Assembly: GCF_036240795.1 (NCBI RefSeq) | Contig: NZ_CP108454.1 | Location: 1,984,001-2,048,000 of the forward strand | DNA: 64,000 bases | From: Streptomyces sp. NBC_01268 | GTDB lineage: Bacteria > Actinomycetota > Actinomycetes > Streptomycetales > Streptomycetaceae | Direction: 5' to 3' | Shown here: piece by piece, positions 1 through 64,000 of the stretch | Numbering within the stretch: the first letter of the stretch is position 1 | Layout: each line of letters starts with the position of its first letter | The notes under the pieces: generated by a model | Databases searched by the model: none | The model's input: the letters and a program-made list of their open reading frames with translations, nothing else | What the model was told of the DNA's origin: nothing | Made by a program: the position numbers and the translations under genes

Positions 1-390
<390 letters not shown>

Positions 391-405
391 GCGGTACGCG
401 TACGT

Positions 406-443
406 GAAGGGGCCCGGCCGTCCACCGACGCCCGGGCCCCTTC
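406..443. terminator. Hairpin between the convergent serB and sixA genes
   Basis: Perfect 12-bp stem (406-417 with 432-443) around a 14-base loop, flanked by a further CGTACG pair at 399-404 and 445-450. It lies between the ends of two convergent genes, so it probably terminates both. There is no clear U-tract, which is normal for actinomycete terminators. Confidence 0.7.
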
Positions 444-499
444 GCGTACGGACTCGGGCAGGGCCCGTACGGCTCGCGTACGGGCGGGCCCGGGACCGC

Positions 500-1018
500 T
501 CAGGCGTGCGGCGTCCAGAAGTCGGCCAGGGTGCCCACGCCGTGCTCGACGGACTTCCAGGAGCCGGTGAAGGTCACGACGGCGAAGGCGGCGGTGGGGA
601 AGCCGCTGCGGGTCATCCGGGCGAGGGTGTCGCCCTCGGCCTGTCCGGTCAGGGCGTCGGCGAGGGCGTGCATCCCGGGGTTGTGGCCGATGAGCAGGAG
701 GCCGTTCACCGTGTCGGGGGTCTCGTTGACGACGGCGATGAGCTCGCCGAGGGAGGCCTCGTACAACCGCTCCTCGTACACCGTCTTCGGGCGCTCGGGG
801 AGCTCGGGGACGGCCAGCTTCCAGGTCTCGCGGGTCCTGGTCGCGGTCGAGCACAGGGCCAGGTCGAGGGGGATCCCGGATTCGGCCAGCCGGCGGCCCG
901 CGACGGGGGCGTCCTGACGCCCGCGCTCGGCGAGCGGGCGCTCGTGGTCGGAGGTCTGCGGCCAGTCGGCCTTGGCGTGTCGGAGCAGCACGATCCTGCG
1001 GGGTGTGTCGACGCTCAT
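500..1018 (-). CDS. SixA-type histidine phosphatase
   Basis: 172 residues. The N-terminus has the LLRHAKADW motif, in which RH provides the catalytic phosphohistidine of the histidine phosphatase (phosphoglycerate mutase-like) superfamily. LLIGHNPGM near residue 105 supplies the second catalytic histidine, as in SixA proteins. E. coli SixA dephosphorylates phosphohistidine on phosphotransfer proteins; the substrate here is unknown. The start at MSVDTP was chosen because the upstream frame extension is shadow-like, low-complexity Arg/Pro sequence and SixA proteins are about 160 residues long. It converges on serB. Confidence 0.85.
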   Translation of the reverse strand: MSVDTPRRIVLLRHAKADWPQTSDHERPLAERGRQDAPVAGRRLAESGIPLDLALCSTATRTRETWKLAVPELPERPKTVYEERLYEASLGELIAVVNETPDTVNGLLLIGHNPGMHALADALTGQAEGDTLARMTRSGFPTAAFAVVTFTGSWKSVEHGVGTLADFWTPHA

Positions 1019-1077
1019 GCTCCACAGCTTTGCACGAATCAGGCCGTGTTGACTCGGAGAGCGCCGGGGAGCACGCC

Positions 1078-1293
1078 TCAGAGGGACAGCGTCTGCTGGA
1101 GCTGTTCCAGGAGCCGTCCGACGGTGATGTCGCCGCTCACGGCCTGCGCCTGCTCCGGTCCCGTGATGAGGAGGAAGAGGGCGACGAAGGCGAGCACCGG
1201 CAGGGCGAGCGCCCACCAGGGCAACCGGGTGTCGACACCGGCCGACGCGCGGGCGAGGTCCCTCCGGCCGCTGCTGTGGGTCTGCGCCGACAT
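1078..1293 (-). CDS. Small single-pass membrane protein, function unknown
   Basis: 71 residues. A basic N-terminal tail (residues 1-24) is followed by one clear transmembrane helix (about 25-43, WWALALPVLAFVALFLLI) and a short extracytoplasmic tail. A good ribosome binding site (GGAGG, 5 bases before ATG) supports the start. I do not recognise the family. It stands alone upstream of sixA on the same strand, and the 59-base gap makes co-transcription possible. Confidence 0.65.
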   Translation of the reverse strand: MSAQTHSSGRRDLARASAGVDTRLPWWALALPVLAFVALFLLITGPEQAQAVSGDITVGRLLEQLQQTLSL

Positions 1294-1461
1294 GGCCGCC
1301 TCCGTTGCTGGGAGTCACTGCGCGGAGCCGTTCTCCGCGATGTCTCCAACCTACGGAGCGCGGGGCTCGTGGCCCATCAGGTGACCCACCCACTCGACCC
1401 TGACACTCGCCCCCTAGGGGATGCGGGGGTTAACCCCACCCCGGCTCCCCGCCGGGCCCGG

Positions 1462-1578
1462 TCAGGGCGAGGCGAGGGAGGCGATCACGGCGATGACGGC
1501 GGTGATGCCCAGCATCGCGCCGAGCACGATGAGGAACTTCTTCTGGCCGTTCTGGGGGTTCGGTTCGAGTACAGGCAT
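1462..1578 (-). CDS. SGM_5486-family mini membrane protein, transporter-associated
   Basis: 38 residues: a polar N-terminus (MPVLEPNPQNGQKK) followed by one hydrophobic helix ending near ASLASP. This matches my recollection of the very short 'SGM_5486 family transporter-associated protein' of Streptomyces, which lies just downstream of a CynX/NimT-type MFS gene. It does so here too, with a 17-base gap to the end of that gene. A role as a transporter accessory peptide is inferred only from this linkage. Confidence 0.75.
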   Translation of the reverse strand: MPVLEPNPQNGQKKFLIVLGAMLGITAVIAVIASLASP

Positions 1579-1595
1579 GGGATCAGTCTCGCATC

Positions 1596-2894
1596 TCAGC
1601 ATTCGTCCTCGACGGTCCGGTCCCGGCCGGCGAGGCTGCCCACGACCATCTGCGGGATCATCAGGCCGGCCATGAGCGCGATGGGCAGCCCCCAGCCGCC
1701 GCTGTGCTGGTAGAGGATGCCGACGAGGAGCGGGCCGGGGATGGAGATGAGGTAGCCGACGCTCTGCGCGAAGGCGGACAGCTTCACGACGCCGGCGCCG
1801 GTCCGCGAGCGCATCCCGATCATGGTGAGGGCGAGCGGGAAGGCGCAGTTGGAGACGCCGAGGAGCAGGGCCCACAGCCAGGCGCCGCCGGCCGGGGCGA
1901 GGGCGAGTCCGGTGTAGCCGGTGAGGCCGCACAGGCCGAGGGCGACGACGATCGGGCCCTGGTTCTTCATCCGGGTCGCGAGCCGGGGTATGACGAAGGC
2001 GAGCGGAACGCCCATGACCATCGTGACGGCGAGCAGCACACCCGCGGTGGAGGCGGGGACGCCTGCGTCGCGGAAGATCTGCGGCATCCAGCCCATGGTG
2101 ATGTACGCGCCGGTCGCCTGGAGTCCGAAGAAGACGCCGAGGGCCCAGGCGGTGCGGCTGCGGGTGACCCGGGGCGCGGCAGCGGGTTCGGCGGCGGACG
2201 GCGCTACGGCCGGCCCGCCGGGCGCGGTCATGGAGCGGTCGCGCAGCAGCGGGAGCCAGGGCAGCACGGCGAGGGCCGCGAGGCCCGCCCAGACGCCGAG
2301 GCCGAGGCGCCAACTGCCGCCCATCGCCCCGGTCATGGGCACGGTCGCCGCGGCGGCCAGGGAGGTGCCGAGGGCGAGGGCCATGGAGTAGAGACCGGTC
2401 ATGCTGCCGACGCGGTCGGGGAAGTACTTCTTGACGATGACCGGCATCAGGACGTTGCTGAGCGCGATGCCCATGAGGGCGAGGGCGCTGGCGGCGAGGA
2501 AGGCCGGGGTGCCGCCGGCGAAGGGGCGCAGCAGCAGTCCGGCGAAGATCGCGGCCATGCCGGCGCAGACCACGGCCGCGGGGCCGAAGCGGCGGGCGAG
2601 GCGCGGGGCGGCGATGCCGAAGACGGCGAAGCAGAGCGGCGGTACGGAGGTGAGGACGCCGGCGACGCTGCCGCTCATGTGGAGCCCGTCGCGGACCTCT
2701 TCGAGGAGGGCGCCGAGGCTGGTGATGGCGGGGCGCAGGTTGACCGCCGCGAGGACGAGTCCGACGGCGACGAGTCCGGCGACCCAGCGGGCGGGGCCGG
2801 CGGGTGCGGCGGGATCGGCGGTGCCCGCGCGGGGGCGGGCCTCGGTGGGGGCGGCCTCGGCGGTGGGGGCGAGGGTCTGCGACTCGTCAGGCAT
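1596..2894 (-). CDS. CynX/NimT-family MFS transporter
   Basis: 432 residues with about 12 hydrophobic segments after a ~40-residue Ala/Pro-rich cytoplasmic N-terminus. The sequence around LVLAAVNLRPAITSLGALLEEVRDGLHMS is typical of the CynX/NimT (cyanate / 2-nitroimidazole) branch of the major facilitator superfamily, which mostly exports small anions or drugs. The substrate cannot be read from the sequence. It is divergent from a GntR-type regulator across a 94-base gap that contains an operator-like inverted repeat, so control by that regulator is likely. The SGM_5486 mini-protein follows in the same direction. Confidence 0.85.
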   Translation of the reverse strand: MPDESQTLAPTAEAAPTEARPRAGTADPAAPAGPARWVAGLVAVGLVLAAVNLRPAITSLGALLEEVRDGLHMSGSVAGVLTSVPPLCFAVFGIAAPRLARRFGPAAVVCAGMAAIFAGLLLRPFAGGTPAFLAASALALMGIALSNVLMPVIVKKYFPDRVGSMTGLYSMALALGTSLAAAATVPMTGAMGGSWRLGLGVWAGLAALAVLPWLPLLRDRSMTAPGGPAVAPSAAEPAAAPRVTRSRTAWALGVFFGLQATGAYITMGWMPQIFRDAGVPASTAGVLLAVTMVMGVPLAFVIPRLATRMKNQGPIVVALGLCGLTGYTGLALAPAGGAWLWALLLGVSNCAFPLALTMIGMRSRTGAGVVKLSAFAQSVGYLISIPGPLLVGILYQHSGGWGLPIALMAGLMIPQMVVGSLAGRDRTVEDEC

Positions 2895-2918
2895 GGGGCC
2901 ATCATAGAATCATGGGAT

Positions 2919-2934
2919 GATTGGTTGTCCAATC
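2919..2934. promoter_or_regulatory. Probable GntR operator in divergent promoter
   Basis: Perfect inverted repeat GATTGG-TTGT-CCAATC in the short gap between the MFS gene and the GntR gene. FadR-subfamily GntR regulators bind short palindromes of the TGGT-N-ACCA type, and the TTGGT...CCAA core resembles these. Position and symmetry suggest it controls both genes; binding is inferred. Confidence 0.6.
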
Positions 2935-2988
2935 TCGAACCAGTCATCGCAGAACCGACCCACTCCCCCAAGACGGAAGGTGCATCCC

Positions 2989-3678
2989 ATGGCGCTCGGC
3001 CATCCCCGGCGTGCCGGGCTCTCCGATCAGGTGATCACCCAGCTGCGGAACCAGATCACCTCGGGCGAGTGGCCGGTCGGCACCCGGATCCCGACCGAGC
3101 CGGAGCTCGTCGAACAGCTCGGCGTGGCCCGCAACACCGTCCGCGAGGCGGTGCGCGCCCTCGCGCACAACGGGCTGCTGGACATCCGGCAGGGCTCGGG
3201 CACGTATGTCGTCGCGACCAGCGAGCTGGCCGGGGTCATGCACCGCAGGTTCGCCGGCTCCGATCCGCGGGACATCGCGGAGCTGCGCTCGACGCTGGAG
3301 TCCTCGGCGGCCCGGCTGGCCGCGCAGCGGCGCACGGACCGGGACCTGAAGCAGCTGGACGCGCTCCTCGCGCGGCGCGAGGAGGCCTGGGAGTCGGGCG
3401 ACGCGGACGAGTTCGTGACGGTCGACGCGGCCTTCCACCACGCGATGGTGGTCGCCTCGCACAACGAGGTGCTGACCGAGCTCTACGCCGACCTCGGGCA
3501 CGTGCTGCGCGAGTGGCTGCGCGGCGACGTCGGCCGGGAGCTGCGGCCGGAGAACCACATGGACCACGCGCGCCTGGTCGAGGCGGTGCGCGAGGGCGAC
3601 GCCGAGCGGGCGGCGGCGGAGGCGGCGAGCTACCCGTTCCTCTGCCTCAGGAGCCCGGAGCCGCAGGTTCGTGGGTGA
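2989..3678 (+). CDS. FadR-subfamily GntR transcriptional regulator
   Basis: 229 residues. An N-terminal winged helix-turn-helix (about residues 10-75, with the signature EPELVEQLGVARNTVREAVR) is followed by an all-helical FCD effector domain with the D/H residues expected of a metal or carboxylate pocket (DAAFHHAM, HMDHARLVEA). The ATG at 2989 was chosen over an in-frame upstream ATG (2917) because GGAAGG lies 8 bases before it and family members begin close to the HTH. It probably represses the divergent MFS exporter and itself. The 3' end overlaps the convergent next gene by 32 bases. Confidence 0.88.
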   Translation: MALGHPRRAGLSDQVITQLRNQITSGEWPVGTRIPTEPELVEQLGVARNTVREAVRALAHNGLLDIRQGSGTYVVATSELAGVMHRRFAGSDPRDIAELRSTLESSAARLAAQRRTDRDLKQLDALLARREEAWESGDADEFVTVDAAFHHAMVVASHNEVLTELYADLGHVLREWLRGDVGRELRPENHMDHARLVEAVREGDAERAAAEAASYPFLCLRSPEPQVRG

Positions 3679-4042
3679 TCCACGCCGAGCGGATCTCCTT
3701 CCAGCACCGGCCGGTCACCCGGGCGTAGTCGGCGGGGCCGACCTCGACCGGGGCGCTGTCGCTGTCCACGTCCCACCAGCGGTCGCACTCGACGTGGAGG
3801 CGGATGCGGTCGGTGCGGGGATAGGGGTTCTGGCAGTGGGCGGTGGCCGTGGACCCCTCGACGACCGTGCGGCAGGAGGCGCCGACGTTCTCGTCCGGCT
3901 CGGCCGCGGGGGCGGAGCGGGGCGCGTCCTCGGCGGGGGCGGGGGCCGCCCGCACCTCGGCGGCGACGGCGAGACCGGCCAAGGCCGCGAGGAGCGCGGC
4001 GGCCGAGACGAGGGAGGGGGCCCGGGAGTACAGCGCGCGCAT
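3647..4042 (-). CDS. Secreted protein of unknown function
   Basis: 131 residues. A basic start (MRALYSR) and a hydrophobic core ending in AEVRAAPA look like a Sec signal peptide cleaved near residue 33. The mature part is acidic and has three cysteines, in ASCRTVVEG, AHCQNPY and HVECDRW, plus a fourth in TGRCWKE, which could form two disulfides. A strong ribosome binding site (GGAGGAGG) precedes the ATG. No family is recognised. The last 32 bases overlap the convergent GntR gene. Confidence 0.72.
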   Translation of the reverse strand: MRALYSRAPSLVSAAALLAALAGLAVAAEVRAAPAPAEDAPRSAPAAEPDENVGASCRTVVEGSTATAHCQNPYPRTDRIRLHVECDRWWDVDSDSAPVEVGPADYARVTGRCWKEIRSAWITHEPAAPGS

Positions 4043-4239
4043 GTGCGTACCTCCTCCCCGTCCGTGGCCCGTCAGCAGCCTGTCAGTAGCCGGAATGTCA
4101 CGCTCTGAACGTCACGCTTCGACCAGTCTGCGGTGATTCGCCGGACTTTTCGACTCGGGCCCGGGTTGCGGAAACGCGAAGGGGCCGGACGCCCGCCTTC
4201 CGGCGGTCGTCCGGCCCCTTCGGAGCACTGCGGGAGGCG

Positions 4240-5016
4240 TCAGGCGCCGATCGCGTGCAGGCCGCCGTCCACGTGGACGATCTCGCCGGTCGTCTTCGGG
4301 AACCAGTCGGAGAGCAGCGCGACGATGGCGCGGCCGGCCGGCTCCGGGTCGGACAGGTCCCACTCCAGCGGGGAGCGGGAGTCCCAGACGCTGGCCAGCT
4401 CGCCGAAGCCCGGGATGGACTTCGCGGCCATCGAGCCGAGCGGACCGGCCGAGACCAGGTTGCAGCGGATGTTCTGCTTGCCCAGGTCACGCGCCATGTA
4501 GCGGCTGGTGGCCTCCAGGGCGGCCTTGGCCGGACCCATCCAGTCGTACTGCGGCCAGGCGAACTTGGCGTCGAAGGTGAGGCCGACGACCGAGCCGCCC
4601 TCGCTCAGCAGCGGGAGCAGCGCCATCGTCAGGGACTTCAGCGAGAAGGCCGAGACGTGCATGGCGGTCGAGACCGACTCGAACGGCGTGTTGAGGAAGT
4701 TGCCGCCGAGCGCGTCCTGCGGGGCGAAGCCGATGGAGTGCACGACACCGTCGATGCGGTCGCCCAGGTGCTCGCGGACCTGGCCCTCCAGGCGCGCGAG
4801 GTGCTCGTCGTTGGAGACGTCGAGCTCCAGGACCTTCACGTTCTCGGGCTTGGGCAGCTTCTTGGCGATGCGCTCGGTCAGCGTGGGCCGGGGCCAGGCG
4901 GTGAGGATGATCTCCGCACCCTGCTCCTGGGCCAGCTTCGCGGCGTGGAAGGCGATGGAGGACTCCATCAGCACACCGGTGATCAGGATGCGCTTGCCCT
5001 CGAGAATTCCGCTCAT
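4240..5016 (-). CDS. fabI: Enoyl-[acyl-carrier-protein] reductase (NADH), FabI/InhA type
   Basis: 258 residues. It catalyses the last reductive step of fatty-acid elongation (trans-2-enoyl-ACP to acyl-ACP, NADH) in the cytoplasm. The glycine-rich NADH motif is replaced by the ENR-specific GVLMESSIAFHAA (residues 14-26), and the catalytic Tyr-x6-Lys pair is Tyr157/Lys164 (QYDWMGPAK). Both are diagnostic for FabI/InhA rather than FabG. The ATG at 5016 gives the normal family N-terminus MSGILEGKRILITG and lies four bases after the fabG stop, so the two genes are translationally coupled. In this clade it is the likely target of triclosan/isoniazid-class inhibitors. Confidence 0.95.
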   Translation of the reverse strand: MSGILEGKRILITGVLMESSIAFHAAKLAQEQGAEIILTAWPRPTLTERIAKKLPKPENVKVLELDVSNDEHLARLEGQVREHLGDRIDGVVHSIGFAPQDALGGNFLNTPFESVSTAMHVSAFSLKSLTMALLPLLSEGGSVVGLTFDAKFAWPQYDWMGPAKAALEATSRYMARDLGKQNIRCNLVSAGPLGSMAAKSIPGFGELASVWDSRSPLEWDLSDPEPAGRAIVALLSDWFPKTTGEIVHVDGGLHAIGA

Positions 5017-5020
5017 GTGA

Positions 5021-5776
<756 letters not shown>

Positions 5777-5813
5777 CTATCGGTCCGTTCCTCGATACGG
5801 AGAATCGGGCCCT

Positions 5814-5839
5814 GACAGTGGCGTACTGATGTCACTGTC
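5814..5839. promoter_or_regulatory. Inverted repeat upstream of fabG
   Basis: GACAGTG and CACTGTC (7-bp arms, 12-base spacer) lie about 80 bases upstream of the fabG start and about 85 bases before tldD, in the only gap between these divergent genes. Spacing and symmetry fit an operator for a dimeric regulator. No regulator gene is adjacent, so the binder is unknown. Confidence 0.4.
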
Positions 5840-5923
5840 GGATCCCTACAGAATGGTCTGGGCATCCCGGCGTAAAGCGCGACATGATCAGGGACGACCG
5901 GTCTCACACGACAGGAGACGACT

Positions 5924-7456
5924 GTGCCATCTGGCCCCCATTCCCTCGACGAAGCCTTCACGGCGCTCCCGCTGCGGCAGCTCGCCGACGCGGCGCTCGC
6001 CCGCGCGCGGGCGCTCGGCGCCGACCACGCCGACTTCCGCCTGGAGCGGGTGCGCAGCGCCTCGTGGCGGCTGCGGGACGCGAAGCCGTCCGGCTCCTCG
6101 GACACCACCGACCTCGGCTACGCGGTGCGGGTGGTGCACGGCGGGGCCTGGGGCTTCGCCTCCGGCGTCGACCTCACCATGGACGGGGCGGCGAAGGTCG
6201 CCTCGCAGGCGGTCGCCATGGCCAAGCTGTCGGCGAAGGTGATCGCGGCGGCCGGGTCCACCGAGCGCGTGGAGCTGGCGGAAGAGCCCGTGCACGCCGA
6301 GAAGGTGTGGGTCTCCTCGTACGAGATCGACCCCTTCACCGTCTCCGCCGAGGAGAAGAGCGGGCTGCTCGCCGACTGGAGCGCGCGGCTGCTGCGCGCC
6401 GACGGCGTGGCGCACGTGGACGCCTCGCTGCTCACCGTGCACGAGAACAAGTTCTACGCGGACACCGCGGGCACCGTCACCACCCAGCAGCGCGTCCGGC
6501 TGCACCCGCAGCTGACCGCGGTCGCCGTCGACGAGACCACCGGCGAGTTCGACTCGATGCGGACCATCGCGCCGCCGGTCGGGCGCGGCTGGGAGTACCT
6601 GACGGGCACCGGCTGGGACTGGGACAAGGAGCTCGACGAGATCCCGGGGCTGCTCGCCGAGAAGATGCGGGCGCCGAGCGTCGAGGCCGGCCGCTACGAC
6701 CTGGTCGTCGACCCGTCGAACCTGTGGCTCACCATCCACGAGTCGATCGGCCACGCCACCGAGCTGGACCGCGCCCTCGGCTACGAGGCGGCGTACGCGG
6801 GCACCTCCTTCGCCACCTTCGACCAGCTCGGCAAGCTGGCGTACGGCTCCTCGGTCATGAACGTGACCGGTGACCGCACCGCCGAGCACGGGCTCGCCAC
6901 CATCGGCTACGACGACGAGGGCGTCCAGGCCCAGTCCTGGGACCTGGTGAAGGACGGCACGCTCGTCGGCTACCAGCTGGACCGGCGGATCGCGAAGCTG
7001 ACCGGCCTCGGGCGCTCCAACGGCTGCGCCTTCGCCGACTCCCCCGGCCATGTGCCGGTGCAGCGGATGGCCAACGTGTCGCTCCAGCCGGACCCGGGCG
7101 GCCTGTCCACGGAGGACCTGATCGGGGGCGTGGAGCGGGGCGTCTACGTGGTCGGCGACCGTTCCTGGTCGATCGACATGCAGCGCTACAACTTCCAGTT
7201 CACCGGCCAGCGCTTCTTCCGCATCGAGAACGGGCGGCTCGCCGGGCAGCTGCGGGACGTCGCGTACCAGGCGACGACCACCGACTTCTGGGGCTCCATG
7301 GAGCAGGTCGGCGGCCCGCAGACGTACGTGCTCGGCGGCGCGTTCAACTGTGGCAAGGCCCAGCCGGGCCAGGTCGCCGCCGTGTCCCACGGCTGCCCGT
7401 CCGCCCTCTTCCGGGGTGTGAACATCCTCAACACGACGCAGGAGGCCGGTCGATGA
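5924..7456 (+). CDS. tldD: TldD-type metallopeptidase subunit
   Basis: 510 residues, the catalytic subunit of the TldD/TldE heterodimeric zinc protease. It carries the metal-binding motif HESIGH (residues 272-277, HExxxH), followed by the conserved [20 protein letters not shown] region. In E. coli TldD/E degrades unfolded peptides threaded into the cavity and is needed for maturation of microcin B17 and for CcdA turnover; the host role here is unknown. The GTG start is supported by GGAG seven bases upstream. It overlaps tldE by four bases (ATGA), so the two are co-translated. Confidence 0.93.
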
Positions 7457-8844
7457 GCCGCGTCAGCAAGCCGTACGAGATCGTCGAGAAGGCCCTGGAG
7501 CTGTCCCGCGCGGACGGCTGCGTCGTCATCGCCGACGAGGAGTCCTCGGCCAACCTGCGCTGGGCCGGGAACGCGCTCACCACCAACGGCGTCACGCGGG
7601 GCCGCACCCTCACCGTGATCGCCACCGTGGACGGCGCGCAGGGCACCGCCTCCGGTGTCGTCTCGCGCTCGGCCGTGACCGCGGCCGACCTGGAGCCGCT
7701 GGTCCGCGAGGCGGAGGCGGCCGCGCGGGCCGCCGGGCCCGCCGAGGACGCGCAGCCGCTGGTGGCGGGCGTGCCCTCCTCGCCCGACTTCACGGACGCG
7801 CCGGCGGAGACCACCTCCGCGGTCTTCGACGCGTTCGCGCCCGCGCTCGGCGAGGCCTTCGCCCGGGCCCGGGCCGGCGGCCGGGAACTGTACGGATTCG
7901 CCAACCACGAGCTCACCTCCAGCTACCTCGGCACGTCCACCGGACTCCGGCTCCGGCACGACCAGCCGAAGGGCACCCTGGAGCTCAACGCCAAGTCGCC
8001 GGACCGCTCGCGCTCGGCGTGGGCGGGGCGCTCGACGCGCGACTTCAAGGACGTCGACCCGGCCGCGCTCGACGCCGAGCTCGCCGTCCGGCTGGGCTGG
8101 GCCGAGCGCCGGATCGAGCTGCCCGCCGGGCGGTACGAGACGCTGCTGCCGCCGACCGCCGTGGCCGACCTGCTGATCTACCAGCTGTGGTCCTCGACGG
8201 CCCGGGACGCGGTGGAGGGCCGGACGGTCTTCTCCAAGCCCGGCGGCGGGACCCGCCTCGGCGAGACCCTCTCGCCGCTGCCGCTGACCCTGCGCAGCGA
8301 CCCGGACGAGCCGGGTCTGGAGTCGGCGCCGTTCGTGATCGCCCACTCCTCCGGCGACGACTCGTCCGTCTTCGACAACGGCCTGCCGATCGCCCCGGTG
8401 GACTGGGTGCGGGACGGCAAGCTGGCCCATCTGATCACCACCCGGCACACCGCGGGCCTTACTCACTTGCCCGTGGCGCCGGGAGCCGGGAACCTGATCC
8501 TGGACGGCGGCGGCGAGCGCTCCCTGGACGAGATGGTCGCGGGCACCGAGCGGGGTCTGCTGCTGACCTGTCTCTGGTACATCCGCGAGGTCGATCCGGC
8601 GACGCTGCTGCTCACCGGGCTGACCCGGGACGGCGTCTACCTCGTCGAGAACGGCGAGGTGGTCGGCGAGGTGAACAACTTCCGGTTCAACGAGTCTCCG
8701 GTGGACCTCCTGTCGCGGGCCACCGAGGCGGGCCGGACGGAGAAGACGCTGCCGCGCGAGTGGAGCGACTGGTTCACCCGGGCCGCGATGCCCGCCCTGC
8801 GGGTGCCGGACTTCAACATGAGCTCGGTCAGCAAGGGCGTCTGA
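7453..8844 (+). CDS. tldE: TldE/PmbA-type protease subunit
   Basis: 463 residues, the non-metal partner of TldD. It lacks an HExxxH motif, as expected for the TldE/PmbA subunit, but shares the overall fold (for example [20 protein letters not shown] and the C-terminal [12 protein letters not shown] segment). It starts inside the end of tldD (ATGA overlap). The pair occupies the interval between the fatty-acid genes and tyrS. Confidence 0.92.
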
Positions 8845-8903
8845 CCCGCCTAGACTGGCCGGGAACAGCTTTTCCCATTCACTACGCCGAGGAGACGGAC
8901 GAC

Positions 8904-10169
8904 GTGACGGACATCGTCGACGAGCTGAAGTGGCGTGGGCTCTTCGCCCAGTCCACCGACGAAGAGGCCCTGCGCAAGGCCCTCGCGGACGGTCCCGTCA
9001 CGTTCTATTGCGGTTTCGACCCGACCGCGGCCAGTCTCCACGTCGGCCACCTGGTCCAGGTGCTCACCGTCCGCCGGCTCCAGCAGGCCGGGCACCGGCC
9101 GCTGGCGCTGGTCGGCGGGGCCACCGGCCAGATCGGTGACCCGCGGCCGACCGCCGAGCGCACCCTGAACGACCCCGAGACGGTCGCGAACTGGGTGAAC
9201 CGGCTGCGCTCGCAGATCGAGCCGTTCCTCTCCTTCGAGGGCGAGAACGCCGCGGTCATGGTGAACAACCTGGACTGGACCGCCGGCCTGTCGGCGATCG
9301 AGTTCCTGCGGGACATCGGCAAGCACTTCCGGGTCAACAAGATGCTGACCAAGGACTCCGTCGCCCGGCGCCTGGAGTCCGAGCAGGGCATCAGCTACAC
9401 GGAGTTCAGCTACCAGCTGCTCCAGGGCATGGACTTCCTGGAGCTGTACCGGCGCCACGGCTGCACGCTGCAGCAGGGCGGCTCGGACCAGTGGGGCAAC
9501 CTGGTGGCCGGGCTCGACCTGATCCACCGGCTGGAGCCGGGGGCCCAGGTCCACGCCCTGGCGACCCCGCTGATGGTCAAGGCCGACGGCACCAAGTTCG
9601 GCAAGACCGAGAGCGGCGCCGTCTGGCTCGACCCGGAGATGACCACCCCGTACGCGTTCTACCAGTTCTGGCTGAACGTGGACGACCGGGACATCTCCAC
9701 GTACCTGCGGATCCTGTCCTTCAAGTCCCGCGAGGAGCTGGAGGAGCTGGAGAAGCTGACGGCGGAGCGGCCGCAGGCCCGTACCGCCCAGCGGGCGCTC
9801 GCCGAGGAGCTCACCACCCTCGTGCACGGCGCCGACCAGTGCCAGGCCGTCATCGACGCCTCCAAGGCGCTGTTCGGCCAGGGCGAGCTGTCCGAGCTGG
9901 ACGGTCCGACCCTCGCGGCGGCCCTCTCCGAGCTGCCGCACGCGCGGGTGTCGGAGCTCGGCCTGGTGGTGGACCTGTTCACCGAGGTCGGCCTCGCGCC
10001 GAGCAAGTCGGGCGCCCGGCGCACGGTGAAGGAGGGCGGCGCCTACGTGAACAACGTGAAGGTGACCGCCGAGGACGCCGAGGTGTCGGCGGACGAGCTG
10101 CTGCACGGGCGCTGGCTGGTGCTGCGCCGGGGCAAGAAGAACCTGGCGGCGATCGAGTTCGTCGGCTAG
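8904..10169 (+). CDS. tyrS: Tyrosyl-tRNA synthetase
   Basis: 421 residues, class Ic aminoacyl-tRNA synthetase charging tRNA-Tyr. The ATP-binding HIGH-type motif is HVGH (in [12 protein letters not shown]) and the KMSKS-type loop is KFGKT. A C-terminal S4 RNA-binding domain begins near residue 350 ([17 protein letters not shown]). The GTG start at 8904 gives the conserved [14 protein letters not shown]-terminus and has GGAG nine bases upstream; the frame remains open upstream but only as shadow sequence. No T-box leader fits in the 59-base gap before it. Confidence 0.95.
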
Positions 10170-10183
10170 CCCGAGGCCGTGAT

Positions 10184-10234
10184 CACGACGGAGGCCCGGT
10201 GGGCGCGCGATGCGCCCGCCGGGCCTCCGCCGTG
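10184..10234. terminator. Long hairpin after tyrS
   Basis: Arms 10184-10206 and 10212-10234 (23 bases, two mismatches) with a 5-base loop, between the convergent tyrS and the YeaQ-like gene. It probably terminates transcription from both sides. Confidence 0.75.
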
Positions 10235-10271
10235 ACCGGGCGCCGTCGGTGCGGCGCCGTCGGTCAGGTGC

Positions 10272-10547
10272 TCAGGCGCGTTGTCTGTTGCCCCTGATCG
10301 AGGTCCACAGCATGTCCCCCACGCCCACCACGGCGATGGCGCCGATGAGCTGGAGCAGATGACGGGTCCAGTCGATGCCCTTGGTGTCGTTGACCCCGAT
10401 CCAGGTCGCGACCGCGTTGCCGAGCACGCTTCCGACAATGCCGAACACGGTCGTCAGCCACAGCGGGATCTGCTGCTTGCCCGGGAGGATCGCCTTCGCG
10501 ATCAGACCCAGGACGAAGCCCACAATGATCGCCCACAACCAACCCAT
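10272..10547 (-). CDS. GlsB/YeaQ/YmgE-family membrane protein
   Basis: 91 residues with three hydrophobic segments: MGWLWAIIVGFVLGLIAKAI, then LTTVFGIVGSVLGNAVA, then a C-terminal one around LIGAIAVVGVGDML. The glycine-rich GLIA..PG pattern is typical of the transglycosylase-associated / GlsB family of general stress membrane proteins, whose biochemical role is poorly known. A strong ribosome binding site (GAGGAGG) precedes the ATG and rules out the longer upstream frame. Confidence 0.85.
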   Translation of the reverse strand: MGWLWAIIVGFVLGLIAKAILPGKQQIPLWLTTVFGIVGSVLGNAVATWIGVNDTKGIDWTRHLLQLIGAIAVVGVGDMLWTSIRGNRQRA

Positions 10548-10716
10548 CGTCGCCTCCTCGTGCGCATGTGTGCCCAGTCTCGGCCCGTGGTCCATACGGC
10601 GCATGTCGGGCGACTCCATCCGTGCCCCGGTCTCCTGCGCCGGCAAGGACGGGCGTACCGTGGAAGCAGGTACGGACCGGGGAGAGTCCGGCACGGCTGC
10701 TGGGTGGTGGAATGTG

Positions 10717-11052
10717 ATGCGGAAGCATGGCGGAACCGAGGTCTTCCGGATCACCGGCGCGCGGCAGGGCCTCGCCGAGGACGTCCGCGGGCGGCAGCGG
10801 CGGTACGTCATCTCGATGTCGATCCGCACGCTCTCCGTGATCGCCGCCGCCTCGCTGTGGAACGTGGAACGGTACGTGGCCATCGTGGCGCTCGTGATCG
10901 GGGCCCTGCTCCCCTATGTCGCCGTGGTGATCGCCAACGCCGGACGTGAGTCCGCGCCGTCCCTTCCCTCCTCGTTCATCCCCCCTCCGGCACGGCCCGA
11001 GCTGGAAGCCGATGCGGAACACCGGGACCGCGGAGACGATCACGCAGCGTGA
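10717..11052 (+). CDS. DUF3099 membrane protein
   Basis: 111 residues. EVFRITGARQGLAEDVRGRQRRYV is the conserved start of DUF3099 proteins of actinomycetes, followed by two transmembrane helices (about 35-51 and 54-74) and a polar C-terminal tail. The start is either ATG 10717 or the GTG immediately before it (10714); GGTGG upstream serves both. Function is unknown. It is divergent from the GlsB-like gene. Confidence 0.82.
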   Translation: MRKHGGTEVFRITGARQGLAEDVRGRQRRYVISMSIRTLSVIAAASLWNVERYVAIVALVIGALLPYVAVVIANAGRESAPSLPSSFIPPPARPELEADAEHRDRGDDHAA

Positions 11053-11163
11053 GCGGGAAGCTCAAGAAATGCTCAGATCAATCATGAAGTTCCGGTGCAC
11101 CGCACCCCATGGGCCGTGACATACTGCCTACGCGCTCCGCATCCCCCGTCGGAGCGACGGACC

Positions 11164-11199
11164 GATGCCGGGCAGCTCCCCCCGTGGCTGCTCGGCATC
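11164..11199. terminator. Hairpin in the leader of the 77-residue acidic protein gene
   Basis: Arms 11164-11176 and 11187-11199 (13 bases, one G-T pair) around a 10-base loop. It lies 22 bases before the chosen GTG of the next gene and 111 bases after the DUF3099 stop. It could end the DUF3099 transcript or sit in the leader of the next gene. Confidence 0.45.
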
Positions 11200-11221
11200 G
11201 CCCTTGCTGGACAATGACTCT

Positions 11222-11455
11222 GTGATCAATGGTCCAGTGAGCGAAGAGAAGCCGATCTGTTCCGCCAAGGGCTGCCGGGCCGATGCCGTCTGGGTGCTCG
11301 CCTGGAACAACCCGAAGCTGCACACGCCGGAGCGGCGCAAGACCTGGCTCGCGTGCGAGGAGCACCGCGAGCACCTCTCCCAGTTCCTGGGCGTACGGGG
11401 TTTCCTGAAGGACGTCGTCCCCTTCGACGAGTGGGACTCAGCCGCCGATCGCTGA
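11222..11455 (+). CDS. Conserved small Streptomyces protein, function unknown
   Basis: 77 residues from GTG 11222; a second in-frame GTG (11237) is possible, and neither has a clear ribosome binding site, so the start is uncertain. The sequence has CSAKGC near the N-terminus and LACEEHREHL further on, giving Cys and His residues that could bind one zinc ion (CxxxxC...CxxH). Some genome annotations call it 'acetone carboxylase', which the sequence does not support. The last 18 bases overlap the convergent moaA. Confidence 0.7.
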   Translation: MINGPVSEEKPICSAKGCRADAVWVLAWNNPKLHTPERRKTWLACEEHREHLSQFLGVRGFLKDVVPFDEWDSAADR

Positions 11456-12427
11456 CATCGGACGGTCGGGCTGCAGGAAGCCGGGGTCGTCCAGGCCCGA
11501 GCCGGCCTTCTTTCCCCACATCGCCTTCCGCCAGATCTCGGAGACCACGGCGTCCGGCGCGTCCGAGCGGAGCGCGGCCCGCAGGTCGGTCTCCTCGGTG
11601 GCGAACAGGCAGGTCCGCACCTGGCCGTCGGCGGTGAGCCGGGTGCGGTCGCAGGCCCGGCAGAACGGGCGGGTGACCGAGGCGATGACGCCGACCGTGT
11701 GCGGTCCGCCGTCGACGACCCAGCGTTCGGCCGGGGCGGAACCGCGCTCGTCCTCGCCCTCGGCGGTCAGCTCGAAGCGGGTGCGCAGCGACTCCAGGAT
11801 GTCCCCGGCGGTGATCATGCCGTCGCGCTTCCAGCCGTGCTGGGCGTCGAGGGGCATCTGCTCGATGAAGCGGAGCTCGTACCCCTCGGCGATCGCCCAG
11901 GCGAGCAGGTCGGGAGCCTCGTCGGCGTTGAGTCCGGGCATCAGGACGGCGTTGACCTTGACCGGGGTGAGTCCGGCGTCGCGGGCGGCGGCCATGCCGT
12001 CGAGGACGTCGTGGTGCCGGTCACGGCGGGTGAGGGTCTTGAAGACCTCGGGGCGCAGGGTGTCGAGCGAGACGTTGACCCGGTCGAGGCCGGCCGCCTT
12101 GAGGGCGGCGGCGGTGCGCTTGAGGCCGATGCCGTTGGTGGTGAGCGACATCCGGGGGCGGGGCTCCAGGGCGGCGCAGCGCTCGACGATGCCGACGAGG
12201 CCGGGGCGGAGCAGCGGCTCGCCGCCGGTGAAGCGGACCTCGGTGACGCCCAGGTCGGTGACGGCGATCCGGATCAGCCGGACGATCTCGTCGTCGGTCA
12301 GCAGATCGGGCTTGGCCAGCCACTGCAGGCCCTCTTCCGGCATGCAGTACGTGCATCGCAGGTTGCACCGGTCGGTCAGGGAGACGCGCAGGTCGGTGGC
12401 GACCCGCCCGTAGGTGTCGATGAGCAC
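11438..12427 (-). CDS. moaA: GTP 3',8-cyclase MoaA
   Basis: 329 residues, radical-SAM enzyme for the first step of molybdenum cofactor synthesis (GTP to 3',8-cyclo-GTP). The N-terminal 4Fe-4S cluster ligands are Cys21, Cys25 and Cys28 (CNLRCTYC). The C-terminal cluster is CRAC followed by a third Cys in VRTC, and the chain ends in the double glycine that is functionally important in MoaA. The GTG start has GGGGAGGGGG upstream. No other moa gene lies nearby. Confidence 0.95.
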   Translation of the reverse strand: MLIDTYGRVATDLRVSLTDRCNLRCTYCMPEEGLQWLAKPDLLTDDEIVRLIRIAVTDLGVTEVRFTGGEPLLRPGLVGIVERCAALEPRPRMSLTTNGIGLKRTAAALKAAGLDRVNVSLDTLRPEVFKTLTRRDRHHDVLDGMAAARDAGLTPVKVNAVLMPGLNADEAPDLLAWAIAEGYELRFIEQMPLDAQHGWKRDGMITAGDILESLRTRFELTAEGEDERGSAPAERWVVDGGPHTVGVIASVTRPFCRACDRTRLTADGQVRTCLFATEETDLRAALRSDAPDAVVSEIWRKAMWGKKAGSGLDDPGFLQPDRPMSAIGG

Positions 12428-12530
12428 TGGGCCCCCTCCCCTTCTTCCGCCGGATGTTCCGGTCTCTCTCGTTCGAGCCTACGTGACCGATGGGACAGCG
12501 GGCACGGCCCGATTGTCACGAGGACCGGAC

Positions 12531-12562
12531 CGGCCGCGTCGTAGAACTCTACGACGCGGCCG
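12531..12562. terminator. Hairpin downstream of the actP-like gene
   Basis: Perfect 15-bp arms (12531-12545 and 12548-12562) separated by two bases, which in practice gives a ~14-bp stem with a tetraloop. It lies just after the symporter stop and probably terminates the DUF485-actP transcript. Confidence 0.7.
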
Positions 12563-12588
12563 TCGGCCGACTGCGGACGGTACCCGTA

Positions 12589-14226
12589 TCAGTGCGCTCC
12601 GGTGCCGGTGAGGGACTTCACCTCCAGCTCGGCGTACTTGCCCTTGTCCGGCTGCTCCTTGGAGAGGACCGAGCCGAGCCAGCCGAGCAGGAAGCCGAGC
12701 GGGATGGAGACGAGTCCGGGGTTCTCCAGCGGGAACCAGTAGAAGTCCACGGTCTTGAACATCGAGGTGGGCTTGCCGGAGACGACCGGCGAGAACAGCA
12801 CCAGGACGACCGCGGAGACCAGTCCGCCGTAGATCGACCAGAGCGCTCCCGTGGTGGTGAAGCGCTTCCAGAAGAGGCTGTAGAGGATCGTCGGCAGGTT
12901 GGCGGAGGCCGCGACGGCGAAGGCCAGGGCGACCAGGCCGGCGACGTTGAGGTCGCGGGCGAGGGCGCCGAGGGCGATCGAGACGACGCCGATGAGGACG
13001 GTGGCCCAGCGGGCGGCCCGTACCTCCTCCTTCTCGGTGGCCTGGCCGCGACGGATGACGTTGGCGTAGATGTCGTGCGCGAACGACGAGGACGAGGCGA
13101 GGGTGAGACCGGCGACGACGGCGAGGATGGTCGCGAAGGCGACGGCGGAGATGACGGCGAGCAGGAGCGCGCCGCCCGTCGACCCGGCGCCGCCGCCGAC
13201 CTCCAGGGCGGCCAGCGGGGCCGCGGTGTTGCCGGCCTTGTTGGAGGCGATGATGTCGCTGTTCTTCAGCAGGGCGGCGGCGCCGAAGCCGAGCACGATC
13301 GTCATCAGGTAGAAGGCGCCGATGATGCCGATGGCCCAGTTGACGGACTTCCGGGCGGCCTTGGCGGTGGGCACCGTGTAGAAGCGGATGAGGATGTGCG
13401 GCAGGCCGGCCGTGCCGAGGACGAGCGCGATGCCGAGGGAGAGGAAGTCCAGCTTCGAGGTGCCGGTGGCGCCGTACTTGAGGCCGGGCTTGAGGAAGGC
13501 CTCGCCCTTGCCGCTGTTGGTGGCGGCGGCGCCGAGCAGCTCGGAGATGTTGAAGTGGAACTTCAGCAGGATGAGGAAGGTGATCAGGAGCGTGCCCGCG
13601 ATGAGCAGCACGGCCTTGACCATCTGCACCCAGGTGGTGCCCTTCATGCCGCCGATGGTCACGTACACGATCATCAGGACGCCGACGAGGGCGACGATCG
13701 CGACCTTGCCGCCGTCGCTGGTGATGCCCAGCAGCAGCGAGACGAGGACGCCGGCGCCGGCCATCTGGGCGAGCAGGTAGAAGATCGAGACGACGATGGT
13801 GGAGGTGCCCGCCGCGGTGCGGACGGGGCGCTGGCGCATCCGGTAGGCGAGGACGTCGCCCATGGTGAAGCGGCCGGAGTTGCGCAGCGGTTCGGCGACC
13901 AGGAGCAGGGCGACCAGCCAGGCGACGAGGAAGCCGATGGAGTAGAGGAAGCCGTCGTAGCCGAAGAGGGCGATGGCGCCGGCGATGCCGAGGAAGGAGG
14001 CGGCGGACATGTAGTCGCCGGAGATCGCCAGGCCGTTCTGGAAGCCGGTGAACTGGCGTCCGCCGGCGTAGAAGTCGGCGGCGCTGCGGGTCTGCCGGCC
14101 GGCCCAGACGGTGATGACGAGGGTGGCCACCACGAAGGCCGCGAACAGGCCGATGATCAGCGGGCGGTGCTCGTCCGCGCCGCCGCCGGCGGCGAGCAGG
14201 AGGGTGGTGTCGGCGGGGGTGCTCAT
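12589..14226 (-). CDS. Cation/acetate symporter, ActP-like (SSS family)
   Basis: 545 residues with about 13 transmembrane helices. The AADFYAGGRQFTGFQNGLAISGDYMSAASFLG region matches the sodium:solute symporter family, acetate-permease (ActP) branch. It imports acetate or related short monocarboxylates with Na+ or H+. Its ATG overlaps the stop of the upstream DUF485 gene (ATGA), the usual yjcH-actP pairing, so the two act together. Substrate beyond the acetate-like class is not certain. Confidence 0.88.
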   Translation of the reverse strand: MSTPADTTLLLAAGGGADEHRPLIIGLFAAFVVATLVITVWAGRQTRSAADFYAGGRQFTGFQNGLAISGDYMSAASFLGIAGAIALFGYDGFLYSIGFLVAWLVALLLVAEPLRNSGRFTMGDVLAYRMRQRPVRTAAGTSTIVVSIFYLLAQMAGAGVLVSLLLGITSDGGKVAIVALVGVLMIVYVTIGGMKGTTWVQMVKAVLLIAGTLLITFLILLKFHFNISELLGAAATNSGKGEAFLKPGLKYGATGTSKLDFLSLGIALVLGTAGLPHILIRFYTVPTAKAARKSVNWAIGIIGAFYLMTIVLGFGAAALLKNSDIIASNKAGNTAAPLAALEVGGGAGSTGGALLLAVISAVAFATILAVVAGLTLASSSSFAHDIYANVIRRGQATEKEEVRAARWATVLIGVVSIALGALARDLNVAGLVALAFAVAASANLPTILYSLFWKRFTTTGALWSIYGGLVSAVVLVLFSPVVSGKPTSMFKTVDFYWFPLENPGLVSIPLGFLLGWLGSVLSKEQPDKGKYAELEVKSLTGTGAH

Positions 14227-14594
14227 GCGTCGGCCTCCATGCGCGCCTTGATGGCCTCGGCCTTCGGGTCGAGGCGGTGCGCCGCGTGCCGCGAGTAGAG
14301 CCAGGCGATGAGGAAGGTGGTCGCGAACTGTCCGAGGCCGAGGACGAGGGCCACGTTGACGTTGCCGAACAGCCGGGTGCCCATGAAGTCGCCCGCGTAG
14401 TTGCAGAGCAGCACGTACAGCAGGTACCAGGTGATGAAGGCGATCGTCAGGGGGAAGGCGAACGAGCGGTGGGTGCGGCGCAGTTCGCCGAACTCCTCGC
14501 CCTCCTGGACCTCGACGAACTGCTCCGTGGTGGGCTGGGCGGGACCGCGTTCGGTCTCCGTGCCTCTCGGCGGCGGCGGTGCTTCGGTAGCCAC
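14223..14594 (-). CDS. DUF485 membrane protein, symporter partner
   Basis: 123 residues. An N-terminal polar part is followed by LRRTHRSFAFPLTIAFITWYLLYVLLCNYA and a second helix, the YjcH/DUF485 pattern. I chose GTG 14594 because AGGAG lies six bases upstream; an in-frame ATG (14627) and TTG (14633) lack a properly spaced site. DUF485 proteins are nearly always encoded just before ActP-type symporters, and the ATGA overlap here indicates co-translation. Confidence 0.85.
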   Translation of the reverse strand: MATEAPPPPRGTETERGPAQPTTEQFVEVQEGEEFGELRRTHRSFAFPLTIAFITWYLLYVLLCNYAGDFMGTRLFGNVNVALVLGLGQFATTFLIAWLYSRHAAHRLDPKAEAIKARMEADA

Positions 14595-14768
14595 GGAATC
14601 TCCTCGTGACGCGGGGGCGGACGGCATGGACAAGGGGGCCTCGCTGCGGTGCGGAGCGGGGGCTTCCGGCCGGGACCGGCTCCCCTGCTCAACGGCACGG
14701 AGGGCACGGCGAAGCGGTTCACACGGAGGATTTCTTTTGCCCGATCTTCATGAAGTCTTCTCAACTCA

Positions 14769-14798
14769 TTGAATCGCGGGGAAGATCGGCGATAGCTT
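14769..14798 (+). promoter_or_regulatory. Candidate housekeeping promoter for the subtilase
   Basis: TTGAAT (14769-14774) and TAGCTT (14793-14798) are separated by 18 bases and lie about 70 bases before the peptidase start. This fits an HrdB-type -35/-10 pair. The rest of the 272-base gap before the peptidase also has to hold the promoter of the divergent DUF485 gene; I see no other clear element there. Confidence 0.4.
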
Positions 14799-14866
14799 CA
14801 CTCGTCATGCACCTGTTCGCATGCAATCGGCGCGCGGACAGTACAGACGGATGATGTGGAGAACCC

Positions 14867-16402
14867 ATGGCTCATCTGGGATCGAGGCGCGGCCGAGTAC
14901 TCGCTCTGCCGGTTGGTCTCGCGCTCACGGCCTCGCTCGGCTTCCTGCCCTCCGGCGCCGCCTCCGCCGCGGAGCTGAGCGACGTCACGGCCGCCGTGTC
15001 CACCGACGGCCCGCAGCTGTCGTACGTCGTCAACGTCGCCGGTGGCCGCTGGACGGCCGCCTCGGTGAAGAAGGCGATCGCCGCCGCCGGCGGTGAAGTG
15101 GTCGTGTCCTACGACCAGATAGGCGTGATAGTCGCCCACTCCAAGAACCCGGAGTTCGCCCAGTCGATCCGCCAGGTGCGTGGCGTGGTGTCGGCCGGCG
15201 CGACCCGCACGGCGCCGCTGAAGGCCGCCACCGACGACTCCGTCGGCGAGGGCGACCAGGCCCTCACCCCGGCCGAGGTGAAGGCCGCCACGGCCGCCGC
15301 CACGGACGAGCAGGACCCGCTGGAGCCCCTGCAGTGGGACCTGCCGGCGATCAAGGCCGACAAGGCCCACCAGAAGACGCTGGGCAGCAAGCGCGTCACG
15401 GTCGGCATCATCGACACCGGTGTGGACGACACCCACCCGGACCTGGCGCCGAACTTCGACGCCAAGGCGTCCGCCAACTGCGTCAGCGGCAAGGCCGACA
15501 CGACCCCCGGCTCGTGGCGTCCCAACGCGGGCGAGTCCGACCACGGCACGCACGTCGCGGGCACGATCGGCGCCGCCAAGAACGGCATCGGCGTCACCGG
15601 TGTCGCGCCGGGCGTGAAGCTGGCCGGCATCAAGGTGTCGACGCCCGACGGCTTCTTCTACACCGAGGCCGTCGTCTGCGGCTTCGTGTGGGCGGCCGAG
15701 CACGGCATCGACGTCACGAACAACAGCTACTACACCGACCCGTGGATGTTCGCCTGCAAGAACGACGCGGACCAGAAGGCCCTCATCGAGGCGGTCACCC
15801 GTGCGACCCGCTACGCGGAGCGCAAGGGCACGGTCAACGTCGCGGCTGCCGGCAACTCGAAGTTCGACCTCGCGGCCGACTCGATCGTGGACAACAGCAG
15901 CCCGAACGACACCACTCCGGGCGACCGGGTCATCGACCCGAAGGAGTGCTTCGACTACCCGGCGCAGCTGCCGGGCGTGGTGACGGTCTCCGCGACCGGC
16001 GCCAAGGAGCTGAAGGCGTCCTACTCCAACTACGGCCTCGGCGTCATCGACGTGGCGGCGCCCGGCGGCGACCGCACCGAGTACCAGACCCCGGACGCCC
16101 CGGCGGTCAACGGCCGCATCCTGTCGACCACGGTCAACGGCGGCTACAACTACAAGGCCGGCACCTCGATGGCCTCGCCGCACGTGGCGGGCGTCCTCGC
16201 GCTGCTGAAGTCGACCCACCCGCACGCCTCGCCGGCGGCCCTGAAGGCGCTGCTGTACGCGCAGGCCGACGAGCACGCGTGCACCAACCCGTACGACATC
16301 GAGGGCGACGGCACCGTCGACGCGGTGTGCGAGGGCGGCAAGAACAAGAACGGCTTCTACGGCGCGGGCATCGTCGACGCGCTGGCGGCGGTCCGTAAGT
16401 AA
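14867..16402 (+). CDS. Secreted S8-family (subtilisin-like) serine peptidase
   Basis: 511 residues. Residues 1 to about 34 form a signal peptide (RRGRVLALPVGLALTASLGFL, then an Ala-rich cleavage region). A pro-domain extends to about residue 150. The catalytic triad is visible: Asp183 (IIDTGVDDTHPD), His226 (DHGTHVAG) and Ser434 (GTSMASPHVAG). The enzyme is exported and degrades extracellular protein. Single gene with its own promoter region and a strong terminator. Confidence 0.94.
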   Translation: MAHLGSRRGRVLALPVGLALTASLGFLPSGAASAAELSDVTAAVSTDGPQLSYVVNVAGGRWTAASVKKAIAAAGGEVVVSYDQIGVIVAHSKNPEFAQSIRQVRGVVSAGATRTAPLKAATDDSVGEGDQALTPAEVKAATAAATDEQDPLEPLQWDLPAIKADKAHQKTLGSKRVTVGIIDTGVDDTHPDLAPNFDAKASANCVSGKADTTPGSWRPNAGESDHGTHVAGTIGAAKNGIGVTGVAPGVKLAGIKVSTPDGFFYTEAVVCGFVWAAEHGIDVTNNSYYTDPWMFACKNDADQKALIEAVTRATRYAERKGTVNVAAAGNSKFDLAADSIVDNSSPNDTTPGDRVIDPKECFDYPAQLPGVVTVSATGAKELKASYSNYGLGVIDVAAPGGDRTEYQTPDAPAVNGRILSTTVNGGYNYKAGTSMASPHVAGVLALLKSTHPHASPAALKALLYAQADEHACTNPYDIEGDGTVDAVCEGGKNKNGFYGAGIVDALAAVRK

Positions 16403-16436
16403 GCACGTGTTCCGATCGGTTTCCGATCAGTGATCA

Positions 16437-16466
16437 GGCCCTGGTGTGGTGCGCCACACCAGGGCC
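16437..16466. terminator. Terminator after the subtilase
   Basis: Perfect 13-bp stem (16437-16449 with 16454-16466), TGCG loop, followed by TCTT. It lies 35 bases after the peptidase stop. Confidence 0.85.
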
Positions 16467-16499
16467 TCTTCACGTGGCACCGAGTGCCATCATGCGGGC

Positions 16500-17801
16500 A
16501 TGGACAACACGGTGCGCAGCGGTACGGAGTTGTTGTGGTCGGCGCTGGGCGGCGATCCCGCCCTGCTCGACCGGGTCACGTTCGGCGGCCCCTCGGGGCT
16601 GCTGCCGGCCCGGCTGCCGGTGATGGACCTGGCGCGGGCGACCGTCGCGGTCTGCTCGCTGGCCGCCGTCGAGCACGCCGGGCTCGCGGGCCCCGCACGG
16701 GTGGACGACGGGGCGGTGGCCACCGCGTTCGTGAGCGAGCGGCATCTGCGGGTGGACGGGCGGGCGCCGGTCAACTTCGCGCCCCTGTCGCGCTTCTGGC
16801 GCGCCGCCGACGGCTGGGTGCGCACCCACGCCAACTACCCGCACCACAAGGCCGCGCTGCTGGCCGCGCTCGGTGCCGCCGACTCGGTGGAGGCGGTCGC
16901 GGAGGCGATCGCCGGGCGTCGGGCGGTGGAGGTCGAGGCGCTCGTGTACGGGGCCGGGGGCCTCGCCGTCGCGCTGCGCACGCCCGAGGAGTGGGCCGCC
17001 ACCGCGCAGGGCCGGGAGGTCGCGGCCCGGCCGCTGCTGACCCGGGAGCGGCTCGACGAGGCGGCGCCCCGGGCGCGCGCGGGCCGCCGGCTGCGGGTGC
17101 TCGACCTGACCCGGGTCATCGCGGGCCCGGTCGCCACCCGGACGCTCGCGCTGCTCGGCGCGGACGTGCTGCGGATCGACCCGCCGGGCAATCCGGAACT
17201 GCCGGACCAGCACGCCGACACGGACTTCGGGAAGCGGACGGCCGCGCTGGACCTGGACCGCCCGTCGGACCGGCGCACCTTCGACGAGCTGCTCGACGCG
17301 GCGGACGTGCTGGTGACCGGGTACCGGCCGGGCGCCCTGGACCGTTTCGACCTGCACCGCCCCGGCCTGGTGGTGGCCCGGCTCTCCGCGTGGGGCGACT
17401 ACGGGCCGTGGGCCGGGCGGCGCGGTTTCGACAGCCTGGTGCAGGTGGCGACGGGCATCGCGGCGGTGGAGGGCTCGGCGGCGGAGCCCGGCGCGCTGCC
17501 GGCGCAGGCCCTGGACCACGGCACGGGCTACCTCCTGGCGGCGGCGGTGCTGCGCTCGCTGACCGAGCAGGACCGCGAGGGCGGCACCCGCCTCGTCCGC
17601 CTGGCCCTCGCCCAGACCGGGCACTGGCTGACGGGCACCCTCCCCCGCTACGAGCCCGGGCGGTACGTGGCGGAGACGGACGGCCCGCTGGGGCTGCTGC
17701 GGCACGCGCTGTCGCCGGTGGCGTACGAGGGCGGGCCGACGGCCTGGTCGCGGCCGCCGGGCCCGCAGGGCGGGGACGAACCCGCCTGGGTCACGGCCTG
17801 A
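16500..17801 (+). CDS. CaiB/BaiF-type CoA-transferase family protein
   Basis: 433 residues. The second half carries the family's characteristic start of domain, RRLRVLDLTRVIAGPVATRTLALLGADVLRIDPP, then FGKRTAALDL and ADVLVTGYRPGALDRF. Family members move CoA between carboxylic acids. The first ~190 residues look like a second, divergent copy (HANYPHHKAALLAALG), so the gene may be an internal duplication rather than the usual ~400-residue layout. No clear ribosome binding site precedes the ATG; short-leader or leaderless translation is possible. The 3' end overlaps the convergent alcohol dehydrogenase gene by 11 bases. Substrate unknown. Confidence 0.82.
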   Translation: MDNTVRSGTELLWSALGGDPALLDRVTFGGPSGLLPARLPVMDLARATVAVCSLAAVEHAGLAGPARVDDGAVATAFVSERHLRVDGRAPVNFAPLSRFWRAADGWVRTHANYPHHKAALLAALGAADSVEAVAEAIAGRRAVEVEALVYGAGGLAVALRTPEEWAATAQGREVAARPLLTRERLDEAAPRARAGRRLRVLDLTRVIAGPVATRTLALLGADVLRIDPPGNPELPDQHADTDFGKRTAALDLDRPSDRRTFDELLDAADVLVTGYRPGALDRFDLHRPGLVVARLSAWGDYGPWAGRRGFDSLVQVATGIAAVEGSAAEPGALPAQALDHGTGYLLAAAVLRSLTEQDREGGTRLVRLALAQTGHWLTGTLPRYEPGRYVAETDGPLGLLRHALSPVAYEGGPTAWSRPPGPQGGDEPAWVTA

Positions 17802-18834
17802 CGAGGACCTTGAGGGCGGTGCGCTCGTCCATGGCCCGGTAGCCGTCGGGGACGCCGTCCAGGCCGACGGTCAGGTCGAAGACCGGGGACGGGTCGATCG
17901 TGCCGTCCAGGATGTCCGGGAGCAGCTCGGGGATGTAGGCGCGGACGGGGGCGACGCCGCCGCGCAGGGCGATGTTGCGGTCGAACATGACGGACAGGTC
18001 GAGGCCGGTGCCGCTGCCGTGCGGGACGCCGACGTAGCCGATGGAGCCGCCGTCGCGGGCGATGCCGACGGCGGTGCGCATGGACTGCTCGGTGCCGACG
18101 GCCTCGATGACGGCGTGGGCGCCCTGGCCGCCGGTGAGCTCGCGGACGGCGGCCTCGGCGGCCTCGCCGCGCTCGGCGACGACGTCGGTGGCGCCGAAGG
18201 CGCGGGCGATGTCGGTACGGGCGGTGTGGCGGCCCAGCGCGATGATCCGCTCGGCGCCGAGCCGCTTGGCGGCGAGGACGCCGCACAGGCCGACGGCGCC
18301 GTCACCGACGACGGCGACGGTGGAGCCCTTGGTCACGCCCGCGCCGAGGGCGGCGTGGTGGCCGGTGCCCATGACGTCGGAGAGGGCGAGCAGGGCGGTG
18401 AGCAGGTGGTCGTCGGAGGCGGCCTCGGCGGGCAGCTTGACGAGGGTGCCGTCGGCGAAGGGGACCCGGACGGCCTCGCCCTGGCCGCCGTCGGAGCCTA
18501 CGGAGCCCCAGAAGCCGCCGTTGGGGCAGGAGGTCTGGAGGCCCTCGGCGCAGTAGTCGCAGCTGCCGTCGGACCAGACGAAGGGCGCGACGACGAGGTC
18601 GCCCTTGCGGAAGCCGTGGACCCCGGCGCCGGCCTCCTCGACGATCCCGAGGAACTCGTGGCCGATGCGCTGGCCGGGCTGCCGGGCGGACTCGCCGCGG
18701 TAGGCCCACAGGTCGCTGCCGCAGATGCAGGCGCGGACCACGCGGACCACGACGTCCGTGGCGTCCTGGATCACCGGGTCGGGCACGTCCTGCACGCGCA
18801 TGTCGAAGGGGGCGTGGATGGTGGTGGCGCGCAT
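17791..18834 (-). CDS. Zinc-dependent alcohol dehydrogenase family protein
   Basis: 347 residues, medium-chain dehydrogenase/reductase. CICGSDLWAYRG holds the catalytic zinc cysteine, GHEFLG the zinc histidine/glutamate, and VVGDGAVGLCGVLAAK the NAD(P) motif. The structural-zinc loop (CDYCAEGLQTSCPNG) is reduced to three cysteines. The substrate is not predictable. The promoter region carries two near-identical 18-base repeats, which overlap the end of the lysoplasmalogenase gene. This suggests regulation by a TetR- or MarR-like protein encoded elsewhere. Confidence 0.88.
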   Translation of the reverse strand: MRATTIHAPFDMRVQDVPDPVIQDATDVVVRVVRACICGSDLWAYRGESARQPGQRIGHEFLGIVEEAGAGVHGFRKGDLVVAPFVWSDGSCDYCAEGLQTSCPNGGFWGSVGSDGGQGEAVRVPFADGTLVKLPAEAASDDHLLTALLALSDVMGTGHHAALGAGVTKGSTVAVVGDGAVGLCGVLAAKRLGAERIIALGRHTARTDIARAFGATDVVAERGEAAEAAVRELTGGQGAHAVIEAVGTEQSMRTAVGIARDGGSIGYVGVPHGSGTGLDLSVMFDRNIALRGGVAPVRAYIPELLPDILDGTIDPSPVFDLTVGLDGVPDGYRAMDERTALKVLVRP

Positions 18835-18865
18835 GGCGGACGTTCCTTGCTGTGCTCAGGCGTTT

Positions 18866-18920
18866 GTACGACGTTCACCGTACATCGCTGACAGCGGCTT
18901 TAGTACGACGGTCACCGTAC
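18866..18920. repeat. Two 18-base operator-like repeats upstream of the alcohol dehydrogenase
   Basis: GTACGACGTTCACCGTAC (18866-18883) and GTACGACGGTCACCGTAC (18903-18920) differ by one base and are 37 bases apart start to start. Each is a partial palindrome with GTACG...CGTAC ends. They sit 32-86 bases upstream of the dehydrogenase start, where operators are expected, yet they lie within the last codons and stop of the upstream gene. Confidence 0.6.
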
Positions 18921-19597
18921 GTTGCCCGGAGCGTTCCCTCGGTCAGGAGCCACTGCGCCGCGACGTAGGTCAGCATGACCCAGAAGTCAGGCGCCGGCAG
19001 CTGGGGCCAGCCGGCCACGCCGGTGGCGATGAGGCCGTCGGAGAGCAGGAAGAGCGCCCCGCCGGCACCGGCGAGCAGGCCGAGGGAGCTGGACCGGTAG
19101 GCCATCGCCGTCAGCAGGATCGAGTACCCGGCGACGGGAACCCGCAGGCCGTCCGGGAGGCCGGGCCACAGCGCCGTCACCATGCCGAGCAGGGCGACGC
19201 CGTACGCGACCCCCAGCACGGGACTCGTCCGCCGCCGCCCGAAGAGCACGAGGTAGCAGACGTGCCCGACGGCGAAGGACCCCATCCCGACGAGGAAGGC
19301 CCCGTCGGCGTCGAAGAGCAGGAACACGTCCCCGCCCCAGCCGAACAGCAGCCCGGCGACGAGCGACCGCGGCGCCCGCCGGCTGACCGCGTACCCGGCG
19401 AGCAGGGGCATGAGCAGGGGCTTGGCGGCCTGGTGCCCGGCCTCCACGCCGACGAGCAGGGACCCGAGGTCGACGAGGACGGCGACGAGGAAGGCGATGA
19501 GGAAGGCGTCCGGCAGCACGCGCCGGACCCGCCGCGGAGGGCGGACTCCCGTCTCGGTGTCCTCGTCGGGGTGCGGCAGATCGAGCAGGTGGGACAT
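18875..19597 (-). CDS. Lysoplasmalogenase-family (YhhN) membrane protein
   Basis: 240 residues with about eight transmembrane helices. GWGGDVFLLFDADGAFLVGMGSFAVGHVCYL matches the YhhN/TMEM86 family signature (GDxxLL...F..G...F..GH..Y). Family enzymes cleave the vinyl-ether bond of lysoplasmalogens, though bacterial members are poorly characterised. The C-terminal ~15 codons run through the 18-base repeats that seem to be operators of the next gene downstream (alcohol dehydrogenase). The start has no strong ribosome binding site. Confidence 0.85.
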   Translation of the reverse strand: MSHLLDLPHPDEDTETGVRPPRRVRRVLPDAFLIAFLVAVLVDLGSLLVGVEAGHQAAKPLLMPLLAGYAVSRRAPRSLVAGLLFGWGGDVFLLFDADGAFLVGMGSFAVGHVCYLVLFGRRRTSPVLGVAYGVALLGMVTALWPGLPDGLRVPVAGYSILLTAMAYRSSSLGLLAGAGGALFLLSDGLIATGVAGWPQLPAPDFWVMLTYVAAQWLLTEGTLRATYGDRRTKAAVSDVR

Positions 19598-19737
19598 GCC
19601 GACGACGGTAGGGCCGGGGGTGGGCGACGGCTAGACGTGATGACCGACAAGGATGCGAGACGAGTTGTCAGCAGGGTTTGGCCGGTTCTCACAAGGCCTC
19701 CCCTCCCACGAGTCGGCCCGCGTCGGTCACACCCCGG

Positions 19738-20451
19738 TCACACCCCGGTCGCCCCCAGCAGTGACCCCGCCGCGTAGGTGACCGCCATCGCCAGGGCACC
19801 GCCGCCCACGTTGCGGAGGATGGCTCGGGTGGGTGGGGCGGAGCCGAGGCGGGCGCTCCACCAGCCGGTGAGGGCGAGGGCGGCGAGGACGGAGAGGACG
19901 GTGATCCAGAGGCGGGTGGAGGCGGGGGGCAGGACGATCGCGAGGAGGGGGAGGAGGGCGCCCACCGTGAAGGCGAGGAAGCTGGCGCCGGCGGCGTGCC
20001 AGGGGTTGGTGAGGGCGTCGGGGTCGATGCCCAGTTCCACGCGGGCGTGGGCGCGCAGGGCGTCGCGGGCGGTGAGCTGTTCGGCGGCCTCGCGGGCGAC
20101 GTCCGCGGAGAGGCCGCGGGCGGTGAGGAGCCCGGTGAGTTCGGCGAGTTCGGCCTCGGGCTGCTCGCGCAGTTCGCGGCGCTCCTGGGCGAGGGCTGCC
20201 CTCTCGGAGTCGCGCTGGGTGGAGACCGAGACGTACTCCCCCGCCGCCATCGACATCGAGCCGGCGAGGAGGCCGGAGAGACCGGCCGTGAGCAGGGCGG
20301 ACTGGGAGTCGGAGGCGCCCGCCACGCCGACGACGAGGCCCGCGGTGGAGACGACTCCGTCGTTGGCTCCGAGCACGGCGGCCCGGAGCCAGTTGAGACG
20401 GGAGCCGAGGCCACCGCCGTGGGCCTCGCCGTGTGCGGGGGTTTCGGTCAC
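19738..20451 (-). CDS. VIT1/CCC1-family transporter
   Basis: 237 residues. The first helix region LNWLRAAVLGANDGVVSTAGLVVGVAGA and GSMSMAAGEYVSVSTQRDSE are hallmarks of the vacuolar iron transporter (VIT/CCC1) family, which exports Fe2+ or Mn2+ from the cytoplasm. A charged cytoplasmic loop (about residues 85-145) forms the metal-binding domain, followed by three more helices. The start is GTG with no obvious ribosome binding site. It is followed by the catabolic operon in the same direction after about 280 bases on the far side of the lysoplasmalogenase. Confidence 0.87.
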   Translation of the reverse strand: MTETPAHGEAHGGGLGSRLNWLRAAVLGANDGVVSTAGLVVGVAGASDSQSALLTAGLSGLLAGSMSMAAGEYVSVSTQRDSERAALAQERRELREQPEAELAELTGLLTARGLSADVAREAAEQLTARDALRAHARVELGIDPDALTNPWHAAGASFLAFTVGALLPLLAIVLPPASTRLWITVLSVLAALALTGWWSARLGSAPPTRAILRNVGGGALAMAVTYAAGSLLGATGV

Positions 20452-20475
20452 GTCAGGAGGGTCGCACCCGGCGGC

Positions 20476-21741
20476 TCACCAGACGCGGACCGACCCGCCC
20501 AGCGCGAACGCGGGGCTGGTGGCCCCCGCCGGCACCTCCTTCAGCGGCTCGGCGATCTCCTCGACGGTCGGGCCGTGGACGGCGGCCAGGGCGTCGAGGC
20601 GGTCGAGGTCGAAGCCGTAGACCCGGGCCGCGTTGCCGCCGGCCATCGCGGCGACCTCCTCCCGCGGCAGGCCCGCGTACGCGATCCGCAGCCCCTCCCG
20701 GGAGTAGGGGGTGGTGCCCTCGTCGTGCGGGTAGTCGCTGCCCCACATGATCTTGTCGAGGCCGATCCGGTCGCGCAGCGGCACCTCGTGGGGACGCATG
20801 AAGCTGGCGCCGACGAAGCAGTTGTCCCGCCAGACCGCGCTCGGACCCTTGCCCATGGACGCCGCCAGGCCCGCGCCGAACTTCGACTCGGCCGTCGAGG
20901 CCTTCGTCGACGCCGCCACCAGCCGGTCGTGGTAGTAGTCCAGCATCCGCAGCACTCCCGGGATCCAGCCCGAGCCCTGTTCCGTGAGGACCAGCTTCAG
21001 GTCCGGGTGGCGCCGGAACGCCCCGCCGAAGATCAGGTGCCACAGCGCGCGGTGCGAGAACCAGGTCGTCTCCACCATGAACACCGCCCGCGCGGCCGGC
21101 TCGTCCCCCAGGGGCGGCGACGCGGAGCCGCCGTGGTGGTTGACGGGGACGTCCAGTTCGGCGCAGACCGCCCAGATCGGGTCGTACGCCTCCGCGTACA
21201 GCTCGGGCACGGGCGATCCCGGCGGCACACCGGGCAGCAGGATGCCGCCGGTCAGCCCCGCCTCGCGGGTGCGGCGGATCTCCGCGACCGCCGCGTCCAC
21301 GTCGTTGAGCAGGATCTGCGCCACCCCCGCGCGCCGCCCGGGAGCGTCCGCGCAGAAGTCGGCGAGCCAGCGGTTGTGCGCCTGGAGCCCGGCCCAGCGC
21401 TGCTCGTACTCGCTCCGCGTGGGCGGCTGGGCCATCAGGGAGGCCTTGGGGAAGAACGGCGGGATGGTGTTGGGGAAGACGACCTCGGCGACGATCCCGT
21501 CCGCCTCCAGCTCGCGCAGCCGGCGCTGCGAGTTCCAGTTGCGGTCGGCGCTGTCGGCGAGCAGGTCCTCGTACGGGTTGACGTAGGTCGCCGCCCAGGC
21601 GTCGAAGTCCTCGTGGTGCCTCTTCTCCAGGTACGGCCGGTAGTCGAGGAGGTCGGCGCCGGCGTGGCAGTCGGCGGAGATGACCGTGTAGCGGTCGGGA
21701 CCGGCGGTCCCGGCGTCGGAGGGCACGGCGTCGGAGGTCAC
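20476..21741 (-). CDS. Amidohydrolase (PF04909 type), last gene of a four-gene operon
   Basis: 421 residues. VISADCHAG near the N-terminus holds the first metal His, PVNHHGGSA a second, and MWGSDYPHDEGT the conserved metal Asp. This is the layout of amidohydrolase_2 proteins (ACMSD-like hydrolases and decarboxylases). The GTG start overlaps the stop of the upstream amidohydrolase (GTGA). The long frame that remains open upstream is a shadow of the other operon genes. It is paralogous to its neighbour (same DCHAG start, same RLRELEADG region), so the two may act on successive intermediates or form a heteromer. Confidence 0.85.
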   Translation of the reverse strand: MTSDAVPSDAGTAGPDRYTVISADCHAGADLLDYRPYLEKRHHEDFDAWAATYVNPYEDLLADSADRNWNSQRRLRELEADGIVAEVVFPNTIPPFFPKASLMAQPPTRSEYEQRWAGLQAHNRWLADFCADAPGRRAGVAQILLNDVDAAVAEIRRTREAGLTGGILLPGVPPGSPVPELYAEAYDPIWAVCAELDVPVNHHGGSASPPLGDEPAARAVFMVETTWFSHRALWHLIFGGAFRRHPDLKLVLTEQGSGWIPGVLRMLDYYHDRLVAASTKASTAESKFGAGLAASMGKGPSAVWRDNCFVGASFMRPHEVPLRDRIGLDKIMWGSDYPHDEGTTPYSREGLRIAYAGLPREEVAAMAGGNAARVYGFDLDRLDALAAVHGPTVEEIAEPLKEVPAGATSPAFALGGSVRVW

Positions 21742-23033
21742 GGCGTCACCCCCAGGACCGGGAAGTCGTGCTCCGTCAGCCAGTGCCGGCCGACCTCCCT
21801 GGAGCGCGCCCAGGACGCCTCCACCGCGGCCTGGTCGGCGGGCTGGCCGAGGTCGGCGGGGGTGGGGCCGATGCGCCGGGCGATCGGATCCAGCTTCCGG
21901 ACGTCGAATCCGAAGACCTCGGCCGCCGCGAGACCGAGCATCCGCCGGGTCTCCGTCACCGGGATGTCGTGGAAGGTCCTCCGCAGCCACGCCCGCGTGT
22001 CGGGCCAGGTGCCCTCCGGGTGCGGGAAGTCGGAGCCCCACAGGATGTTGTCGACGCCGATCTCGTACCGCTGCGCGAGCTCGCGCCGCTTGGTGTTGGT
22101 GGCGCAGATGAACACCTGGCGGTCCAGGTACTCGCTGGGCGGCCTCTTCAACTCGGCGAAGGGGGACAGTTTCTTTCCGCCGTGCGCGCCCAGGTAGAGC
22201 CGGTCCATGAACCACAGCAGGTTCGGCAGCCACCAGCAGCCGGACTCGGCGACGCCGAACCGCAGTCCCGGGTGCCGCTCGAAGACGCCGGACCAGAGCA
22301 GGAACCACAGCGGCCGGGCCGGCCAGAACGTGACCTCGGAGACGTAGATGCCGAGGTGGTCGCCGTACTCCTCGCGCGGCGCCGCGCCCGAGTGGGTCAG
22401 CACCGGCATCCCGGTCTCCGCGGCCGCCGCCCACACCGGGTCGTAACGCCGGTCGTGGTAGGGCGCCTTGTCCACCCACATGGAGGGGATCATCAGCGCG
22501 CCGAGCCCGGACTCCTTGGCCCGGTGGATCTCGGCGACGACCTCGGCCGGGTCGGCGGTGACGGGCAGCAGCGCGACCCCGCAGTGGCGCTCGGGGTTGC
22601 GGGAGACGAAGTCGGCGAGCCAGCGGTTGTGCGCCCGGGCGCCCGCCATGCCGAGCTCCGGGTCCTGGTCGCCGGAGAGCCCGAGCCCGACGCCGAAGGG
22701 CGCGGCGGTCTGGCTGTCGACGGCGTCCGCGTCGGGGAAGACGACCTCGGCGGCCACCCCGTCGCCGTCGAGCTCCTTGAGCCGCTGGGCGGAGTCCCAG
22801 CCGCCCCGCAGCCCTTCCTCGTTGTCGCGGAACCACTTGTCGGCGAAGGCCTCGTTGCGCACCCCGAGCCGGGTCATGGCCTCGCGCCGGGCCTCGCGCC
22901 CGGCGAGGAAGTCGTCGAAGGCGCGGTGGAAGCGGGAGTCGAGATAGGGCCGGTACTCCTCGGTGGGAAGGCCGGCGTGACAGTCGGAGGAGATGATCAG
23001 GTACGGGTCGTTCGGATCGTTCGAAGCGGTCAT
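21738..23033 (-). CDS. Amidohydrolase (PF04909 type), paralogue of its neighbour
   Basis: 431 residues. ISSDCHAGLP (first metal histidine), PVLTHSGAA and LWGSDFPHPEGT mark the amidohydrolase_2 metal site. The ATG at 23033 is preferred to the GTG directly before it because GAGGGG then lies five bases away instead of two. It overlaps the next gene by GTGA and follows the SDR stop by nine bases. Such enzymes often decarboxylate or hydrolyse dicarboxylates and ring-cleavage products; the substrate here is not predictable. Confidence 0.85.
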   Translation of the reverse strand: MTASNDPNDPYLIISSDCHAGLPTEEYRPYLDSRFHRAFDDFLAGREARREAMTRLGVRNEAFADKWFRDNEEGLRGGWDSAQRLKELDGDGVAAEVVFPDADAVDSQTAAPFGVGLGLSGDQDPELGMAGARAHNRWLADFVSRNPERHCGVALLPVTADPAEVVAEIHRAKESGLGALMIPSMWVDKAPYHDRRYDPVWAAAAETGMPVLTHSGAAPREEYGDHLGIYVSEVTFWPARPLWFLLWSGVFERHPGLRFGVAESGCWWLPNLLWFMDRLYLGAHGGKKLSPFAELKRPPSEYLDRQVFICATNTKRRELAQRYEIGVDNILWGSDFPHPEGTWPDTRAWLRRTFHDIPVTETRRMLGLAAAEVFGFDVRKLDPIARRIGPTPADLGQPADQAAVEASWARSREVGRHWLTEHDFPVLGVTP

Positions 23034-23042
23034 CACGGCCCC

Positions 23043-23927
23043 TCAGTCGAGGATGAAGCTCTCCAGGTACGACGGGTTGGCGCGGTCGAGCATCGACTGC
23101 GAGCGCGCCCTGATCTGCCGGTCGCTGTGCTCGCTCGCCGGGAGCATCCAGAAGCGGTCGGCCCGGATGCCGTCCACGACGTGCTCGGCGACCTCCTCGA
23201 CCGGGGTGAACGCGATCTCGTGCCCGGCCTCCTTCATGGCCGACTCCCACTGGTCGAGGCTGCGGTACGGCGTCCGGCGGGGGCGCTCCTTGGCGAACCG
23301 GTCGGGCCGGTTGCGGTGCGACTCCCACAGCCCGGTGCGGAGCATGTGCGGGCCGGGGAACAGGACGGAGGCGCCGACCGGGGCGCGTTCCGCCTTCAGG
23401 TGCGCGTAGAGGGACTCGGTCATGGTGACGACGGCCGACTTGGTGACGGCGTAGACGGAGGCCGTCGGCAGCGGGGCGATGCCGCCGTCGCCGGAGGAGG
23501 TGTTGACGACGTGGCCGGGCTCGCCGCCCGCGAGCATGCGCGGGAGGAAGGCCTGGATGCCGTGGAACACGCCCCACACGTTGACGGCGAAGGCCCACTT
23601 CCAGTCGTTGGGCTCGTGCTCCCACATGCGGCCCTCGGCGCCGGATCCGACGCCCGCGTTGTTGCACAGCACGTGGACGGCGCCGAAGGTGTCGTACACG
23701 GCGTCGGCGAAGGCGCGCACGGAGTCGGGTTCGCTGACGTCGACGGTACGGGCGAGGATCTGCGCCCCGTCCGCCATCAGCTCCTCGGCGGCCTTGGCCA
23801 GCGGGGCCTCCTCGACGTCGCCGAGGACGACGGCGAGGCCCTCGGCGGCGAAGCGGCGGGCCATGGCGAGGCCGATGCCGCCGGCCGCGCCGGTGACGAC
23901 GGCGACCTGTCCCTGTCGCAGCTCCAT
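23043..23927 (-). CDS. SDR-family oxidoreductase of the four-gene operon
   Basis: 294 residues, classical short-chain dehydrogenase. TGAAGGIG (residues 12-19) binds the cofactor, CNNAG is present, and NTSSGDG...YAVTK provides Ser, Tyr and Lys. The C-terminal ~80 residues (LWESHRNRPDRFAKERPRRTP onward) form an extension seen in SDRs of steroid or lipid-type catabolism. The Asp after the second beta strand (LGDVEEA) suggests NAD(H). Its ATG overlaps the decarboxylase-family stop by one base (TGATG). Confidence 0.88.
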   Translation of the reverse strand: MELRQGQVAVVTGAAGGIGLAMARRFAAEGLAVVLGDVEEAPLAKAAEELMADGAQILARTVDVSEPDSVRAFADAVYDTFGAVHVLCNNAGVGSGAEGRMWEHEPNDWKWAFAVNVWGVFHGIQAFLPRMLAGGEPGHVVNTSSGDGGIAPLPTASVYAVTKSAVVTMTESLYAHLKAERAPVGASVLFPGPHMLRTGLWESHRNRPDRFAKERPRRTPYRSLDQWESAMKEAGHEIAFTPVEEVAEHVVDGIRADRFWMLPASEHSDRQIRARSQSMLDRANPSYLESFILD

Positions 23928-24742
23928 CAGGCACGTCCTTCCACGGAGCCCTCGGGCGGCGCGTCGAGGATCTGCTGCGGGTCGTCGTACCGCTGGTGGA
24001 CGTAGGGCAGCAGCGCCTGGGCGCTGACCCGTTCGACGACCCGCCCCTTCTGGTCGGTGGTCTTCTCGCCGATGGTGATCTCGACGAGCCGGCGCACCGG
24101 GAGGTCGGCGACCGGGTCGTACATCGACTCGCGCAGCACGATGTCGCCGGTGACCCGCTCCAGCCGCCGCACCTTCTCGTTGCGGACGCAGTGGACGAGG
24201 ACGGGGTCGGTGTCGAAGCCGGTGCCCGCGCCGTCCACGGACGGCAGGAACTTGAAGTAGAAGTCGGTCTTCTCGACGGGCTCGGGCAGCGGGAGGGCGC
24301 CGGAGACGGCGCCGCGCACCTCGACGAAGGCGATGCCGTGCCGGGCGAGCGAGGCCCGGACCGTGAGCCCGTCACGCTCGACGAGGACCTCTCCCAGCTT
24401 CTTCGGCTCGCCGAAGACCTCCCGCCCGCCGGTCAGGGCGCGCTCGTGGGTCATCGGCATGACCAGCGGGTACCAGCCCTCCTGGTCGCCGTGGGCGGCG
24501 GCGACGGCGACGGACCCGGCGCCGAGGGGGTAGCCGGGCAGGTCGACCTTGCTGATGTTGGCGCGCACCAGCGGGCGCGCGGTGGGCTTGAGCGGGGGCG
24601 GCAGGACGGCCGCCACGACGTCGGGGTCGGTCTCCCAGACGGCGACCACTCCGGTGGACCAGATGTCGGGGAGCCCCGCGCTCTTCTCGCGGGTCGCGGC
24701 GATCTCCGCCTCGGTGCGCGCCCCGTACCGTACTCGTGCCAT
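23927..24742 (-). CDS. Acetoacetate decarboxylase-family protein, first gene of the operon
   Basis: 271 residues. The fold signatures of acetoacetate decarboxylase-like proteins are visible: PLVRANISKVDLPGYPLGAGSVAVAAAHGDQEGWYPLVMPMTHERALTGGREVFGEPKKLGEV has the conserved E..GEPKK segment that contains the Schiff-base lysine region. The true reaction may be decarboxylation, or aldol/hydratase chemistry as in other superfamily members. The ATG at 24742 starts the family-like MARVRYGARTE; longer frames upstream run across the operator. Divergent from the TetR gene. Confidence 0.85.
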   Translation of the reverse strand: MARVRYGARTEAEIAATREKSAGLPDIWSTGVVAVWETDPDVVAAVLPPPLKPTARPLVRANISKVDLPGYPLGAGSVAVAAAHGDQEGWYPLVMPMTHERALTGGREVFGEPKKLGEVLVERDGLTVRASLARHGIAFVEVRGAVSGALPLPEPVEKTDFYFKFLPSVDGAGTGFDTDPVLVHCVRNEKVRRLERVTGDIVLRESMYDPVADLPVRRLVEITIGEKTTDQKGRVVERVSAQALLPYVHQRYDDPQQILDAPPEGSVEGRA

Positions 24743-24772
24743 GACGTACCGCCTTTCGGGAACGTATCGGCC

Positions 24773-24787
24773 TGTAACACAGTTACA
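24773..24787. promoter_or_regulatory. Probable TetR operator
   Basis: Perfect palindrome TGTAAC-ACA-GTTACA centred in the 98-base gap between the decarboxylase operon and the divergent TetR gene. A dyad with TGTAAC half sites in this position is typical for autoregulated TetR divergons. Binding is inferred. Confidence 0.75.
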
Positions 24788-24840
24788 CCGATGGCCCGGA
24801 AGGGTAAAGAGCCGTGCACGCAAAGGAGTTGGGGGATCCG

Positions 24841-25596
24841 ATGGCACGCACCGCATTGAGCCGCGATCAGGTACTGGACACCGCCGCAGCCCTGGTGAAG
24901 GAGCACGGCCCGACGGCCCTCACCATGCGCCGGCTCGCCGCGGAACTCGGCACCGCGGTGACCTCGATCTACTGGCACGTCGGCAACCGCGAGTCGTTGC
25001 TCGACGCGCTCGTCGAGCGCACGGTCGCCGACCTCGGCACGCTGCGCCCGCACGGCGCGGATCCCGCCGAGCGGATCGTCTCGGTGGCCCGGCTGCTGCG
25101 CCGCGCACTGCGGGACCGCCCGCACCTGGTGGCGATGGTCCACGAACGCGGCCTGACGGAGCAGATGTTCCTGCCCGCGCAGCGCGCCCTGATCCACGAG
25201 GCCCACGCGGCCGGCCTGCGCGGCGCACGGGCGGCCGAACTGGTGCGGGCGGTGCAGTTCCAGGTGGTCGGCCACGTCCTGGTGGAACGCAACCGCGAAC
25301 GCTCCCCGGCCCAGTCCCCGGCCGAGACCGAACTGTGGTCGACCGGCACCACGACCGGCACCACCACCACGACCACCGCCGGCACCACGACAGCGGGCAC
25401 CGCCTCCCCCACGGCCGCCTCCCCCGTCGACGAGGACCCGGCCCTGGCCCGCGCCCTGGCCGCCCCCGTCGACACCGAACGCCTCTTCACCACGGCGGTA
25501 CGGGCGCTGGTGGCGGGCTTGCTGGGCGGGGAGGCCGGCGCCCGCGACCGCGACCACGGCGGCACGCACACCGGTTCCGAGGCGTCAACGCGGTGA
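24841..25596 (+). CDS. TetR-family transcriptional regulator
   Basis: 251 residues. The N-terminal HTH spans about residues 8-50 (TAVTSIYWHVGNRESLLDALVER is the recognition part). It is followed by a TetR C-terminal ligand domain. Between helices, residues ~166-186 are almost only Thr, Gly and Ala, a low-complexity insertion not expected in the fold. The ATG at 24841 was chosen because GGGGGA lies just upstream; an in-frame GTG 27 bases earlier is less likely. It probably represses the divergent four-gene operon and itself through the palindrome at 24773. Confidence 0.87.
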   Translation: MARTALSRDQVLDTAAALVKEHGPTALTMRRLAAELGTAVTSIYWHVGNRESLLDALVERTVADLGTLRPHGADPAERIVSVARLLRRALRDRPHLVAMVHERGLTEQMFLPAQRALIHEAHAAGLRGARAAELVRAVQFQVVGHVLVERNRERSPAQSPAETELWSTGTTTGTTTTTTAGTTTAGTASPTAASPVDEDPALARALAAPVDTERLFTTAVRALVAGLLGGEAGARDRDHGGTHTGSEASTR

Positions 25597-25657
25597 CCGG
25601 TTCCGGCCACCGAAGGGGCACCGGGAGCGGGAGTGTCACTGGCGGCCCGTATTCTCA

Positions 25658-26632
25658 GTGACCATGCTCGACGACCGTACGACAGCAGCGCCGTGGCCGA
25701 CCGCCTACCCACAGGGGTACGCGGTCGTCGACGTGGAGACCACCGGCCTCGCCCGCGACGACCGGATCGTCTCGGCCGCCGTCTACCGGCTGGACGCCCA
25801 GGGGAACGTCGAGGACCACTGGTACACGCTCGTCAATCCCGAGCGGGACCCCGGCCCGGTGTGGATCCACGGGCTGACCAGCGACCTGCTGGCGGGCGCG
25901 CCGCTCTTCCCGGAGGTCGCCGAGGAGTTCTCGGCCCGGCTCGACGGCCGGGTGCTCGTCGCGCACAACGCGATGTTCGACTGGCAGATGATCGCGCGCG
26001 AGTACGCGCGGGCCGAGCGGACGGCGCCGGTGCGGCAGCGACTGTGCACCATCGCGCTCTCCAAGGAGCTGTCGCTGCCGCTGCCCAACCACAAGCTGGA
26101 GTCGCTCGCCGCGCACTTCGGCGTGGTCCAGCAGCGGGCGCACAACGCGCTGGACGACGCCCGGGTGCTCGCGGAGGCGTTCCGCCCCAGCCTGCACGCC
26201 GCCGCCGAGCGGAACGTGCGGCTGCCCCTGCTGGAGTGCCGGCCGCTGACCGAGTGGGCCTCGGCCCCGGCCCAGCCGCGGATCGGGTACCAGGCCTCCT
26301 ACCGGGGGAACAGCTGGCGGCCCTCGCGGAAGCGGCCGGCGTGCCCGCACCCGAACCCGGGACGTTACGAATCCGACAAACCGCTCAAGCAGGGCATGCG
26401 GGTGGCCTTCTCGGGCGACACCTCCATCGACCGCGAGCTCCTGGAGGACCGTACGGTCGAGGCGGGACTGCACGTGGCGACCAGCGTCTCCCGGGTCACC
26501 AGCCTCCTCGTGACCAACGACCCCGACTCGGCGACCTCCAAGACCGTGAAGGCCAAGGCGTTCGGCACGCCGGTCGTCGACGAGGCCGCGTACACCCAGC
26601 TGCTGCGGGACGTGACCCCGGCAGACGAGTGA
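25658..26632 (+). CDS. DEDDh-family exonuclease with C-terminal BRCT-like domain
   Basis: 324 residues. The exonuclease part (residues ~20-185) has DVETTGL (metal Asp and Glu), VAHNAMFDWQM (second Asp) and HNALDDA (His and Asp), i.e. the DnaQ-like DEDDh set that trims 3' ends of DNA. After a linker, residues ~245-320 (MRVAFSGDTSIDRELLEDRTVEAG, SRVTSLLVTNDPDS) look like a BRCT domain, as in related polymerase-III epsilon-like proteins. A GTG at 25658 and an ATG six bases later are both possible; TATTCT ends just three bases before the GTG, so the mRNA may be leaderless. Confidence 0.87.
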   Translation: MTMLDDRTTAAPWPTAYPQGYAVVDVETTGLARDDRIVSAAVYRLDAQGNVEDHWYTLVNPERDPGPVWIHGLTSDLLAGAPLFPEVAEEFSARLDGRVLVAHNAMFDWQMIAREYARAERTAPVRQRLCTIALSKELSLPLPNHKLESLAAHFGVVQQRAHNALDDARVLAEAFRPSLHAAAERNVRLPLLECRPLTEWASAPAQPRIGYQASYRGNSWRPSRKRPACPHPNPGRYESDKPLKQGMRVAFSGDTSIDRELLEDRTVEAGLHVATSVSRVTSLLVTNDPDSATSKTVKAKAFGTPVVDEAAYTQLLRDVTPADE

Positions 26633-26644
26633 CGGGCCGGGGCG

Positions 26645-26665
26645 GGCCGGGCGCGCCGCCCGGCC
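26645..26665. terminator. Short GC hairpin after the exonuclease
   Basis: Perfect 9-bp stem (26645-26653 with 26657-26665) with a 3-base loop, 12 bases after the stop codon. Confidence 0.5.
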
Positions 26666-26696
26666 GTCGCCCGCCGTCGGGCCCACCCTGTGGCGC

Positions 26697-26930
26697 ATGG
26701 CACGTTGTGAGGTCTGCGGAAACGATTACGGGATGTCCTTCGAGGTGCACGCGCAGGGCGCGGTGCACGTCTTCGACTGCTTCTCCTGCGCCATCCACCG
26801 CATGGCGCCCATCTGCGAACACTGCCGGGTCCAGATCATCGGCCAGGGGGTCGAGGTCGAGGGCAACTGGTACTGCGGCGCGCACTGCGCCCGCGCGGAG
26901 GGGAAGGCGGGGATCGTCGACAAGGTGTGA
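26697..26930 (+). CDS. Small Cys-rich zinc-ribbon-like protein
   Basis: 77 residues with four Cys pairs: CEVC (residues 4-7), CFSC, CEHC and CGAHC near the end. Two zinc-ribbon sites (LIM-like arrangement) are likely. Streptomyces annotations sometimes call it a metallothionein-like or hypothetical protein; neither role is shown by the sequence. It lies between the exonuclease and SURF1, in the same direction. Confidence 0.72.
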   Translation: MARCEVCGNDYGMSFEVHAQGAVHVFDCFSCAIHRMAPICEHCRVQIIGQGVEVEGNWYCGAHCARAEGKAGIVDKV

Positions 26931-27017
26931 GCGCGCGCGGCCTTTCGCGCACCGGTGAGGAAACGATCTGGCAACCCCCCTGCGGGCACCCCATGCGTCG
27001 AGTTGTACCGTCATGGG

Positions 27018-27821
27018 GTGTACCGCTTCCTGTTGTCCCGGCAGTGGGTGATCCTCACCCTCGTCGCCCTCGTCCTCATCCCCGTGATGATCGAGCTGGG
27101 CTTCTGGCAGTTCCACCGGCACGAGCGCCGGGTCGCCCAGAACGCGCTGATCGCGGACAACCTGCGGGCCCGGTCCCTCCCCGTCGAGGAGCTGACCTCC
27201 CCGGGGCACACCGTCCCGCGCGCCGACTACTGGCGCCAGGTGACCGCCACCGGGACCTTCGACACCGCCCACGAGGTCGTCGTGCGCCGGCGCACCTCGG
27301 CCGACGACCGGGTCGGCGTGCACGTCCTGACCCCGCTGGTCCTCAAGGACGGCAAGGTGGTCATGGTCAACCGCGGCTGGGTGCCCGCCGCCGACGACCA
27401 GCACTCCTTCCCCGCGGTGCCGCCCGCCCCGCGCGGCGAGGTCACGGTCACCGGACGGCTCAAGGCCGACGAGACGACCGGCGCCAGCGGCATCAAGGAC
27501 CTCAAGGGCCTGCCCGACCGTCAGGTCATGCTGATCAACAGCGAGCAGCAGGCCGCCCTGCTCGGCCGCACGGTGCTCGGCGGGTACATCGAGCAGACCG
27601 CGCCCGAGCCCGCCGACGGCTCGCCCGAGGCGATCCCCGAGCCCGACCACGACTCGATCGGCGCGCACATGGCGTACGCCGTCCAGTGGTGGCTCTTCAC
27701 GGCCGGCGTACCGGTCGGCTGGGTGATCCTGGTACGGCGCGAGAAGCGCGACCGGCAGGCGGCGGCCGAGGGCGCCGGAGTGACGGACACAACGCCCGAG
27801 CCGGCCGGGGCCCGCGCCTGA
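27018..27821 (+). CDS. SURF1-family protein, cytochrome oxidase assembly
   Basis: 267 residues. An N-terminal helix (VILTLVALVLIPVMIELGFWQFHRHERR) contains the SURF1 signature G-F-W-Q-x-x-R-x-x-x-R, and a C-terminal helix (HMAYAVQWWLFTAGVPVGWVIL) follows a large extracytoplasmic loop with VNRGWVP. In bacteria SURF1 helps insert heme a into subunit I of the aa3 oxidase. The GTG at 27018 was chosen since family members begin just before the first helix; the upstream frame (to 26955) is Pro/Arg-rich. No strong ribosome binding site is visible. Confidence 0.9.
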   Translation: MYRFLLSRQWVILTLVALVLIPVMIELGFWQFHRHERRVAQNALIADNLRARSLPVEELTSPGHTVPRADYWRQVTATGTFDTAHEVVVRRRTSADDRVGVHVLTPLVLKDGKVVMVNRGWVPAADDQHSFPAVPPAPRGEVTVTGRLKADETTGASGIKDLKGLPDRQVMLINSEQQAALLGRTVLGGYIEQTAPEPADGSPEAIPEPDHDSIGAHMAYAVQWWLFTAGVPVGWVILVRREKRDRQAAAEGAGVTDTTPEPAGARA

Positions 27822-27860
27822 ACTGATTGACGTCCACCGCTTCCGGGAACAGCCCAGAGC

Positions 27861-29645
27861 GTGACGCAACGTATCGACGCCTACGCCCTCATCGGCGATC
27901 TCCAGACCGCCGCGCTCGTCGGCCGCGACGGATCGGTCGACTGGCTGTGTCTGCCGCGCTTCGACTCGGCCGCGTGCTTCGCCGCGCTCCTCGGCGACGA
28001 GGACAACGGGCACTGGCGGATCGCGCCCAAGGGCGCCACCCTCTGCACCAGCCGCCGCTACGTCGAGGACACCCTGGTCCTGGAGACCCGCTGGGAGACC
28101 CGTACGGGCACGGTCGACGTCGTCGACTTCATGCCGCAGCGCGACAAGGCCCCCGACGTGATGCGGATCGTGCGGGGCGTGAGCGGGAGCGTGGAGATGA
28201 GCGCGGTGCTGCGGCTGCGCTTCGACTACGGCTCGATCGTGCCGTGGGTGCGCCGGGCCGAGGGCCATCGTGTCGCGGTCGCCGGGCCCGACTCCGTGTG
28301 GCTGCGCAGCGAGCCGCCCGTGAAGACCTGGGGGCAGCAGTTCGCGACCTGCTCGTCGTTCACCGTCGGCGCGGGCGAGGAGGTGGCCTTCGTCCTCACC
28401 TGGCACCCCTCCCACGAGCCGCGCCCCGACCTCGTCGACCCCTTCGAGGCGCTGGATCACACGCTCGCGGACTGGAAGGAGTGGGCGGCCCGCTGCACCT
28501 ACGAGGGCCCCTACCGGGACACCGTGGTGCGCTCGCTGATCACCCTGAAGGCGCTCACCTACGCCCCGACCGGCGGCATCGTCGCCGCCGCGACCACCTC
28601 GCTGCCCGAGGAGCTCGGCGGGGTGCGCAACTGGGACTACCGGGCCTGCTGGCTGCGCGACTCCTCCCTCACGCTCGGCGCGCTGCTCTCCACCGGGTAC
28701 GTGGAGGAGGCGGCGGCCTGGCGCGACTGGCTGCTGCGGGCGGTGGCCGGCGATCCGGCCGACCTGCAGATCATGTACGGGCCGGCCGGCGAGCGGCGGC
28801 TGCCCGAGACGATCCTGCCGTGGCTGCGCGGCTACGCCGACTCGGCGCCGGTGCGGATCGGGAACGCGGCCGTGGACCAGTTACAGCTCGACGTGTACGG
28901 CGAGGTGATGGACTCGCTCAGCCGCGCCCGCGAGGCCGGGATCCCCGCCGAGCGGCACGCCTGGAACCTCCAGCTGAGCCTGCTCGGCTTCCTGGAGTCG
29001 ACCTGGCGGGAGCCCGACGAGGGGCTGTGGGAGGTGCGCGGCCCGCGCCGCCACTTCGTGCACTCCAAGGTGATGGCCTGGGTGGCGGCCGACCGGGCGG
29101 TGCGCACCCTGGAGGCCGAGCCGTCGCTGCCGGGGGACCCGGCGCGCTGGCGGGCGATGCGGGACGAGATCCACGCGGAGGTGTGCGCCAAGGGGTACGA
29201 CCCGGTGCGCAACACGTTCACGCAGGCGTACGGCTCGCGCGAGCTGGACGCGGCGACGCTGCTGATCCCCCAGGTCGGCTTCCTGCCGCCGGACGATCCG
29301 CGGGTGCGGGGGACGGTCGACGCGGTCCGGGCGGAGCTGACGCAGGGCGGCTTCGTGCGCCGCTACTCGACGGAGGGCGCCCCGGTGGACGGGCTGCCGG
29401 GCGAGGAGGGCACCTTCCTCGTCTGCTCCTTCTGGCTGGCGGACGCGCTGCGGCTGACCGGGCGGACCGAGGAGGCGCGCGAGCTGTTCGAGCGGCTGAT
29501 CGGGCTGTGCAGCGACGTGGGGCTGCTGGCCGAGGAGTACGACCCGGCGACGGGCCGGCAGCTGGGGAACTTCCCGCAGGCCTTCAGCCACATCGGCCTG
29601 GTGGGCACGGCCCTCGCGCTGGCCGCGCAGGAGACGGCAGGATAG
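27861..29645 (+). CDS. Glycoside hydrolase family 15 protein (probable trehalase or glucoamylase)
   Basis: 594 residues. The N-terminus (IDAYALIGDLQTAALVGRDGSVDWLCLPRFDSAACF) is characteristic of the GH15 branch that includes mycobacterial alpha,alpha-trehalase. The (alpha/alpha)6 catalytic part has NWDYRACWLRDSS and later AWNLQLSLLG and the C-terminal EEYDPATGRQLGNFPQAFSHIGLV, which contains the catalytic-base region. It splits trehalose or oligo-glucosides in the cytoplasm (no signal peptide). The GTG start follows the SURF1 stop after 39 bases, and the SDR gene begins four bases after its end. Confidence 0.87.
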   Translation: MTQRIDAYALIGDLQTAALVGRDGSVDWLCLPRFDSAACFAALLGDEDNGHWRIAPKGATLCTSRRYVEDTLVLETRWETRTGTVDVVDFMPQRDKAPDVMRIVRGVSGSVEMSAVLRLRFDYGSIVPWVRRAEGHRVAVAGPDSVWLRSEPPVKTWGQQFATCSSFTVGAGEEVAFVLTWHPSHEPRPDLVDPFEALDHTLADWKEWAARCTYEGPYRDTVVRSLITLKALTYAPTGGIVAAATTSLPEELGGVRNWDYRACWLRDSSLTLGALLSTGYVEEAAAWRDWLLRAVAGDPADLQIMYGPAGERRLPETILPWLRGYADSAPVRIGNAAVDQLQLDVYGEVMDSLSRAREAGIPAERHAWNLQLSLLGFLESTWREPDEGLWEVRGPRRHFVHSKVMAWVAADRAVRTLEAEPSLPGDPARWRAMRDEIHAEVCAKGYDPVRNTFTQAYGSRELDAATLLIPQVGFLPPDDPRVRGTVDAVRAELTQGGFVRRYSTEGAPVDGLPGEEGTFLVCSFWLADALRLTGRTEEARELFERLIGLCSDVGLLAEEYDPATGRQLGNFPQAFSHIGLVGTALALAAQETAG

Positions 29646-29649
29646 GCGC

Positions 29650-30405
29650 ATGGATCTTGGGCTGAAGGACCGTGTGTACGTGGTGACCGGCGCGACGCGA
29701 GGGCTCGGCCGGGCCTCGGCCGAGGCGCTGCTCGCCGAGGGCGCGAAGGTGCTGCTGACCGGGCGCGAGGAGGGCTCGGTCGCCGCGGCGGCGGCCGAGC
29801 TCGGCCCGGGCGCGGAGGGCGTCGCCGCCGACAACGCCGACGCGGCGACCCCGGAGCGGCTGTTCGCGCAGGCGCGGGCGCGGTTCGGCGGCGTGGACGG
29901 CGTGCTGATCAGCGTCGGCGGCCCGGCGCCCGGCTTCGCCGCGGAGAACACGGACGAGCAGTGGGCGGCCGCCTTCGACGCGGTCTTCCTGGGCGCGGTG
30001 CGGCTCGCCCGCGCGGCGGCGGAGGTGCTGCCCGAGGGCGGGGTCATCGGCTTCGTGCTGTCCGGCTCGGTGCACGAGCCGATCCCGGGCCTGACCATCT
30101 CCAACGGGCTGCGTCCGGGCCTGGCCGGTTTCGCCAAGTCGCTCGCCAACGACCTGGGCCCGCGCGGCATCCGGGTGATCGGGCTGCTGCCGAGCCGCAT
30201 CGACACCGACCGGGTCCGCTCGCTCGACGCGCTGTCCGGCGACGCCGACGCGGCCCGCGCGGCGAACGAGTCGCGGATCCCGCTGCGCCGCTACGGCACC
30301 CCGGAGGAGTTCGGCCGCACGGCCGCGTTCCTGCTCTCCCCCGCCGCCTCGTACCTGACGGGCGTGATGCTCCCGGTGGACGGCGGGGCGCGCAGCGGCT
30401 TCTGA
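29650..30405 (+). CDS. SDR-like protein lacking the usual catalytic Tyr and Lys
   Basis: 251 residues with the SDR fold: TGATRGLG (residues 13-20) and the C-terminal PVDGGARSGF. The normal NNAG is replaced by SVGG (88-91) and the YxxxK motif by SNGLR (Ser151, Arg155 in the Tyr and Lys positions). This matches the beta-ketoacyl-reductase-like subgroup of SDRs that lacks a full catalytic tetrad. It may be an unusual reductase, a dehydratase-like enzyme or a non-enzymatic protein. It is four bases downstream of the GH15 gene, so probably co-transcribed. Confidence 0.82.
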   Translation: MDLGLKDRVYVVTGATRGLGRASAEALLAEGAKVLLTGREEGSVAAAAAELGPGAEGVAADNADAATPERLFAQARARFGGVDGVLISVGGPAPGFAAENTDEQWAAAFDAVFLGAVRLARAAAEVLPEGGVIGFVLSGSVHEPIPGLTISNGLRPGLAGFAKSLANDLGPRGIRVIGLLPSRIDTDRVRSLDALSGDADAARAANESRIPLRRYGTPEEFGRTAAFLLSPAASYLTGVMLPVDGGARSGF

Positions 30406-30412
30406 GGTCCGG

Positions 30413-31000
30413 TCAGTTCACCCGGCGGGCGCGGTGCTTGACCGCCCGCAGCCGGGCCTCGGTCGGCAGGTTGGGCAGTCCGGCCGAGGTGCGGGCGTTG
30501 CCCAGGGCCTCGGCGGCGAGGGTGGTCAGCGCCTCGGCCGGGGCGGCGTACGGCTCCAGGAGGAGCGCGACGCGGGTACGGGGGGCGGCGCGGCGGCCGG
30601 TGAGCGAGACCCGGGCCCGGGCGACGCCCTCCTGGGCCGCCGCGTCGGCCTCCAGGACCGCTTCCAGGGTCCGGCCGCGCAGCACGGCCTCCTCGCCGTC
30701 GCCGCTGTCGACGAGCACCTCGGCGAGCCGGGCCCGCCGGAACTGGGCGATCAGCCACCACAGGGCGAGCAGCACGGCGAGCCCGAGCAGCGCGATGACC
30801 AGCGGCCACCACCAGCTCTCGGCGCGCCAGTGCTGCCGCTCGGACCGGCTGAGCAGCACGTCGTCGGGGCCCGACCAGGGCCACCAGGACGGCACGGGCA
30901 GGTCGAGGCCGGCCGCGAGCACGGCGCCGCCGCCGGCCACGAGCAGCAGTCCCGTGAGGGCGAGCACGATCCGATTGACGCGCCGGAGCACGACGGTCAT
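30413..31000 (-). CDS. amaP: AmaP-type alkaline-shock membrane anchor protein
   Basis: 195 residues. Two transmembrane helices (about 10-30 and 65-88, WWWPLVIALLGLAVLLALWWLIA) precede a cytoplasmic Asp23-like domain (TLEAVLEADAAAQEGVARARVSLTG). AmaP in Staphylococcus anchors Asp23 to the membrane. It is the last gene of a run of five on this strand, four bases after the DUF6286 gene, and converges on the SDR-like gene with only seven bases between. Confidence 0.83.
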   Translation of the reverse strand: MTVVLRRVNRIVLALTGLLLVAGGGAVLAAGLDLPVPSWWPWSGPDDVLLSRSERQHWRAESWWWPLVIALLGLAVLLALWWLIAQFRRARLAEVLVDSGDGEEAVLRGRTLEAVLEADAAAQEGVARARVSLTGRRAAPRTRVALLLEPYAAPAEALTTLAAEALGNARTSAGLPNLPTEARLRAVKHRARRVN

Positions 31001-31004
31001 GCCG

Positions 31005-31796
31005 TCACCCCTTCCTGGGCGGCCTGGCCACCCGTACCGTCAGGGCCGGCGGACGGGCGAGCCCGAGCTCGTCGATGCCGGTGGTGAGGACGCTCTCCAG
31101 GTCGGAACGGACCTCGTCGAGCGCGCGGAAGTGCGAGACGGCCCGTACGGCCGCCTTGGCCCGGCCCACCTTGACCCGCACGGACTGCACGCCGGACACC
31201 TCCATGGCCCGGTCGCGCAGGGCGAGCGCGGCGGCCTCGCGGTCGAGTCCGGCGCGGAGGTCCGGGTGTTCGCGGCGCATCGGCAGGATGTCGCGCAGGC
31301 CGGGGGTGAGGGCGAGCAGCAGCAGCCAGAGGCCGAGGGCCACGGCGACGCCCGCGCCGACGAGCACCCAGATGTCGTCGAGGGGTCGGGTGGCGAGGCC
31401 GTCGGCGAGGGAGCGGCGCCAGGCCATGGCGCTGTGCTCGGCGCGTACGGCCGCCACGTCGTACAGGAGCAGTCCGGAGGCGCCGAGCAGGACGGCGGCG
31501 AGGACGGCGGCGGGGATGCGCCGCACGGCCCAGAAGCGGCGGCCCGGTGGCTGCGGGGCGGCGGTGTCGGCGTCGCCTTCCCGGGCCGGGTCCGTGAGCA
31601 CGGGCACGGCGTCGGGGCCGGGGCGGGGCGCGCGGTCGGAGCCGCGGTCGGAGCCGGGGCCGGGGCCGGGGCCGGGGCCGGGCGCGCGGTCGGAGCCGGA
31701 GCCGGGATCGGGCATGCGGTCGGAGCCGGAGCCGGGATCGGGCATGCGGTCGGGGTCGGGGTCCGGGGCGGGTCCGGGCGCGGGTCCGGTGCTCAT
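31005..31796 (-). CDS. DUF6286 membrane protein of the Asp23 cluster
   Basis: 263 residues. The first ~85 residues are a Gly/Pro/Asp/Ser low-complexity tail with tandem repeats (DPGSGSDRMP). Two helices follow (VRRIPAAVLAAVLLGASGLLLYD and IWVLVGAGVAVALGLWLLLLAL), then an Asp23-like C-terminal part (RDRAMEVSGVQSVRVKVGRAKAAVRA). The ATG overlaps the stop of the upstream Asp23 gene (ATGA). It is likely a second membrane partner of the Asp23 proteins. Confidence 0.8.
   Translation of the reverse strand: MSTGPAPGPAPDPDPDRMPDPGSGSDRMPDPGSGSDRAPGPGPGPGPGSDRGSDRAPRPGPDAVPVLTDPAREGDADTAAPQPPGRRFWAVRRIPAAVLAAVLLGASGLLLYDVAAVRAEHSAMAWRRSLADGLATRPLDDIWVLVGAGVAVALGLWLLLLALTPGLRDILPMRREHPDLRAGLDREAAALALRDRAMEVSGVQSVRVKVGRAKAAVRAVSHFRALDEVRSDLESVLTTGIDELGLARPPALTVRVARPPRKG
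31686..31745. repeat. Two perfect 30-base tandem repeats inside the DUF6286 gene
   Basis: Units 31686-31715 and 31716-31745 are identical, and a partial third begins at 31746. GGGGCC-type hexamers lie next to them (31651-31680). The unit is ten codons long, so copy changes keep the frame and only lengthen the cytoplasmic tail. Confidence 0.85.
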
Positions 31797-32155
31797 CGCA
31801 GGCGCTCCCGGGCCTTCTCGTGCGCGGTGTGCGCGGAGTGCAGCTTCTCGACGTGGACGGCGACCTCGTGGACCTCCAGGCCGGCGAGTTCCTCCACCCG
31901 GTGGCGGACCCGGCCCCGGACGGCGCCGCACTGGCGCCCGATGTCGGAGGGGTAGGGGAGTTCGAGGCTCACCGAGACCCGGGCGCTCTCCCGGTGCACG
32001 ACCACCGAGGCGTGCGGCTTGGAGCCGCCCTTGGGGATGCGGTCGAGCGCCTCACGGGCCGCCTGGGCGGCGATCTTCGCGACGACGCGGTCGGCGACCG
32101 TGGTCGCGCCCCGGGTGGCCGCCCCCACCCGGTCCCGGGCCAGGTCCGCTGCCAC
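31793..32155 (-). CDS. Asp23/Gls24-family protein (second copy)
   Basis: 120 residues. GATTVADRVVAKIAAQAAREAL and VSVSLELPYPSDIGRQCGAVRGRVRHRVEELAGLEVHEVAVHVEKL follow the Asp23 pattern: VA.KIA, then an amphipathic beta strand, then a helix and VEV.V. Asp23 proteins coat the inner membrane face in response to envelope stress. It is coupled to DUF6286 by ATGA and follows the small membrane gene by six bases. Confidence 0.82.
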   Translation of the reverse strand: MAADLARDRVGAATRGATTVADRVVAKIAAQAAREALDRIPKGGSKPHASVVVHRESARVSVSLELPYPSDIGRQCGAVRGRVRHRVEELAGLEVHEVAVHVEKLHSAHTAHEKARERLR

Positions 32156-32161
32156 CCCCGG

Positions 32162-32353
32162 TCACCTCCGCCGGTCGCCGTGCTCGCGGCCCCGGAAGAG
32201 GTCGCCGAACTCCAGGTCCCCGTCGAGGAAGCGACCCGCGATGAAGCCGATCGCCCCCAGCGCGGCGACCAGGAGGAACGCCCCGAAGCCGCCGAAGTAC
32301 CCGGCGAAGCCGAGCGCCATGCCGGCCACCAGGCCGACCACCGCCATGCTCAT
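32162..32353 (-). CDS. Small two-helix membrane protein of the Asp23 cluster
   Basis: 63 residues. Two hydrophobic helices (VVGLVAGMALGFAGYFGGF and FLLVAALGAIGFIAGRFLDG) and an acidic/basic tail resemble the DUF2273-like small proteins encoded next to Asp23 in Gram-positives. AAGGG lies eight bases before the ATG. Function unknown; likely part of the same membrane complex. Confidence 0.78.
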   Translation of the reverse strand: MSMAVVGLVAGMALGFAGYFGGFGAFLLVAALGAIGFIAGRFLDGDLEFGDLFRGREHGDRRR

Positions 32354-32389
32354 GCTGAGCCCTTTCGTCGTCGTGCCGTCGTCCGTCGG

Positions 32390-32845
32390 CTACTGGAGCC
32401 GCGACTCCGGCTCCTCGTCCTCTTCGTCCGGCAGCTTCACGTCGCTGACGGCGATGTTGACCTCGACGACTTCGAGGCCGGTCATGCGCTCGACGGCGGC
32501 GATGACGTTCTCGCGGACGGCGCCGGCCACGTCGGAGATCGAGACGCCGTAGTCGACGACGATCTCCAGGTCGAGGGCGGTCTGCACCTCGCCGACCTCG
32601 GCCTTCACGCCCCGGGTGACGCCGGACTTGCCGCCGCCCCCGCCGGGGACGCGGTCCCGGACGGCGCCGAGGGTGCGGGAGAGTCCGCTGCCCATGGCGT
32701 GGACGCCGACGACGTCGCGGGCGGCGAGTCCGGCGATCTTCTCGACGACCCCGTCGGCGATCGTGGTCCGCCCCCGGGAGGCGGGGTCGCCGCCGCCACG
32801 CTTGATCACCGGGCTCTGGTCGGAATGCATGCTGTCAGCCATCAC
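32390..32845 (-). CDS. Asp23/Gls24-family envelope stress protein
   Basis: 151 residues. TTIADGVVEKIAGLAARDVVGVHAMG followed by a glycine/basic loop, then LDLEIVVDYGVSISDVAGAVRENVIAAVERMTGLEVVEVNIAVSDVKL, is the full Asp23 signature. The first gene of the five-gene run. GTG 32845 (GGAAGG seven bases upstream) and ATG 32842 are adjacent start options. The promoter must lie in the 89 bases shared with the divergent P10-family gene. Confidence 0.88.
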   Translation of the reverse strand: MMADSMHSDQSPVIKRGGGDPASRGRTTIADGVVEKIAGLAARDVVGVHAMGSGLSRTLGAVRDRVPGGGGGKSGVTRGVKAEVGEVQTALDLEIVVDYGVSISDVAGAVRENVIAAVERMTGLEVVEVNIAVSDVKLPDEEDEEPESRLQ

Positions 32846-32934
32846 CAGCCATCCTTCCGTGAGGCTTTTGCCTTATTTGCTCACACTAAGGGCGCTTGCC
32901 CGGTCTCGCGCCGGGAATGCGGCAGGCTGGGGTC

Positions 32935-33585
32935 ATGACGACGGTGGAGATGGGGCGCGCGACGGACCGGCTGCTGCCGCTCGGCGCGCCGGTGGACGGG
33001 GCGTGGATCGCGGAGCGCGCGGTGCGGGAGGTGCTCACCGACGCGGCACGGGCGGTACGGGACACGGCACCGGAGCCGCCGAGGTTCCGGCTCGCCGTGG
33101 CGGCGGCCGGGACACCGTTCCCGGTGCCCCCGGGCGGGCTCCCGCCCGGGGAACTGGGGATCACCCTGGAGTTCGCGGCGGTCGCGGGGCGGCCGCTGCC
33201 CGAGCTGGCCGGGCGGCTGCGGACGGCACTGCTCGCGGCGGCCGAGGAGGCCTTCGGACTGGTGGTGGCGGAGGTGGACCTGCGGGTGACCGATCTGCTC
33301 GACGCGCCCCCCGATCCGGTGACCCCCGCTCCGCCTCCCGGACGAACCTCGCCGCCCGTCCCCGAGGACCCGGCGGCACTGTCGGCGCTGGCCGTGGACG
33401 GCGTGGCCGCCCTCACGGACACCTACGGGGGCCCGGTCCGGCGCGCGGCCGGGGATCTGCGCATCGAACTGGCGGTGACCGCGGGCCGGCGCGCCCTGCA
33501 CGTGGCCCGCGCCGTCCGCACGGCCGTGACCGCCGCCGCCCCGGAGGCGGCGACGGTCACGGTGGTGGTGTCGGAGCTGCGCTGA
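32935..33585 (+). CDS. 'Nucleopolyhedrovirus P10 family' protein, divergent from the Asp23 operon
   Basis: 216 residues. Two Asp23-like halves seem to flank a proline-rich linker (DPVTPAPPPGRTSPPVPED): residues ~20-120 and ~140-216 both end in a VEVxVxxL-type strand (VVAEVDLRVTDLL; ATVTVVVSEL). The annotation name reflects the Pro/Ala-rich linker rather than viral origin. I would describe it as a degenerate tandem Asp23-like protein of the same stress system. ATG 32935 starts the conserved MTTVEMG sequence. Confidence 0.7.
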   Translation: MTTVEMGRATDRLLPLGAPVDGAWIAERAVREVLTDAARAVRDTAPEPPRFRLAVAAAGTPFPVPPGGLPPGELGITLEFAAVAGRPLPELAGRLRTALLAAAEEAFGLVVAEVDLRVTDLLDAPPDPVTPAPPPGRTSPPVPEDPAALSALAVDGVAALTDTYGGPVRRAAGDLRIELAVTAGRRALHVARAVRTAVTAAAPEAATVTVVVSELR

Positions 33586-33618
33586 GAGCCGGAAGGGGCG
33601 CGGCCCCGGGAAGGAAGG

Positions 33619-34419
33619 TCAGTCGCCGAGGCCCGCGAGGTCGCGCAGCCGGCGGGCCTGGGCGGCGCGCTCGGCGGTGCGCTGCTCCTCGTACGAACGG
33701 CCCGAGGCGCCCTGGAGCAGCGCCTTGGTCTCGATGACGGCGGAGCGCGGCGCGGCGAGCAGCGCGGCGCTGAGGTCCCGTACCGCGGCGTCGAGTTCGG
33801 CGACGGGCACGGCGATGTTGGCCAGGCCGGCGCGCTCGGCCTCCTCGGCGTGGACGAACCGGCCGGTGGCGCAGATCTCCAGCGCGCGGGCGTAGCCCAC
33901 GAGGGAGACGAGGGGGTGCGTACCGGTGAGGTCCGGGACCAGGCCCAGGCTGGTCTCGCGCATGGCGAACTGCACGTCGTCGGCGACGACCCGCAGGTCG
34001 CAGGCGAGCGCGAGCTGGAAGCCGGCGCCGATGGCGTGCCCCTGGACGGCCGCGATCGACACGATGTCGCTGCGGCGCCACCAGGTGAACGCCTCCTGGT
34101 ACTCGGCGATGAGCGCGTCGAGGTCCTCCTCGGACCCGCGCGCCATCTCCAGGAAGGAAGGCTCTCCGTCGAAGCCCTCGGGCGTGAACGCCTGCCGGTC
34201 GAGGCCCGCGGAGAAGGACTTGCCCTCACCGCGCAGGACCACGACCCGCACGCTGCCCGGGAGTGACCGGCCGGCCTCCGTCAACGCCCGCCACAGAGCG
34301 GGAGACTGAGCGTTGCGCTTCGCCGGGTTGGTCAGGGTCACCGTGGCAACGGCGTCCTCGACGGTGAGCCGTACACCGTCCTTGTCGAATACGAGCTCAG
34401 AGTCGTCGAGCGTAGTCAT
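33619..34419 (-). CDS. Enoyl-CoA hydratase/isomerase family protein
   Basis: 266 residues. The crotonase fold is shown by FSAGLDRQAF (first oxyanion-hole region) and AAVQGHAIGAGFQLALACDLRVVADD (second, with the conserved Gly). The usual catalytic Glu pair cannot be assigned confidently: ETSLGLVPDLTGTHPL holds one acidic residue in the expected place. It hydrates or isomerises an acyl-CoA in the cytoplasm. GGAGG upstream fixes the ATG. Stand-alone gene. Confidence 0.87.
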   Translation of the reverse strand: MTTLDDSELVFDKDGVRLTVEDAVATVTLTNPAKRNAQSPALWRALTEAGRSLPGSVRVVVLRGEGKSFSAGLDRQAFTPEGFDGEPSFLEMARGSEEDLDALIAEYQEAFTWWRRSDIVSIAAVQGHAIGAGFQLALACDLRVVADDVQFAMRETSLGLVPDLTGTHPLVSLVGYARALEICATGRFVHAEEAERAGLANIAVPVAELDAAVRDLSAALLAAPRSAVIETKALLQGASGRSYEEQRTAERAAQARRLRDLAGLGD

Positions 34420-34550
34420 GGGGGGCGCCTCCGGTTCCGGTGCAGCACGTCAGCCGTTGCTAAGTGACTGCACAGTAACCACTCGGTCGACCGCATGGAC
34501 GACCGGGTGCCCACCGGGAGACCCGGTGGACCGGCGGAACCACCCCTGTG

Positions 34551-34772
34551 TCAGGCCGAGGCCGCCTTCTTGCCCCGCGTCGCTCCGCCGCGTCCCCGCA
34601 GCGTGACTCCGGACTCGCTGAGCATCCGGTGGACGAATCCGTAGGAGCGGCCGGTTTCCTCGGCCAGCGCCCGGATGCTCGCACCGGAGTCGTACTTCTT
34701 CTTCAGGTCTGCCGCGAGCTTGTCGCGCGCGGCGCCGGTCACCCGGCTGCCCTTCTTCAGAGTCTCGGCCAC
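34551..34772 (-). CDS. 73-residue helix-turn-helix protein
   Basis: A compact basic protein. ADLKKKYDSGASIRALAEETGRSYGFVHRMLSESGVTLRGRGG is a clear HTH of the recombinase/resolvase type, followed by a lysine-rich tail. The GTG at 34772 has AGGAGG five bases upstream and gives MAETLKKGSRVTG. I recognise it as a widely conserved Streptomyces protein of unknown role. It is probably a DNA-binding regulator or nucleoid factor. The longer frame upstream is not supported. Confidence 0.83.
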   Translation of the reverse strand: MAETLKKGSRVTGAARDKLAADLKKKYDSGASIRALAEETGRSYGFVHRMLSESGVTLRGRGGATRGKKAASA

Positions 34773-35123
34773 CCGTGCCTCCTCATGGGAAGTGCGCTCT
34801 GGACTTCTCATGATCACCCCTTCCGGAGTTCCTGGCCACCCATTCGACAAGGTCCGTGCCATCGGCTTGACCCGGGCGGAAGGGAACGACACGAACGGAA
34901 TGGATCGTTCCGCCGCCTCCGGAGGCGGCCCCGGGGCCGCCCCGCGAGGGAAGTGCCAGGTCAGCGACACGGCGGGAACACCAGTACGGCGCGGGCCCTG
35001 GCGGAAGGATTCCGCAGGGCCCGCGCCGGGGGTACGAGACGCTCTCACTCAGATGAAGGATCACCCATGAGCCGAATGATCCAGCCCGGCATGATCACTC
35101 CGGGCCGGACCGGTCCGCGCCGG
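34773..35123. other. Intergenic region with terminator hairpin (34987-35028)
   Basis: 351 bases without a supported gene. A perfect 14-bp stem (34987-35000 with 35015-35028) around a 14-base loop, itself partly palindromic, lies about 100 bases after the ABC-F stop and probably terminates that gene. The left part must hold the promoter of the HTH gene. Short open frames here have no ribosome binding site or family look. Confidence 0.6.
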
Positions 35124-36722
35124 TCAGGCCAGGGCGACCAGGTCCGCGTAGTCCGGGCCCCACAGGTCCTCGACACCGTCCGGGAGCAGGATGATCCGCT
35201 CCGGGTCCAGCGCCTCGACCGCGCCCTCGTCGTGGGTGACGAGCACGACCGCGCCCTTGTACGTGCGCAGCGCGCCGAGGATCTCCTCGCGGCTGGCCGG
35301 GTCGAGGTTGTTGGTGGGCTCGTCCAGGAGCAGCACGTTGGCCGAGGAGACGACCAGGGTCGCGAGCGCGAGCCGGGTCTTCTCGCCGCCGGAGAGCACC
35401 CCGGCGGGCTTGTCGACGTCGTCGCCGGAGAACAGGAAGGAACCGAGCACCTTGCGCACCTCGACCAGGTCGAGGTCGGGTGAGGCGGAGCGCATGTTCT
35501 CCAGGACGCTGCGCTCGGGGTCGAGGGTCTCGTGCTCCTGCGCGTAGTAGCCCAGCTTCAGGCCGTGGCCCGGGGTGACCTCGCCGGTGTCGGGCTGCTC
35601 GACCCCGCCGAGGAGGCGCAGCAGGGTCGTCTTGCCCGCGCCGTTGAGGCCGAGGATGACGACGCGGGAGCCCTTGTCGATGGCCAGGTCCACATCGGTG
35701 AAGATTTCGAGCGAGCCGTACGACTTGGACAGGCCCTCCGCGGTGAGCGGGGTCTTGCCGCAGGGCGCGGGGTCCGGGAAGCGCAGCTTGGCGACCTTGT
35801 CGGAGACGCGGACGGCCTCCAGGCCCGACAGCAGGCGCTCGGCGCGCTTGGCCATGTTCTGCGCGGCGACCGTCTTGGTGGCCTTGGCGCGCATCTTGTC
35901 GGCCTGCGAGTTGAGCGCGGCGGCCTTCTTCTCGGCGTTCTGGCGCTCGCGCTTGCGGCGCTTCTCGTCGGCCTCGCGCTGCTGCTGGTAGAGCTTCCAG
36001 CCCATGTTGTAGACGTCGATCACGGAGCGGTTGGCGTCCAGGTAGAAGACCTTGTTGACGACGGTCTCGACCAGGTCGACGTCGTGGGAGATCACGATGA
36101 AGCCGCCGCGGTAGGTCTTCAGGTAGTCGCGCAGCCAGACGATCGAGTCGGCGTCGAGGTGGTTGGTCGGCTCGTCGAGGAGCAGGGTGTCCGCGTCGGA
36201 GAAGAGGATCCGGGCCAGCTCGATCCGGCGGCGCTGACCGCCGGAGAGGGTGTGCAGCGGCTGGCCGAGGACACGGTCGGGCAGACCGAGCGCGGCGGCG
36301 ATGGTGGAGGCCTCGGCCTCGGCCGCGTACCCGCCCTTGGTGAGGAACTCGGTCTCCTGGCGCTCGTACTGCCGCATCGCCTTGTCGCGGGTGGCGCCGG
36401 CGCCGGTGGCGATGCGCTCCTCGTTCTGCCGCATCTTGCGGATCAGGGTGTCGAGGCCACGGGCCGACAGGATGCGGTCGCGGGCCAGCACGTCGAGGTC
36501 ACCGGTGCGCGGGTCCTGCGGCAGGTAGCCGACCTCGCCGGAGCGGGTGATCGTGCCGCCGGCCGGCTGGCCCTCGCCCGCGAGGCACTTGGTGAGGGTG
36601 GTCTTGCCCGCCCCGTTGCGGCCGACGAGGCCGATGCGGTCGCCCTTGGCGACTCGGAAGGAAGCGGACTCGATGAGGACGCGGGCGCCGGCGCGCAGCT
36701 CGATTCCGGAAGCGGTGATCAC
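35124..36722 (-). CDS. ABC-F family ATPase
   Basis: 532 residues, two ABC cassettes in one chain with no membrane domain. Cassette 1 has GRNGAGKTT, LSGGQRRRIELARILF and LLDEPTNHLD; cassette 2 has GLNGAGKTT, LSGGEKTRLALATLVV and LLDEPTNNLD. The basic linker between them (QQREADEKRRKRERQNAEKK) is the inter-domain region that contacts the ribosome in ABC-F factors. Such proteins rescue or protect ribosomes, some from antibiotics; a housekeeping role is as likely as resistance. A start at ATG 36722 gives MITASGIELRAG. Confidence 0.9.
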   Translation of the reverse strand: MITASGIELRAGARVLIESASFRVAKGDRIGLVGRNGAGKTTLTKCLAGEGQPAGGTITRSGEVGYLPQDPRTGDLDVLARDRILSARGLDTLIRKMRQNEERIATGAGATRDKAMRQYERQETEFLTKGGYAAEAEASTIAAALGLPDRVLGQPLHTLSGGQRRRIELARILFSDADTLLLDEPTNHLDADSIVWLRDYLKTYRGGFIVISHDVDLVETVVNKVFYLDANRSVIDVYNMGWKLYQQQREADEKRRKRERQNAEKKAAALNSQADKMRAKATKTVAAQNMAKRAERLLSGLEAVRVSDKVAKLRFPDPAPCGKTPLTAEGLSKSYGSLEIFTDVDLAIDKGSRVVILGLNGAGKTTLLRLLGGVEQPDTGEVTPGHGLKLGYYAQEHETLDPERSVLENMRSASPDLDLVEVRKVLGSFLFSGDDVDKPAGVLSGGEKTRLALATLVVSSANVLLLDEPTNNLDPASREEILGALRTYKGAVVLVTHDEGAVEALDPERIILLPDGVEDLWGPDYADLVALA

Positions 36723-36932
36723 GGACAGACTCCTGGGCGGTGGTAAGGGCGGAAGGACGGCTGATGCGGGCTTCGACGCCGCTAATGCACCCAGAGGAGA
36801 CAGACCATGCGGTCAGTCTAACGGGCCTTTGCAACTGATTTTCGGCCGTGCGACATACCTCACATGCTTCACAAAAGGGGTGTCGCATGACGGAAGCCTC
36901 GATACTCGGCTGAGAAGCGGAGGGCGGTGGGC

Positions 36933-37823
36933 ATGCAGTTCGACGACGACGCCGATCTGGACACCTCGGAGGTCAAGGACGTCCGGGGCAGCCGGGTACC
37001 GGGCGGCAAGGCCACCATCGGCGGCGGGATCGCCGGCGTCATCGCGCTGATCCTGGGCCTGCTCTTCGGCGTGGGCCCCGAACAGCTGGGCCTGTCCTCG
37101 GGCGGCGACGAACCGGCCGCGACGGCCTCCTCCGCGACCCAGGTGAGCCAGACCTGCAAGAAGGGCTCGGACGCGAACACCCGCGAGGACTGCCGGATCG
37201 TGGCGGTCGTCAACAGCGTGCAGGACTACTGGCGGGCCGAGTACGCCCGGCGCGGCGGACAGTACGTGCCGGCCACGACCGTGATGTTCACCCAGCAGGT
37301 GCCCACCGCCTGCGGCACGGCCACCTCGGCCGTCGGCCCGTTCTACTGCCCTGGCGACCGCCGGGTCTACCTGGACCTCGGCTTCTTCGACGAGCTGCGC
37401 ACCACGTTCGGCTCGACCGGCGGACCCTTCGCGCAGGCGTACGTGGTGGCGCACGAGTACGGGCACCACATCCAGAACCTCATGGGCACGCTGGCCAGGG
37501 CCCAGGACGGGCGGACCGGGGCGAACTCCAACGCGGTGCGGGTGGAGCTCCAGGCCGACTGCTACGCGGGCGTCTGGGCGCGGCACGCGACGACCACCCC
37601 CGACGACAGGACCGGCCGGCCGCTGCTCACCCGGCTGACCGAGGAGGACATCCGCGACGGCCTGGACGCGGCGGCGGCGGTCGGCGACGACCGGATCCAG
37701 GAGCGCTTCCAGGAGCGGGTGACGCCGGAGAGCTGGACGCACGGCTCGGCGGCGCAGCGGCAGCAGTGGTTCTCCACCGGCTACAGCACGGGCGACATGG
37801 CGCGGTGCAACACCTTCCGGTGA
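36933..37823 (+). CDS. Neutral zinc metallopeptidase, membrane-anchored
   Basis: 296 residues. A polar N-terminus with RGSRVPGGK is followed by one transmembrane helix (residues ~28-48). The extracytoplasmic catalytic domain has [11 protein letters not shown] (HExxH at 174-178) and a distant [12 protein letters not shown] that supplies the third metal ligand. This is the KPN_02809/YpfJ-type putative metallopeptidase family. The ATG at 36933 was preferred over GTG 36927 because GGAGGG then has proper spacing. Substrate unknown. It is divergent from the ABC-F gene. Confidence 0.9.
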
Positions 37824-37907
37824 GGCGGCGGCCTCCGGCGATGTGTCAGCGGCGGCTGCCAGACTGAGATCCAGGTCACATGGATCACCGGAGAGGAAGT
37901 GATCGGG

Positions 37908-38312
37908 ATGGCTGAGGCACCCGACATCTGTCCGACACTGCGGTACGAGGACGCGAAGGCCGCCATCACGCTGCTCACCGAGGCGTTCGGCTTCACGGCG
38001 ACCGCGGTGTACGAGGGCGAGGACGGGCGCGTGATGCACGCCGAGCTCGCGCACGGGAACGGGATGGTGATGCTCGGCAGCACGGGCACGGGCAGCGAGT
38101 TCGACAAGCTGATGGCCCGCGGCGGCCCGACGGGGGTGTACGTGCGCGTCGCGGACGTGGACGAGCACCACGCCCGGGCCGTGGCCCACGGCGTCGAGAT
38201 CGCGATGCCGCCCACGGACCAGGACTACGGCTCCCGGGACTACATGGCCCTGGACGCCGAGGGCAACGTCTGGAGCTTCGGGACGTACGCCCCCGGCGCC
38301 GCGGCCGGATAG
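37908..38312 (+). CDS. VOC (glyoxalase/bleomycin-resistance) family protein
   Basis: 134 residues. CPTLRYEDAKAAITLLTEAFGF and the closing GSRDYMALDAEGNVWSFGTY are standard for the VOC fold, a 'PhnB-like' dimeric metalloenzyme or ligand-binding protein. The His/Glu metal ligands of glyoxalase I are not all visible (HAEL, MALDAEGN), so activity is unknown. GGAAG nine bases upstream supports the ATG at 37908. Linked to the peptidase gene in direction but with a gap of 84 bases. Confidence 0.83.
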   Translation: MAEAPDICPTLRYEDAKAAITLLTEAFGFTATAVYEGEDGRVMHAELAHGNGMVMLGSTGTGSEFDKLMARGGPTGVYVRVADVDEHHARAVAHGVEIAMPPTDQDYGSRDYMALDAEGNVWSFGTYAPGAAAG

Positions 38313-38346
38313 CGGCCGGCGGCCCCTCTGCCCGGCCGCCGCCGCC

Positions 38347-38421
38347 CGGCGGACCGGCCGGACGGCAGCCCGTCCGCCCTGCGACTCGCCCGACGGCCCG
38401 ACCGGCGGACCGGCCGGACGG
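38347..38421. repeat. 19-base direct repeat after the VOC gene
   Basis: CGGCGGACCGGCCGGACGG occurs at 38347-38365 and 38403-38421. The first copy also starts a small hairpin with a CCGTCC stretch, so part of the region probably terminates the two convergent genes. Confidence 0.55.
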
Positions 38422-38433
38422 GCCGCGGGGAGG

Positions 38434-39813
38434 TCAGGCGCCGCCCGTGTGGACCTGGAAGGCGGCCCGGCGGACCGCCTTCGCCAGGGCCGGGTCGGGG
38501 TGCGCCGCGGCGAGCGCGACCAGGACCTGCACGGTGCGGGGGTGGCCGACGGCCCGGACCGCGTCGAGCAGGGCCGGGACGGTGCCCTGCACGGCCGAGT
38601 CCAGGTGCCGTACGAGCAGGGTGCTCTCGCCGTGGTCGGCGACGGCGGCGGCGGTGTCCACCCAGAGCCAGGTCGCCTCCTCCCGGGTGAGCACCTCGGG
38701 GGCGTCGTCGGGGTCGGCGCCCTCGTACTCGGCGAGCCACAGCAGCGCGTACGGGCGCAGCGAGGGCTCGCCGAGGACGGCGCGGACCTCGGGCTCGGCC
38801 GGGCCGCCGACCACGCGCAGCGCCTCGAAGGCGAGGCCGCGCAGCAGGGCGTCCTCGCCACGGGCCACGGCGAGGAGCTCGCCGACGGCGCTGGAGAGGG
38901 TGCGGGCGGCGAGCCAGGCGCGGTACTCGTCGCGGGCCGGGCCCGGGGTGAGGCGGGCGCAGCCGCGCAGCATGTCCTCGGCGGACTGCTCGATGTTGCC
39001 GGCGGGGCTCTGCGCGGCGACGCAGATCTGCTCCAGCTTGACCCAGACCGCCCAGTTCCCGAGCGGGGTCAGGGTGGCCTGACCGGTGCCCAGGGTCAGG
39101 GCGCCGACGGCGGCCAGTCCCTCCAGGGCCCAGTCGAGCAGCGCGGGCAGCCCCTCGGCGGCGGGGGCGGTCTCGACGGCGGTGCCGGGGGCCGGGACCT
39201 CGCAGCGCTCCTCGCGCAGCTCCTCGACGCGCTGCCCGAGCAGGTCGAGCAGGGTCGATACCGGGACGGGCCCGGCGGAGAGCTGGAGCAGCGAGAGGAC
39301 CTGCGGGACGGCCTCGACGACCTCGGCGACGGCGCCGGGCGCGACCGCCTCGGGCACCGGGTGCACCAGCGACCAGGCGTCGAAGAGGGCGACCCAGCCG
39401 CGCAGCACGGCGGAGTCGTCGCGGTCCCAGGCGTGCAGCCGCCAGCCGGGGCGGGCGGTGTCGCCGTGCAGTTCGACGAGTCCGGCGAGCCGGGCGCGGT
39501 CCCAGCCGGCCCGGACCTGGGCGGGCGTCAGATCCAGCGCGGCGGCGGCCCGTTCCCCGTCGACGACGTCCGGGGGCGCCGTCTCGGCGTTGCGGTCCAC
39601 CGCGGCCCAGCGGGCGATGCGTACGGCGTCGGCCAGCACGGCACGGGCCTGGCCGGCCAGTACCGCGCGGGGCGGTGTCCCCTCGGGCGGTCGCGGCGCC
39701 GGGCGGGTGCGCCGGGTCGTCACGGCCCGCCGCGCGGTGGCGAGGGCCCGCGGACGGACGAGTCGGAGTCTGGAGTTGCGCGCCAATGGTTCATCGGGCT
39801 TTCGAGACGTCAC
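38434..39813 (-). CDS. Large conserved Streptomyces protein, helical-repeat-like, function unknown
   Basis: 459 residues from GTG 39813. The N-terminal ~45 residues are very basic (RLRLVRPRALATARRAVTTRR). The rest is Leu/Ala-rich and helical with no recognised motif; the C-terminal ~130 residues (RGLAFEALRVVGGPAEPEVRAVLG, VPALLDAVRAVGHPRTVQVLVALAAAHPDP) look like HEAT-type repeats. A middle part (DLTPAQVRAGWDRARLAGLVEL) could be a winged helix. The start is uncertain: no good ribosome binding site exists, and an ATG at 39873 is an alternative. Confidence 0.68.
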   Translation of the reverse strand: MTSRKPDEPLARNSRLRLVRPRALATARRAVTTRRTRPAPRPPEGTPPRAVLAGQARAVLADAVRIARWAAVDRNAETAPPDVVDGERAAAALDLTPAQVRAGWDRARLAGLVELHGDTARPGWRLHAWDRDDSAVLRGWVALFDAWSLVHPVPEAVAPGAVAEVVEAVPQVLSLLQLSAGPVPVSTLLDLLGQRVEELREERCEVPAPGTAVETAPAAEGLPALLDWALEGLAAVGALTLGTGQATLTPLGNWAVWVKLEQICVAAQSPAGNIEQSAEDMLRGCARLTPGPARDEYRAWLAARTLSSAVGELLAVARGEDALLRGLAFEALRVVGGPAEPEVRAVLGEPSLRPYALLWLAEYEGADPDDAPEVLTREEATWLWVDTAAAVADHGESTLLVRHLDSAVQGTVPALLDAVRAVGHPRTVQVLVALAAAHPDPALAKAVRRAAFQVHTGGA

Positions 39814-39972
39814 GGGGGCAGTCTTCCCGCTGACGGCCCGAAAGCCCAATCGGAATCCGCAACGCCGCTGCATTGGTCCCCGCTTCGGGGCGTCGGCGGC
39901 CACGGGGCCGGAGCCCGCTGCTCGCTTGACGCGCGTGCGGAGGGGCCCCCGGGGCGGGTCCCCGTGCAGCTC

Positions 39973-41136
39973 CTAGACGAGCGGCGTCATGAAGCGCCGC
40001 AGCGCCTCCTCGTAGCGGGTCGGGTCCGCGTTCCACATGGCCGCGTGCGGGGCGTTGCCGACCGTGGTGAGGGTGACCAGGTCGGGGCGGAGGGCGGCCA
40101 GCCGCTGCGAGCGGTCCCAGGGGGCGATCGTGTCGTCGGGTCCGTGGAAGACGAGGGTCGGCACCCGCAGCCCGGAGGGGTCGGCGGCCTCCGCGAGCCG
40201 GTCGCCGTGCAGACCGGTCCTGCCCTGGGCGGCGCGGACGGCGAGCGGGACGAGGGGGCCGGGCACCCCGCGGGCGGCGGCGAGGTTGCGCAGGGTGGCC
40301 TCCCAGTCGAGGACCGGGGAGTCGAGGACCAGGCCGCGGATCCGGTCCCGCACCCCGGAGCCCGCGGCGGCGTGCAGGGCCATCGCGGCGCCCGCGCCCC
40401 AGCCGAGCAGGACGACCTGTCCGGCGCCCCGGCGGACGGCGTAGCGGAGGGCGGCGTCGACGTCGCGCCACTCGGAGTCGCCCAGGTGGGCGAGGCCGTC
40501 GGGGGCGGCGGGCGCGCCCTCGTCGCCGCGGTAGGCGGGGACGAGGACGGGGACCTGCCGGCGGTGGAGGAAGGGAACGAGGTTGAGGGCGTGCTCGCGG
40601 GTGGCGCCGAGGCCGTGCAGGGCGATCACCCAGGTGGAGTGGGCGCCGGGGACGAGCCAGGCGGGCAGGTTGCCGAGTTCGCCGGGGATCTCGACGTCCT
40701 CGTACGGCAGGCCGAGGGCGGTCTCGGGGGTGCCGCAGTGGAGCTGCGGGGTGAAGCGGACGCGGGCTCCGGTGGAGAGGGTGCCGAGCTCGACCCGTTC
40801 GAGCCGGCGCACCACCGTGTCGGCGGTGTGCGGGACCCGGTCCAGGACGGGTCCGACGACCGCGTGCAGTCCGGCGGCCTCGATCCCGTAGGTGCCGGGG
40901 CGCAGGGAGGCCAGGCTGCGGGTGAGGGTGATCCGGCCGGGCCCGCTGGCGTGCACGGTCAGTCTGGGGTCGCCCGGGAGGGGGCGTCCGGACGGCACCT
41001 TGAGGGCGGCGTCGCTGGCGTACCGGCCGGCCGCCACAGCGGCCGCGCCGACACCGATCACTGTGGTGACGGCAGCTGCCGTCGCTGTAGCCGGGCGCAC
41101 GCTCCCAGTGTCGGCAGAGGGCGGGAAGGCTGCCAC
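39973..41136 (-). CDS. Membrane-anchored alpha/beta hydrolase
   Basis: 387 residues. An N-terminal helix (about 16-34, TAAAVTTVIGVGAAAVAAG) tethers or exports the protein; the hydrolase domain begins near residue 150. It has IALHGLGATREHAL (oxyanion loop), a nucleophile-elbow-like GWGAGAAMAL where the nucleophile is Ala rather than Ser, and FHGPDDTIAPWD with the acid. If GWGAG is the elbow, the catalytic Ser is missing and the protein may be inactive or use another residue. GTG 41136 is supported by GGGAGG eight bases upstream and beats several longer frames. Confidence 0.77.
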   Translation of the reverse strand: MAAFPPSADTGSVRPATATAAAVTTVIGVGAAAVAAGRYASDAALKVPSGRPLPGDPRLTVHASGPGRITLTRSLASLRPGTYGIEAAGLHAVVGPVLDRVPHTADTVVRRLERVELGTLSTGARVRFTPQLHCGTPETALGLPYEDVEIPGELGNLPAWLVPGAHSTWVIALHGLGATREHALNLVPFLHRRQVPVLVPAYRGDEGAPAAPDGLAHLGDSEWRDVDAALRYAVRRGAGQVVLLGWGAGAAMALHAAAGSGVRDRIRGLVLDSPVLDWEATLRNLAAARGVPGPLVPLAVRAAQGRTGLHGDRLAEAADPSGLRVPTLVFHGPDDTIAPWDRSQRLAALRPDLVTLTTVGNAPHAAMWNADPTRYEEALRRFMTPLV

Positions 41137-41416
41137 CGGACGGACCTCCCGACGAGTGACATGGCTCTCGTCGGAGGGGTCGTCCGTACGGCTGACGGGG
41201 TGCGCGCGGGGTCGGCCGGCGGGCCGTGAGGGGTCCATGGGACGGAACGGGTGGAGAGGGGTGGAAGGGGTGGGAGTCGCATGCGTCCTGGTACGGCAGG
41301 GCTTACCCCGGGTCGCACCCTGACCGCATGGTGGACAGCCGGGCGGTCCGGGACGGTTCCGGGGGCGGAAATGGAATGCCGGGACCCCGGTTGGGGACAC
41401 CACACAGCCCGATCCA

Positions 41417-41438
41417 GTTCATCTTCCGTTCACCCAGG
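41417..41438 (+). promoter_or_regulatory. PHO box upstream of the phosphate transporter
   Basis: Two adjacent 11-base direct-repeat units, GTTCATCTTCC (41417-41427) and GTTCACCCAGG (41428-41438), match the PhoP box pattern of Streptomyces (GTTCACC repeats every 11 bases). A further TTCG-type half site lies at about 41448. It sits about 50 bases before the pitH gene, so direct PhoP control is likely. Confidence 0.72.
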
Positions 41439-41485
41439 TTGCGTACGTTCGACGAGCCACTGACGTCAAACGATTGCCTGGGTAA

Positions 41486-42763
41486 ATGGAACACATCACG
41501 CTGCTGCTCGCGATTGTGGTCGTGACAGCTCTCGTGTTCGATTTCACGAACGGTTTCCACGACACCGCCAACGCGATGGCGACGACCATCTCGACCGGTG
41601 CTCTCAAGCCCAAGACGGCGGTGGCCATGTCCGCCGTGCTGAACCTCGTCGGCGCGTTCCTGTCCGTGGAGGTCGCCAAGACGATCTCCGGCGGGATCAT
41701 CAACGAAGAGGGCATTCGTACAGAAGTGATCTTCGCGGCGCTCGTCGGCGCCATCCTGTGGAACCTGCTGACCTGGCTGCTCGGTCTGCCGTCCAGCTCC
41801 TCCCACGCCCTGTTCGGCGGCCTCATCGGCGCCGCCGTGATGTCGGCCGGCTGGGGCGCGGTCAACGGACCGACCATCGTCACCAAGGTCCTGATCCCCG
41901 CCGTCGCCGCCCCGATCGTCGCCGGTCTCGCCGCGATGGTCGCCACCCGGCTGACCTACCGCATCGGCGCGAAGGCCGAGACGAAGGCCACCGCCAAGGG
42001 CTACCGGGCCGGCCAGATCGCCTCCGCCGGTCTGGTCTCGCTCGCGCACGGCACCAACGACGCCCAGAAGACGATGGGCATCATCACCCTCGCCCTGGTC
42101 ACCGGCGGCGTCCTCGCCCCCGGCTCCAACCCTCCGATGTGGGTCATCGTCGCCGCCGGTGTGGCGATCGCGCTCGGCACCTACCTCGGCGGCTGGCGCA
42201 TCATCCGCACCATGGGCAAGGGCCTCACCGACCTCCAGCCGCAGCAGGGCTTCGCCGCCCAGACCAGCGCCGCCACGGTCATCCTGGCCTCCTCCCACCT
42301 GGGCTTCTCGCTCTCCACCACCCAGTCCTGCTCGGGTGCCGTGATGGGCGCCGGCCTCGGCCGCAAGGGCGGTGTCGTCCGCTGGTCGACCGCCACCCGG
42401 ATGTTCGTCGCCTGGGGTCTGACCCTGCCCGCCGCGGGCGTGGTCGGCGCCGGTGCCGAGTTCCTCACCAAGCAGGGCCCCTGGGGCATCGCCGCCGTCG
42501 CGGTCCTGCTGGTCGCCGGTTCCGGTGTCATCTGGTCGCTGTCCCGTCGCAAGCCGGTCGACCACAACAACGTCACGGCCGACGACCTCGACGCCGCCCC
42601 CGCCGAGCCCGCCGGCGTCGTGACCACCGCCATCGCGGCCGTCACCCCGCCGCCGCCGGCCGGCTCCGTCGCCGCCGTCGCGGACACGGACCTGAAGACC
42701 ACCATCCCCACCCCGGGCCCCACGGACCCGGCCGCTCCCCCGGCCCCCGCCGCCGCGGTCTAA
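41486..42763 (+). CDS. pitH: Low-affinity inorganic phosphate transporter (PitH)
   Basis: 425 residues, about ten transmembrane helices. FDFTNGFHDTANAMATTISTGALKP and SLAHGTNDAQKTMGIITLAL are the two inverted-repeat signatures of PiT transporters (PF01384), which import metal-phosphate complexes with H+. The C-terminal ~70 residues are a Pro/Ala-rich cytoplasmic tail. In S. coelicolor the equivalent gene (pitH2) is next to the cobalamin genes and is PhoP-regulated; the same layout and a PHO box occur here. The 73-residue gene follows by 16 bases. Confidence 0.92.
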   Translation: MEHITLLLAIVVVTALVFDFTNGFHDTANAMATTISTGALKPKTAVAMSAVLNLVGAFLSVEVAKTISGGIINEEGIRTEVIFAALVGAILWNLLTWLLGLPSSSSHALFGGLIGAAVMSAGWGAVNGPTIVTKVLIPAVAAPIVAGLAAMVATRLTYRIGAKAETKATAKGYRAGQIASAGLVSLAHGTNDAQKTMGIITLALVTGGVLAPGSNPPMWVIVAAGVAIALGTYLGGWRIIRTMGKGLTDLQPQQGFAAQTSAATVILASSHLGFSLSTTQSCSGAVMGAGLGRKGGVVRWSTATRMFVAWGLTLPAAGVVGAGAEFLTKQGPWGIAAVAVLLVAGSGVIWSLSRRKPVDHNNVTADDLDAAPAEPAGVVTTAIAAVTPPPPAGSVAAVADTDLKTTIPTPGPTDPAAPPAPAAAV

Positions 42764-42779
42764 GGAACTGGAACCAAGC

Positions 42780-43001
42780 ATGAAGATCGACTGGGCAGCC
42801 CTCGGCTCCGTCTTCGGAGTCAGCCTCGTGGCGACCGTCGCCCTGGTGGGCCTCTTCACCCTCGGTGTCATGGGCCTCTCCAAGCAGGAGGAGGCGGCCG
42901 CGAGCGGCGGCTCCGCCGGCCTGGCCCGCACCGGCGCCTACGCCTGCTTCGCCCTGTGCGCGGCGGCCGTGGCGTACGGCATCTACCTGATCGTCATCTG
43001 A
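42780..43001 (+). CDS. Small two-helix membrane protein paired with PitH
   Basis: 73 residues with two helices (about 8-31 and 51-72) separated by a short polar stretch (SKQEEAAASGGSAG). It starts 16 bases after pitH, with a weak GGAA site, and precedes the terminator, so it belongs to the same operon. It may be a transporter accessory; the sequence alone does not show function. Confidence 0.8.
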   Translation: MKIDWAALGSVFGVSLVATVALVGLFTLGVMGLSKQEEAAASGGSAGLARTGAYACFALCAAAVAYGIYLIVI

Positions 43002-43033
43002 CGCGCTCCACCGAGCGTCGTCCGACGCACGGG

Positions 43034-43084
43034 CACGACGGCCGGGCGGTCCGCACCACGGGTGCGGACCGCCCGGCCGTCGTG
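43034..43084. terminator. Very strong terminator of the pitH operon
   Basis: Perfect 24-bp stem (43034-43057 with 43061-43084) with a 3-base loop, 33 bases after the small membrane protein gene, followed by TGTCTG. It insulates the pitH operon from the riboswitch. Confidence 0.92.
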
Positions 43085-43129
43085 TCTGTGGCGCTCCGCA
43101 CAGTGACCCGACGCAGGTCAAGGGTGAGT

Positions 43130-43272
43130 TGACGGCTGTTCGCGCAGCGTGGTGGACTGCCGGGGCCATTACGGCGGCAGTAGAGGAAGTCCGGTGCGAA
43201 TCCGGCGCGGTCCCGCCACTGTGACCGGCCCCCCGGGGCCGGGAGTCAGGAACTCTCGCCGCCGGTCACGTC
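43130..43272 (+). ncRNA. Cobalamin (B12) riboswitch
   Basis: The AATCCGGCGCGGTCCCGCCA block and the B12 box GCCACTGT (43215-43222) are the conserved core of cobalamin riboswitches. The preceding AGGAAGTCCGGTGCGAATCC and the following GGGAGTCAGGAACTCTCGCC complete the fold. It lies in the leader of the cobalamin operon, so adenosylcobalamin would lower expression of cbiB and the following genes. Boundaries are approximate. Confidence 0.93.
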
Positions 43273-43279
43273 GATCCAG

Positions 43280-43309
43280 GGCGCGGACCCTGAGTGAGGA
43301 CAGAGCGCC
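43280..43309 (+). promoter_or_regulatory. Hairpin enclosing the ribosome binding site of cbiB
   Basis: GGCGC (43280-43284) and GCGCC (43305-43309, directly before the ATG) enclose the GAGGA ribosome binding site (43296-43300). If the riboswitch works at translation level, this is the likely sequestering stem. No U-rich terminator was seen between riboswitch and gene. Confidence 0.5.
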
Positions 43310-44302
43310 ATGCCCGGCCGCGGCCTCAGCTTTCCCGGTACCACCGGCGCCTCCGGTGCCACCCGAGTCTTCGCGTACGGAGCGGCCGCCGGCCTCGCCG
43401 TCGACCTGCTCGCGGGCGACCCCCGCCGCGGCCATCCCGTCGCCGCCTTCGGCCGGGCCGCCGGCGCGGTCGAGGAGCGCCTGCTGCGCGACCACCGCGG
43501 CTGGGGCGCCCTGCACACCGCCGTCTGCGCCGGCTCCACCATGGCGCTCGGCGCCCTGGCCGCCCGTACGGTACGGGGCAGCCGCGCCGCCACCGTCGCC
43601 CTGACCGCCGCCTCCGTGTGGGCCGTCGTCGGCGGTACGACCCTGGGCCGCGAGGCCCGCGCGATCGGCGGGGCGCTCGCGGCCGGGGACCTGGAGGTCG
43701 CCCGGGAGCGCCTGCCGCACCTGTGCGGGCGCGACCCGCACTCCCTGGACGGTCCCGCGATGGCCCGCGCGGTCGTCGAGTCGGTCGCCGAGAACACCTC
43801 CGACGCCGTCGTGGGCGCCCTGTTCTGGGGCGCCGTCGCGGGCGTGCCCGGCCTGGTCGGCTTCCGGGCGGTCAACACCCTGGACGCGATGGTCGGCCAC
43901 AAGTCACCGAAGTACCGCCGCTTCGGCTGGGCCTCGGCCCGGCTCGACGACCTCGCCGGCTGGCCGGGCGCCCGGCTCACCGCCGTCCTCGCCACCGTCG
44001 CCGGCGGGAACCCGCGCGGCGCGGCCCGGGCCTGGCGCGCCGACGCGGCGAAGCACCCCAGCCCCAACGCGGGCCCCGTGGAGGCCTCCTTCGCGGGCGC
44101 GCTCGGCGTACGGCTCGGCGGGACGCTGGCGTACGGCGGCCGGATCGAGCACCGGCCCGTCCTCAACGGGGCGGGGCGGCCCGTCGAGGTCGCCGACATC
44201 GACCGGGCGGTACGCCTGTCCCGCCGGGTGACCGGACTGACCCTGGCCGCCTGTGTCGGCGGCCGGATGATCGCGAGCGCGCTGAAGCGGAGGAACGCAT
44301 GA
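43310..44302 (+). CDS. cbiB: Adenosylcobinamide-phosphate synthase CbiB (CobD)
   Basis: 330 residues with several transmembrane helices. [19 protein letters not shown] and [59 protein letters not shown] are strongly conserved in CbiB/CobD. The membrane enzyme attaches (R)-1-amino-2-propanol phosphate (or the amino alcohol) to adenosylcobyric acid to form cobinamide. It is the first gene behind the riboswitch, and its stop overlaps cobQ (ATGA). Confidence 0.93.
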
Positions 44303-45807
44303 GGGGTGGGGGGCTGCTGGTCGCCGGGACCACGTCCGACGCGGGCAAGAGCGTCGTCACGGCCGGCATCTGCCGCTGGCTGGTCCGGCAGGGCGTCAAG
44401 GTCGCGCCGTTCAAGGGGCAGAACATGTCCCTGAACTCCTTCGTCACCCGGGAGGGCGCCGAGATCGGCCGCGCCCAGGCCATGCAGGCGCAGGCCGCCC
44501 GCGTCGAGCCCACCGCGCTGATGAACCCGGTGCTCCTGAAGCCCGGCAGCGACCGCTCCAGCCAGGTCGTGCTCATGGGGAAGCCGGTCGGCGAGATGAG
44601 CGCCCGCGGCTACCACGGCGGGCGCCAGGCGACGCTCTTCGAGCCCGTGATGGCGTGCCTGGAGGAACTGCGGGGCACGTATGACGCCGTGATCTGCGAG
44701 GGGGCGGGCAGCCCGGCCGAGATCAACCTGCGGCGCACGGACATCGTGAACATGGGCATCGCGCGGGCCGCGAAGCTGCCCGTCGTGGTCGTCGGCGACA
44801 TCGACCGGGGCGGGGTGTTCGCCCAGTTCTTCGGCACGACGGCGCTGCTCGCACCCGAGGACCAGGCGCTCGTCGCCGGCTATCTGGTGAACAAGTTCCG
44901 GGGCGACGTGACGCTCCTCGAGCCCGGTCTCGACATGCTCCACGGGCTCACCGGACGCCGCGCCCTCGGTGTCCTGCCGTACGCGCACGGGCTCGGCATC
45001 GACGAGGAGGACGGCCTGCGGGTCTCGCTGCGGGGCACCGTCCGCGAGTCGGTGGTGGCGCCGCCGGTCGGCGCCGACGTGCTGCGGGTCGCCGTCTGCG
45101 CCGTCCCGCTGATGTCCAACTTCACCGACGTGGACGCGCTGGCCGCCGAGCCGGGCGTCGTGGTCCGGTTCGTGGACCGGCCCGAGGAGCTCGTCGACGC
45201 GGACCTGGTCGTCGTGCCCGGCACCCGCGGCACCGTCAAGGCCCTCGCCTGGCTGCGGGAACGCGGCCTGGCCGACGCGCTGGCCCGGCGCGCCGCCGAG
45301 GGGCGCCCGGTGCTCGGCATCTGCGGCGGCTTCCAGGCGCTCGGCCAGCGGATCGAGGACGAGGTGGAGTCGAGGGCCGGCGTGGTCGACGGGCTCGGGC
45401 TGCTGCCCGTGCGGGTGCGCTTCGGCGTCGAGAAGACCCTGGCCCGGCCGGTCGGCGAGGCGCTCGGCGAACGGGTCGAGGGGTACGAGATCCACCACGG
45501 CGTCGCCACCGTCGAGGGCGGCGAGCCGTTCCTCGACGGCTGCCGGGTCGGTGCGGTGTGGGGCACCCACTGGCACGGCTCGCTGGAGAGCGACGGCTTC
45601 CGCAGGGCCTTCCTGCGCGAGGTCGCCGCCGCCTCCGGCCGCCGCTTCGTCCCGGCCCCGGACACCTCGTTCGGCGCGCTCCGCGAGGAGCAGCTGGACC
45701 GGCTGGGCGACCTGATCGAGGAGCACGCCGACACGGACGCGCTGCTGCGGCTCATCGAGGAGGGCGCCCCGGCGGGGCTGCCGTTCGTGCCGCCGGGGGC
45801 GCCGTGA
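44299..45807 (+). CDS. cobQ: Cobyric acid synthase CobQ (CbiP)
   Basis: 502 residues. N-terminal ATP-grasp-like dethiobiotin-synthetase domain with [28 protein letters not shown] and [21 protein letters not shown]-terminal glutamine-amidotransferase domain with the catalytic Cys in [10 protein letters not shown] and the partner His in EIHHG. It amidates four carboxylates of adenosylcobyrinic acid a,c-diamide to give cobyric acid. ATG 44299 overlaps the cbiB stop and gives [14 protein letters not shown]; the longer frame upstream is a shadow of cbiB. Confidence 0.94.
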
Positions 45808-45869
45808 CCGCCGCGCCCGCACCGCCCGCCCCGACCTCCGTACGACTCGAAGGAGTGACCACCCGATGA
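45804..45869 (+). other. Short gap between cobQ and the chelatase gene, with a 21-codon frame
   Basis: The non-coding gap is only 58 bases (45808-45865). It contains an open frame, GTG 45804 to TGA 45869, of 21 codons that begins inside the cobQ stop (GTGA) and ends overlapping the chelatase ATG (ATGA). Such exact double coupling is what one would expect from an ordinary operon gene, but a 21-residue product with no motif is hardly a real protein. A GAAGGAG run here serves as the ribosome binding site of the chelatase gene. See the finding on missing cobN. Confidence 0.4.
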
Positions 45870-47932
45870 GCACCCGCTATCCGTTCACCGCCGTCGTCGG
45901 CATGGACGACCTGCGGCTCGCGCTGCTGCTGAACGCCGTCAGCCCGGCCGTGGGCGGTGTGCTCGTCCGCGGCGAGAAGGGCACCGCCAAGTCGACCGCC
46001 GTGCGCGCGCTCGCCGAGCTGCTGCCGGCCGTGCCCGTGGTCGCGGGCTGCCGCTTCAGCTGCGACCCGGGCGCGCCCGACCCCGGCTGCCCGGACGGGC
46101 CGCACGAGGCCGCGGGCGGCGACGAACGGCCCGCGCGCATGGTCGAGCTGCCCGTCGGCGCCTCCGAGGACCGACTGGTCGGCGCGCTCGACATCGAGCG
46201 GGCGCTCGCCGAGGGCGTGAAGGCCTTCGAGCCGGGCCTGCTGGCCGACGCGCACCGGGGCATCCTCTACGTCGACGAGGTCAACCTGCTCCACGACCAT
46301 CTGATCGACCTGCTGCTCGACGCGGCGGCGATGGGCTCCTCGTACGTCGAGCGCGAGGGCGTCTCCGTACGGCATGCCGCCCGCTTCCTGCTCGTCGGCA
46401 CGATGAACCCCGAAGAGGGCGAGCTGCGGCCGCAGTTGCTCGACCGGTTCGGGCTCACCGTGGAGGTCGCCGCGTCCCGCGTGCCCGAGCAGCGGGTCGA
46501 GGTGGTCCGGCGGCGGCTCGCCTACGAGGACGACCCGGCCGCGTTCGCCGCGCGCTGGGCCGGCGAGGAGGCGGCGCTGCGCGAACGGATCGTCGCCGCA
46601 CGGGAGTTGCTGCCTCAGGTGGCCCTCGGTGACGCGGTGCTGCTGCAGATCGCCGCGACCTGCGCCGCGTTCGAGGTCGACGGCATGCGCGCCGACATCG
46701 TGATGGCCCGTACGGCGACCGCGCTGGCGGCCTGGGCGGGTCGGACCGAGGTGACCTCGGAGGACGTGCGGCAGGCCGCGCTCCTGGCCCTCCCGCACCG
46801 GCGGCGGCGCAACCCCTTCGACGCCCCCGGCCTCGACGAGGACAAGCTGGACGAGACCCTCGACCGGTTCAAGGGCGAGGCGCCGGACGACGAGCCCGAG
46901 CCGGACGGCCCGGGCGACGGCGGTCCCGGCGGGGGCGGTGGCGGGGGCGGGGGGATCCCGCCGCAGGGCGACGGGCCCGCGCCGCAGGAGTCCGGGGCGC
47001 CCGAGGAGGCCCCGGCCCCCGCGCCGCAGGACAGCGGCGCCGGTTCCGGCCCGGCCTCCGGTCCCGGTGCGGGTGAACGCGCGGCCGTCCGGGCCGCCGA
47101 GCCCTTCCGCACCAAGATGCTGAGCGTGCCCGGCCTCGGCGAGGGGGCCTCCGGGCGCCGCTCCCGGGCCCGCACCGAGCACGGCCGCACCACCGGCGCC
47201 ACCCGTCCCCGGGGCGCGCTGACCAAGCTGCACCTGGCCGCCACCGTGCACGCCGCCGCCCCGCACCAGAAGGCCCGTGGGCGCAGCGGCCCCGGCCTGG
47301 TGGTGCGCCGGGACGACCTGCGGCAGGCGACCCGCGAGGGCCGCGAGGGCAACCTGGTGCTGTTCGCCGTGGACGCCTCCGGTTCGATGGCGGCCCGGCA
47401 GCGGATGGGCGCGGTGAAGGGCGCCGTGCTGTCCCTGCTGCTCGACGCCTACCAGCGGCGCGACAAGGTCGGCCTGATCACCTTCCGGGGCCGTGACGCG
47501 GAGCTCGCGCTGCCGCCGACCTCGTCGGTGGACGCGGCCGCCACCCGGCTCGAACAGCTCCCGACGGGCGGCCGCACGCCGCTGTCGGCCGGGCTGCTCA
47601 AGGCGCACGACGTGCTGCGCGTCGAGCGCCTGCGGGACCCCTCGCGCCGCCCGCTGCTCGTGGTCGTCACCGACGGCCGCGCGACCGGCGGCGGCGCCGA
47701 TCCGCTGGCGCTCGCCGCCCGTGCCGCGCGGCTGCACGCCGCCGACGGCACGGCGAGCGTCGTCGTGGACTGCGAGACCGGACCGGTGCGGCTGGGCCTC
47801 GCCGGGAACCTCGCCCGTGAACTCGGCGGCACCGCCGTCACCCTGGACGAGCTGCGCGCGGACGCGATCGCGGGCCTCGTCAGGGACGTGAGGGACGTAC
47901 AGGACAACCGCTCTGCCAGGAGGGCCGCCTGA
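45866..47932 (+). CDS. Putative cobaltochelatase/magnesium-chelatase subunit (ChlI-ChlD fusion)
   Basis: 688 residues. An N-terminal AAA+ domain has the Walker A GEKGTAKST (residues 36-44) and Walker B LYVDEVNLL. A Gly/Pro-rich linker (residues ~346-410, including a run of nine Gly) leads to a C-terminal von Willebrand A domain with the MIDAS motif DASGS (503-507) and VVTDGRATGG. These parts equal BchI/ChlI plus the end of ChlD, the motor of the aerobic cobalt chelatase (CobS/CobT role). In other Streptomyces the CobN-type subunit is next to it; here it is absent. It has ATGA coupling upstream and overlaps cobO by one base. Confidence 0.88.
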   Translation: MSTRYPFTAVVGMDDLRLALLLNAVSPAVGGVLVRGEKGTAKSTAVRALAELLPAVPVVAGCRFSCDPGAPDPGCPDGPHEAAGGDERPARMVELPVGASEDRLVGALDIERALAEGVKAFEPGLLADAHRGILYVDEVNLLHDHLIDLLLDAAAMGSSYVEREGVSVRHAARFLLVGTMNPEEGELRPQLLDRFGLTVEVAASRVPEQRVEVVRRRLAYEDDPAAFAARWAGEEAALRERIVAARELLPQVALGDAVLLQIAATCAAFEVDGMRADIVMARTATALAAWAGRTEVTSEDVRQAALLALPHRRRRNPFDAPGLDEDKLDETLDRFKGEAPDDEPEPDGPGDGGPGGGGGGGGGIPPQGDGPAPQESGAPEEAPAPAPQDSGAGSGPASGPGAGERAAVRAAEPFRTKMLSVPGLGEGASGRRSRARTEHGRTTGATRPRGALTKLHLAATVHAAAPHQKARGRSGPGLVVRRDDLRQATREGREGNLVLFAVDASGSMAARQRMGAVKGAVLSLLLDAYQRRDKVGLITFRGRDAELALPPTSSVDAAATRLEQLPTGGRTPLSAGLLKAHDVLRVERLRDPSRRPLLVVVTDGRATGGGADPLALAARAARLHAADGTASVVVDCETGPVRLGLAGNLARELGGTAVTLDELRADAIAGLVRDVRDVQDNRSARRAA

Positions 47933-48540
47933 TGCCACAGGGACAGCCGACCGTCGTTCCCGACGACGGTCTCACCACCCGCCAGCGCCGCAACCGCGCA
48001 CTCGTCATGGTGCACACGGGCGTCGGCAAGGGGAAGTCGACCGCCGCGTTCGGCATGGCGCTGCGCGCCTGGAACCAGGGGTGGCCGATCGGGGTGTTCC
48101 AGTTCGTCAAGTCCGCCAAGTGGAAGGTCGGCGAGGAGAACGCCCTGAAGGCGCTCGGCGAGACCGGCAAGGGCGGCACGGTCACCTGGAACAAGATGGG
48201 CGAGGGCTGGTCCTGGATCCAGCGCGAGGTCGCCGAGGGCGAGCAGTCGCACGAGGAGAAGGCCCGCGAGGGCTGGGAGCAGGTCAAGCGGGACCTCGCC
48301 GAGGAGAAGTACCGGTTCTACGTCCTCGACGAGTTCGCGTACCTGCTGCACTGGGGCTGGATCGACACCAAGGAGGTCGTCGAGGTGCTGCGGGACCGTC
48401 CCGGGCAGCAGCACGTCGTCATCACCGGCCGCAACGCCCCGCAGGAACTCGTCGACTTCGCGGACCTCGTGACCGACATGTCGAAGGTGAAGCACCCGAT
48501 GGACGCGGGTCAGAAGGGCCAGCGGGGCATCGAGTGGTAG
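47932..48540 (+). CDS. cobO: Cob(I)yrinic acid a,c-diamide adenosyltransferase
   Basis: 202 residues. VMVHTGVGKGKSTAAFGMALRAWNQGW is the P-loop of the CobA/CobO (BtuR) family, and LDEFAYLLHWGWID with KHPMDAGQKGQRGIEW at the end complete the match. It adds the adenosyl group from ATP to cobalt(I) corrinoid. Start ATG overlaps the chelatase stop (TGATG); the end overlaps the cobB start by seven bases. Confidence 0.94.
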   Translation: MPQGQPTVVPDDGLTTRQRRNRALVMVHTGVGKGKSTAAFGMALRAWNQGWPIGVFQFVKSAKWKVGEENALKALGETGKGGTVTWNKMGEGWSWIQREVAEGEQSHEEKAREGWEQVKRDLAEEKYRFYVLDEFAYLLHWGWIDTKEVVEVLRDRPGQQHVVITGRNAPQELVDFADLVTDMSKVKHPMDAGQKGQRGIEW

Positions 48541-49886
48541 CACGTCTCGTCATCGCCGCGCCGTCCTCGGGCGCGGGCAAGACCACGGTCGCGACCGGCC
48601 TGATGGCCGCGTTCGCCGGCCGTGGTCTCGCGGTCTCCCCGCACAAGGTCGGCCCGGACTACATCGACCCGGGCTACCACGCGCTCGCCACCGGCCGGCC
48701 GGGCCGCAACCTCGACGCGTACATGTGCGGTACGGATCTGATCGCGCCGCTCTTCGCGCACGGCGCGCGGGGCTGCGACCTGGCGGTCGTCGAGGGCGTG
48801 ATGGGGCTGTACGACGGTGCCGCCGGCCAGGGCGAGCTGGCCTCCACCGCGCAGGTGGCGAAGCTGCTGCGGGCACCGGTGGTGCTCGTCGTGGACGCCT
48901 CCTCGCAGTCCCGGTCGGTGGCCGCGCTCGTGCACGGCTTCGCGTCCTGGGACCCGCAGGTGCGGCTGGGCGGGGTGATCCTCAACAAGGTCGCCACCGA
49001 CCGGCACGAGCTGCTGCTGCGGGAGGCGCTGGAGGAGTCGGGCGTGCCGGTGCTCGGGGTGCTGCGGCGGGCGCCCGCCGTGGCCACGCCCTCGCGGCAC
49101 CTGGGTCTCGTGCCGGTCGCCGAGCGGCAGGCCCAGGCCGTGGAGGCGGTGGCCGCGCAGGCGGAGCAGGTGCGGGCCGGGTGCGACCTGGAGGCGCTGC
49201 TCGCGTTGGCGCGCAGCGCGCCGGAGCTGCACGAGGCGCCGTGGGTGCCCGAGCCGGGGGGACGGCCGCGGGCCGGCGGTTCGTCCGTGCGGCCCGTCGT
49301 CGCCGTCGCCGGGGGCGCCGCCTTCACCTTCTCGTACGCCGAGCACGCCGAGCTGCTGACCGCCGCCGGTGCGGAGGTGGTCACCTTCGACCCGCTGCGG
49401 GACGAGGCGCTGCCCGAGGGGACGCGCGGGCTCGTCATAGGGGGCGGGTTCCCCGAGATGTACGGCGAGCAGCTGTCCGCGAACGAGCCCTTGCGGAAGG
49501 CCGTCGCCGAGCTCGCCGCCTCGGGCGCGCCGGTGGCCGCCGAGTGCGCCGGGCTGCTGTATCTGGCGCGGTCGCTGGACGGGCGGCCGATGTGCGGGGT
49601 GCTGGACGCCGACGCGCGCATGTCGGAGCGGCTCACGCTGGGGTACCGGGACGCCGTCGCCGTGAGCGACAGCGTGCTGGCGGCGGCGGGGACGCGGATG
49701 CGGGGGCACGAGTTCCACCGCACGGTGATCGAGCCGGGGGCCGGGGAGCTGGCCGCCTGGGGGCTGCGACAGCCGGAGCGCCGGGTCGAGGGCTTCGTCC
49801 AGGGCGGGGTGCACGCGAGCTACGTGCACACCCACTGGGCGGGGGCCCCGTCGGCCGCCGCGCGTTTCGTGGAGCACTGCGCGTGA
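48534..49886 (+). CDS. cobB: Cobyrinate a,c-diamide synthase CobB (CbiA)
   Basis: 450 residues. ARLVIAAPSSGAGKTTVATGL (P-loop), SPHKVGPDYIDPGYH and EGVMGLYDG belong to the synthetase domain; AECAGLLYLARSLDG carries the catalytic Cys of the glutaminase domain, and HEFHRT the His. It amidates the a- and c-carboxylates of (hydrogeno)cobyrinate. GTG 48534 lies inside the end of cobO, and the upstream frame is a cobO shadow. Confidence 0.93.
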   Translation: MVARLVIAAPSSGAGKTTVATGLMAAFAGRGLAVSPHKVGPDYIDPGYHALATGRPGRNLDAYMCGTDLIAPLFAHGARGCDLAVVEGVMGLYDGAAGQGELASTAQVAKLLRAPVVLVVDASSQSRSVAALVHGFASWDPQVRLGGVILNKVATDRHELLLREALEESGVPVLGVLRRAPAVATPSRHLGLVPVAERQAQAVEAVAAQAEQVRAGCDLEALLALARSAPELHEAPWVPEPGGRPRAGGSSVRPVVAVAGGAAFTFSYAEHAELLTAAGAEVVTFDPLRDEALPEGTRGLVIGGGFPEMYGEQLSANEPLRKAVAELAASGAPVAAECAGLLYLARSLDGRPMCGVLDADARMSERLTLGYRDAVAVSDSVLAAAGTRMRGHEFHRTVIEPGAGELAAWGLRQPERRVEGFVQGGVHASYVHTHWAGAPSAAARFVEHCA

Positions 49887-49888
49887 GC

Positions 49889-50668
49889 TCAGCCGCCGGA
49901 CAGGCCCACCACGAGCCAGATGAAGGCCACGCCGGCCACCGTGCACAGCAGGGTGGTGAGGGCGGGGTGTTCGTGGTGGGCCTCGGGCAGGATCTCGGCG
50001 GCGGCGAGGTAGAGCAGGGCACCGCCGAAGAAGCCGAGATAGCTGCCGAGCAGTTCCTCCGGAAGGGTGAACAGCAGGGTGGAGGCGGCGCCGACGAGCG
50101 GGGCGACCGCGTCGGCGAAGAGCATGGCGAGGGCCTTGCGGCGGGCGTTCCCGTACAGGCTGGTGATCGTGTACGTGTTGAATCCGTCGGCGAAGTCGTG
50201 GGTGATGACGGCGAGCGCGACGGTCGCGCCCATGCCGCCGCCGACCTGGAAGGCGGCGCCGAGGGCGACGCCGTCCATGAGGCTGTGACCGACCATGGCG
50301 GCGGCCGCCGTGAGTCCCACCTGCGGGGTGCGCCCGCCCGCCTCCCGGCCGCCGCCCCCCGCCGAAGCGCTCCGCTCCGCCCCCCGGCCCGTCTCCGCGC
50401 CGTGCGCGGCGCTGCGGACGGCGAGGAGACGTTCCATCACGTGGGCGAGGAGGAAGCCGCCGACGAAGAGCAGCAGGGCCTGGGGGACGCCGAAGACCTT
50501 CTCGCCGGCGGCGTCCATGGCCTCGGGGAGCAGGTCGAGTCCGACGACGCCGAGCATGAGTCCGCCGGCCAGGCCGAGGACGAGATGGCGTCGGTCGGTG
50601 ACGCGCTGGGCCGTCCAGCCGCCGAACAGCGTCATGAGGAACGCGCCGAGCGCGACGACTACAGCCAT
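49889..50668 (-). CDS. ZIP-family metal transporter
   Basis: 259 residues, eight helices. AMVGHSLMDGVALGAAFQ and VITHDFADGFNTYTI are the two metal-binding helices (H-S-x-x-D-G, H-D-x-x-D-G-x-N) of ZIP permeases. A Gly/Glu-rich cytoplasmic loop lies between helices 3 and 4 (residues ~88-115). It brings divalent metal into the cell. Its place inside the cobalamin cluster, antisense to the flanking genes, may mean cobalt or zinc import for cofactor synthesis, but metal choice is not shown by the sequence. Convergent with cobB (two bases between). Confidence 0.88.
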   Translation of the reverse strand: MAVVVALGAFLMTLFGGWTAQRVTDRRHLVLGLAGGLMLGVVGLDLLPEAMDAAGEKVFGVPQALLLFVGGFLLAHVMERLLAVRSAAHGAETGRGAERSASAGGGGREAGGRTPQVGLTAAAAMVGHSLMDGVALGAAFQVGGGMGATVALAVITHDFADGFNTYTITSLYGNARRKALAMLFADAVAPLVGAASTLLFTLPEELLGSYLGFFGGALLYLAAAEILPEAHHEHPALTTLLCTVAGVAFIWLVVGLSGG

Positions 50669-50716
50669 GGGCCTTTGCTATCCGATGGCGGCTCGTCCGC
50701 GCACCTCGAAGCGGGG

Positions 50717-52309
50717 GTGCGGGTCGTGGTGGGGGTCGGGGCACGGTCCGGGGCCGAGGCGGCGGAGGTGCTGGGGCTGATCGGGTCGGCGCTGCGCGAG
50801 GCGGGGCTCGGCGACGGTGACGTGGGCGCGCTCGCGACGCTGGAGACGCGGGCCGGTGAGCCGGGGATCGCGGGGGCGGCGGCGCGGCTCGGGGTGCCGG
50901 TGCGGGCGTTCCGGAGCGAGGAGCTGGCCGGGGTGCCCGTACCGCATCCTTCGGGGCGGGCGCTGGCCGCGACGGGGACGGCGTCCGTGGCGGAGGCGGC
51001 GGCGCTGCGGGCGGCGGGGCCGGGGGCGGTGCTGGTGGTGCCGAAGCGGCGGACGCGGAGCGTGACGTGCGCGATCGCCCGTTCCGTCGCGGGGTGGCCG
51101 GATGACGTGGGTCCGTCGAACGAAGATGCCTTAGGCGTACGGTTGTTGGGCCGGGGCCACGGGTACATCGCAGGCGAGCCCGGCTCATCCCCCACAGGCA
51201 CCATCCCCACGCGCACCATCCCCACCCCCACCCCCCACACGACGGCGGCCATGGACATCCACACTCATGCTGATGCACACGATCTGCGTCACCACGGCGA
51301 CGCCGAGGTCCGGGACGAGAAGCTGATCGACCTCGCGGTCAACGTCCGGACGAACACGCCGCCGGAGTGGCTGCGGGAGCGGATCGCGAACTCCCTGACC
51401 GGCCTGGCCGCCTACCCGGACGGGCGGGTGGCGCGGGCGGCGGTGGCCGAGCGGCACGATCTGCCGGCCCGGCGGGTGCTCCTGACGGCGGGCGCGGCGG
51501 AGGCGTTCGTGCTCCTGGCGCGGGCGCTGCCGGCGCGGCGGCCGGTCGTGGTGCATCCGCAGTTCACCGAGCCGGAGGCGGCGCTGCGGGACGCCGGGCA
51601 CGAGGTGGAGCGGGTGCTGCTGCGCGAAGAGGACGGTTTCCGGCTGGATCCGGCGGCGGTGCCGGAGGAGGCCGATCTGGTGGTGATCGGCAATCCGACC
51701 AACCCCACCTCGGTGCTGCACCCGGCCGAGGCGATCGCGGCGCTGGCCCGGCCGGGGCGGACGCTGGTGGTCGACGAGGCGTTCATGGACGCGGTGCCGG
51801 GCGAGCGGGAGTCGCTGGCCGGGCGGACGGACGTGCCGGGGCTGGTGGTGCTGCGGAGCCTGACGAAGACCTGGGGTCTGGCGGGGCTGCGGATCGGCTA
51901 CGTGCTGGCGGCGGCGGAGACGATCGCCGCGCTGGAGCGCGTACAGCCGCTGTGGCCGGTGTCGACGCCGGCGCTGGTGGCGGCCGAGGCGTGCATGGCG
52001 CGGGCGGCGCTCGCGGAGGCCGAAGAGGCGGCGCACGGCATCGGCAGGGAGCGGGCGCATCTGCTGGCGGGGCTCGCGGAGTTCGACGAGGTGCGGGTGG
52101 TCGAGGCCGCGGAGGGCCCGTTCGTGCTGGTGCGGATCGAGGGCGCGGACGCGGTGCGGGAACGGCTGCGGGGGCTCGGTTTCGCGGCGCGGCGCGGGGA
52201 CACGTTCCCGGGGCTCGACCGGAACTGGCTGCGGCTCGCGGTGCGGGACCGGGCGACGACGAACCGTTTCCTCCAGGCGCTGGACCAGGCGCTGTTGATG
52301 CTGGGCTGA
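50717..52309 (+). CDS. Fusion of CobE/CbiG-like domain and CobC-type aminotransferase
   Basis: 530 residues. Residues ~1-135 resemble the CbiG C-terminal/CobE domain (VVVGVGARSGAEAAEVLGLIGSAL, ALATLETRAGEPGI, VLVVPKRRTRSVTCAIAR). A Pro/Thr linker leads to a PLP-dependent aminotransferase of the Rv2231c/CobC type from about residue 195 (LIDLAVNVRTNTPPEWLRERI), with the PLP lysine Lys384 in RSLTKTWGLAGLRIGYV. The CobC-like part may be L-threonine-phosphate decarboxylase, which supplies aminopropanol phosphate to CbiB. GTG 50717 is the likely start; an in-frame ATG at 51251 could yield the aminotransferase alone. Confidence 0.83.
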   Translation: MRVVVGVGARSGAEAAEVLGLIGSALREAGLGDGDVGALATLETRAGEPGIAGAAARLGVPVRAFRSEELAGVPVPHPSGRALAATGTASVAEAAALRAAGPGAVLVVPKRRTRSVTCAIARSVAGWPDDVGPSNEDALGVRLLGRGHGYIAGEPGSSPTGTIPTRTIPTPTPHTTAAMDIHTHADAHDLRHHGDAEVRDEKLIDLAVNVRTNTPPEWLRERIANSLTGLAAYPDGRVARAAVAERHDLPARRVLLTAGAAEAFVLLARALPARRPVVVHPQFTEPEAALRDAGHEVERVLLREEDGFRLDPAAVPEEADLVVIGNPTNPTSVLHPAEAIAALARPGRTLVVDEAFMDAVPGERESLAGRTDVPGLVVLRSLTKTWGLAGLRIGYVLAAAETIAALERVQPLWPVSTPALVAAEACMARAALAEAEEAAHGIGRERAHLLAGLAEFDEVRVVEAAEGPFVLVRIEGADAVRERLRGLGFAARRGDTFPGLDRNWLRLAVRDRATTNRFLQALDQALLMLG

Positions 52310-52423
52310 GCGGCGGGGCCCCGCGAGCCGAGGACGCCCGTCGACCCCACGGGCGCCTCGGGGCACCACGGCCCCCGCGGCCTCTCGGCCTTTCGGGCCC
52401 CCGTGACCATTCGGGCCTCTCGC

Positions 52424-52504
52424 CCCCCCTTGGCTTCTCGGGTCTTTCGGCCCCCCTTGGCTTCTCGGGTCTTTCGGCCCCCGGGGGCCTCTCGGGTCTT
52501 TCGG
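52424..52504. repeat. Three 27-base tandem repeats, pyrimidine-rich on + strand
   Basis: Units 52424-52450 and 52451-52477 are identical; 52478-52504 is a degenerate third copy. They lie in the 285-base gap after the CobC fusion gene. Each carries CTCGGGTCTTTCGG, which can form small CCGA/TCGG hairpins. No gene covers them. Confidence 0.85.
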
Positions 52505-52528
52505 GCCCCTCGGACCCTTCGGAACCCT

Positions 52529-52568
52529 CGCCGGGGGCGGTGCCGTACGCACGGCACCGCCCCCGGCG
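52529..52568. terminator. Bidirectional terminator between the cobalamin cluster and the LAETG gene
   Basis: Perfect 18-bp stem (52529-52546 with 52551-52568), loop of four bases, located between two convergent genes. Confidence 0.9.
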
Positions 52569-52594
52569 TCCCCTTCGTCTCCCCCTCGGGCCGG

Positions 52595-53590
52595 TCAGCC
52601 GCGGGCGCGGGCGCGCCCGCGGGCCAGCAGCATCGAGCCGCCGCCCACGCCGAGGAGCAGGACGGCGCCGCCGGCCAGGTACGGGGTCATGGAGCTGCCG
52701 CCGGTCTCGGCGAGGTTCTCGGTGGGGGTGGTGCCGCCGTTGTTCGTCGTCACGCCCGTGTCGTGGCTGGGCGGGGTGGAGGGCTGCTGCGAGGGCTGCT
52801 CGGACGGCTGCTGCGAGGGCTGCTCGCTCGGGCGCTCGCTGGGCCGCTCGCTGGGCTTGCTGCCGGCCGGGGTGGCGCAGGTCGCCTCGGCGAGGGTGAT
52901 CCTGCCGCTGACCTCGGCGACGTTGAGGTCGAGCGGGTTGACCGTGACCTTCAGTTCCAGGGCGGTGGCGGCGGCGGTGCGGGAGGTGGTGGAGGTGCGG
53001 GAGAGGTCGAGGACGACCTCGCCGACGCCGGGCACGCTCACCTTGGTCCGGCCGCCGGTCGACAGGGTGGTCTTCTTGCCGAGGACGGTGATGTGGCCGA
53101 GCAGGTTGGACTCGGCGACCGGGCGCCTGCCGGCCTCGCAGACGGCCTGGGAGGTGACCTTCTCGACCTCGACGAGGGAGAGCAGCGGGAGTCCGGGGAC
53201 ATGGACCCGCGCCTTGACGAGGTTGACGTAGCCCTTCGCGGTGTTCCCGTGGACGGTCGCCTCGGAGGTGGCGACGTCGGCGCGCAGGACGTCGACCGGC
53301 TTGTTGTTCTCCGCTCCCTTCACCTGCACCGTGAGGGCGGTCCGCCGGGCGCTGGCCGGGGCCTCGACCTCGTTGAGGGAGGCGCGCAGCGGCACGCTCA
53401 CGGCCTTGTTGAGCAGGTTCACGTCGAGTCCGGCGCGCAGGACGACGGCGGTGGCGTGCCCCTCGGCGCCCTTGCCGTCCGTGGCGTGGGCCGCCGGGGC
53501 CACGAGGAGCACGGGGCCGACCGCGAGCGCGGCGACGGTGGCGGCCGCGGCGGAACGGCGTACGGGCATGCGGAAGGTGTTGCTGTTCAA
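52595..53590 (-). CDS. SCO1860-family LAETG-anchored secreted protein
   Basis: 331 residues. Signal peptide at the start (RRSAAAATVAALAVGPVLLVAPAAHA), then two cysteine-bearing beta-rich parts. A Ser/Pro/Glu/Gln spacer of repeated PSEQPSQQPS units follows. The C-terminus is a sortase signal LAETG, then a helix (YLAGGAVLLLGVGGGSMLLA) and RGRARARG. LAxTG signals are the targets of Streptomyces class E sortases, so the protein is linked to the cell wall. The start is TTG 53590 (family N-terminus MNSNTFR); ATG 53569 is the alternative. Function unknown. Confidence 0.86.
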   Translation of the reverse strand: MNSNTFRMPVRRSAAAATVAALAVGPVLLVAPAAHATDGKGAEGHATAVVLRAGLDVNLLNKAVSVPLRASLNEVEAPASARRTALTVQVKGAENNKPVDVLRADVATSEATVHGNTAKGYVNLVKARVHVPGLPLLSLVEVEKVTSQAVCEAGRRPVAESNLLGHITVLGKKTTLSTGGRTKVSVPGVGEVVLDLSRTSTTSRTAAATALELKVTVNPLDLNVAEVSGRITLAEATCATPAGSKPSERPSERPSEQPSQQPSEQPSQQPSTPPSHDTGVTTNNGGTTPTENLAETGGSSMTPYLAGGAVLLLGVGGGSMLLARGRARARG

Positions 53591-53884
53591 GGCGGTGGAA
53601 CCCCCACGAGAGACATGGCGTCGCCGGCCGCTCGCCACGGGGACTGTGGGTCGGTGCGGCAGCGGCGACTCGAGACACCGGAATCTTTACGCACTGTGGG
53701 TGAACTGACAGACACCTGGCGTGAGTTCACTCCAAAGGGTGGTTTCCGTGCCCATATTCGAATCTTTCGACACAGACGTTCCCGCGAGCCCCGCGCGTCG
53801 CGGCGTGCGCGGGGCGCAGGGGCGCGTGCGGCGGCATCGACGTGAAGGAATTCAACGATCCGCGCCGAGCGGGGTAACGGATCG
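53591..53884. other. Intergenic region upstream of the LAETG gene
   Basis: 294 bases without a supported gene. It should contain the promoter of the LAETG gene. I see no strong -10/-35 pair, hairpin or repeat. Frames here (e.g. the + frame around 53697-53845) are Arg-rich shadows. Confidence 0.5.
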
Positions 53885-54649
53885 TCAACCGGCCGCAAGA
53901 TCGCCGGCGCGCTCCCGCTGGGGCCGCCAGTAGCCGAGGGCGTGCACCCGCTCCTTGGGCAGGCCGAGCCCCTTGCGCACGTACGAGGCGAGGGTGCGCG
54001 TGGTCGCGGTGTCGCAGGCGATCCAGACGTACGGGTCGGAGGTGGCGGCCACGAGCGCGGGCAGCTCCTCGCGGACCCGGGCGGCCAGGGCGGCCCCCGC
54101 GTCCTCGCGCGGCACCCGGCGGAGCTCGTGCCGGTCGGCGTCGAGGCGCATCGGCAGCGCCTCGTCGGAGGCGTGGGCGGTCTCGAACCAGAGCGTGGCG
54201 GGGGTGCCGGGGAAGGCGTCGAGCAGCGAGTTCATGGCGGGCAGCGAGGCGGCGTCGCCGATCAGCAGGAGGTGGCCGGGGGCCGGTTCGGGCGCGGTGA
54301 AGCCGGTGCCCTGGAGGGTGGCCTCGACGGTGTCGCCGGGGGCGCAGGTGCGGGCCCAGTGGCTGGCGACGCCGTCGTGGAGGGCGAACTCCAGGCTGAA
54401 GGTGCCCGCTTCGGGGTCCGGGTCGACGAGGGTGTAGGCGCGCTGGTGGGGCTTGCCCGCCTGCTCGAACCAGAGCCGCACCCACATGGTGGGGTGCACC
54501 CCCGCGGCGGCGAGCAGCCCGCCGTCGGTGAAGCCCACCCGGCGGTAGTGCTCGGTCACCTGCTCGGCACCGGTCACCGTGAACGTGAAGTCCCTGCCGC
54601 GGAACAGCCTGAGGACGACGCCCTCCCAGCCATGGCCGGTGCGACCCAC
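53885..54649 (-). CDS. Siderophore-interacting protein (FAD/NAD(P)H ferric-siderophore reductase)
   Basis: 254 residues. An N-terminal ferredoxin-reductase-like FAD domain with RAYTLVDPD (the R-x-Y-T/S flavin motif) and SHWARTCAPGDTV, and a C-terminal NAD(P)H domain with LLIGDAASLPAM and the closing LGYWRPQRER (SIP family YW.P..). The cytoplasmic enzyme reduces iron(III) in imported siderophores. GTG 54649 has GGAGGGGG upstream. It is divergent from the Ntn hydrolase gene across an iron box, so it is expected to be on when iron is scarce. Confidence 0.9.
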   Translation of the reverse strand: MGRTGHGWEGVVLRLFRGRDFTFTVTGAEQVTEHYRRVGFTDGGLLAAAGVHPTMWVRLWFEQAGKPHQRAYTLVDPDPEAGTFSLEFALHDGVASHWARTCAPGDTVEATLQGTGFTAPEPAPGHLLLIGDAASLPAMNSLLDAFPGTPATLWFETAHASDEALPMRLDADRHELRRVPREDAGAALAARVREELPALVAATSDPYVWIACDTATTRTLASYVRKGLGLPKERVHALGYWRPQRERAGDLAAG

Positions 54650-54701
54650 CCCGACCCCCTCCCCTGTCGACCCTGCGACCCTGTCGGTCCTGTAGATTAA
54701 T

Positions 54702-54720
54702 TTAGGTCAGCCTAACCTAA
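54702..54720. promoter_or_regulatory. Iron box (IdeR/DmdR1 operator)
   Basis: TTAGGTCAGCCTAACCTAA is a 19-base interrupted palindrome that differs by one base from the consensus TTAGGTTAGGCTAACCTAA in the left arm and one in the middle. It lies 52 bases upstream of the siderophore-interacting protein gene and six bases before the Ntn hydrolase ATG. IdeR/DmdR1 with Fe2+ would repress both directions. Confidence 0.88.
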
Positions 54721-54726
54721 GAAACG

Positions 54727-56898
54727 ATGATCGGATCGGGGCCGAACGCAGTGAGCACCGAGGTCTACCGGGACCCCTATGGCATCCCGCACCTGCGCGC
54801 CGGCGGTCCGCGCGAACTGGCCCGCGCCCAGGGCCTGGTGACCGCGCGGGACCGCGCCTGGCAGCTGGAGGTCGAGCGGCACCGGGCCCAGGGCACCACC
54901 GCCGCCTTCCTCGGCGCGGCCGAGACCGGCTGGGACGCCTTCGTACGGCAGGCCAGGCTGGCCGACACCGCCCGCCGCTGCCACGACCGGCTGGACGCGG
55001 AGACGGCGGCGTGGGTGCGGGCGTACGTGGACGGGGTCAACGAGGGCCTCGCGGAAGGCGCCCGGCGGGCACCGGAGTTCGCGGCGACCGGCCTGGCGCC
55101 GGGGCGCTGGGAGCCCTGGACGCCGCTCGCGGTGTGGCTCTCCACCCACATCCTCTTCGCCGGCTTCCCCACCAAGCTGTGGCGCGACCAGGTCGCGCGG
55201 CGGCTCGGTGAGGAGTGGACGGAGCTGTTCGCCACGGACGGCCCCGGCACGGCGGGCTCCAACGGCTGGGTCGTCTCCGGCGCCCGGACCGCGAGCGGCG
55301 CGCCGATCGTGGCGGGCGACCCGCACCGCTTCATCGAGGCGCCCGGCGTCTACCAGCAGATCCGGCTCTCCTGCCCCGAGCACGACGTCCTCGGCCTCGC
55401 CGTCCCGGGGGTCCCCGGGCTCGCCCACTTCGGGCACACGGGCCGCGTCGCCTGGGCGATCACCAACGCGATGGCCGACTACCAGGACCTCTACCGCGAG
55501 CGCCTGCGCCGCCACCCCGACGGGCGCGTCGAGGCCCTCGGCCCGGACGGCTGGGAGCCCGCGACCGCGCACACGGAGACGATCCGGGTCGCGGACGCGG
55601 CACCGGTCGCGATCGAGGTGATCGAGACCGCGCGGGGGCCGGTGATCATCGGCGCGGACGGCGGGAGCGGAGCCGCCCCGGGCAGCACGGCCGACACGGG
55701 CCACGGGGGCGACACCGGCCACGGGGACAGCGTCCCCGTGTGGGAGGCCGTCAGCCTGCGCTACCCGCCCCGTGTCACCGGTGAGTCGGGCTTCGCCGCG
55801 CTGCCCGCGCTGCTGCGGGCGCGGAACGTCGAGGACGTGGACCGGGCGCTCGACCGCTGGATCGAGCCGGTGAACGTCGTGCAGGCGGCCGACGCCGACG
55901 GCGGGCTGCTGCACCGGGTCGCCGGGTACGTGCCCGTGCGCGACCGGCTCAACTCGCTGCGGGTGGTGCCCGCCTGGGAGGCCGCGCACGCCTGGACGGG
56001 CGAGGCCGCGGCCACGCCCCGCGCCGAGGTCGGGGAGCAGGCGGTCATGGCCAACGCGCGCGGACTCGCCGCACCGCTGGGCGTCGAGTTCGCGCCGCCG
56101 CACCGCGCCGAGCGGATCAGCGCGCTGCTCGACGCCTCGAAGGCCTGGACGCCGGCCGCGATGGGCGCCGTCCACACCGACACCGACAACCCCTCCGCCC
56201 GCCGACTGCTCGACGCCGTACGGGACACCGACGAGGCGGCCCTCTCCCCCGGCGCCCGGGACGTGCGCCGCGCGCTCCTCGGCTGGGACCGGCGGATGGA
56301 GGCCGACAGCACGGACGCCGCTCTGTACGCGGCGGTGCGCGGGGCGGTCGTCCGCCGGCTCGCGGCGCACGAGGCGTTCACGGAACTGCGCACGCCCGCC
56401 CCGTACCCCGAGCTGTTCCGGCCCTGGCTGGCGCTGGGGCCGCGGGTGGCCTTCGCTTTGGAGACGCTGCTCGTCGCCGGGCCCGTGCCGACCGGGGACG
56501 TCCGCGGGATCGTGCGCGCGTCCCTGGAGGAGGCCGGGGCCGCCGACGCGCCGCCCGCGTGGGGCGTGACGCACCGGCTCGCGCCCTGGCAGGCGCTGCC
56601 GGACGAGGAGCACTCCCCCGACGCCGCGTGGCCGGGACTCGGCGGCGACCACGACTGCGTCCTGTCGACGTCCTCCGTCCCCGGCTTCACCGACCGGTCC
56701 GCCCGCGCCTCGGCCGCCCGCTACGTCTGGGACCTGGCCGACCGCGAACGCAGCCTGTGGGTCGTGCCGTTCGGCGCCTCAGGGGTGCCCGGCGACCCGC
56801 ACCACCGTGACCAGCTGCCCCTGTGGCTGCGGGGCGGACTCGCCCCGGTCGTCACCGACTGGAACGATCTCGTGAAGGAAGAGCATGAGCAGAACTGA
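54727..56898 (+). CDS. Penicillin-acylase-family Ntn hydrolase, iron-regulated
   Basis: 723 residues. Layout of penicillin/acyl-homoserine-lactone acylases: alpha part residues 1-177, then the autoproteolytic site at Gly177-Ser178 (TAGSNGWVVSGARTASGAPIVAGDPH), where Ser178 would become the N-terminal nucleophile of the beta chain. Later conserved parts are GHTGRVAWAITNAMADYQDLY and the closing FGASGVPGDPHHRDQ. There is no signal peptide, so the enzyme is cytoplasmic, unlike most acylases. An iron box lies directly upstream, and the GNAT gene overlaps by 14 bases. Hydrolysis or transfer of acyl groups on hydroxamate siderophores is a reasonable guess. I recall a similar pair linked to arylated desferrioxamines (desG/desH), but cannot verify this. 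Confidence 0.85.
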   Translation: MIGSGPNAVSTEVYRDPYGIPHLRAGGPRELARAQGLVTARDRAWQLEVERHRAQGTTAAFLGAAETGWDAFVRQARLADTARRCHDRLDAETAAWVRAYVDGVNEGLAEGARRAPEFAATGLAPGRWEPWTPLAVWLSTHILFAGFPTKLWRDQVARRLGEEWTELFATDGPGTAGSNGWVVSGARTASGAPIVAGDPHRFIEAPGVYQQIRLSCPEHDVLGLAVPGVPGLAHFGHTGRVAWAITNAMADYQDLYRERLRRHPDGRVEALGPDGWEPATAHTETIRVADAAPVAIEVIETARGPVIIGADGGSGAAPGSTADTGHGGDTGHGDSVPVWEAVSLRYPPRVTGESGFAALPALLRARNVEDVDRALDRWIEPVNVVQAADADGGLLHRVAGYVPVRDRLNSLRVVPAWEAAHAWTGEAAATPRAEVGEQAVMANARGLAAPLGVEFAPPHRAERISALLDASKAWTPAAMGAVHTDTDNPSARRLLDAVRDTDEAALSPGARDVRRALLGWDRRMEADSTDAALYAAVRGAVVRRLAAHEAFTELRTPAPYPELFRPWLALGPRVAFALETLLVAGPVPTGDVRGIVRASLEEAGAADAPPAWGVTHRLAPWQALPDEEHSPDAAWPGLGGDHDCVLSTSSVPGFTDRSARASAARYVWDLADRERSLWVVPFGASGVPGDPHHRDQLPLWLRGGLAPVVTDWNDLVKEEHEQN

Positions 56899-57448
56899 GT
56901 ACGCCCGGACCGTCGAGGGCTTCGGCTCCGTCCGCGTCGACCGCATCGACCCCGAGCAGCACGCCGAGCTCATCCACCGCTGGGTGAACGAGGAGCGCGC
57001 CCGCTTCTGGGGGATGAACGGCACGACCGTCGAGCAGGTGCGGGAGATCTACGCGCACCTCGACTCGCTCACCACCCACCACGGCTTCCTGGTGCACCGG
57101 GACGACGTGCCGGTCGGCATCTTCCAGACGTACGACCCCGAGGCCGACCGGATCTCCGAGTGCTACGAGGCACGGCCGGGCGACATCGGCGTGCACCTTT
57201 TCGTGGCGCCCTCGGCCGCGCCGGAGCGGGGCTTCACCGAGCAGCTGTTCGGCGCCCTGCTCGACTTCGCGCTGACCGACCACACCCGGATCGTGGGCGA
57301 GCCGGACGCCGTGAACGAGAAGGTGCTCGCCCGGCTCGCGCGCAGCGGCTTCGAGCTGGGCCCCGAGATCACGCTTCCCGAGGTGGACCTGCCGGAGGTT
57401 TTCATCCCGGAGAAGCGGGCCCGGCTGGTCTTCTACACCGGGGCCTGA
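56885..57448 (+). CDS. GNAT N-acetyltransferase of the siderophore-biosynthesis type
   Basis: 187 residues. GSVRVDRIDPEQHAELIHRWVNEERARFWGM at the start and HLFVAPSAAPERGFTEQLFGALLDFALTD are typical for the IucB/DesC-like acetyltransferase family (PF13523) that acylates hydroxylamines in hydroxamate siderophore synthesis. It overlaps the Ntn hydrolase end and is therefore under the same iron box. AAGGAAG lies six bases before the ATG. It may acylate N-hydroxycadaverine-type units with an unusual acyl group. Confidence 0.83.
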   Translation: MSRTEYARTVEGFGSVRVDRIDPEQHAELIHRWVNEERARFWGMNGTTVEQVREIYAHLDSLTTHHGFLVHRDDVPVGIFQTYDPEADRISECYEARPGDIGVHLFVAPSAAPERGFTEQLFGALLDFALTDHTRIVGEPDAVNEKVLARLARSGFELGPEITLPEVDLPEVFIPEKRARLVFYTGA

Positions 57449-57452
57449 CGGC

Positions 57453-58547
57453 TCAGCCGATGACCCGCCCGTTGACGATCACGCGCCGGGGCGCCGCCAG
57501 CGCGCGGACGTCGGCGCGCGGGTCCTCGCCGTAGACGACGAGGTCGGCCGGGGCGCCCTCCTCCAGGGAGGGGCGGCCCAGCCAGGCGCGGGCGCCCCAG
57601 GCCGTCGCGGAGAGCGCGTCGAGGGCGGGGATGCCCGCCTTCGTCAGCTCCTCGACCTCGGCGGCGACCAGGCCGTGCGCCAGGGAGCCGCCCGCGTCGG
57701 TGCCGACGAAGACCGGGATCCCGGCGTCCCAGGCGGCGCGGACCGTGTCGTACCGGCGCTCGTGGAGCCGGCGCATGTGGGCCGACCAGCGCGGGAACTT
57801 CTCCTCGCCACCGTCCGCGAGGTGCGGGAAGGTCGCGATGTTGACCAGGGTCGGGACGATGGCGACGCCCCGCTCGGCGAAGAGCGGGATGGTCTCCTCA
57901 GTGAGCCCGGTGGCGTGCTCGATGCAGTCGATGCCCGCCTCGACCAGGTCGCGCAGCGAGTCCTCGGCGAAGCAGTGCGCGGTGACCCGGGCGCCGAGCC
58001 GGTGCGCCTCGGCGATGGCCGCCTCGACCTCGGCGCGCGGCCAGGACGGGGCCAGGTCCCCGAGGTCGCGGTCGATCCAGTCGCCGACCAGCTTGACCCA
58101 GCCGTCGCCGCGCCGCGCCTCGCGCCCGACGTACGCGACCAGTTCGTCGGGCTCGATCTCGTGGGCGTAGTTGCGGATGTAGCGGCGGGTGCGGGCGATG
58201 TGCCGGCCCGCCCGGATGATCTTCGGCAGGTCCTCGCGCGCGTCGATCCACCGGGTGTCGGAGGGCGAGCCGGCGTCACGGATGAGCAGGGTGCCGGCGT
58301 CCCGGTCGGTGAGCGCCTGCTTCTCGGCGGTGGCCTCGTCGACCGGGCCGTGCTTGTCGAGCCCCACGTGGCAGTGGGCGTCGACCAGACCGGGCAGCGC
58401 CCAGCCCTCGACGGTCAGGGCCTCGCCGGCCAGGGCGCCGGGGCGCTCGAACGTGATCCGCCCGTCGACGCACCACAGTTCGTCCCGTACGTCCTCCGGG
58501 CCGACGAGCACCCGCCCCTTCACATGCAGCACCACGTGATCGCTCAT
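57453..58547 (-). CDS. Metal-dependent amidohydrolase family protein
   Basis: 364 residues. GLVDAHCHVGL (HxH metal motif near residue 57), ARVTAHCFAEDSL (third His), CIEHATGLT and FVGTDAGGSLAHG (metal Asp) form the TIM-barrel amidohydrolase site; the N- and C-terminal composite domain (VKGRVLVG..., PADLVVYGEDP) matches the imidazolonepropionase-like/prolidase type. Substrate unknown. It converges on the GNAT gene with four bases between. Start ATG 58547 is the first in the frame. Confidence 0.87.
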   Translation of the reverse strand: MSDHVVLHVKGRVLVGPEDVRDELWCVDGRITFERPGALAGEALTVEGWALPGLVDAHCHVGLDKHGPVDEATAEKQALTDRDAGTLLIRDAGSPSDTRWIDAREDLPKIIRAGRHIARTRRYIRNYAHEIEPDELVAYVGREARRGDGWVKLVGDWIDRDLGDLAPSWPRAEVEAAIAEAHRLGARVTAHCFAEDSLRDLVEAGIDCIEHATGLTEETIPLFAERGVAIVPTLVNIATFPHLADGGEEKFPRWSAHMRRLHERRYDTVRAAWDAGIPVFVGTDAGGSLAHGLVAAEVEELTKAGIPALDALSATAWGARAWLGRPSLEEGAPADLVVYGEDPRADVRALAAPRRVIVNGRVIG

Positions 58548-58556
58548 ACGAGCACT

Positions 58557-59510
58557 CTACGGGCGCCAGTCGGCCTCCAGGTCGTGCGTGCCGGCCTTGG
58601 TGAGCTGGGTGAGCGCGGTGCCGTCGGCCCGTACCAGGAAGAGGTGCTGGGGGTCCGCGTCGTCCGTGCCGCCCCGGGTGAAGACGAGGCGCCGGCCGTC
58701 CGGCGACCAGGAGGGGTAGGTGTCGTTGGCGCGGGCCGAGGTGATGCGGTGCGCGCCCGAGCCGTCGGGGCGGACGACGTAGAGGTGGGCGAAGCCGGTG
58801 GCGTCCACGCGGCTGAAGACGATCCGGTTGCCGCGCGACCAGTCGGGCGTCCCATCGTGGGTGCCCGGCCCGGTGACCGGACTCTGGGCCAGGGTGGACA
58901 GCTGGAGGCGCATCAGGCGGCTGTTCCCGGACGCGTCGGCGCGGCTGAACGCCAGCTGCTTCCCGTCCGGGGACCAGGTGGGGCGGAACTCGTCCGCCGC
59001 GGTGTGGGTGAGCCGGGTGGCGGGGGTCCCGTCGACGTCGGCCACGTAGATCTCGCGCTCGCTGCCGACCGGCCGGGAGTAGGCGATCCGCTTGCCGTCC
59101 GGGGACCACGCCGGTTCGGACGCCCCCGCGGTGCCGGGCACGGACTTGAGGCCGCCGCCCGTGCTCTTCATCGTCCAGATGCCGTCGACGGCGCCGCCGG
59201 AGCCGTAGCGGAGGAACGCCACCCGCGTGCCGTCGGGGGACCAGCTGGGCATCACGTCGCTGACGGCCGGGGTGTGGGTGAGCTTGGCGGGCGCGCCGCC
59301 GGTGGGGGCGATGGCGTACAGGTCCTCGACGGGGGCCGCCGTGCTGTAGCGGGCGAAGACGATGGGCCGGTCCGGCGGCGGCGTCCGCACCGCACCGGGC
59401 CCGGCGGCCGGCGCCGCCGCCCCGAGGGTCAGCGGTGCGACGACGGCCAGCGCCGCGGCGCTCACGACGGCTCGCCCGGTTCTTCCGGATCTCGTGGTTC
59501 TCCGTGCCAT
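58557..59510 (-). CDS. Secreted TolB-like beta-propeller protein
   Basis: 317 residues. The signal peptide spans residues 1 to ~33 (RRTTRSGRTGRAVVSAAALAVVAPLTL, with arginines that could suit Tat export). The rest is built of PD40 repeats with the motif SWSPDGTRVAF: about six copies at ~45-residue spacing (MPSWSPDGTR, PAWSPDGKR, PTWSPDGKQ, PDWSRGNR, PSWSPDGRR), giving a six-bladed propeller. It probably binds protein or ligand outside the membrane. ATG 59510 with GGGGTGG upstream was preferred over the longer, Arg/Pro-rich frame. Confidence 0.85.
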   Translation of the reverse strand: MARRTTRSGRTGRAVVSAAALAVVAPLTLGAAAPAAGPGAVRTPPPDRPIVFARYSTAAPVEDLYAIAPTGGAPAKLTHTPAVSDVMPSWSPDGTRVAFLRYGSGGAVDGIWTMKSTGGGLKSVPGTAGASEPAWSPDGKRIAYSRPVGSEREIYVADVDGTPATRLTHTAADEFRPTWSPDGKQLAFSRADASGNSRLMRLQLSTLAQSPVTGPGTHDGTPDWSRGNRIVFSRVDATGFAHLYVVRPDGSGAHRITSARANDTYPSWSPDGRRLVFTRGGTDDADPQHLFLVRADGTALTQLTKAGTHDLEADWRP

Positions 59511-59712
59511 GGCGGCCACCCCGTTTCCTCCCGGCGGCTCCCCCGCGGGGCCGCTCCGGCCCGCAACATCCCACCGGCGGGGCGCCGGGGGAAGCGCCCG
59601 GGCCCGGCGGTGCACGCCCTGTGACATGTTCCGCACAGCGCTGTGACGGCGCGGCCGCGGGCGGCGCCCCGTCGGCACCGCCCCGGCTCCCCCGGCTCCC
59701 CCCGGCGGTGGG

Positions 59713-60264
59713 TCAGACGCGCCCGAAGAACAGGCTGCCCGGGGCCTCCGGGTCGTCCGAGAAGAAGTACTCGCGCATGGCGCGCAGGAACTCCTGCCGC
59801 GAGATCGCGCCGTCCCCGTCGGTGTCCATCCGGTGGAACGCGTCCATCGCGTCGGGCGCGCCGATCTTCCACACGTCGGTCAGGGCACGGGCGAACTCGT
59901 CCTTGCCGACCTCGTTGTCGCCGTTGACGTCGACGACGTCGAAGATCGAGTGGGCGATGGCGTCGGTGACGTTGATCCGGCTGCTGTCGATCGCCGCGCG
60001 CCGGCTGGCCGCGACGAACTGCTCCTTGGTGAGCCGGTCCCCGTCCACTCCGGAGTGGCGCAGCAGCTCCAGCCAGAACATCTGGAAGACGCTCTGGAGC
60101 GCCCTGGACCGACGGTCCGCCGCGTCCAGCCGGTACGCCGTGGAGTAGCGGTCGGCGATCGCCTTGTAGTCCGCCCATTCGAGCTGCCCGTCGCCGTTGG
60201 CGTCCACGGTGTCGAAGGCGCGCTCCAGCTTGGCGGTGATGACGTCCTGCGAGGTGGCGGTCAT
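59713..60264 (-). CDS. EF-hand calcium-binding protein
   Basis: 183 residues with four EF-hand-like units; three have good loops: DANGDGQLEWAD (residues ~21-32), DVNGDNEVGKDE and DTDGDGAISRQE. The layout resembles calerythrin / sarcoplasmic calcium-binding proteins of actinomycetes, which act as calcium buffers or sensors in the cytoplasm. No signal peptide. GGAAGGACGGG before ATG 60264 supports the start. Confidence 0.9.
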   Translation of the reverse strand: MTATSQDVITAKLERAFDTVDANGDGQLEWADYKAIADRYSTAYRLDAADRRSRALQSVFQMFWLELLRHSGVDGDRLTKEQFVAASRRAAIDSSRINVTDAIAHSIFDVVDVNGDNEVGKDEFARALTDVWKIGAPDAMDAFHRMDTDGDGAISRQEFLRAMREYFFSDDPEAPGSLFFGRV

Positions 60265-60472
60265 GGACCCGTCCTTCCGTGATCTTGTCGAGAGCGAGCC
60301 CAGCATGGGGGCGGGGCCGCCCGGCCCGGTATCGAACAGTCCCTAACCCACTCGATCCGGTGATCACGGCGCACAGGAGTGACCGGCCGCGGCGACGGCC
60401 GGACCGCTTACGCTGGCACCAGCTCGATCCCGATGTACGCGACACCCGTCCGACCCCGAAGAAGGCGCCTCC

Positions 60473-61582
60473 GTGACCGTGACCCATCCGCTTCTGGACC
60501 TGGCCCCGCTGACCGCCGCGCACTTCGCGTCGATCGAGCGGCGGGTCGCCGCGCTGCTCCGCACCGAGCAGGACGTGGTGATCACCCAGGGCGAGGCGCT
60601 GCTGCCCCTGGAGGGCTGCATCCGCAGCGGCGCGCGGCCGGGTTCGACCGCGCTGAACATCGTCACGGGGCCGTACGGGCAGACCTTCGGCAACTGGCTG
60701 CGGGACTGCGGCGCGACGGTCGTCGACCTGGAGGTGCCGTTCCACACCGCGGTGACCGCCGAGCAGGTGGCGCGGGCCTTCGCCGAGCACCCGGAGATCG
60801 ACTTCGTGTCGCTGGTGCACGCCGAGGCGGCGACCGGCAACACCAACCCCGTCGCGGAGATCGGCGAGGTCGTGCGGGCCCACGGTGCGCTGTTCTACCT
60901 GGACGCGGTGGCCTCGATCGGCGCCGAGCCGGTGCTGCCGGACGAGTGGGGCGTCGACATGTGCATCATCGGCGCGCAGAAGGCGATGGGCGGCCCGGCG
61001 GGCGTCTCGGCGGTGTCGGTGAGCGCGCGGGCCTGGGAGCGGTTCGCCGCCAACCCGCAGGCGCCGCGCCGCTCGTACCTCTCCCTCCTGGACTGGAAGG
61101 AGCGGTGGATCGACGGCGGCCGCAAGGCGCTGCTGCACGCCCCGGCGCAGCTGGAGATGCTGGCCCTCGAAGCCTGTCTGGAGCGGATCGAGGCGGAGGG
61201 CCTGGACGCGCTGATGGCCCGGCACGCCTCGGCCGCGGCGGCCACCCGCGCGGGGGCGCTGGCGCTGGGCGGCGGCCTGGAGCCGTACGTGCACGAGGCG
61301 CGGGACGCGGCCCCGGTCGCCACGACGCTGCGCTCGCCCGTCGGGGTCGACGCCTCCGAGCTGGTCGCGCAGGCGCTGGCCGCGGACCCGTCGCTGCCGC
61401 TGATCGCGGGCGGCGGGGCGCTGGCCAAGGAGATGATCCGGGTCAACCACTACGGCGTGGACGCGACTCCGGGCGCCGTCCAGTCCTCCCTCGCGGCCCT
61501 GGGGGCGGCCCTCGCGGAGACGGGCCGCGCGGTGGACCTGGAGGGCGCCCGCCGGGCGGTCACGGAGGCGTGGGGGCGCTGA
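60473..61582 (+). CDS. Class V aminotransferase (PhnW/AGXT-like)
   Basis: 369 residues, PLP enzyme. The lysine is Lys170 in IIGAQKAMGGPAGVS, with the conserved VHAEAATGNTNPVAEIGEVVRAHGALFYLDAVASIGAEP before it. The alanine-glyoxylate / 2-aminoethylphosphonate / pyridoxamine-pyruvate aminotransferase branch fits best. The usual N-terminal GP...V start is shortened (MTVTHPLLDLAPLTA), suggesting the pyridoxamine-type or serine-glyoxylate members. GTG start; a hairpin follows the stop. Confidence 0.84.
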   Translation: MTVTHPLLDLAPLTAAHFASIERRVAALLRTEQDVVITQGEALLPLEGCIRSGARPGSTALNIVTGPYGQTFGNWLRDCGATVVDLEVPFHTAVTAEQVARAFAEHPEIDFVSLVHAEAATGNTNPVAEIGEVVRAHGALFYLDAVASIGAEPVLPDEWGVDMCIIGAQKAMGGPAGVSAVSVSARAWERFAANPQAPRRSYLSLLDWKERWIDGGRKALLHAPAQLEMLALEACLERIEAEGLDALMARHASAAAATRAGALALGGGLEPYVHEARDAAPVATTLRSPVGVDASELVAQALAADPSLPLIAGGGALAKEMIRVNHYGVDATPGAVQSSLAALGAALAETGRAVDLEGARRAVTEAWGR

Positions 61583-61650
61583 CGCGCCCCGGGCCCCTCG
61601 CCCTGCCCCGGGCCGACGGGCCCGCGGGCGACCGGCCGTCCTCCGCCACC

Positions 61651-61696
61651 AGGGGCCGTCGAGGGGCGCGTACGTCCGCGTCCCCCGGCGGCCCCT
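61651..61696. terminator. Bipartite hairpin between convergent aminotransferase genes
   Basis: Outer arms AGGGGCCG (61651-61658) and CGGCCCCT (61689-61696) enclose a second GGGGCGCG/CGCGTCCCC stem. Located between two genes that converge. Confidence 0.65.
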
Positions 61697-61719
61697 CGGC
61701 CTTCCCGGTACGACGGGGC

Positions 61720-62775
61720 TCAGCCCGCGATGACCTCCAGGGCCCGCTCCACGTCCGCCGGGGAGTTGTAGAGGTGGAAGGAGGCCCGCAGGTTGCCCGC
61801 GCGGGCCGAGAGGAGGACGCCCGCCTCGCGCAGGGCGTCGGCGCGGGCGCCGAGGCCCGGGATGCCGACGACGGTCGACTCGTCCGCGACGGGGGCGTGG
61901 CCGAGCTCGGTGAGGCCGGCGCGGAAGCGGGCGGCGAGGGCCTTGTTGTGGGCCTCGATGCGCTCGATGCCGACCTCCTCCAGGAGCGCGAGCGAGCGCG
62001 CCGCGCCGTGGTACGACAGGAAGGCCGCGGGCTCGTCGAACCGGCGGGCCGAGCGGGCCAGTTCGCGCACCGGGCCGTAGCTGTTGGCCCACAGGTCCTC
62101 GCCGGTGACCCAGCCCGCGTGGATCGGCAGCAGCGCGTCCTGGGCCTCCTCGGTGACGGTGAGGAAGGACGCGCCGCGCGGGCAGAGCAGGTACTTGTAG
62201 CCACCGGCGACGGTGAAGTCCCAGTCCGCCGCGTACAGCGGCAGCCAGCCCGCCGACTGGGTGGCGTCGAGGAGGGTGCGGGCGCCGTGCGCGGCCGCCG
62301 CGGCGCGGATCGCGGCGAAGTCGGCGGTCCGGCCGTCCGCCGACTGCACGGCGGAGAAGGCGACGAGGGCGGTCTCGGGCCGCACCGACTCCGCGAGCCG
62401 CTCCAGGGGGACGAAGCGGATCTTCAGGTCGCCCCGGACGGTGAAGGGGGTGATGACGGAGGAGAAGTCGCCCTCGGGGAAGAGGATCTCGGCCCCGGAC
62501 GGCATGGACTGCGCCACCATGCCGACGTGGACGGAGACGGAACTGCCGACCGCGACCCGGTCGGTGCCGATGTGGGCGATCCGCGCGAACGAGGCCCGGG
62601 CCTCGTCGACGATGTCGAAGCTGCCGGCGCCGTCGGGGCGCCCGGCCGCGGTCTCCTCGGCGAGGAGGGTGACGGCCTCGACCGTCCGGCGCGGCAGCAG
62701 GGCGCAGGCGGAGGTGTTCAGATAGGTCTGCTTGGGGGCGAACTCGGCTCCGCCCAGGGGCTCCAGAATGTCCAT
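61720..62775 (-). CDS. Class V aminotransferase, CsdA/isopenicillin-epimerase-like
   Basis: 351 residues. [18 protein letters not shown] is the typical beginning of this branch; [12 protein letters not shown] precedes the PLP lysine Lys194 in [17 protein letters not shown]. No cysteine-desulfurase active-site Cys is visible in the C-terminal part, so a desulfurase role is unlikely. The reaction could be epimerisation, a lyase reaction or transamination. ATG 62775 gives MDILEPLGG. The promoter region carries a 45-base interrupted palindrome. Confidence 0.84.
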
Positions 62776-62787
62776 GGACCCAGCCTG

Positions 62788-62832
62788 GATTCCCCACGAT
62801 CTCCCGTCAATTGGCATAGATCATGGGGAATC
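62788..62832. promoter_or_regulatory. 45-base interrupted palindrome upstream of the class V aminotransferase
   Basis: Outer arms GATTCCCCA (62788-62796) and TGGGGAATC (62824-62832); inner arms GATCT and AGATC next to them, so the arms match over 15 positions with one mismatch and a 15-base spacer. It lies 13-57 bases before the aminotransferase ATG and 50 bases beyond the DsbA-like gene end. The size suits an operator for a dimer-of-dimers regulator, or a hairpin in the leader. Confidence 0.6.
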
Positions 62833-62881
62833 TCCAAGTGGCGCTTATGCGTCGGTCACCCGGTGGGCGCCCAAGGGGTGC

Positions 62882-63577
62882 TCAGCAGGTGCCGCCGTCG
62901 ATGTCGCAGGCGTCGGCGTCGCCGCCGACGGGCTGGAGGGTGCGGCCCTGCCAGGCCTGCTCCAGGGCCTGGGTGAAGACCTCGGCGGGCTGGCCGCCGG
63001 AGACCCCGTACTTCCGGTCGAGGACGAAGAACGGCACGCCGTTCGCGCCGAGTTCGGCGGCCTCGCGCTCGTCCGCGCGGACGGCGTCGGCGTAGGCGGA
63101 CTCGTCGGCGAGCACCGCGCGGACCTCGGTCTCGTCGAGACCGGCCTCCACGCCGAGGGCGACCAGGGTGTCGGGCGTGAAGACCGAGCGCTCCTCGGCG
63201 AAGTTGGCCCGGTAGGCGAGGTCGAGCAGCTCGCTCTGGCGGCCGCGCTCCTTCGCCAGGTGCAGCAGGCGGTGGATGTCGAAGGTGTTGCCGTGGTCAC
63301 GGCCCTCGGTGCGGTAGCCCAGGCCCTCGGAGTGGGCGTTGGAGGCGACGTGGGCCTCCATGGCGCGGGCCTCGTCGAGGGTGCGGCCGTACTTCGTCGC
63401 CAGCATCTCCAGGACGGGCCCGGTGTCGCCCTTGGCCCGGTTCGGGTCGAGCTCGAAGGAGCGGTGCACGACCTCGACGTCGTCGCGGTGGGCGAAGGCC
63501 GCGAGGCCCTTCTCGAAGCGGGCCTTGCCGATGTAGCACCAGGGGCAGGCGATGTCGCTCCAGATCTCGACGCGCAT
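62882..63577 (-). CDS. DsbA-family oxidoreductase, FrnE-like
   Basis: 231 residues. WSDIACPWCYIGKARFE carries the CPWC active site (Cys11, Cys14); NGVPFFVLDRKYGVSGGQ contains the cis-proline of the thioredoxin fold. The helical insertion between (HVASNAHSEGLGYRTEGRDHGNTFDIHRLLHLAKERG) is that of the FrnE / 2-hydroxychromene-2-carboxylate-isomerase-like group. No signal peptide, so it works in the cytoplasm. ATG 63577 gives the family start MRVEIWSDI. Confidence 0.9.
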   Translation of the reverse strand: MRVEIWSDIACPWCYIGKARFEKGLAAFAHRDDVEVVHRSFELDPNRAKGDTGPVLEMLATKYGRTLDEARAMEAHVASNAHSEGLGYRTEGRDHGNTFDIHRLLHLAKERGRQSELLDLAYRANFAEERSVFTPDTLVALGVEAGLDETEVRAVLADESAYADAVRADEREAAELGANGVPFFVLDRKYGVSGGQPAEVFTQALEQAWQGRTLQPVGGDADACDIDGGTC

Positions 63578-63647
63578 GGTGGGGCTTCTCTCCAGACGGG
63601 GGCGGGGGTCGGGTGTCCAGGATGCGGAACGCCCCGACCCGCCGGAT

Positions 63648-64000
63648 TCATTCCGCCGCGGGCCCGGGGGCGAGTGTGAGCCGGAGCACGAGGTGGTCCC
63701 CGGCGCGCGGGGTGTCGGGGTCCGGGAGCCAGCCGCGGGCCGCGTAGAAGGCCTGGGCGCGGGTGTTCCGGTCGAACACCTCCAGGCGGGCGGTGCGCAC
63801 CCCGGCGGCGCGCCAGGCGTCGACGCAGGCGGTGTGCAGGGCGGTGCCGACGCCGCCGCGCCAGCGGTCCGGGGCGACGTGGAGCTGGGTGAGGTGCGTG
63901 ACGCCGTCCCGCTCCCCGTACGCGGCGATGCCGACAAGCTCCCCGGCCGCGTCGCGGGCGCTGAGCACCCGCCCGCCGTCGATGGCCGCGGCCCAGCCGG
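63648..64000 (-). CDS. GNAT N-acetyltransferase, N-terminal part outside window
   Basis: The frame continues past the right edge; visible part is ~117 residues. LHVAPDRWRGGVGTALHTACVDAWRAAGVRTARLEVFDRNTRAQAFYAARGW contains the acetyl-CoA loop (RWRGGVG, the R-x-x-G-x-G/A motif) and the C-terminal N...A...FY..RG(F/W) of GNAT acetyltransferases. The internal GTG at 63968 is not a likely true start since the frame and family pattern (GRVLSARDAAGELVGIAAYGERDG) extend upstream. Substrate unknown. Confidence 0.82.
   Translation of the reverse strand, partial: GWAAAIDGGRVLSARDAAGELVGIAAYGERDGVTHLTQLHVAPDRWRGGVGTALHTACVDAWRAAGVRTARLEVFDRNTRAQAFYAARGWLPDPDTPRAGDHLVLRLTLAPGPAAE

What the first reader, a model, noticed from the sequence alone, without database searches (positions are those of the whole stretch)
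54649..57448. Iron-box divergon with cytoplasmic penicillin-acylase-like enzyme and siderophore GNAT
The 19-base iron box at 54702-54720 lies between a siderophore-interacting reductase and an operon of a penicillin-acylase-type Ntn hydrolase (Ser178 nucleophile, no signal peptide) and an overlapping PF13523-like acetyltransferase. No siderophore synthetase is nearby. The pair could edit or acylate desferrioxamine-type siderophores or their diamine precursors using unusual acyl groups, or release iron by cleaving a chelated siderophore together with the reductase. I have a vague memory of such genes being proposed (desG/desH) for aryl-desferrioxamines, so the pair may be described only in part.
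Basis: partly seen in the sequence, partly recalled or inferred. Interest (0 to 1): 0.72.

Follow-up and report, generated by a model that had tools for sequence, protein, structure and literature searches.

The report
Known desferrioxamine-B accessory locus, desJGH
This is a Streptomyces copy of a gene group, published in 2025, that lets the bacterium make the iron-scavenging drug molecule desferrioxamine B instead of only its ring-shaped relative, so the finding is real but essentially already explained.

Summary
An iron box (54702-54720) separates a divergent siderophore-interacting reductase (53885-54649, -) from an overlapping pair: a penicillin-amidase-family Ntn hydrolase (54727-56898, +) and a PF13523 acyltransferase (56885-57448, +). 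The locus is already described. Augustijn et al. 2025 (PMC12161575) named it desJGH (SCO4048-4050) in S. coelicolor, with a predicted DmdR1 site. Loss of desG or desH cut desferrioxamine (DFO) B about 1000-fold or 16-fold and raised DFO E. Their model: DesG removes succinyl from N-hydroxy-N-succinylcadaverine and DesH puts acetyl on. My data fit. The host genome has desEFABCD about 1 Mb away. In a sample of 199 genomes of the genus, all 112 with a DesG match also have DesD. DesH follows DesG in 80 of 80 named relatives, fused in 15. Foldseek ranks D-succinylase and a class III cephalosporin acylase first. Small additions: desJ is divergent in the 46 of 80 relatives that have it; DesG probably starts at GTG 54751. 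Ordinary, low interest. I found no in-vitro assay of DesG.

The parts
53885..54649 (-). desJ: siderophore-interacting protein (SIP/FAD_binding_9), ferric-siderophore-reductase-like, 254 aa, GTG start
   Evidence: Pfam; 32% identical to own DesF over 186 aa; divergent homologue found in 46 of 80 relatives
54702..54720 (.). iron box (DmdR1-type operator, predicted) between the two divergent genes
   Evidence: a box with at most 3 mismatches lies near the start of desG (sought from 250 bases upstream to 60 downstream) in 71 of 80 relatives
54727..56898 (+). desG: penicillin-amidase-family (S45) N-terminal-nucleophile hydrolase; proposed desuccinylase of N-hydroxy-N-succinylcadaverine; the real start is probably GTG 54751
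   Evidence: Pfam; structure neighbours; start codon survey
55258..55260 (+). codon of Ser178 (723-aa numbering), the predicted N-terminal nucleophile of the beta chain, after Gly177
   Evidence: 81 of 81 invariant; aligned to residue 1 of solved beta chains
56885..57448 (+). desH: GNAT acyltransferase of the DesC type (PF13523), proposed N-hydroxycadaverine acetyltransferase
   Evidence: Pfam; 35% identical to own DesC over 175 aa; follows desG in 80 of 80 relatives

Best explanation
It is the desJGH locus, an iron-repressed accessory set that tunes the desferrioxamine pathway encoded about 1 Mb away. When iron is short the DtxR-type repressor leaves the box and both transcripts are made. DesG matures by self-cleavage before Ser178 and removes the succinyl group from N-hydroxy-N-succinylcadaverine (HSC), giving back N-hydroxycadaverine. 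DesH, made from the overlapping gene, acetylates it to N-hydroxy-N-acetylcadaverine (HAC) before DesC can put succinyl back. The higher HAC/HSC ratio lets DesD make the acetyl-capped linear DFO B rather than only cyclic DFO E. DesJ is a second ferric-siderophore reductase, not needed for making DFO. Shown in S. coelicolor by others: the DFO B/E shift in mutants, and co-expression that fits the predicted DmdR1 site. Inferred: that this copy does the same, the self-cleavage, and the chemistry of DesG and DesH.
For: Same gene set, box and family pair as SCO4048-4050 (PMC12161575: abstract, sections 13 and 14 read whole, passages of others). Own genome holds desE, desF, iron box, desA, desB, desC, desD in order; of its 10 matches to the DtxR-type DNA-binding family one stands out (72 bits; the next is 30). 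In a sample of 199 genomes of the genus DesG matches (E at most 1e-100, partial matches counted) in 112 and DesD in 155, and all 112 DesG genomes have DesD. In a sample of 296 genomes of the class, 11 DesG-positive ones lie outside the genus and 9 of them have DesD within 10 kb. In 8 of 80 named relatives des biosynthetic genes lie within 4 kb of desGH. DesH follows DesG in 80 of 80, in one open frame in 15, among them S. atratus as the paper states. Foldseek ranks D-succinylase 1-4 and a class III cephalosporin acylase 5-6; both also lead, after 35sz, by sequence.
Against: No enzyme assay of DesG or DesH was found in the papers seen. S. coelicolor proteins were not fetched and aligned here; identity of the locus rests on gene content, box, family rule and the S. 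atratus fusion check. 43 of 155 DesD genomes in the genus sample lack DesG at the threshold used; this agrees with DFO E-only producers but was not tested. Two genomes outside the genus have a DesG relative of about 50% identity and no NIS synthetase, and these keep the same active-site residues, so the residues do not by themselves mark the DFO role. By structure Z the acidic-acyl link is weak: N-acylhomoserine-lactone acylase MacQ (30.3) ties with D-succinylase (30.9), and among single beta chains penicillin G acylase (21.1) ties with glutaryl-7-ACA acylase (21.3).
Confidence: 0.9

Rival explanations
1. Editing at the chain end: DesG removes the terminal succinyl from an assembled linear oligomer (for example a DFO G1-type trimer of HSC) and DesH acetylates the freed N-hydroxyamine, turning it into DFO B, rather than acting on the monomer.
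For: Inference: it would give the same mutant phenotype (DFO B lost, DFO E up) as in PMC12161575. A term search of that paper for 'trimer', 'linear' and 'DFOG' showed no passage that discusses it.
Against: The published model uses the monomer and fits the reported dependence of DesD on HSC/HAC supply (PMC12161575 section 15 passages). No direct data either way.
Confidence: 0.1
2. Aryl-desferrioxamine capping: DesG supplies or transfers phenylacetyl-like groups onto desferrioxamines, as first proposed.
For: The earlier proposal (Cruz-Morales and colleagues) is reported second-hand in PMC6401478 and PMC12161575; penicillin G acylases share the fold, and by Z their beta chains tie with glutaryl-7-ACA acylase.
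Against: No aryl-DFO known in S. coelicolor, and DFO B depends on desG there. The nearest solved relatives of known name are a succinylase and a cephalosporin acylase. The original paper was not held.
Confidence: 0.04
3. Iron release: DesG cleaves ferrioxamines inside the cell, together with the reductase DesJ, to free iron.
For: Divergent reductase gene next to the same box.
Against: No desJ match within the stretch held beside desG in 34 of 80 relatives; published desG and desH mutants lose DFO B production, while the desJ mutant makes more.
Confidence: 0.02

Closest known systems
desJGH locus of Streptomyces coelicolor (SCO4048-4050), Augustijn et al. 2025, PMC12161575
   Same: SIP, PF01804 hydrolase and PF13523 acyltransferase with a predicted DmdR1 site, outside the desEFABCD cluster
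   Different: The paper calls it an operon; here and in the 46 of 80 relatives with a neighbouring desJ that gene is divergent; the S. coelicolor orientation was not checked. Truncation figures in the paper imply about 240, 781 and 205 aa; here 254, 723, 187.
DesG of S. venezuelae (SVEN_1503), PMC6401478
   Same: desG with an iron box upstream of the start (passages read)
   Different: Not fetched; discussed there under the aryl-DFO idea
D-succinylase, Cupriavidus sp. P4-10-C (PDB 7eby, 7ea4)
   Same: S45 Ntn hydrolase fold over nearly the whole length, DPHR stretch; by its name it removes succinyl groups
   Different: About 24-27% identity; acts on D-amino-acid substrates (PMC11241749 passages); 824-residue chain
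Class III cephalosporin / glutaryl-7-ACA acylase (PDB 4hsr)
   Same: Ntn hydrolase, shared GDPHR and HF(A/G)H stretches at beta 20-24 and 57-60
   Different: About 30% identity; beta-lactam side-chain substrate, by its name

Membership tests
desGH accessory locus (antiSMASH rule of PMC12161575) | PF01804 and PF13523 matches within 1 kb | tested here: met
   genes overlap by 14 bases
desJGH locus | DmdR1-type iron box upstream of desG | tested here: met
   binding itself not testable here
desJGH locus | SIP gene desJ, a DesF paralogue, next to desG | tested here: met
desJGH locus | Host also carries desABCD | tested here: met
desJGH locus | desG and desH are needed for DFO B production | not testable with these tools
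   shown by others in S. coelicolor
S45 penicillin-amidase Ntn hydrolases | Internal Gly-Ser with Ser as beta-chain N terminus, and Asn/His active-site residues (this list of residues is recalled) | tested here: met
   Gly177-Ser178, His200 and Asn383 invariant in 81 of 81; structure match. Self-cleavage not tested; that Asn383 is the oxyanion Asn is inferred
Penicillin G acylase (aryl-acyl specific) | Phenylacetyl specificity | tested here: inconclusive
PvdQ (NF051460) | Equivalog score cut-off 950 bits | tested here: not met
   30.8 bits

The most novel reading that the evidence does not exclude
DesG is a succinyl-specific editing enzyme that works on the end of the assembled or growing desferrioxamine chain, with DesH capping the freed end, so that DFO B is partly made by trimming and re-capping rather than by supply of acetyl monomers; the enzyme would have been recruited from an older family acting on acylated diamines, of which the DesG relatives beside amine-oxidase-like genes (L098, L099) are survivors.
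Probability: 0.08. Interest if true: 0.45.

Novelty: already known. Interest (0 to 1): 0.15.

Why it matters
It shows that a striking-looking orphan pair far from any siderophore cluster is part of the route to desferrioxamine B, an iron-overload drug. The comparison adds support to the 2025 model (nesting of DesG within DesD genomes, resemblance to D-succinylase). It also offers a testable reason why two S. globisporus strains reported to have identical des clusters were reported to make different desferrioxamines (PMC12525621, passages).

Full report
What is there. The window lies in an 8.5-Mb single-contig genome; the closest named DesG matches are from Streptomyces. At 54702-54720 is an iron box, TTAGGTCAGCCTAACCTAA, not expected by chance (0 in 100 shuffles) and one of three sites found in the genome with a degenerate pattern that I wrote with this box in view. 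On its left, on the minus strand, is a SIP/FAD_binding_9 protein (53885-54649). On its right are a PF01804 penicillin-amidase-family protein (54727-56898) and a PF13523 acyltransferase (56885-57448), overlapping by 14 bases. The hydrolase start is more likely GTG 54751, since 72 of 80 relatives have a start codon near that point and 14 of 80 near the upstream one (no chance control was run).

It is in print. Augustijn et al., PLoS Biol 2025 (PMC12161575; abstract, sections 13 and 14 read whole, other passages by term search) describe SCO4048-4050 of S. coelicolor as desJ (DesF paralogue), desG (penicillin amidase family) and desH (DesC-like), a locus outside the desferrioxamine cluster with a predicted DmdR1 site, found through iron-related co-expression data. 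Inactivating desG or desH lowered DFO B about 1000-fold and 16-fold and raised DFO E; complementation restored DFO B. Loss of desJ raised DFO B. They propose that DesG desuccinylates HSC and DesH acetylates the product. Nine reported producers lacking desGH made only uncapped DFOs. An earlier paper (PMC6401478, passages) notes SVEN_1503 as the best DesG candidate, with an iron box, and reports the older aryl-DFO proposal.

Tests made here: the host pathway. desE, desF, an iron box, desA, desB, desC and desD lie in order at about C1:3014767-3021891, about 1 Mb from the window locus. Own DesJ is 32% identical to own DesF over 186 aa and own DesH 35% to own DesC over 175 aa. Ten places match the DtxR-type DNA-binding family, four over its cut-off; one stands out at 72 bits and is the likely repressor.

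Relatives. A DesH match follows desG in 80 of 80, within 169 bases or fused. A 19-base box with at most 3 mismatches, sought from 250 bases upstream to 60 downstream of the extrapolated start, is found in 71 of 80; eight of the other nine have 9 or 10 mismatches at best, which is the background, and L070 has 4. A desJ match (E at most 1e-5) is found in 46 of 80, divergent in all 46. Of the 9 without a box, 5 have desC-desD upstream in the same direction, 3 have desE near and one is L070. Fifteen of 80 have desG and desH in one open frame, including S. atratus, which the paper also lists as fused. In 8 of 80 desA-D genes lie within 4 kb.

Co-occurrence. In a sample of 199 genomes of the genus DesG matches (E at most 1e-100, partial matches counted) in 112 and DesD (same threshold) in 155; all 112 DesG genomes have DesD, 43 have DesD only, 44 neither (Fisher p 4e-20, not corrected for relatedness). 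In a sample of 296 genomes of the class, which shares some genomes with the first sample, DesG is found in 30; 28 of these have DesD (each at E about 1e-173 or better), and in the 9 of these outside the genus the two genes are within 10 kb. The two exceptions, G258 and G316, have no PF04183 match at all. Their DesG relatives (about 50% identical) have no DesH match and no box with 4 or fewer mismatches in the 20-kb stretches and lie near a MarR-GNAT fusion gene and a flavin amine-oxidase-like gene in both.

Mechanism evidence. Gly177-Ser178, Asp198-Pro-His-Arg201, Glu204, His234, His237, Asn247 and Asn383 are invariant in 81 of 81 sequences. They are also kept in four further sequences, three of them only 45-50% identical and two of these from the non-DFO setting above; other columns (window residues 210, 252, 380) vary there. 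So these residues mark the enzyme group, not the DFO role. By sequence the best solved relatives are 35sz (named only 'penicillin acylase family protein'), 4hsr and D-succinylase 7ea4, all with the DPHR stretch. The predicted structure (mean pLDDT 77.6, pTM 0.85) matches D-succinylase (ranks 1-4) and class III cephalosporin acylase (5-6) first by Foldseek. By Z, uncleaved cephalosporin-acylase precursors lead (36.9-33.5), then D-succinylase (30.9; 649 residues, rmsd 3.4), tied with the acylhomoserine-lactone acylase MacQ (30.3, 17% identity against 26%). Among single beta chains class III cephalosporin acylase leads (24.8), while glutaryl-7-ACA acylase (21.3) and penicillin G acylase (21.1) tie. 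The resemblance to a succinylase therefore rests on Foldseek rank and sequence identity, not on Z, and a fold match does not show substrate. It fits desuccinylation; it does not prove it.

Verdict. The locus meets the published description of desJGH in every feature that could be tested, and nothing found in the window sets it apart. Modest additions: divergent desJ in all 46 relatives that have it (orientation in S. coelicolor itself not checked), the nesting of DesG in DesD genomes, 15 of 80 fusions, a probable start correction, and the resemblance to D-succinylase. The main open point, shared with the paper, is the real substrate of DesG (monomer or chain end).

Noticed in passing
L098:8949-11018 and L099:9225-11285: DesG relatives (about 50% identity) in two genomes without any NIS synthetase lie near a MarR-GNAT fusion gene and a flavin amine-oxidase-like gene, which hints at a role in acylated di- or polyamine use.
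   Followed up: partly
L096 (G000:C1:6198000-6215000): Second NIS siderophore cluster of the host: two IucA/IucC-FhuF proteins, a PF13523 domain and a diaminobutyrate aminotransferase-like gene.
   Followed up: partly
L097:3440-3458: Third iron box found in the genome lies just upstream of a gene for a DUF2470 protein (281 aa), not an obvious siderophore gene.
   Followed up: partly
G079 and G128: Two separate near-full-length DesG matches in one genome, far apart on the same contig.
   Followed up: no
literature, PMC12525621: S. globisporus bja209 and 4-3 are reported with identical des clusters but different products (DFO E and DFO B); the term desG does not occur in the text held. A relative, S. 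globisporus 1912-4Crt (L055), carries a fused desGH with iron box, so a difference at that locus is a candidate cause.
   Followed up: no
57453-58547 (-): Amidohydrolase-family gene converging on desH; no link to the locus was tested.
   Followed up: no
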